Virus record (IMG/VR): IMGVR_UViG_3300032229_000772
Span: 1-25,269 of that record
Length of the DNA: 25,269 bases
Strand: one strand, 5' to 3'
DNA from: a virus
In this document: positions 1-25,269 of the stretch, in pieces
Numbering within the stretch: position 1 is the stretch's first letter
How the letters are laid out: every line of letters begins with the position of its first letter
Translations under genes and position numbers: made by a program
The notes under the pieces: model-generated
The model's input: only the letters and a program-made list of their open reading frames with translations
Told to the model about the DNA's origin: nothing
Databases searched by the model: none

Positions 1-370
1 AATTATCTTTGATGATTGCGGCTTTGGGTAACCAAAAATCGTGGAATTCTTCGTGTTCAAGTACTTTACCCCAAATGTGAAATGCTTTTTCTGTATCACA
101 CAATAGTTTTTCAACCCATACTTTATCGGGGATTACGGTATATAATTTATCGTCTGCCAACTTCTTTGCGAAGTATGCGTCTAGTATAACCCACTTCTTT
201 GCAACCTTTGGTTGGTTGTTATGGTTATTGATAATGTACTCAGATTGGCTTCTTGTTGGGTAGAACCTTTTATTTAATTGAGACTTCCTTTTTAGTTCAA
301 GTAAATAATTGTTTCCTCCTTCATAAGATTCCAATAGTGATAATGCTTTCGATTCTAGACTTACATCCAT
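1..370 (-). CDS. Unrecognised phage protein, N-terminal 123 residues (runs off left edge)
   Basis: An open frame on the minus strand starts at an ATG (complement of 368-370) and stays open to the window edge, so the C-terminus is missing. The visible part starts MDVSLESKALSLLES. It is rich in Lys and aromatic residues and contains the segments WVILDAYFAKKLADD and FHDFWLPKAAI. I see no signal peptide, membrane segment or nucleotide-binding motif in this stretch. The gene is divergent from the neck-like gene at 446, with 75 nt between the two starts. Its minus-strand leader lacks both a Shine-Dalgarno sequence and the TATTTATC octamer, so it probably belongs to a different transcription class from the structural genes. 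I do not recognise the family. The complete gene might be an enzyme of DNA metabolism, but the visible part does not show that. The coding call is firm; the function is unknown. Confidence 0.75.
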   Translation of the reverse strand, partial: MDVSLESKALSLLESYEGGNNYLLELKRKSQLNKRFYPTRSQSEYIINNHNNQPKVAKKWVILDAYFAKKLADDKLYTVIPDKVWVEKLLCDTEKAFHIWGKVLEHEEFHDFWLPKAAIIKDN

Positions 371-412
371 CTATAAGAAAAATATTTAATTAAAATATAG
401 TTATAAACTGAG

Positions 413-420
413 TATTTATC
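413..420 (+). promoter_or_regulatory. Candidate late promoter octamer TATTTATC
   Basis: TATTTATC lies 25 nt before the ATG at 446, in the short divergent gap. The same octamer (last base C, T or A) precedes six other genes, all in the structural part of the window. T4-type late promoters consist of a single TATAAATA element read by a phage sigma factor, and this AT-rich octamer resembles that architecture. Its role as a promoter is inferred from recurrence and position. Confidence 0.5.
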
Positions 421-445
421 AATATATAGGAAATCACATAATATA

Positions 446-961
446 ATGGCAGAAAAGTTAGTTCCAATAACAAGATTAGGTAAATTCTTCGGTGCTGAAG
501 ATTATAGTTTAGATATCAGCATGGGAGAAGAATGGTTAATCGGTGATATGAATTTCACCATAGTAGTTTACCGTATTGATAGAAGGAAGACAAAAACTGA
601 TGATGTTTATGGGGAAGTATTGGAAGACGGAATTCAATTCTTGGCACCTGTTGAACTTAAGGGGTTAGTTCAAGTTATGGCACCTTCTAATAAGAACTTA
701 GGTAATTCTAAAATATCTCAAAACGAACCAGGTAATATGAAGTTTTCAATTTATCAAAAAACTTTGGAGGACCTTCAAGTTAATATTTTTGTGGGTGATT
801 ATATTGGATATTATGAGAGTGAAGATAGAGTTAGATATTACACAGTAATTGATGACGGACTTGTTAAGTCAGATAATAAACATACATATGGTGGATACAA
901 ACCTTTCTATAGAACTGTTATTGCTACTTATGTTAGTGAAAACGAATTTAGGGGGATATAA
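446..961 (+). CDS. Neck / head-completion protein candidate (T4 gp14-like)
   Basis: This 171-residue protein has a weak resemblance to the C-terminal part of T4 gp14 neck proteins: a YGE motif near residues 55-57, then a beta-rich stretch, then GDYIGYY near residues 117-123 and a final RTVIATYV strand. Gp14 joins the filled head to the tail together with gp13 and gp15. Order supports the call, since in T4 genes 13, 14 and 15 precede the sheath (18) and tube (19), and here this gene lies two genes before the sheath. It is shorter than T4 gp14 (about 256 residues). The leader is A/T-rich with no Shine-Dalgarno sequence. Its stop codon overlaps the next start by one base (TAATG), which suggests translational coupling. 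The coding call is firm; the neck assignment is an inference. Confidence 0.5.
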   Translation: MAEKLVPITRLGKFFGAEDYSLDISMGEEWLIGDMNFTIVVYRIDRRKTKTDDVYGEVLEDGIQFLAPVELKGLVQVMAPSNKNLGNSKISQNEPGNMKFSIYQKTLEDLQVNIFVGDYIGYYESEDRVRYYTVIDDGLVKSDNKHTYGGYKPFYRTVIATYVSENEFRGI

Positions 962-1122
962 TGAAAATTATTGTTAGGGAAAGTCAACTGACTCGAATCA
1001 TTGAAAAGGTCACCAAGGAGAAAGTCATTTGTGATGAATGTGGTTGGTCTTGGAAATTATCTGAAGGTGGTAAAGACCCTTATATGTGTCATAAATGTGG
1101 ACATGATAATTCTGAAAAATAA
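961..1122 (+). CDS. Small zinc-ribbon protein (53 aa)
   Basis: This is a short gene of 53 residues beginning MKIIVRESQL. It carries two CxxC knuckles, C24-x2-C27 (CDEC) and C43-x2-C46 (CHKC), spaced 15 residues apart, the pattern of a zinc ribbon. A basic, possibly helical N-terminal half (residues 8-22) precedes the ribbon. The ATG overlaps the stop of the upstream neck-like gene by one base and the next gene starts 6 nt downstream, so it sits inside the same unit. A GGGGG tract ends 5 nt before the ATG, one of the few purine-rich leaders here. Small zinc ribbons can bind nucleic acid or protein; which applies cannot be told from the sequence. T4 has no counterpart between genes 14 and 15 that I know of. 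The compact coding arrangement and paired Cys motifs make the gene call good. Confidence 0.75.
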   Translation: MKIIVRESQLTRIIEKVTKEKVICDECGWSWKLSEGGKDPYMCHKCGHDNSEK

Positions 1123-1128
1123 AAAAAG

Positions 1129-2169
1129 ATGCCATTACCAAAACAAGTAAAACCTACATTACCTTTAGTTCCGAAGAAAACTTTATATGCAAGAAGAGAA
1201 CAACTCCTTGAGTATATAAACAAAGATGGAACTTACTTACCTAAATCAGTATTACATGCTGATTTGGATAGGGGTATGTTAGATTTTGTCAAAGAAGATC
1301 TTAAAGTTGTGACCGCTGGAAAAATTATTCCGATGGTTGATATTATAATTACAACACAAAATTGGTCTCAATATGTGGAGACCGCTTTATTCACCAACTT
1401 AGATTTTAATCCTGAACCACCATTCATTACTGTGGTAAGGCAACCTGAAGTTAAATTCGGAACTAATCCGTCTTTACAATATACTATACCCAACAGAAAA
1501 CAATTTTACTACGCGTCTGTACCAACTTGGAATGGTAATGAACAAGGTATGGATATATATACAATCCCACAACCAGTTCCAGTTGATATTAATTACAGTG
1601 TCAAAATCATTTGTAATAGAATGAGAGAACTTAATCAACTCAATAAAATTATAATGCAAAAGTTTTCTTCAAGACAGGCTTACACTTTTATTAAAGGACA
1701 ATACGTTCCAATTATTCTTAATAATATATCTGATGAGTCACAAATGCAACTTGACGCTAGAAAATATTTTATTCAGAATTATGACTTTACTATGTTAGGT
1801 TATTTGATTGATGAGGAGGAATTTGAAGTCAAACCTGCGATTGCTAGAGTTGCCCAAATCATGGAATTGGATACTACCGTATTAAAAAGAAGAAGACCAA
1901 AGTTTCCTGAAAATCCTGATGATTTTTTATCTAATTTTTTGTTCATTGTTGGAAATGATACTTTAAGTGAAATAATAGATTTTCGTGCCAACATGACTTT
2001 ACTCGGAACAACTAATGTTGAAAGTTTTGATGTCTATATAAATGATGATTATTTTGGTAGTGATGTTTCCGAAATTCAAATTACAACGAATGACATTTTG
2101 AGAATTGATGTAATTAAAACCAACAACACTTTGGAATCTGCAATCAAGTTTGAATCTCAGTTGGTTTAG
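1129..2169 (+). CDS. Tail completion / sheath terminator candidate (T4 gp15-like)
   Basis: This 346-residue protein lies just before the tail sheath, the slot of gene 15 in T4-like genomes. Residues about 140-240 resemble the gp15 core: a PVPVDINYSVKIICNRMREL strand-helix segment, then an LNKIIMQKF helix, then a beta hairpin with QNYDFTMLGYLID. In gp15 the matching region reads as a tail-terminator-like fold with a helix followed by paired strands. Gp15 caps the tail tube and sheath and binds the neck. At 346 residues it is longer than T4 gp15 (272). The extra C-terminal 90 or so residues (from about 255) look like a separate small beta domain, FIVGNDTL to the end. The stop overlaps the stop of the convergent minus-strand gene by four bases. 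The coding call is firm; the function is inferred from order and weak resemblance. Confidence 0.5.
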   Translation: MPLPKQVKPTLPLVPKKTLYARREQLLEYINKDGTYLPKSVLHADLDRGMLDFVKEDLKVVTAGKIIPMVDIIITTQNWSQYVETALFTNLDFNPEPPFITVVRQPEVKFGTNPSLQYTIPNRKQFYYASVPTWNGNEQGMDIYTIPQPVPVDINYSVKIICNRMRELNQLNKIIMQKFSSRQAYTFIKGQYVPIILNNISDESQMQLDARKYFIQNYDFTMLGYLIDEEEFEVKPAIARVAQIMELDTTVLKRRRPKFPENPDDFLSNFLFIVGNDTLSEIIDFRANMTLLGTTNVESFDVYINDDYFGSDVSEIQITTNDILRIDVIKTNNTLESAIKFESQLV

Positions 2170-2327
2170 TCCTCACCATAGATGTCTTTCTTTTCTTTAC
2201 ACTTCTCAATTATAAGATTCTCCAAAAACTTATAAATTTTTATCCCACGCTTTTCACAGTATTTTTTTAGTATCTCGTGGGATTCGGGGGATATTTTGAT
2301 ATTCTTTATTTCTTTAGTTGTTTTCAT
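2166..2327 (-). CDS. Small ribbon-helix-helix-like DNA-binding protein (53 aa)
   Basis: An ATG at the complement of 2325-2327 opens a 53-residue frame ending in TAA (complement of 2166-2168). Residues about 6-12 (EIKNIKI) look like a beta strand. They are followed by a helix SPESHEILKKYCEKRG and a second helix IKIYKFLENLIIEKCKEKK. This strand-helix-turn-helix order, the basic charge and the size fit MetJ/Arc-type ribbon-helix-helix repressors, which bind DNA as dimers through the strand. The gene is convergent with and overlaps the gp15-like stop by four bases. It faces away from the sheath promoter region, so its own promoter must lie in 2328-2448. Being the only complete minus-strand gene inside a late plus-strand module suggests a regulatory gene expressed at another time. 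No Shine-Dalgarno sequence precedes the ATG. Confidence 0.65.
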   Translation of the reverse strand: MKTTKEIKNIKISPESHEILKKYCEKRGIKIYKFLENLIIEKCKEKKDIYGED

Positions 2328-2406
2328 GGGCAGAAAAAAGGTAGAATAAATTCATACTCCTTACAAATAGATATTTAAAAGTCAAGTTTTTTCACATAGA
2401 TATGAA

Positions 2407-2414
2407 TATTTATC
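2407..2414 (+). promoter_or_regulatory. Candidate late promoter octamer TATTTATC (sheath gene)
   Basis: TATTTATC lies 34 nt upstream of the sheath ATG at 2449, inside a 121-nt intergenic stretch (2328-2448) that otherwise holds only AT-rich sequence. It is identical to the octamers before the neck-like and tail-tube genes. Promoter function is inferred. Confidence 0.55.
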
Positions 2415-2448
2415 ATTAAAATAAATTTGCTAACAATAATTTTGAACT

Positions 2449-5400
2449 ATGTTTTTTCAAGCAACACAAGTAAATCAAAAGGTATACGTATCACCTGGAG
2501 TATATACGTCTGAAACTGACTTATCATTTGTAGCTCAAAGTGTGGGTGTAACTACATTAGGTTTAGTGGGGGAAACAATTAAAGGTCCCGCATTCGAACC
2601 TATTTTTATCACAAACTACGATGAGTTTCAAGCATATTTTGGGGGGACTGAACCTACAAAATTTATAAACACACAAATCCCTAAGTATGAGGCGGCATAT
2701 ATTGCAAAGTCATACTTACAACAATCTAATCAACTTTTTGTTACAAGAATTTTAGGTTTATCAGGATATGATGCGGGACCATCATGGAGTATTAAAGTAA
2801 CTGCTAATGTTGACCCATTGACCGTAGGACTTAATCCTGCAACTGGCACAACATGGAGTGCAAACTTTACAGGGTCTTCAACTGGAAACACAATAAGTTT
2901 TAACGGTGGACAACTACCTCCGATAGTTCAAGCTTATTATAATAATCAATATAGATTATCAGATGGTAGTACATCGACTTTAGGATTGGATTTTACATCG
3001 GAACTTGTAAATATAGCAGAGACTCCATCTTTATCGGCAAATACCTCAGTTATTTATGGAGCAATTCCTGAAAGTGATTATTATACATTGACCTCAACTT
3101 ATTCAAATGTAATTAATGAGTATGACAGTGATAGTGTAAATTTGGCAACAAACGACTTGTCTTCTGATCTTAACGACCCTTGGTATTATGCAAATTTTGA
3201 TATTACATCAGGTAATGCTTATTCAGGATATTCATTCTTCTATTATGTTTCTACATTAACTACGGGAGCATCTTCAACATTCTCAGGTACAGTATCTGGT
3301 AGTATTTACACTTACTCAGGTACTGCATATCCAGAATATAACAACATGGTTGTTGCAACTCTTCGTTCAAGAGGTATTTCATTGTTCGTAAATAGTACTA
3401 CAAGTGATGACCACGGACCAGTTTATGAAGTAAGTGGTTTAACTGATTTAACTTTAGTTTGTACTAATCAATATTCAGGTGTAACCCAATCACCTTATGA
3501 ATCTTTCTTAATATCAGGTATTACTAAAGATTCTGACACATTCTCTTTTGAAACATCTTTGTCAGCTGCGTCTCCTAAGTATATTACTAAAGTATTAGGT
3601 ATAGACAACTTTGGAAAATCAAGAAACGAAGTACCAGTGTTTGCTGAAGAAGTTTATTCAAATACTTTAAATTACGCTTACAATCAAGGATATATTAGAG
3701 GTTTAAGTTGTGAATTGATTGCATTACCAAATGCGAGAAGTCAAGACCCTCAATCAATTGCTTACAATGTTACACAATACAAATCTCCAAGTACTCCATA
3801 TTTGGTTTCTGAATTGAGAGGTAATAAAGTTTACAACTTGTTTAAATTTATTTCTATCTCTGATGGAAATTCTGCAAACGTAGAGGTAAAAGTTTCTATT
3901 GCTAACTTGTCATTTAATAATATGACATTTGATGTGTTGGTTAGAAACTTCTTTGATACTGATGCTAACCCTGTGGTAATTGAGAAATTTACAAACTGTA
4001 ACATGGACCCTAATTCAAACAATTTCGTTGCTAAGAAAATCGGTTCAAGTGATGGAGAATATGCTTTGATTTCACGTTACATAATGGTCGAATTAGCTGA
4101 CGAAGCTCCAATCGACGCAATTCCTTGTGGATTCTATGGATATACTCAGAGAGAATATTCCTCAGTACTTAACCCTTCACCAGTTCCAATTTTCAAAACT
4201 AAGTATTATTTCCCTGGTGAAGTAATTTACAATCCTCCGTTTGGGGCGACAACAAATGCTACTGAATCTGCAGGTGATATTGTTAGAAGAAGTTATTTAG
4301 GATTTTCTACTCAATTTGGAGTTGACGAGTCATTCTTACAATACAAAGGAACACAAAATCCATTGAATTGGATTGCGTCTCCAGTACCTGTTGATGGTCA
4401 AGCTTGGAATTACTTAAGTAAAGGTTTCCACATGGATTCAGGAGCAACTGTTGTAACAATTTCAAATTCTTTCTTAACTAGTGGACAAACTGCGTTTGAG
4501 TGTGGAGTTGCTGACTTCACAAGAGACCCTGAAACTCAAGAGAACCCTTACTACTTTATCTATTCAAGAAAATATACTATATGTTTCGCTGGTGGTTTTG
4601 ATGGCTGGGACGTTTACAGAGAATTCAGAACAAACCAAGATAGGTTTCAATTGGGAGCAACAGGATTCTTAGCGGGAGCATCAGCTTCACAGAGATACCC
4701 AAATGCTACTGGTGATGGTTTATTCAAGAGAATTGTTGTTCAAAACAATACTCAAGACTTTGCGAATACTGACTACTACGCTTACTTACTAGGTATTTTA
4801 ACATTTTCTAATCCTGAATCTACAAACATCAACGTGTTTGCAACTTCAAGTATAGATTACGTAAATAACTCAAACCTTGTAGAAGAGGCGATTGACATGG
4901 TTCAATTCTCAAGAGCTGACTCAGTGTATATCGCAACAACTCCTGATTATCAAATGTATACACCAGATGCAACAAGTACTTTGGATGTAATTTATCCTCA
5001 AGAAGCTGTTGATAATTTGGACAACACAGGAATTGATTCTAACTACACTGCAACTTACTACCCTTGGATATTGACGAGAGATACTGTTAATAATACTCAA
5101 ATTTACTTACCTCCAACAGGTGAAGTTTGTAGAAACTTAGCATTGACAGATAATATCGCATTCCCTTGGTTCGCTTCAGCGGGTTACACAAGAGGTCTTG
5201 TTAATTCAATTAAAGCAAGAGTTAAACTTACTCAAGAAGATAGAGATACTCTATACCAAGGAAGAATCAACCCTATCGCAACTTTCGCTGATGTGGGAAC
5301 TGTAATTTGGGGTAATAAAACCCTACAAGTTGCGGATACTGCACTTAATAGATTGAACGTTAGAAGATTGTTACTTCAAGCACGTAAGTTGATTTCAGCA

Positions 5401-5658
5401 GTAGCTGTAAGATTGTTGTTCGAACAAAACGACCAAATTGTTAGACAACAATTCTTGGATAGTGTCAATCCTATTTTAGATTCAATTAGAAGAGATAGAG
5501 GTTTATATGACTTCAGAGTAACAGTCTCTTCTTCTCCTGAAGACTTAGATAGAAATACATTAACAGGAAAGATATACCTAAAACCAACGAAAGCTTTAGA
5601 ATTCATAGATATTGAATTCTTCATCACACCGACAGGAGCTTCGTTTGAAAATATCTAA
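2449..5658 (+). CDS. Contractile tail sheath protein (gp18-type), unusually large
   Basis: This 1069-residue sheath subunit polymerises around the tail tube and contracts during infection. The N-terminus (residues about 8-100) has the typical VYVSPGVYTSETDLSF start, then GLVGETIKGPAFEPIFI and an FGG turn. The C-terminal core (about 925-1069) carries NPIATFADVGTVIWGNKTL, then LNRLNVRRLLLQARK, FEQND, a YDFRV strand and the closing FITPTGASFENI, all hallmarks of T4 gp18 and its relatives. T4 gp18 has 659 residues. The excess is mainly a Ser/Thr/Gly/Tyr-rich insertion at about residues 106-385, plus further material in the middle, probably outward-facing domains. The start has an A/T-rich leader without a Shine-Dalgarno sequence. 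A strong terminator begins a few bases after the stop, so sheath mRNA can be made as a single-gene unit from the octamer at 2407. Confidence 0.95.
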   Translation: MFFQATQVNQKVYVSPGVYTSETDLSFVAQSVGVTTLGLVGETIKGPAFEPIFITNYDEFQAYFGGTEPTKFINTQIPKYEAAYIAKSYLQQSNQLFVTRILGLSGYDAGPSWSIKVTANVDPLTVGLNPATGTTWSANFTGSSTGNTISFNGGQLPPIVQAYYNNQYRLSDGSTSTLGLDFTSELVNIAETPSLSANTSVIYGAIPESDYYTLTSTYSNVINEYDSDSVNLATNDLSSDLNDPWYYANFDITSGNAYSGYSFFYYVSTLTTGASSTFSGTVSGSIYTYSGTAYPEYNNMVVATLRSRGISLFVNSTTSDDHGPVYEVSGLTDLTLVCTNQYSGVTQSPYESFLISGITKDSDTFSFETSLSAASPKYITKVLGIDNFGKSRNEVPVFAEEVYSNTLNYAYNQGYIRGLSCELIALPNARSQDPQSIAYNVTQYKSPSTPYLVSELRGNKVYNLFKFISISDGNSANVEVKVSIANLSFNNMTFDVLVRNFFDTDANPVVIEKFTNCNMDPNSNNFVAKKIGSSDGEYALISRYIMVELADEAPIDAIPCGFYGYTQREYSSVLNPSPVPIFKTKYYFPGEVIYNPPFGATTNATESAGDIVRRSYLGFSTQFGVDESFLQYKGTQNPLNWIASPVPVDGQAWNYLSKGFHMDSGATVVTISNSFLTSGQTAFECGVADFTRDPETQENPYYFIYSRKYTICFAGGFDGWDVYREFRTNQDRFQLGATGFLAGASASQRYPNATGDGLFKRIVVQNNTQDFANTDYYAYLLGILTFSNPESTNINVFATSSIDYVNNSNLVEEAIDMVQFSRADSVYIATTPDYQMYTPDATSTLDVIYPQEAVDNLDNTGIDSNYTATYYPWILTRDTVNNTQIYLPPTGEVCRNLALTDNIAFPWFASAGYTRGLVNSIKARVKLTQEDRDTLYQGRINPIATFADVGTVIWGNKTLQVADTALNRLNVRRLLLQARKLISAVAVRLLFEQNDQIVRQQFLDSVNPILDSIRRDRGLYDFRVTVSSSPEDLDRNTLTGKIYLKPTKALEFIDIEFFITPTGASFENI

Positions 5659-5660
5659 AA

Positions 5661-5689
5661 AAAAATAAGGGGGACAATGTCCCCCTTTT
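5661..5689 (+). terminator. Intrinsic terminator after the sheath gene
   Basis: A 9-bp perfect stem AAGGGGGAC / GTCCCCCTT (5667-5675 with 5679-5687) has a 3-nt loop and a T-run at 5686-5689. An A-run precedes it, so it could also act in the opposite direction. It lies 3-31 nt past the sheath stop and only 6 nt before the next start codon, at 5696. Confidence 0.85.
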
Positions 5690-5695
5690 AGCCAA

Positions 5696-6526
5696 ATGAA
5701 AAGACAGTTTACAGAAGGATTCGAAACAGAGGGAACACCTGATTTAAAATATTATGCATTCGATTGGGATGATAATATTGTTCATATGCCAACCAAAATA
5801 ATTCTTAAAGATGTAAATGGAAAAGAGGTTGGAATGTCGACAGACGATTTTGCACAATACAGACATGTAATCGGGCAAGAACCTTTTGGATATGACGGAA
5901 CAACTATTGTAGATTACGCAGACCAACCATTTAGAAACTTTAGAACTCAAGGGGATAAAGATTTTTTGGTCGATGCAATGAGAGCAAGAACAGGTCCAGC
6001 ATTCAATGATTTCAGAGAAGCAATCAATAACGGTTCAATTTTTGCAATTATTACTGCAAGAGGTCATAATCCCGATACAATAAAACAAGCAATTTATAAT
6101 TATATTATAGAAGGATTCGGAGGAATAGATAAAGATGAACTTGTAAAAAATCTTAAAAAATACAGGTCTTTTGCAGGAGAGGGTGAAATGTCTGATGAAG
6201 AACTTATTAAATCTTATTTAGAACTCAACAAATACCATCCTGTCTCTTTCGGAGATGAACAAGGAGCAGTAAATCCTGAGGAAGCTAAAGTAGAGGCGAT
6301 GGAAAATTTTGTTAATTATATTAAAGGAATGGCTGCAGTGCTTAATAAAAGAGCTTTTTTAAAGAAAGATATTGCAAATAAATTTATTCCTAAAAAATTA
6401 TCTATAGGCTTTAGTGATGATGATCCTAAAAACATAGAAGTAATGAAAAAACATTTTGAAAATAAACCAGATAATATAGTAAAGACTTATTCTACTGCTG
6501 GAGGATTTAAGCGGGAAGTTAAATAA
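5696..6526 (+). CDS. HAD-superfamily phosphatase-like protein
   Basis: This 276-residue protein carries the ordered signature motifs of the haloacid dehalogenase superfamily. Motif I is FDWDDN, with the nucleophile D23 and acid/base D25. Motif II is IITARGH, with T120. A lysine pair stands near residues 233-234, and the motif IV acidic cluster is GFSDDDPKN, with D241-D243. The family transfers phosphoryl groups using an aspartyl intermediate and Mg2+. The substrate cannot be read here; nucleotide, polynucleotide 3'-phosphate or protein phosphate are all possible. The cap region (about 40-110) and an inserted acidic helical stretch (about 140-210) are unlike any family I can name. The gene sits between sheath and tube, where T4 has none, directly behind a terminator and without the late octamer. 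It therefore depends on readthrough or on a promoter I cannot see. No Shine-Dalgarno sequence is present. Confidence 0.8.
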   Translation: MKRQFTEGFETEGTPDLKYYAFDWDDNIVHMPTKIILKDVNGKEVGMSTDDFAQYRHVIGQEPFGYDGTTIVDYADQPFRNFRTQGDKDFLVDAMRARTGPAFNDFREAINNGSIFAIITARGHNPDTIKQAIYNYIIEGFGGIDKDELVKNLKKYRSFAGEGEMSDEELIKSYLELNKYHPVSFGDEQGAVNPEEAKVEAMENFVNYIKGMAAVLNKRAFLKKDIANKFIPKKLSIGFSDDDPKNIEVMKKHFENKPDNIVKTYSTAGGFKREVK

Positions 6527-6577
6527 GAATAACCTCATCAAAAAAAAAGTAAATAGAAAAATTTTTGTGAAAGGATA

Positions 6578-6585
6578 TATTTATC
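6578..6585 (+). promoter_or_regulatory. Candidate late promoter octamer TATTTATC (tail tube gene)
   Basis: TATTTATC lies 33 nt upstream of the tail-tube ATG at 6619, almost the same spacing as at the sheath gene (34 nt). It is followed by AATAAATAAC and an A-rich leader. Promoter function is inferred. Confidence 0.55.
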
Positions 6586-6618
6586 AATAAATAACAAAAA
6601 CAAAAAAAATTAAAACAC

Positions 6619-7107
6619 ATGGCTGATTTATTAATGAAAATGCCGGTTCCTTACGAACCAAAACGGCAGAACCGTTTTATCTTAAGGTTTCCATCCTCAC
6701 TTGGTATAAATGAGTGGTTTGTTGAATCGACAGCAAGACCACACATACAAATAGTATCCACTCCGATTCCTTTCTTAAACACTGAAACTTATGTTGCCGG
6801 TAGATTTACATGGCAACCAATTCCAGCAGTTTTCAGAGACCCAATTGGACCTTCAGCGGCACAAGCTCTGATGGAATGGGTTAGACTTCACGCAGAATCT
6901 GTAACTGGTCGTATGGGTTATGCCGCTGGTTACAAAAAAGATGTCGACTTAGAAATGTTGGACCCAACAGGAGTTGTTGTAGAAAAATGGATTCTTTACG
7001 GAACTTTCCTAACAGATGTAAACTTCAATGCTTTAAGTTATGCTCAAGATGGTTTGGCAACAATTTCCACTTCACTTAGAATGGACCGTTGTGTTCTTGT
7101 TTACTAA
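6619..7107 (+). CDS. Tail tube protein (gp19-type)
   Basis: This 162-residue protein forms the hexameric rings of the inner tail tube through which DNA passes. Its length equals that of T4 gp19 (163). Family features are the N-terminal KRQNRFILRFP strand (residues about 14-24), the TPIPFLNTETYVAGRF loop, the WQPIPAVFRDPIGPS segment, the helix ALMEWVRLH, then ESVTGRMGYAAGYKKD and the strand pair DLEMLDPTGVVVEKWILYG. It has no signal peptide or membrane segment, as expected for a cytoplasmic assembly protein. It has its own late-type octamer 33 nt upstream and a terminator-like hairpin downstream (7148-7185), so it can be expressed alone and abundantly, which fits a major virion protein. Confidence 0.93.
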   Translation: MADLLMKMPVPYEPKRQNRFILRFPSSLGINEWFVESTARPHIQIVSTPIPFLNTETYVAGRFTWQPIPAVFRDPIGPSAAQALMEWVRLHAESVTGRMGYAAGYKKDVDLEMLDPTGVVVEKWILYGTFLTDVNFNALSYAQDGLATISTSLRMDRCVLVY

Positions 7108-7119
7108 TTTGAATATTTC

Positions 7120-7127
7120 TATTTATT
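7120..7127 (+). promoter_or_regulatory. Candidate late promoter octamer TATTTATT (upstream of a hairpin)
   Basis: TATTTATT lies 60 nt before the ATG at 7188, the longest gap in the set, because a terminator-like hairpin (7148-7185) lies between. It shares TCTATTTATTAA with the octamer before the gene at 10074. If it is a promoter, the transcript would start just before the hairpin, so the hairpin could attenuate this gene. Confidence 0.4.
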
Positions 7128-7147
7128 AAAAATAACTTTTTTTTATA

Positions 7148-7185
7148 TTTAACCGTAAAGCAATAAACTTTACGGTTAAATTTTT
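7148..7185 (+). terminator. Intrinsic terminator / possible attenuator after the tail tube gene
   Basis: A perfect 13-bp stem TTTAACCGTAAAG / CTTTACGGTTAAA (7148-7160 with 7168-7180) has a 7-nt loop CAATAAA and is followed by TTTTT (7181-7185). The T-run ends only 2 nt before the next ATG (7188), so the hairpin also forms the whole leader of that gene. Confidence 0.85.
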
Positions 7186-7187
7186 AT

Positions 7188-7931
7188 ATGGATACTCAAG
7201 CAAAAGAATACGGTCAATCAAATTTTACATTACCACATGATGTGGTTCCTTTACCTACCCAAGGTGTTTTTTATAAAAATAAAAAAAAATCAATTAAAGT
7301 TGGATATTTGACTGCCAATGATGAAAATATTTTGATGGCAGCTGGAAATGACATGACCCAAACTTTATTAAGGTCAAAAATTTATGAACCAGATATTAGG
7401 ATTGAAGATTTGATGGAAGGGGATGTTGAAGCACTTTTAATATTTTTAAGAAATACCGCTTTCGGACCTGAAATGGAATTAAATTTAACTGACCCTAATA
7501 CTAGAAAACCTTTCAAAACAACAGTAAAATTAGATGAGTTGAATATTACCAAAGGTCAACAACCTTCTGAAGATGGAACATTCATTACAACATTACCCAA
7601 ATCACAAACTACTGTAAAACTTAAACCCATGACCTATGGAGAAATTTTGGAAATACAAAGGATGGCTGAAACATATCCTGAAGGTAGAACGGCTCCTAAA
7701 GTAACATGGAGATTGAATAAACAGATTGTAGAGGTGAATGGAATCACTGACAGAGGGGAAATTGTAAAATTCATTGACCAAATGCCAATAGCAGATTCCA
7801 AATACATTAGAAAATTCTTGGATGATAATGAACCAAAATTGGATTTGAAAAAAACAGTAATCGCCCCATCAGGAGAAAAACTAACAGTTAATGTTGGGTT
7901 TGGGGTGGACTTTTTTCGTCCTTTCTTCTGA
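7188..7931 (+). CDS. T4 gp26-like baseplate / tail-assembly-chaperone-like protein
   Basis: This 247-residue protein starts with NFTLPHDVVPLPTQGVFY (about residues 12-29), then KVGYLTANDENIL. That resembles the LPSxGxxY ... K-Y-x-TAxEExIL opening of gp26-type proteins in T4-like phages. A helical LEDLMEGDVEALLIFLRN-like segment and a beta domain follow. It occupies the slot immediately before the tape measure, where tail assembly chaperones are encoded in most tailed phages. Near the 3' end the codons GAC TTT TTT CGT precede a stop only four codons later. A second frame offset by +1 overlaps here (see 7891-8064), as in two-product chaperone genes. The leader is the hairpin 7148-7185, leaving only 2 nt before the ATG. 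The coding call is firm; the name is inferred from motif and position. Confidence 0.6.
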   Translation: MDTQAKEYGQSNFTLPHDVVPLPTQGVFYKNKKKSIKVGYLTANDENILMAAGNDMTQTLLRSKIYEPDIRIEDLMEGDVEALLIFLRNTAFGPEMELNLTDPNTRKPFKTTVKLDELNITKGQQPSEDGTFITTLPKSQTTVKLKPMTYGEILEIQRMAETYPEGRTAPKVTWRLNKQIVEVNGITDRGEIVKFIDQMPIADSKYIRKFLDDNEPKLDLKKTVIAPSGEKLTVNVGFGVDFFRPFF

Positions 7932-8064
7932 TTATAGAAAAGGACAAATAGATGAATTCTATTTTTTAAAAACTCTTTTGAATGTATCCTATTCAGATTT
8001 TTTGATAATGCCAATTTTTATGAGAAAGTATTTGTTAAATAAATGGATGGAACTAAACAATTAG
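7891..8064 (+). CDS. Overlapping +1-frame extension or separate 57-aa protein downstream of gp26-like gene
   Basis: A frame offset +1 to the gp26-like gene is open from 7885 to the TAG at 8062-8064. Two readings are possible. It could start at the ATG at 7891 (57 residues, with AGGAG 15 nt upstream). Or ribosomes could shift near the TTTTTT at 7911-7916 and add about 50 residues to the gp26-like protein. The sequence after the junction, SSDYRKGQIDEFYFLKTLL and then YSDFLIMPIFMRKYLLNKW, looks like a real protein: helical, with an FxxKxLxxVSYSDFLxMPxxxRKYL pattern like the small chaperone-type or gp51-like proteins of T4-like phages. A terminator begins exactly at its stop, which supports this frame being the true end of the unit. 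A one-base homopolymer sequencing error in the T-run would also explain the split. Confidence 0.6.
   Translation: MLGLGWTFFVLSSDYRKGQIDEFYFLKTLLNVSYSDFLIMPIFMRKYLLNKWMELNN
7908..7931 (+). other. Candidate frameshift site at the end of the gp26-like gene
   Basis: The zero-frame codons GAC TTT TTT CGT CCT TTC TTC TGA contain a six-T slippery run. P-site tRNA-Phe could move +1 from TTT to TTC before a CGT codon (this window prefers AGA for Arg), or -2 within the T-run. Either route enters the frame that ends at 8064. The geometry of a stop codon soon after the slip is typical of programmed sites. No data show that shifting occurs. Confidence 0.4.
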
Positions 8065-8085
8065 GACTGAAAATTCAGTCCTTTT
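8063..8085 (+). terminator. Intrinsic terminator before the tape measure gene
   Basis: The stem AGGACTGA / TCAGTCCT (8063-8070 with 8075-8082) has a 4-nt loop AAAT and a T-run to 8085. It starts within the stop codon of the +1-frame extension and ends just before the next late-type octamer (8087). Confidence 0.8.
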
Positions 8086-8086
8086 G

Positions 8087-8094
8087 TATTTATA
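8087..8094 (+). promoter_or_regulatory. Candidate late promoter octamer TATTTATA (tape measure gene)
   Basis: TATTTATA lies 14 nt before the ATG at 8109 and right after the terminator hairpin. If it acts as a -10 element, the transcript would have a leader of only about 8 nt. Promoter function is inferred. Confidence 0.5.
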
Positions 8095-8108
8095 TATAAA
8101 ATAACATT

Positions 8109-10028
8109 ATGTTTTTTCAAGCAGGAGTCACAACACCATTAGATGATTTGAGTGGCAGTAAGAATTTAGGTATAGCTTTAGAAGGAGGGCCAGAGAAACT
8201 CAAAGAAGCACAAGACGCTCTACAAACATTTAGTACTGATATATTAAAAACTTTCACACAAGGAAGAGAAAGAATTTTTGAACTTCAAAGATCCTTGGTT
8301 GATGCTTTACCAAACGTAAGAAGATTAGGGGGAAATTTATCAGACGTATCAAAAATAATATCAGGTGTTGCTGAAGCTTCAAGAAGAAATGTTGTTGCCT
8401 CGACTGAACAAATTGAAAAATTATATACGTTAGAAAAACTTGTAGGAAAAACAGGTGGTGAATTAGCAGAAAGTTTTTTGAACGTTGGTATTGGAATAGA
8501 ATCTATACCTAAAGCACTTGGGGAATCAATTCAATATGTACAAAGTATAGGTGGAAATGCCAAAACAGTTTTTGCAGATGTAAGTAAAAATATGGACCAA
8601 ATGAACCGTTTTCAATTCGAAGATGGTGTTTTGGGTTTAACAAAAATGGCTGCTCAAGCTTCGATGATGAGGTTTGACGTAGGACAAACATTAAAATTCG
8701 CGGATGATGTTTTAGACCCTGACAGAGCGATAGAAGTTGCTGGAGCATTTCAAAGGTTAGGAGTTGCGGCTGGGACTTTGGTTGACCCTTTTGCTTTAAT
8801 GAATGCTTCTATCAATGACCCTTCAGGATTACAAGATAGTTTGATAGAGGTTTCAAAACAATTCACGTATTTTGACGACGAAACAAAATCTTTCAAAATC
8901 AACCGACAAGGTGTATTGACACTGAGAGAAATGGAAAAAGCCGCGGGATTGGCACAAGGTTCAATGTCAAAAATGGGTTTAGCCGCCGCTGAATTAGATG
9001 AAAGATTGTCTCAAATAAGTCCTTCAATAAAGTTTGAAAATGAAGAGGACAAACAGTATCTTGCCAACATTGGATCAATGACGAAAGGAGGGCAATATGA
9101 GGTAAAGTTTAGAGATGAAAAGGGAATAGAACAAATGAGAAAGTTGAGTGAAATTACTCAAGATGAATTCGATTTATTAATTGACCAACAAAAAGATAGT
9201 AATAAACCTATTGAAGAAACTGCTCGAGAACAATTGACGTTGTCACAAACCATGAACAACAACCTCGCAGCAATTAAAAGTCTTATGATGGGTGTAACTC
9301 TGACTAGTGACGCGGCAATGGATGTGACAGAGGGTCTCAAGCAAGTCGCGGATGCAACTGCTAGAGGGGCAGAAAAAACAACGGATATTGCAAAACTTAG
9401 AGAGGAGGCCAACAAAAATTCACAAACTTTAAGAGACGATTTGATTAAATCCATTAAAGAAGGAAAGACTAGTGAAGCGGAAATATTTGCAACTCTTGCT
9501 GAAGGAGCGGTTAATATTTTTGGGGCGGTGAGTAAAGAATCGATGCAACAAATTGCAGGAGCATCTCGACAAATATCTGAAGAACTTAATGATGAAAAAA
9601 ACACAGCAACCGCACGAGGTCTTTCCGATGCGGTTTCTCCAATTTTGGAAGCTTTATCAATTGCTGTTACTGGTGGACAAAATTTTATTCCTACGCAAAA
9701 TGGTCCATTTGGTGTAAATCCTGCAACAAATAATACTTTACCAGGACCTATTACTAATGTCACAGTTGGAGGAATTTCACCGAATCCGTCTTTACCAGGC
9801 ATGTCGTCATCACTCCCAAGTAGAGACCCTATAAAGGTAGAATTTGGGCCAGTACCTCCTGTAAACGTAAATATTACCGGTGCATCAAATATGACCCCCC
9901 AACTTGCAGAAGAAATAACGAAAATTTTTGAAAGATTATTAGGTAAACAATATATCAAAAATAATATAGCAGACAATATTACTGAACCCGATCCATTTCG
10001 ACCATCTAGGTCACCTTTAAATGGGTAA
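8109..10028 (+). CDS. Tail tape measure protein candidate
   Basis: This 639-residue protein is largely helical. The N-terminal 330 residues hold long amphipathic helices with heptad-like spacing (ERIFELQRSLVDALPNVRRL and following). A helical segment runs from about 400 to 510, and a Pro/Gly/Asn-rich linker from about 530 to 590 precedes a C-terminal helix. It lies between the chaperone-like gene and the baseplate genes, the canonical tape-measure position (T4 gene 29, 590 residues). At about 0.15 nm per residue of extended helix, 639 residues would span near 96 nm, close to a T4-size tail. I see no strongly hydrophobic membrane segment and no lytic domain. The first five codons (MFFQA, ATGTTTTTTCAAGCA) are identical to those of the sheath gene. 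A promoter-like octamer and a terminator lie directly upstream. Confidence 0.7.
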   Translation: MFFQAGVTTPLDDLSGSKNLGIALEGGPEKLKEAQDALQTFSTDILKTFTQGRERIFELQRSLVDALPNVRRLGGNLSDVSKIISGVAEASRRNVVASTEQIEKLYTLEKLVGKTGGELAESFLNVGIGIESIPKALGESIQYVQSIGGNAKTVFADVSKNMDQMNRFQFEDGVLGLTKMAAQASMMRFDVGQTLKFADDVLDPDRAIEVAGAFQRLGVAAGTLVDPFALMNASINDPSGLQDSLIEVSKQFTYFDDETKSFKINRQGVLTLREMEKAAGLAQGSMSKMGLAAAELDERLSQISPSIKFENEEDKQYLANIGSMTKGGQYEVKFRDEKGIEQMRKLSEITQDEFDLLIDQQKDSNKPIEETAREQLTLSQTMNNNLAAIKSLMMGVTLTSDAAMDVTEGLKQVADATARGAEKTTDIAKLREEANKNSQTLRDDLIKSIKEGKTSEAEIFATLAEGAVNIFGAVSKESMQQIAGASRQISEELNDEKNTATARGLSDAVSPILEALSIAVTGGQNFIPTQNGPFGVNPATNNTLPGPITNVTVGGISPNPSLPGMSSSLPSRDPIKVEFGPVPPVNVNITGASNMTPQLAEEITKIFERLLGKQYIKNNIADNITEPDPFRPSRSPLNG

Positions 10029-10052
10029 CTAATAAAAAAAACAATAATATTC

Positions 10053-10060
10053 TATTTATT
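10053..10060 (+). promoter_or_regulatory. Candidate late promoter octamer TATTTATT (baseplate operon)
   Basis: TATTTATT lies 13 nt before the ATG at 10074, so any transcript from it would be nearly leaderless. It would drive the three overlapping genes from 10074 to 23195. Promoter function is inferred from the shared octamer. Confidence 0.5.
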
Positions 10061-10073
10061 AAGAAAAATATAA

Positions 10074-13000
10074 ATGGCAAGTCCGTTATTAGATTTAGCA
10101 AATTCAGAAGGGTTCAGAAAAAAACTTTTAACAAGGAACTTAACACCTTACGCAAAAGCCCCAAATAGACCCACACAACCAATCGATACAGAATACGTTC
10201 AATCGAATTCGTCAGTTCAAGATAGTCCTGATAAATTGATTGATGAACCTTCGTTTGCTAATAAATTATTTCCTCTTAATCAATATGGTAATGAAGGTGG
10301 ATATAAGCAAGTGCCTGATCCTGGTGCATTATTAAATACAAAATCAAATGAGGGTATTTATGGATATCAAGATGCCGATATTGTAAAACAGGGTAGTTCC
10401 GAGGCACTGAAATGGAAACCTCTCAATGTATTTTCCAATGGAAGTGAAGTTGTTTTAGATAGTGCTGAATTTTTCGGATCACTTAATCGTCCTTTAACAA
10501 CAAATACATCAAACAATCAACCATATCCAACAACATTTGTATCTTCAACATATTCTCCTGTATCTATTCTATTATCACCAGATCCGAGTGGAAGTAATGG
10601 ATTTTTGAGTCAAGACTCATTTATTGCAAGATTGGGAGCTCAAACACTAAGAAAAGAGTTCGAAGATAGGATTGCAGCACAAATCCGACAAGATACATTA
10701 GGAAGAGCAAATATATTAAACGTATCGAGTGGTACTGATTTGGTAAACATACTAACGGGTGTGGTTCCAATTATAGAACCGGTTTATACAATCACTGTTA
10801 CTGCCAACCCCATTCTTGCAGCAACAAATTTTGCTCTGAGACTTGGAGGAAGTATATTACCCGTATCTCCAATTCCTGGATCTTATTTTGACCAAAACAT
10901 TACTTTAGGCCAGCCTACAACTATACAACAACTTTCAAATGCATTCAGAAGAAGTGGTGTTGGTAAGTTTTTTAATAGATTGATGGGTGGTGGAGAGACA
11001 GGTTCTCAAATCATGTTCAATAACATGGGAGCAGGTCAAAGGTCTCGATTGTTTAAGAACATAGATTTCAATAGATACAAACCTAATTTTCCTAGGAACT
11101 TCTTTCAAAGATTAGGAGGAACGTTATTAGGTACAGTTTCTGACAATAGTAATTTTTATATTGGAGGGATTACCTCAAACCCATCCCAAGTATTTTCACC
11201 TGTAGGAGATGTACCTGTAAATCAATTTGGTGTTGAACAACAATCTCCTGTTTATGGTCCATCTGAACTAGCTCAACTATATGAAGGCCCAAGTCAATCA
11301 ATTAGATTGGGGGCGAACGGACCTACCTACAGTAATGGAGGAGGAATTGAAGGAGGATTTACTTGGGTTTCTCCAAAATACAAAGGGAATGCTGGTAAAA
11401 AAGTTGGTTTGGGTGGTGAAGTCACAAATCAAGATGAAGACTTTAGACCTTCATCATATGTGAGTACAGAATCAGTAAACAACGAATTTAGACAAGGTTC
11501 AATACTCGATGACACACAAAGACTAATTGATAGTCAACCACAAGGAGGAAGACGACTACAACACGTAGGAAATGCAATCGACCAAGTTAGTAAGGTATTC
11601 AATGATGGATACAGAGAAATGACTAAAGGTTCGAGAGTATATAAATATGTTGGTGCAATCGGACAAGAGGTAGGGACAGAATATTGTCGTGTTTTTGCAA
11701 AAGATGTTCCTTATTTACAATATAATGATTTACAAAAAACAGATGGAATCACAACTGAAGGAAGAAGATTTGCGTATTCTGTATTAGATAAAACTTATAA
11801 CCTTAATATTACACCAAACAAGCAAGAAGGTGGTCAAGTTTCTTCTAATTTAGAAGGAACAATTAATAACGCTGTTGCAAAAAAATACATGTTTTCTTTG
11901 GAAAATTTGGCTTGGAGAACATCAAGTACTCCAGGATTTTCTACATCTGATTTACCTGTCTGTGAGAGAGGACCTAATGGAGGTAGAGTCATGTGGTTTC
12001 CTCCATATGGATTAACTTTTAATGAAACTGTTACTGCCAACTGGCAAAGTAATGATTTTTTAGGAAGACCTGAACCAATTTATACTTACAAAAATACATC
12101 AAGAGGAGGAACTTTACAATGGAAAATTGTGGTAGACCACCCATCTGTACTTAATGTAATTGTTAATAAAGTTTTGGGTAATGAAACAAATAAGGTTAGA
12201 ATTGATAGTATAATAGAATCTTTCTTTGCTGGCTGTAGAAAATATGACATCTATGAATTGGCGAAGAAATATGTTACAATAAGTCCTAATGACTTATTTG
12301 AATTGCAACAGGCAATCTCTTCGAAGGAACTAACTCGAGAACAAATTATTTATACTCGTGGTACAATTGAAAGTGGTTTTAATACACCAAATGGATTTGA
12401 TGTACCTGTATCACAATCTGGTGGAGGAGGAAACACAAACTTAGATTTTGAAAAGTATAAACAATTGGGATTTTATTTTGGAAATGATTATCCAAAGCCG
12501 AAAACAGATGTAAACTATAAGGACGAATACACAAGATATTCTGAAGAACTTGATGAAGAATATTCGAAACAACCAAACGCTCAAGAAACTGAGACTTTTT
12601 TCAACAGTGTTGTCACCCCAAATTATGCGGCGATGAATGAATTTGCGATAGAATTAGGTAAACAACTTGGTGCAAATGAAGGAAATGTGACGGTATATAT
12701 TAGTTCGAGTTGTTCGGCTCCTCAGACTGAATCATATAATCTTGAATTATCACAACGTAGAATAAACGCTACAGTTAGATTCTTTCGAGAAAACGACGCA
12801 ACTAAAACATTCATGTCTCAAGGTCGATTGATGGTAAAAGAAGACCCTGGTACACCAGAAGAACGAGCCGGTGCACTCGGAGAAGCTGCAATATCCAACC
12901 CGAGGAAAAGTAATTTAACTCAAGGACCTTATATTGATTCTTTGGAACCAAATGGAAAAACTTTTAATTGTACTGATACTAATCCGAATGTTGTTGGAGG

Positions 13001-15185
13001 TGATACGAAAGTTGGATCTAAAGAAGTTTTTACAGTAGGGGCAATGGCTTGTAGAAGGTCATACATATCAAGTATAAATTCAACTTTAAACGCTCCACAA
13101 ACAGGAACAGGACCTGAAGGAGGGCCTGGACCACAAACAAATCCAACAACAGGTTCAAATACGATTCCTGTCGTTGTAGGAAATGTGATTACTCAAACAG
13201 TTCAAGAGCCTGTTGTGACACAACAATACGAACCGAAGGATAATATAACCAAAAAGGTTGTTAGGTCTTTATTATCAGAATGTGACTATTTTGAGGTAAT
13301 TAAGGCTGAATCTCCTATGGTTTACGACAACTTGAAAGATAAGCTAAAATTTTTCCAACCATCTTTCCATTCAATAACGCCTGAAGGTTTGAACTCAAGA
13401 TTAACTTTCTTACAACAGTGTATGAGACCTGGAGACTCAATACCAACAGCAAAAAAACCAACCCCTGATAGCCCTGCACAATTACAATATAACAATGCTG
13501 TGAATACAACATTTGGTGCACCACCTGTTTTAATTTTACGAATTGGTGATTTTTATAATACTAAAATAATTCCAAGAAATTTAACATTAAATTATGAAGG
13601 TTTGGATTTGAATCCTGAAGGAATTGGAGTTCAACCTATGATTGCAAACGTTAGTTTAACTTTTGACTTTGTTGGAGGAAGTGGATTGAAAGAGTCGATA
13701 GACAAATTACAAAACGCTCTTACATTTAACTATTACGCAAACACGGAAATTTATGATGATAGAGCGGATGCGACGGACATTCAATCTTCATTGACTTTGG
13801 ATAAAATATTTTTGGACGGACAAATTGCTCCACCAATCCCTGGAGTAAATAGTGCTCCTGTAAACAATGGACAAGATAATAATAATACAATTGGAACAAT
13901 CATTAGTTCAGTAACAAATTCAGGTGGAATTACAACTGGTATAATAAGTTACAACGGATTTATGAATAAGGTTATTACTGATACTCAAACATATTTTACA
14001 AATGTTGTAAATAAAGTAAAAGAAAGTGTTAATCAATACAACAACGCAGTAAGACAACAATGGATGTTAGAGAGAAATTATACTAAAGGTAGTTCTGTTA
14101 TTGATAATGCTGATGTGGTATTATTTGGAAAACCGAGTAATATTGAAAAAAGATTTGATGAAATTTTTGTTGAACTTGACAAAAATATCAAAGATGGTTC
14201 TGAAGGATATATTCAGTACATGTCTCAGGTATCAAATAATTTACCAGAGTCCTTAATAAGAATTTTAAAAGAAAATTATTACAATTTTGTATCACGAAAA
14301 CGTGGGTCATTCCCAAATGCAATCTCGACTATTACTCAGGGTTTGGTTAATCAACAACAGAGTTATTTACAAACGTGGGCAAGATTAAATACAATTCTTT
14401 ATGACCCATTGAATGACAATACAGGAACTGATGGACTTCAAGCTAAAAATGGGCCAGTATTAATTTATGTTACTAAAGGTACACCTGATGTACATACCTC
14501 ATCGGACGACGCAGATACTTTCTTGGAACTTGAGGTTGATACATTGAAAATTCAAGAAGATATTCATGCGTTTAATGTTATTATACAAGCCACTAAAACA
14601 TTCTCCTATAACGGAACAAGTTATCAAGGTGTTTTAGTACCAGAAATAATAAACGGGAAGTCAGATTCCGTTTCAGTTCAAAAAGTTTTCAATCCATTTA
14701 GTAAAAATTCACTGTTTGATGATGACTCATTCAGAAGAGTTTATATGATTGTATCTGAAGATGTGGTAGATGATAAAAAATATGAGACTTTTAAACAACA
14801 AATGATTGGAAACATATTACTCGCCAAGAAAAAAAGTGGGGATTATATAAAAGTTGATTTGGAAAAAATATTTGATTCTTATTGGATTTCTATTGCAAAA
14901 CCTGTTTTCGTAGAAGAAAATAATATAACAAAATCATTCATAGAAAATTTGGAAAAAAATGATTTAAAAAATTATTTAATTTACACACCATTCGACAGCA
15001 ATAAACAAAGAAATTTTACTTTCACAACTGAAGACACCGATGGACCAAGTCAAATATCTTCGAAAGAAAGTTTGATAAAGGGATTGGCGAATACAACAAA
15101 CCAAAATACAAATACAATGACTTGGAATGATGTAAATGGTGATGATCTTCCTGGAACTTATATATCAAAAGCAAAACTTAACTAA
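10074..15185 (+). CDS. Giant baseplate protein with tube-initiator-like and OmpA-like domains
   Basis: This 1703-residue protein follows the tape measure and starts a tightly overlapped baseplate operon. Two parts stand out. Residues about 837-1002 resemble an OmpA-C-type peptidoglycan-binding fold: a strand VTVYISSSCSAPQTESYN, the helix LSQRRINATVRFF, and a closing strand-helix near MACRRSYISS. Residues about 1148-1237 start with PPVLILRIGDFYN and run through LNPEGIGVQPMIANVSLTF and a final NYYANTEIYDDRA. This resembles tube-initiator domains of contractile systems (gp48/gp54 or Afp7 type). The N-terminal 830 residues are Gly/Asn/Ser-rich without a motif I recognise. A Pro/Gly/Thr-rich linker lies near 1010-1050. 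The long C-terminal part (1250-1703) is mixed helix and strand. The stop overlaps the next start (TAATG). Baseplate location is inferred from context and domains. Confidence 0.65.
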   Translation: MASPLLDLANSEGFRKKLLTRNLTPYAKAPNRPTQPIDTEYVQSNSSVQDSPDKLIDEPSFANKLFPLNQYGNEGGYKQVPDPGALLNTKSNEGIYGYQDADIVKQGSSEALKWKPLNVFSNGSEVVLDSAEFFGSLNRPLTTNTSNNQPYPTTFVSSTYSPVSILLSPDPSGSNGFLSQDSFIARLGAQTLRKEFEDRIAAQIRQDTLGRANILNVSSGTDLVNILTGVVPIIEPVYTITVTANPILAATNFALRLGGSILPVSPIPGSYFDQNITLGQPTTIQQLSNAFRRSGVGKFFNRLMGGGETGSQIMFNNMGAGQRSRLFKNIDFNRYKPNFPRNFFQRLGGTLLGTVSDNSNFYIGGITSNPSQVFSPVGDVPVNQFGVEQQSPVYGPSELAQLYEGPSQSIRLGANGPTYSNGGGIEGGFTWVSPKYKGNAGKKVGLGGEVTNQDEDFRPSSYVSTESVNNEFRQGSILDDTQRLIDSQPQGGRRLQHVGNAIDQVSKVFNDGYREMTKGSRVYKYVGAIGQEVGTEYCRVFAKDVPYLQYNDLQKTDGITTEGRRFAYSVLDKTYNLNITPNKQEGGQVSSNLEGTINNAVAKKYMFSLENLAWRTSSTPGFSTSDLPVCERGPNGGRVMWFPPYGLTFNETVTANWQSNDFLGRPEPIYTYKNTSRGGTLQWKIVVDHPSVLNVIVNKVLGNETNKVRIDSIIESFFAGCRKYDIYELAKKYVTISPNDLFELQQAISSKELTREQIIYTRGTIESGFNTPNGFDVPVSQSGGGGNTNLDFEKYKQLGFYFGNDYPKPKTDVNYKDEYTRYSEELDEEYSKQPNAQETETFFNSVVTPNYAAMNEFAIELGKQLGANEGNVTVYISSSCSAPQTESYNLELSQRRINATVRFFRENDATKTFMSQGRLMVKEDPGTPEERAGALGEAAISNPRKSNLTQGPYIDSLEPNGKTFNCTDTNPNVVGGDTKVGSKEVFTVGAMACRRSYISSINSTLNAPQTGTGPEGGPGPQTNPTTGSNTIPVVVGNVITQTVQEPVVTQQYEPKDNITKKVVRSLLSECDYFEVIKAESPMVYDNLKDKLKFFQPSFHSITPEGLNSRLTFLQQCMRPGDSIPTAKKPTPDSPAQLQYNNAVNTTFGAPPVLILRIGDFYNTKIIPRNLTLNYEGLDLNPEGIGVQPMIANVSLTFDFVGGSGLKESIDKLQNALTFNYYANTEIYDDRADATDIQSSLTLDKIFLDGQIAPPIPGVNSAPVNNGQDNNNTIGTIISSVTNSGGITTGIISYNGFMNKVITDTQTYFTNVVNKVKESVNQYNNAVRQQWMLERNYTKGSSVIDNADVVLFGKPSNIEKRFDEIFVELDKNIKDGSEGYIQYMSQVSNNLPESLIRILKENYYNFVSRKRGSFPNAISTITQGLVNQQQSYLQTWARLNTILYDPLNDNTGTDGLQAKNGPVLIYVTKGTPDVHTSSDDADTFLELEVDTLKIQEDIHAFNVIIQATKTFSYNGTSYQGVLVPEIINGKSDSVSVQKVFNPFSKNSLFDDDSFRRVYMIVSEDVVDDKKYETFKQQMIGNILLAKKKSGDYIKVDLEKIFDSYWISIAKPVFVEENNITKSFIENLEKNDLKNYLIYTPFDSNKQRNFTFTTEDTDGPSQISSKESLIKGLANTTNQNTNTMTWNDVNGDDLPGTYISKAKLN

Positions 15186-15508
15186 TGGCAAGTCAATATT
15201 GGAATAGATACAGTGATTTTCTTATTAATGGAGAACAAACCGTTGTCCCCTTTGTCAATCTGCCTCAAAAACCTACAGACAAAGTTTTTATATATAAAGT
15301 TGGAAAAAGTAGATTAGATAAAACTTCCCAAGAATTTTATAATTCTCCCGTCTTTAATTGGTTAATTTTACAGGCGAATCCTCAATTTGGAGGGTTAGAA
15401 AATAATATATATGATGGTGCGGTATTGATTATTCCGTTTCCTTTAATACCATCATTACAGGACTATAAGGCAGCATTAGAAAATCATTTTTATTATTATG
15501 GCAGGTAA
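15185..15508 (+). CDS. LysM-like baseplate protein (gp53-like)
   Basis: This 107-residue protein has a central segment KVFIYKVGKSRLDKTSQEFYNSPVF (33-57, given in part) followed by NWLILQANPQF and YDGAVLIIPFP. This is the LysM-type pattern of strand, two helices and strand, ending in a hydrophobic IPFP. T4 baseplate wedge protein gp53 contains a similar module (IYGNPQLYWVLL), and in other contractile systems a small LysM protein sits between tape measure and hub genes. The role is probably as a baseplate linker that holds tube initiator and hub together; cell-wall binding is a less likely option. It overlaps the upstream stop by one base and the downstream start by 11 bases, so the three genes are surely co-translated. 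The start shown keeps the MASQYWNRY N-terminus intact. Confidence 0.65.
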   Translation: MASQYWNRYSDFLINGEQTVVPFVNLPQKPTDKVFIYKVGKSRLDKTSQEFYNSPVFNWLILQANPQFGGLENNIYDGAVLIIPFPLIPSLQDYKAALENHFYYYGR

Positions 15509-18500
15509 CATCCAAGCAGACGCTAGTGGCAATATTTACGTTGAGTTTGATTACAACAATATTATCTTAGTTGACCCAAATAAAACTACAGACAGTTTCA
15601 ACAACGTTCAAGAAAGACTTGTTGACCATGAAAATCTTGTTATGTATGCCAATTTGGAGTGTGATGTTTTACCAAGAACAAAACTAGCTGTTGGTTCCAC
15701 AGGTCAAGATGGTCAAAGAACCATTTCAGTTGCAAAAATGAACTTTTTGAAACCTACCAAAAATTCTTATTTGGGTACAGGATATTATGATGAAATCACG
15801 GGAGAAAATTCAACTGAAAAAAAGGGTCCAAATCAACCTTTGGAGGTTGGTCAAGTACCTAAGAATGGTGATAAACCATATCTACAAAACACTGTTGTTA
15901 ATGAAAAAGATGTTTTAGACAACGGATTATTAGGTATTACTTCAATTAACATACAAACTAATACGAGTTTTGTTCCCATCATTGATATATTGTTGGAAGA
16001 TGTACAAGGGAGGGCATTATTTCAATTAGGAAATAATTCACCTTATGCAGCATTTTTTAATATGCCATTTCCTCAATTTTATTTGACACTGAAAGGATAC
16101 TATGGACAAGCGGTTAGATATCAATTGAATTTAGAAAAATTTCATGCATCGTTCAATGGTTTCAGTGGAAACTATTTGGTTCGATTACAATTCAAAGGGT
16201 ATAAATTTAATATTCTAAATGAAGTTTCAATGGGGCATTTATTAGCTGCCCCTCACATGTATAGTCAAAGATTTGATATTACTCAAACACTTGAGGGACC
16301 ACAACAACCAAATAAGGCTGCTGAGTCACAAGCTAGTACTCAAGCCGAAAGAGGAGCAAATAATTTGGGTTCTAACCAATCGGTTGTCACACAAATAGTT
16401 GCGGAAAAAGGTTATCAAAAAATAGTTGAAGTTTATAGTGAATACAAAGCAAAGGGGTTAATCTCACCTGATTTTCCTGAACTAACATTGGTTCAACTTA
16501 TGAATAAATTGGAACAGTTTGAAACTACTGTGACAAATTCATTCCCTAAAACAGAAGTGGAACCTTTGACAAATATAAGAAATTATAAACAAGCATTGGT
16601 TCAATATTTTAGTGCTGTAAGGGGAGCGTCCAATTCTTGGTTCAAAAGATTCCTTGACCCAAGGCCAATTGTTTTGAAAAATAAACAAGAAAAAGTTTAT
16701 GTCTTCAAAGAGTTAAACATTGATGTTAAAATAACTGCGATAAGTGAGTTACAAAAAATTATAACTGAGTCTAATGAAAAGTTGGGGGAAAATCCAACGT
16801 TAGGTGTTAGAGGAGCGACTCCCATTCCTAACCCGATAAAATATGATACAATCAAGTATGATATTAAAGATATAGAATCTATAGATTGGGTTGAGACAAC
16901 ACGAATTCAAACGGGAATAGTTAATCCCACTTTGGAAGAAATAGATAAAGTAAGATCTAGACTTAATTATCTTTCTGTCCCAACTACATATGAAGTTACA
17001 AATGTTGCGGGTGCAGTAAACGCTTTATTGAGTTCAGTTGATAAAAGTTTTATTTTTGAAGGAGAGGGAAGATTTGACAAACAAATTTCTTTACTCGAAA
17101 CACAGGCGAACAAAAAACTCTCGGATTATGAAAGTCAAATTACCGCATCTTTATTAAGAAAGATTGAAGACACGGCAACAGGAATTGGATTTAAACCAAC
17201 TGTAAGAAATATGATTGCCGTAATAATGGCATCCGCTGAAGGGTTCATACGTCTTATGGATGATGTGCATACAACTGCTTGGGATGTAAAATATGACCCT
17301 GTTAGAAAAAGTGCGATATTGGACAACACGACTTCAGCACCAAATACTGAAAATGTGGACAATGTAGTAAGGAATCAATTTTCTTTATTTGGGGACAATG
17401 AATTAGATGTAAATGCTGAAAATTCTCAAATTCCTGTATATCCTTGGCCTCAGTTTTTTGTTGAAACACCTGACGATAAAAAGGGAAGATTTCAATTAAA
17501 GTATATTGGTGACCCTTCAGTAGTAGATTTAACTCAAGGTTATTTGTTTGATAAATGGCCTGAAGTTGAATTTGTTGAAGAATATTTGAGGGGTTTGACA
17601 CAGAAGTTTCAAAACCCTACTGCTCCACCACCTTTAGATAATGAAAGGGATACAAATGTTATTAATATAAATGCAATTGAATTTCCATCTTTAGGTCTTG
17701 CGTACTCAAATAAAGAAGAGATAAAATTTTTCTATGAGATATGGGAAAGACAATTTTTAACTTCACATTATTCAGGACTTGCTAGAGCAAATAACAATCA
17801 GATTGATGAGTTGATTAAATTGAATATCGAAACTGAAGTAAATAACATCAAAAACAAATTAGGAATAAGTTCTCCATATTTGTCTTTGAAACTAAAAAAC
17901 TTTAATTTGAATTCTACAAATTATCCTGATTTTTTAAAGAATATTTCCAATACTGGTACTGGTCGAGCCTATCAAGATTACATAAGAGATTTTTTTGTTA
18001 CTCCATATATAAAAGGAATAACCGAAAATTCTTTTGCAATACTGAACACTTTAGATATAGGTAAAATACCTCAAACTTCGACCAAATCCGAAGCATTAAG
18101 GAAATTAATTTTAAATGCGTCAAATACACCTTTGATAGTTGATACACTACCTTACACGGATCAGAATTGGTGTTTGAATAATTTGAATCAAAGTAATACT
18201 GCGGTCGCGAATCAAGTGTATGAAACCCAAAAATCATTGACAATTTTTGAACCAAGAAAAATAATAGCAAACTTCAATGATGTATATAACTACACTTTCA
18301 ACAGACCAGTAACGAATTTCTCATATCTATTAAATCAAAATCCTACAATAGTTGGAATTTTCAGTGGTTTGAATTTATTTTATCAAACACGGACACCAAA
18401 AAATTTTATTGCAACGGAGGGGTATGTTGACAATGTTACACCTACAGGGGAGTTTAGTCCAAGGAGTACGACATCAATGCTTAACACCCCTTACTTTATC

Positions 18501-21500
18501 AATGCGATACAGAATGGTGTTTATAATTCAAGGCTTTCAGGAAACACTTATCCTTATGTTCAAGCAGCATACTTGTTCCTTAATTCTTTACCTTTAGCCA
18601 CGCTAAGAGAAAAATACAAATCGTATTCCAATAATGTAACAACTGATTTGGACTATATCTCATCAGCATTGAAAAAGTTCGGAGCAATTCACAAACTTCC
18701 ATATGCTTGGATTTTGAAATATGGTTCAATATGGCATAGATATAAAAAATATAAGGAAAGTAATGTTGATATTATTGAACCAGCTTGGAAAAATTTTGAT
18801 TACAGTTCTAACTATTATCCTCCAACTAGCTCAAATACTCACACCTATACTTTCAAGTATTCAAATCAAAGTCAGAGTGTTACTTTACAGAAAGAAGATG
18901 ACCTGAAAATTGATATGCAAGTCGGATTTTATCCCAAAGTAATAAATGATTTTAATTATTTCTACAATGGTTACGACTTGTATGTTGATTATACCAATCA
19001 AGAGATTCAAGATAGTTTCAATGGAGGACTGAAAATTTATAACTTTGCGACATCGAACATTGTTAACGCTAAACAACAGGACAAAAATTTAAGATTAAAA
19101 ACATGGTCTTTATTATTACCTAATATTACACCAACAGCACCTATTGATTGTGACCCCACTGATAATACTGTTGGAGCGGATTATTATGTTTTACCTTCGT
19201 TTGGGACAACTTACAACCAAGCTAGTGGATCTTGTATTTCCAACCAAACAACCATTCCAACCACCAGTGTCGATTTTACAAATAACCCAAGTGTTTACAA
19301 TGGTTCGGTTAGATGTTTATGGTCAGCACCAAACTATGGTTATTTTGACTCTAACCAAATTGCTTTTCCACAACCAGATTCCTACTTGAACTTTATTACT
19401 ACAGGTAATGAACAAACTCCACTTCATTTTCTTTCAGAAGATAGATATACCAAAATAGAAGAAGTATTTTCTGTCTTTGAAAAGAAAATTTTGGATTCTT
19501 TTGAATTGGAGTTTTTGAATTTTTGTAAATCAATTGGAAATGCTTTTACTGGTATAAATGCGACAACAACACCTGGTCAATCTCCTGTTGATATAAATGC
19601 AAATTTTAAAAATTTCCAATCATTGTTCAGAGGTTTAATGACCGTCCCAATTAAAAAACAAGGGGAGTCGGATGAAGTATATTTCTTTAATACGATTAAT
19701 AATCAATATTCACTTTTCCAAAGCGGTATTCAAGCCTTCATGGAATATGATGTTATTTTCAAGTTTGGTAATCCATCCAACTATTTGAGGAGAATTTTTG
19801 ATTCTTATCTATCCCACAACAATAGTCTTCAGGTCGTTGACCCAATAACGTTTGAACCTTATGTTAATGGGTCTTTACCAAGCTTAGGGGGGAACGTAAC
19901 ACTTTCTGAGTCTCAAGCCGCAAATCCAGGAGCTTGGTTTGCTCTCGAGACTGAAGTCGGTTTTTCTACAATACAGAATGTAAGGTATAGCCAATTTGGG
20001 TCATATATTACGGATTTCTTCATAGACAATAATATTGAATTTACAAGTCAAAATGTTACATTACTCGCACCAATTATAAAAATGTATGCGACCCAAAAGT
20101 TGAACAATCCGAATTTATCACAATCACGATTCCAAAACCAACTCGAAAATTATTTACGAATTGAAACGGATTTACAAAACAACTTTTTGAATGGAGTCTT
20201 AACTGGATTGAGACAACCACCACCAATAGGATTACCTGACCAACAACAATTACCTGAAAGAGTAATCAGTAGTATTACAACTGGTGAACAAGGTAAAGCT
20301 GAAATTTATGAGGTATTCAAAGCATTGAATGACAAATGGATTGCAGGTGGAGATTACAAAACGAAAACTTTATTTGAGGATTTCTTATTTTTGGATAGAG
20401 CTTCCAGAAATATAGGTGATACCATTCTTATCGACATTTTTGACTTGAAAAATATGTTGAACAAAAAGTCGTTGAACCAAGCAATGAGTGTATTCACATT
20501 TATTAGTGGAATATTAATTGAAAATAATTTCACAGTGATGCCACTTCCAGCTTATGTTAATTTTTATAATGTTCAAGATGTTGATGGAACCACTACTCCA
20601 AAAAGGGAGGGGTCATTAGAATTTGCGAATAATTTATGGGGGACATTTTTGGACGTTGATTATAGAAATTCATCTCCGAAATTAGTTTGTTTTTATGTTG
20701 GGAAACCATCTCAATATTTAGATTTACCTAAAGGAAACTTTAAGTTCAGAGATGATGGATTTGATTTAAGGAGAGCATCTGAAAGTCCTCTTATTGAAGA
20801 CCAACAAGGAAAAACCGATTGGGCTTTATCAAACAAATGTGTAGGATTTAATGTCGATATTGGATTGAGAAACCAAAATATATTCTATTCTTTTTCAGTT
20901 TCTCAAGATAATGGAGTTGCAACTTCTGAAGTAATCAACACATACCTCAACATGGTTGACCAAAGTTCGGGACGTGCAATTGCAACACAAAATGTGAGTT
21001 TATATAATCTTTATAAACAAAGGTCTTATAAAGCCTCTGTGGTTTGTTTGGGTAATGCTCTTCTACAACCAACTATGTATTTCAATTTAAGACACGTTCC
21101 AATGTTCAATGGACCATATATGATTACTGATGTGAGTCATTCGATTCAACCAGGAACTTTCCAAACAACATTTGAAGGAGTTAGACAAGGAATTTATGAT
21201 TTACCAGCAATCGATAGTTTCTTACAAAGTATTAACCAAAATCTAATTTCTCAGTTAGAAGAATTGTTATTGATTAATAAAGACCAAGCTCCAATCGCAG
21301 CAACTACTGATAATGTAAAATCAACTGAAGTAGTCCAAGAAGCAGATAATACTTTGGATACAACAAATTCATGTACCTTGAAAATCACTGATGAAGTTTA
21401 TGTCAATGGAGGATATGTTCCGGTTACTTCAGAAATGAGTGGATATACTCCAGCGGATTTTGCACAAGCCTTACAGAGAATTATTCCTAATGATGTTGAT

Positions 21501-23195
21501 TTACAAGTAATAATTTATTGTATTTCTTATATCAAAACTTTCCAAGAAAATTCAAGTACCAAACAGGGTAATTTCTACGCAGTTAAGAATAACTTAGCTA
21601 ATATATCTCTAAGTACTAATTGGGGGGAATCAGTAAGTCAATTCTCAAGAGATAGAAATTACACTTGTGTAAATATTAAAACCAACCCTTCAAAATCTTC
21701 GTCTGAGCCTATTGCTCACTTTGAATCTTTGGATTCTTACATAAATTTCATGGCAGGAAGATTAAGGGAAAATAAAGAAAGGATTATAAGACTTGGCTTG
21801 GCAAAATATTATGTTTGTTTTTGGCCAAAGGATAATATCTCTGAAGAGTACTACAATTCTAATTTTTTAGAATTTCAAAGAACTCGAGATACGTTTACTA
21901 AATCCTTGGCATCTGCGGTTCAAGTTGGATTAATTTCAAAAAATAACTCAATTAAATTAGACAAAACAAATAAAGAATCTGATAAATTAGAGGAGATTGA
22001 ATCACCTTCAGTGCCATCTACACCAACTCCGATTCCACCGAATGATGGGCAGACTTGTCCACCACCTGTTGTATCCACGTTCTCGCCTTCAGCAGGATTT
22101 ACGGGAGCTATAGTTCAAATCAATGGACAAAATTTTGAGTCTGTGAAATCAATTACAGTAATTGATAAAGTTATTGATATTTCTCAAATTAGAGTTTTCA
22201 ATCCACAAACTTTGAGATTCTCTTTACCTGAAATACAAATACCGGAAGGTGAAAGTGTTGCTACAGGAAGAATTACAGTTACGACAGAGTTCGGAAGTTT
22301 TGAAAGTTTAGTCGATTTCACCTATAATCCAACTTTAGAAAATGTAAATTTATCATCTCCAGGAGGAAATGCAAATACAAATACCCAACAACAAATTACA
22401 GTTGCTCAACAAGATTTAGTTGGGTCGGATTTGAATCCACAAGACACTGGTTTCATTCCACTTACAGTTTTCCAAATCCAAAGAGATGCGTTAGGAAATA
22501 CTTTAAATTTAAGCGTTGTAGTAAATCCTAAAGTTGAAGGATGGAAAATAAGTGAAACTAACAATTACAGTTACATAATTCAAAAATTAACTGTTGGTCC
22601 AAACAATGTTCCAAAAAAAGAAGAAATAAAGTCAGAAAAAAATTTAAAACTTGAAAACTTTGTTTCAGATGACCAACAGGTCTTCTCTATTGATAAAGAA
22701 CAAATGACCACCTTATTAAATCTTAACCAGTTCAGTTCTGAAAACATAAGAGCGGTTGTCAATATAACTGTGTTGGCAATACCTGACGATAGAACAAAAA
22801 ATCCAAAAGATTTTCCGTCGAATTATATTTTTGAATTAAATGTACCACAAAAATCTCCATCAGGTGTTGGACAAATTATCTTAGTTTCGAATACCAATTC
22901 GGGAGAATTACCAGCCTATGATGGTAATAGTTATTACAACATCATAAAACCAAATGGAGGATATTATACATTCCAATTGACTCCTATTACAAACTTGACT
23001 GCAACACAGATTAGGATTGTTAAATTACCAACTTTAAGTCAAGTGAATGTTAGTATCGAAAATACTCCTGATACAAAATATACAAATGTGGTTACAGTTA
23101 GGGAGTTGGGAGAGTTTCAAATGGTTTTAACGTATACTGACGCTAATTTACCAAATTCGTCTTTCACAGTAACTTCCGAAAAATTTACTTTATAG
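15498..23195 (+). CDS. Giant baseplate hub-like protein (2565 aa) with gp27-like, possible muralytic and IPT/TIG regions
   Basis: This is the largest gene in the window. Residues about 156-252 (SFVPIIDILLEDVQG, then FPQFYLTLKGYYGQAVRY and FKGYKFNILNEVSMGHL) and about 1830-1905 (ASVVCLGNALLQPTMYFNL, VPMFNGPYMITDVSHSI, TTFEGVRQGIYDLPAI) resemble the two ends of a hub/gp27-like beta-barrel fold, with about 1500 residues between them. Residues about 1983-2147 look like a glucosaminidase- or lysozyme-type domain (NNLANISLSTNW, then IAHFESLDSYINFMAGRL), but I cannot assign a catalytic Glu. Residues about 2187-2275 match an IPT/TIG Ig-like domain (FSPSAGFTGAIVQINGQNF). The final 290 residues are beta-rich. 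The leader lies inside the preceding gene, with an overlap of 11 nt. T4 splits hub and lysozyme between gp27 and gp5; here they may be fused. Domain names are by eye. Confidence 0.65.
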   Translation: MAGNIQADASGNIYVEFDYNNIILVDPNKTTDSFNNVQERLVDHENLVMYANLECDVLPRTKLAVGSTGQDGQRTISVAKMNFLKPTKNSYLGTGYYDEITGENSTEKKGPNQPLEVGQVPKNGDKPYLQNTVVNEKDVLDNGLLGITSINIQTNTSFVPIIDILLEDVQGRALFQLGNNSPYAAFFNMPFPQFYLTLKGYYGQAVRYQLNLEKFHASFNGFSGNYLVRLQFKGYKFNILNEVSMGHLLAAPHMYSQRFDITQTLEGPQQPNKAAESQASTQAERGANNLGSNQSVVTQIVAEKGYQKIVEVYSEYKAKGLISPDFPELTLVQLMNKLEQFETTVTNSFPKTEVEPLTNIRNYKQALVQYFSAVRGASNSWFKRFLDPRPIVLKNKQEKVYVFKELNIDVKITAISELQKIITESNEKLGENPTLGVRGATPIPNPIKYDTIKYDIKDIESIDWVETTRIQTGIVNPTLEEIDKVRSRLNYLSVPTTYEVTNVAGAVNALLSSVDKSFIFEGEGRFDKQISLLETQANKKLSDYESQITASLLRKIEDTATGIGFKPTVRNMIAVIMASAEGFIRLMDDVHTTAWDVKYDPVRKSAILDNTTSAPNTENVDNVVRNQFSLFGDNELDVNAENSQIPVYPWPQFFVETPDDKKGRFQLKYIGDPSVVDLTQGYLFDKWPEVEFVEEYLRGLTQKFQNPTAPPPLDNERDTNVININAIEFPSLGLAYSNKEEIKFFYEIWERQFLTSHYSGLARANNNQIDELIKLNIETEVNNIKNKLGISSPYLSLKLKNFNLNSTNYPDFLKNISNTGTGRAYQDYIRDFFVTPYIKGITENSFAILNTLDIGKIPQTSTKSEALRKLILNASNTPLIVDTLPYTDQNWCLNNLNQSNTAVANQVYETQKSLTIFEPRKIIANFNDVYNYTFNRPVTNFSYLLNQNPTIVGIFSGLNLFYQTRTPKNFIATEGYVDNVTPTGEFSPRSTTSMLNTPYFINAIQNGVYNSRLSGNTYPYVQAAYLFLNSLPLATLREKYKSYSNNVTTDLDYISSALKKFGAIHKLPYAWILKYGSIWHRYKKYKESNVDIIEPAWKNFDYSSNYYPPTSSNTHTYTFKYSNQSQSVTLQKEDDLKIDMQVGFYPKVINDFNYFYNGYDLYVDYTNQEIQDSFNGGLKIYNFATSNIVNAKQQDKNLRLKTWSLLLPNITPTAPIDCDPTDNTVGADYYVLPSFGTTYNQASGSCISNQTTIPTTSVDFTNNPSVYNGSVRCLWSAPNYGYFDSNQIAFPQPDSYLNFITTGNEQTPLHFLSEDRYTKIEEVFSVFEKKILDSFELEFLNFCKSIGNAFTGINATTTPGQSPVDINANFKNFQSLFRGLMTVPIKKQGESDEVYFFNTINNQYSLFQSGIQAFMEYDVIFKFGNPSNYLRRIFDSYLSHNNSLQVVDPITFEPYVNGSLPSLGGNVTLSESQAANPGAWFALETEVGFSTIQNVRYSQFGSYITDFFIDNNIEFTSQNVTLLAPIIKMYATQKLNNPNLSQSRFQNQLENYLRIETDLQNNFLNGVLTGLRQPPPIGLPDQQQLPERVISSITTGEQGKAEIYEVFKALNDKWIAGGDYKTKTLFEDFLFLDRASRNIGDTILIDIFDLKNMLNKKSLNQAMSVFTFISGILIENNFTVMPLPAYVNFYNVQDVDGTTTPKREGSLEFANNLWGTFLDVDYRNSSPKLVCFYVGKPSQYLDLPKGNFKFRDDGFDLRRASESPLIEDQQGKTDWALSNKCVGFNVDIGLRNQNIFYSFSVSQDNGVATSEVINTYLNMVDQSSGRAIATQNVSLYNLYKQRSYKASVVCLGNALLQPTMYFNLRHVPMFNGPYMITDVSHSIQPGTFQTTFEGVRQGIYDLPAIDSFLQSINQNLISQLEELLLINKDQAPIAATTDNVKSTEVVQEADNTLDTTNSCTLKITDEVYVNGGYVPVTSEMSGYTPADFAQALQRIIPNDVDLQVIIYCISYIKTFQENSSTKQGNFYAVKNNLANISLSTNWGESVSQFSRDRNYTCVNIKTNPSKSSSEPIAHFESLDSYINFMAGRLRENKERIIRLGLAKYYVCFWPKDNISEEYYNSNFLEFQRTRDTFTKSLASAVQVGLISKNNSIKLDKTNKESDKLEEIESPSVPSTPTPIPPNDGQTCPPPVVSTFSPSAGFTGAIVQINGQNFESVKSITVIDKVIDISQIRVFNPQTLRFSLPEIQIPEGESVATGRITVTTEFGSFESLVDFTYNPTLENVNLSSPGGNANTNTQQQITVAQQDLVGSDLNPQDTGFIPLTVFQIQRDALGNTLNLSVVVNPKVEGWKISETNNYSYIIQKLTVGPNNVPKKEEIKSEKNLKLENFVSDDQQVFSIDKEQMTTLLNLNQFSSENIRAVVNITVLAIPDDRTKNPKDFPSNYIFELNVPQKSPSGVGQIILVSNTNSGELPAYDGNSYYNIIKPNGGYYTFQLTPITNLTATQIRIVKLPTLSQVNVSIENTPDTKYTNVVTVRELGEFQMVLTYTDANLPNSSFTVTSEKFTL

Positions 23196-23205
23196 TATAA
23201 CAACA

Positions 23206-23213
23206 TATTTATA
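23206..23213 (+). promoter_or_regulatory. Candidate late promoter octamer TATTTATA (74-aa gene)
   Basis: TATTTATA lies 13 nt before the ATG at 23227, with the same spacing as at 10074 (13 nt) and 8109 (14 nt). It is the rightmost copy; none precedes the replication genes. Promoter function is inferred. Confidence 0.5.
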
Positions 23214-23226
23214 TAAAAAGATTCTT

Positions 23227-23451
23227 ATGAACATTAAATCAGCATTAGACAATTATCTTGGTAAATCTGTTAGATTTTCACAAGAAGACAATGGAGACGG
23301 AACAAAACAAGTTTGTGACTTGGATACTGGAGATTGTTACACAGTCAGAGAAAGAGACGGTCTTATCGAAAGAGCTGGACACCAAACTACTGCAAACCGA
23401 AGAGTTAGAGTAGAAACCGCTAACGGAATAAAAACTTTATTAAATGAATAA
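23227..23451 (+). CDS. Small protein of unknown function (74 aa)
   Basis: This 74-residue soluble protein starts MNIKSALDNYLGKSVRFSQE. A probable N-terminal helix is followed by short beta strands around KQVCDLDTGDCYTVRERDG, with cysteines at about positions 30 and 37, and a basic C-terminal half ends in GIKTLLNE. No family is recognised, and there is no membrane segment or signal peptide. It has its own late-type octamer 13 nt upstream and is followed 3 nt later by the next gene, so the two are probably co-expressed late and may be virion or assembly proteins. An A/T-rich leader and intact codon structure support it as a real gene. Confidence 0.75.
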   Translation: MNIKSALDNYLGKSVRFSQEDNGDGTKQVCDLDTGDCYTVRERDGLIERAGHQTTANRRVRVETANGIKTLLNE

Positions 23452-23454
23452 AAA

Positions 23455-24120
23455 ATGAGTTTAGATAAAAAAATTCTCAGTGAAATCGAGAGACATAGAA
23501 AAATCAATCGATATATTTTAGAACAAGCGGGAGCAGAAGAAGATGCCTTGGCAGCTTTAACACCTGAACCAGCGGCGGAACCCGCGCCAGCACCCTCTGA
23601 AGCTACACCACCTGCAGCACCAGAAACAACTGCACCACAACCAATAGATGTTGAATCAGATCCTGATGTTGAGAAAATTGATGACGAAGGGGAATCACAA
23701 GAAGAAGGAGGTTCTGAAGAATTAGATATTACTGAATTAGTAGATTCACAAAAAAATATCGAAACCAAACAAGAAGAGTACTTCAACAATTTATTCAACC
23801 AACTTAATGATTTACAATCTAAGTTAGGTGAGATGGACAATATCATGAACAAACTTAATTCTCTTGAGAATAAGATTGAAAAATATAGAGAAAAAACTCC
23901 ACAAGAAAAGTTAGAATTGAGAACATATGACTCTTATCCATTCAGTCAAAAACTTTCACAATTTTTTGATGATAAGTCAGAAGAAATGGAAAAGACGGGA
24001 AAAAATGATTATGTTTTAACTTCAGACGAAGTTACTGATATTAATGTAAACGACATTAAAAATTCCTTCCAACCTGGAGGTGGTTTGGATAATGAAGTTT
24101 ACAAAACTTCATTCAGATAA
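23455..24120 (+). CDS. Acidic protein with Ala/Pro linker and coiled coil, unknown function
   Basis: This 221-residue protein has four visible parts: a basic N-terminal helix (residues 1-23, LDKKILSEIERHRKINRY); an Ala/Pro/Glu-rich linker (about 24-65) that continues into a Glu/Asp/Ser tract to about 85; a long coiled coil (about 90-150, LFNQLNDLQSKLGEMDNIMN and onward); and a C-terminal region ending in NVNDIKNSFQPGGG. The design, a flexible acidic arm plus coiled coil, suits a scaffold, virion appendage or chaperone, but I recognise no family. It starts 3 nt after the 74-residue gene, in an A-only leader (AAAA before ATG). A terminator follows its stop, closing the late module. The linker DNA is unusually GC-rich for this genome because of GCA/CCA/GCG codons. 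Confidence 0.75.
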   Translation: MSLDKKILSEIERHRKINRYILEQAGAEEDALAALTPEPAAEPAPAPSEATPPAAPETTAPQPIDVESDPDVEKIDDEGESQEEGGSEELDITELVDSQKNIETKQEEYFNNLFNQLNDLQSKLGEMDNIMNKLNSLENKIEKYREKTPQEKLELRTYDSYPFSQKLSQFFDDKSEEMEKTGKNDYVLTSDEVTDINVNDIKNSFQPGGGLDNEVYKTSFR

Positions 24121-24138
24121 ATTTCAACCACCAATTTT

Positions 24139-24165
24139 AAAAGGAACCCCAAGGTTCCTTTTTTT
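24139..24165 (+). terminator. Intrinsic terminator closing the late module
   Basis: A perfect 10-bp stem AAAAGGAACC / GGTTCCTTTT (24139-24148 with 24153-24162) has the loop CCAA and a T-run to 24165. It lies 19 nt after the stop at 24120 and separates the structural genes from the ssDNA-binding and uvsX genes. Confidence 0.88.
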
Positions 24166-24166
24166 A

Positions 24167-24197
24167 TTTGACTTAATCACAGTTTATCTTATATTTC
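24167..24197 (+). promoter_or_regulatory. Bacteroidota-type promoter candidate for the ssDNA-binding gene
   Basis: TTTG at 24167-24170 is followed after 19 nt by TATATTTC at 24190-24197. The Bacteroidota primary-sigma consensus is TTTG near -33 and TAnnTTTG near -7 with about 19-21 nt between, so this is a match with one mismatch in the last base. It lies right after the terminator and 35 nt before the ATG at 24233. No late-type octamer is present, suggesting that host RNA polymerase transcribes this gene early or in mid-infection. Confidence 0.45.
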
Positions 24198-24232
24198 TAT
24201 AAACAATTTATTAATTTAATCAACAAAAAAAC

Positions 24233-25081
24233 ATGAGTTCATTAGACGCCGTATTGGCACAGTACGAAAAAAATCAACAAGGGGGCGGGGCCCAATCGAA
24301 AATGTCGCAAGACGAAAGAATGAAAAAGTATTTCGCTTTAATCTTAGGAGATAAAGAGAAATCAGGACAGAGAAGAGTTAGAATTCTCCCTACACCAGAT
24401 GGTTCCTCACCATTCAAAGAGGCGTGGTATCACGAAATTCAAGTAGGTGGACAGTGGCAAAAATTCTACGATCCGGGAAAAAATGACAACGAACGTTCAC
24501 CTTTGAATGAGGTTTACGAAGAATTGATGTCAACAGGTAAAGAGTCTGACAAATTATTGGCGGCTCAGTATCGTTCACGAAAATTCTATATTGTTAAAGT
24601 AATTGACAGAGACCATGAGGAAGATGGTCCAAAGTTTTGGAGATTCAAACACAACTTCAAGAATGATGGCATTCTTGACAAAATCATTCCTATTTGGAGA
24701 AACAAAGGAGACATTACTGACCCTGAAAAAGGACGTGACTTAGTCATTGAACTTTCTAAGGCGAAAACTCCAAAGGGTAAAGAATACACAACAGTATCAA
24801 CTATCATGTATGACGATCCTGCACCAGTACATACTGACAAACAACAGGCAAAAGCTTGGATTGAAGATGAATTGACATGGATGGATGTTTACTCCAAAAA
24901 ACCTGTTGATTACCTTGAAGCAATTGCAAGAGGAGAAACTCCTAAGTGGGACTCAGACAAAGGTGGTTACGTTTATGGTGACAGTTCAGTTGAAACCGAA
25001 TCATTCGGTGGAGGTTCCAAAAAATCCACATACGTCGATCCACAATCTAACGACGAACCTGACGGAGACCTTCCGTTCTAA
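24233..25081 (+). CDS. gp32-like single-stranded DNA-binding protein
   Basis: This 282-residue protein coats ssDNA during phage replication and recombination. An OB-fold region similar to T4 gp32 runs from about residue 25 to 200: RRVRILPTPDG, PFKEAWYHEIQVGGQWQKFYDP, then KFYIVKVIDRDHEEDGPKFWRF and KIIPIW. T4 gp32 binds zinc through His and three Cys in this area; here the matching stretch (ERSPLNEVYEEL) has none, and the whole protein has no cysteine. A Gly/Ser-rich acidic tail ends in DEPDGDLPF, which matches the DDDIPF tip of bacterial SSB proteins more than the gp32 tail. It is followed by uvsX across a hairpin, the usual partnership of gp32 and UvsX. The first codons give MSSLDAVLAQYEKNQQ, with an A-rich leader (CAACAAAAAAAC). 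Confidence 0.85.
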   Translation: MSSLDAVLAQYEKNQQGGGAQSKMSQDERMKKYFALILGDKEKSGQRRVRILPTPDGSSPFKEAWYHEIQVGGQWQKFYDPGKNDNERSPLNEVYEELMSTGKESDKLLAAQYRSRKFYIVKVIDRDHEEDGPKFWRFKHNFKNDGILDKIIPIWRNKGDITDPEKGRDLVIELSKAKTPKGKEYTTVSTIMYDDPAPVHTDKQQAKAWIEDELTWMDVYSKKPVDYLEAIARGETPKWDSDKGGYVYGDSSVETESFGGGSKKSTYVDPQSNDEPDGDLPF

Positions 25082-25092
25082 TTAAATAACAT

Positions 25093-25122
25093 AACTCGGA
25101 TACTATTTTGTATCCGAGTTTT
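25093..25122 (+). terminator. Intrinsic terminator after the ssDNA-binding gene
   Basis: A perfect 11-bp stem AACTCGGATAC / GTATCCGAGTT (25093-25103 with 25110-25120) has the loop TATTTT and a T-run to 25122. It lies 11 nt after the stop at 25081 and 14 nt before the uvsX start, so uvsX needs readthrough or a promoter in the remaining short gap, where I see none. Confidence 0.85.
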
Positions 25123-25136
25123 ATTCCCTTATCCTT

Positions 25137-25269
25137 ATGGCAATTAAGAAAAACGATTTCGAAAGTCTGAAGAAAAAATTTTCTACTTCAGCAAAGTATA
25201 AACCCCAAAGATTCCTTGACTTAGGATCTGATTTCTTGGATGCCGTTGGACTTCCTGGTCCAGCCATTG
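25137..25269 (+). CDS. uvsX: UvsX/RecA-like recombinase, N-terminal 44 residues (runs off right edge)
   Basis: The visible frame begins MAIKKNDFESLKKKF and continues with KPQRFLDLGSDFLDAVGLP and GPAI. This is the lead-in that precedes the Walker A loop in UvsX/RecA-like recombinases of T4-like phages; the ATP-binding loop itself would lie just past the window edge. UvsX forms filaments on ssDNA and drives strand exchange, working with gp32, whose gene is immediately upstream. The start at 25137 is the first ATG after a terminator hairpin. The assignment rests on 44 residues and gene order, so it is likely but not proven. Confidence 0.65.
   Translation, partial: MAIKKNDFESLKKKFSTSAKYKPQRFLDLGSDFLDAVGLPGPAI

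Follow-up and report, generated by a model that had tools for sequence, protein, structure and literature searches.

A probable +1 ribosomal frameshift joining a gp26-like tail assembly chaperone to a gp51-like C-terminal tail in T4-like phages

In a virus genome fragment carrying T4-like tail genes, a gp26-like gene ends inside an overlapping frame, offset by +1, that looks like conserved protein, and the question is how this second frame comes to be translated. The DNA analyzed is the virus record IMGVR_UViG_3300032229_000772 at its full length of 25,269 nt, referred to here as the window, and all coordinates are window positions unless another genome is named. The original prediction linked the two frames by a programmed frameshift, and offered a separate 57-residue gene or a homopolymer sequencing error as alternatives. 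Comparison with relatives supports the programmed shift as the best explanation: positions 7188-7931 and 7918-8064 very probably constitute one recoded unit, in which a +1 programmed ribosomal frameshift would give a short and a long tail assembly chaperone.

Organization of the locus

The genes at the locus are all situated on the plus strand. A tail tube protein (gp19-like, 6619-7107; phrog_4542, E 3.3e-20) lies upstream of the gp26-like gene, which encodes the short product of 247 aa (7188-7931; PF12322, E 7e-10; phrog_150, E 2.4e-15). The 3' end of the latter reads GAC TTT TTT CGT CCT TTC TTC TGA, with the TGA at 7929-7931. The overlapping +1 open reading frame (7891-8064) is present as described, and so is the T run followed by CGT at the frame crossing, where the proposed shift site TTT TTT CGT occupies 7911-7919 and its T6 run 7911-7916. 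The +1-frame tail (7918-8064) comprises 48 codons after the shift and then TAG; the 0-frame part and the tail translate to a 291-aa fusion, which ends ...VDFFVLSSDYRK... In the ORF list, the rival reading appears as a 57-aa ORF from ATG 7891 to 8064. The stop of the tail (8062-8064) touches the stem of an intrinsic-terminator-like hairpin (8063-8082), as had been pointed out.

The pair was also said to sit directly before the tape measure gene, and a putative tape measure protein of 639 aa is indeed encoded at 8109-10028. This protein is assigned by position and returned no PHROG or confident Pfam match; the equivalent gene carries a tape measure annotation in immuto, LIS04 and SP-15, and the order of tube, short gene, tail and putative tape measure is shared with these three phages. 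A gp32-like protein starts at 24233 in the window. We also note two ORFs of 53 aa between structural genes, one with a CxxC...CxxC zinc-ribbon-like pattern (961-1122) and one of ribbon-helix-helix-like appearance on the minus strand (2166-2327).

Conservation of the tail and alternatives to frameshifting

The frame architecture and its conservation emerge from comparison of relatives gathered by protein scans and by two tail-only DNA-pattern scans that were blind to the shift site. The scans yielded 424 gp26-like matches, 277 of them non-redundant and some only ~25% identical. Among the non-redundant loci, the tail lies in the +1 frame in 264 and in another frame in 7, and no tail was detected by the profile in 6. 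The +1 tail is also found in the samples fetched by tail sequence alone. TTT TTT CGY is kept in all 80 of the nearest viral contigs (83-98% identical), and every one of these that is long enough to show the tail has it in the +1 frame. At 26% identity, Microcystis phage Mel-JY01 reads ...FFWPK and a stop in frame 0 and TFFGLSNEYR...MPIMLRRYY in frame +1. The T4-like phages with a +1 tail are a large and mostly uncultured group; a search of bacterial genomes for relatives found none.

The +1-frame residues, which had been noted for their conserved look, are maintained at the protein level. Across 74 aligned relatives, the part of the tail beyond the 0-frame stop has a dN/dS of 0.10 in the +1 frame, as against 2.08 in frame 0 and 0.80 in the remaining frame: selection on the tail is purifying in the +1 frame.

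A T run at the crossing is where a homopolymer sequencing error splitting one gene might be expected, but hundreds of assemblies, as well as finished phage genomes, show the identical split, which excludes this explanation; no locus with the two frames fused into one by a run of five Ts was seen among the relatives. Slippage of RNA polymerase on the T run, giving mRNAs one U short, would suit the T6-T7 runs present at most sites. However, 22 sites with only three or four Ts keep the same architecture, and six or seven Ts are short, the runs listed for polymerase slippage being Tn with n above 8 (PMC3711429), so that transcript slippage is extremely improbable.

The remaining alternative is independent translation of the tail as a small protein, from an ATG, GTG or TTG of its own within the last part of the gp26-like gene. 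From the window alone this is possible, since ATG 7891 and two TTG codons are available, and an upstream +1-frame ATG is present in 114 of 260 loci and GTG or TTG only in a further 63. Two relatives, L176 and L181, do have a separate ATG tail gene, and Va3 and Moby show a start overlapping the stop. The wider comparison, however, points the other way. In 83 of the 260 loci, the interval from the last +1-frame stop to the site contains no ATG, GTG or TTG, and most of these 83 have their first downstream start 28-36 codons into the tail. In 32 loci a stop codon stands directly before the site, and the tail therefore cannot start there by itself. It is at the Phe pair, and not at any start codon, that the +1 frame becomes conserved. 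In L058, L257 and L289 stops separate the possible starts from the site, L058 having a +1-frame TAG immediately ahead of the site and lacking a start codon after it. Given these three loci the separate 57-residue gene is unlikely, and clearly separate genes, which were also looked for, occur within the group only in the nested pair L176 and L181. The evidence thus favors a ribosomal frameshift at the T run.

The proposed shift site and the direction of the shift

The census scored 260 +1 sites, of which 250 have TTT as the P-site codon, ten CTT and none TTC. This bias was not taken as separate support, since dual coding restricts that base through the +1 frame as well. The codon that follows is TGG at 169 sites, CGT at 47, CGC at 34 and TAY at 7, the A site in relatives being CGY, TGG or TAY. 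Shifted one base forward, the P site reads TTT or TTC at 259 of 260 sites, and +1 re-pairing (UUU_U, UUU_C or CUU_U) is possible at 259 of 260. The motif UUU_CGN, with UUU in frame 0 and CGN next at the crossing, is present in 80 of 80 loci of the window's clade.

The original prediction had left +1 and -2 open. Frameshifting by -2 would reach the same frame, and a review reports it for phage Mu, besides a likely +1 shift in haloarchaeal HSTV-2 (PMC5009743). The run of six or seven Ts would allow UUU to re-pair at -2 at most sites, a Phe codon lying two bases back at 248 of 260. Twelve sites (TTC TTT TGG, TTC TTT CGT, AAC TTT CTA), however, lose Phe pairing at -2 and keep it at +1, and the ten CUU_U sites, which include that of Flavobacterium phage immuto, resemble the RF2 +1 site. 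The +1 shift is favored because it alone would re-pair at TTC TTT TGG, TTC TTT CGT and TTT CTT TGG, and a -2 shift is very unlikely.

Two further endings of the short gene were observed. In Pseudomonas phage QdP_Psa3 (L083, 3140-3400), the gene ends GAC TTC TTT CCC TAA with the +1 tail open, the CCC before the stop recalling the +1 sites of Listeria phage PSA. In Rhodothermus phage RM378 (L191, 2640-2900), it ends TCC TTT TTT TGG, and the +1 frame, open for >70 codons, is annotated as a separate hypothetical protein.

Among the 7875 codons of the window, CGT occurs 20 times, CGC 0 times and AGA 202 times; the resulting frequencies of 2.5 and 0 per 1000 for CGT and CGC reflect the phage's own usage. 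TGG, the commonest A-site codon in the relatives, is not especially rare in the window at 7.1 per 1000. Upstream of the site, 80 of 80 CGY-clade loci (~60-99% identical within the clade) use GGG for the glycine three codons ahead of the first Phe, as against ~10% of Gly codons elsewhere in those genes. This suggests a signal at the nucleotide level, perhaps a Shine-Dalgarno-like one. GGG is kept at codon -3 even where a stop closes the +1 frame just after it (L257, L289). The GGGG at 7902-7905 of the window is a possible Shine-Dalgarno-like stimulator. Downstream of the site, no RNA structure was consistently predicted, with fold z-scores around the site of -2.4 to +1.3, and a conserved structure was rejected on the grounds that the small GGAC/GTCC hairpin of the window breaks in relatives.

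In the proposed mechanism, most ribosomes would terminate at TGA 7929-7931 and release the 247-aa chaperone. A minority would stall at the rare CGU, with the P site occupied by UUU (7914-7916), whereupon the P-site tRNA may slip by +1 and re-pair on UUC (7915-7917).

Sites of this kind have counterparts elsewhere. The +1 site of influenza A PA-X, UUU_CGU, is proven (PMC3498833), and that of plant amalgaviruses is proposed to be UUU_CGN (PMC5052127). The window shares with both the P-site/A-site motif and a rare CGN codon. These are eukaryotic RNA viruses, whereas the window comes from a DNA phage presumed to be bacterial, the relatives of which mostly have UUU_UGG. In bacteria, the +1 site of RF2 (prfB) is CUU_UGA. 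The ten relatives with CUU_U are similar to it, and the window's clade likewise has an upstream G-rich element. In contrast to RF2, where the A site holds a stop codon, the phage sites hold a sense codon, and the G-rich element of the phages is farther upstream. Pseudomonas phage Adele and the Andersonviridae have a chaperone frameshift at a GTTTTT motif (PMC12846349); they resemble the window in the position of the chaperone gene before the tape measure and in the T-rich slippery site, but shift by -1.

Relation to gp26 and gp51 and changes of route

The short product matches PF12322, T4_baseplate (gp26/gp51), with 39.4 bits against a curated cut-off of 24.5, and T4 gp26 and T4 gp51 both match the same family. 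The profile of the tail can be aligned with the C-terminal ends of gp51 proteins and of their separate or -1 counterparts; against the gp51 C-terminus, hhalign gave a probability of 95% and an E of 2.9e-8 for one comparison. The match was obtained only from profile to profile, as the tail found no match in the single T4 gp51 sequence and the single tail sequence reached only E 0.06 with phrog_634. Given the homology to the gp51 C-terminus, gp51 would be the counterpart of the long form and gp26 that of the short form. T4 gp28 was also considered as a homologue of the tail, and no match was found.

A search of solved structures by sequence gave no match. The AlphaFold2 model of the short product (pLDDT 87.7) weakly matches the HK97 tail assembly chaperone 2ob9 (E 1.3, TM by target 0.48), which has the highest probability (0.47) among the 50 fold matches listed. 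The homology, together with the position of the genes, suggests that both products are chaperones.

Frameshifted tail assembly chaperones were reportedly treated by Xu, Hendrix and Duda in 2004. In phage lambda, a single gene immediately ahead of the tape measure gives both gpG, the short form, and gpGT, which is extended at its C-terminus, and the frameshift is described as widely conserved in such chaperones, with T4 excepted (PMC5009743). The window likewise would have two forms from one gene before the tape measure; the difference is that lambda shifts by -1, whereas the window's group, of the PF12322 family, would shift by +1 on UUU_CGY, UUU_UGG or CUU_UGG. By analogy with lambda gpG/gpGT, the short and long forms would cover the tape measure protein and bring in subunits of the tube.

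T4 gp26 and gp51 are said to be the subject of Vladimirov, Gautam and Davidson 2022 (Virology 566:9). The window resembles the T4 pair in PF12322 membership and in the homology of its tail to the gp51 C-terminus. PMC10885494, which cites Vladimirov et al. 2022, describes some T4-like phages as having a short gene and a longer fusion gene in place of a frameshift. The window differs from these in having a single gene with a tail in the +1 frame. No +1 shift in the chaperones of T4-like phages was found in the searchable literature, outside of which Vladimirov et al. 2022 lies, and an earlier description in part is possible.

The route to the tail appears to have changed within the group. L420 and L380 form a well-supported pair inside the +1 group in a protein tree of 105 rows, with -1-frame tails that follow T_TTT_TTC in L420 (~7278) and T_TTT_TTT in L380 (reverse strand, ~6260). 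The pair represents, on the evidence of the tree and the sites, a natural change of frameshift direction from +1 to canonical -1 sites. In L176 (3226-3549) and L181 (3214-3510), the tail is a separate ATG gene after the stop of the short gene, and the two adjoin CUU_UGG members in the tree. The tail is in the -1 frame, with T_TTT_TTC ending the short gene, in cyanophage ACG-2014g, Vibrio phage Va3, Stenotrophomonas phage Moby, Atu_ph07 and PA5oct, long branches of unsure placement in the tree. In ACG-2014g (L195, 2148-2390), the 31 residues of a CDS annotated as gp51 are the end of a -1-frame tail that is longer and joins gp26 at T_TTT_TTC.

The T4-like group probably uses a sense-codon +1 shift (UUU_UGG, UUU_CGY), a bacterial counterpart of the motif in PA-X, with the site later turned into a -1 site or a separate gene and the tail domain kept. 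The annotation of immuto, Mel-JY01 and SP-15, in which the tail is missing, truncated or a separate hypothetical protein, is corrected accordingly. The hundreds of natural sense-codon +1 variants (UUU_CGY, UUU_UGG, UUU_UAY, CUU_UGG) would be useful for the study of +1 slippage in bacteria. In accounts of the widespread chaperone frameshift, T4 figures as the exception. Frameshifting in the rare +1 direction is nevertheless very probable in many T4-like phages. To arrive at the chaperone pair, phages seem able to exchange one route for another, whether a +1 shift, a -1 shift, a separate gene or gene duplication.
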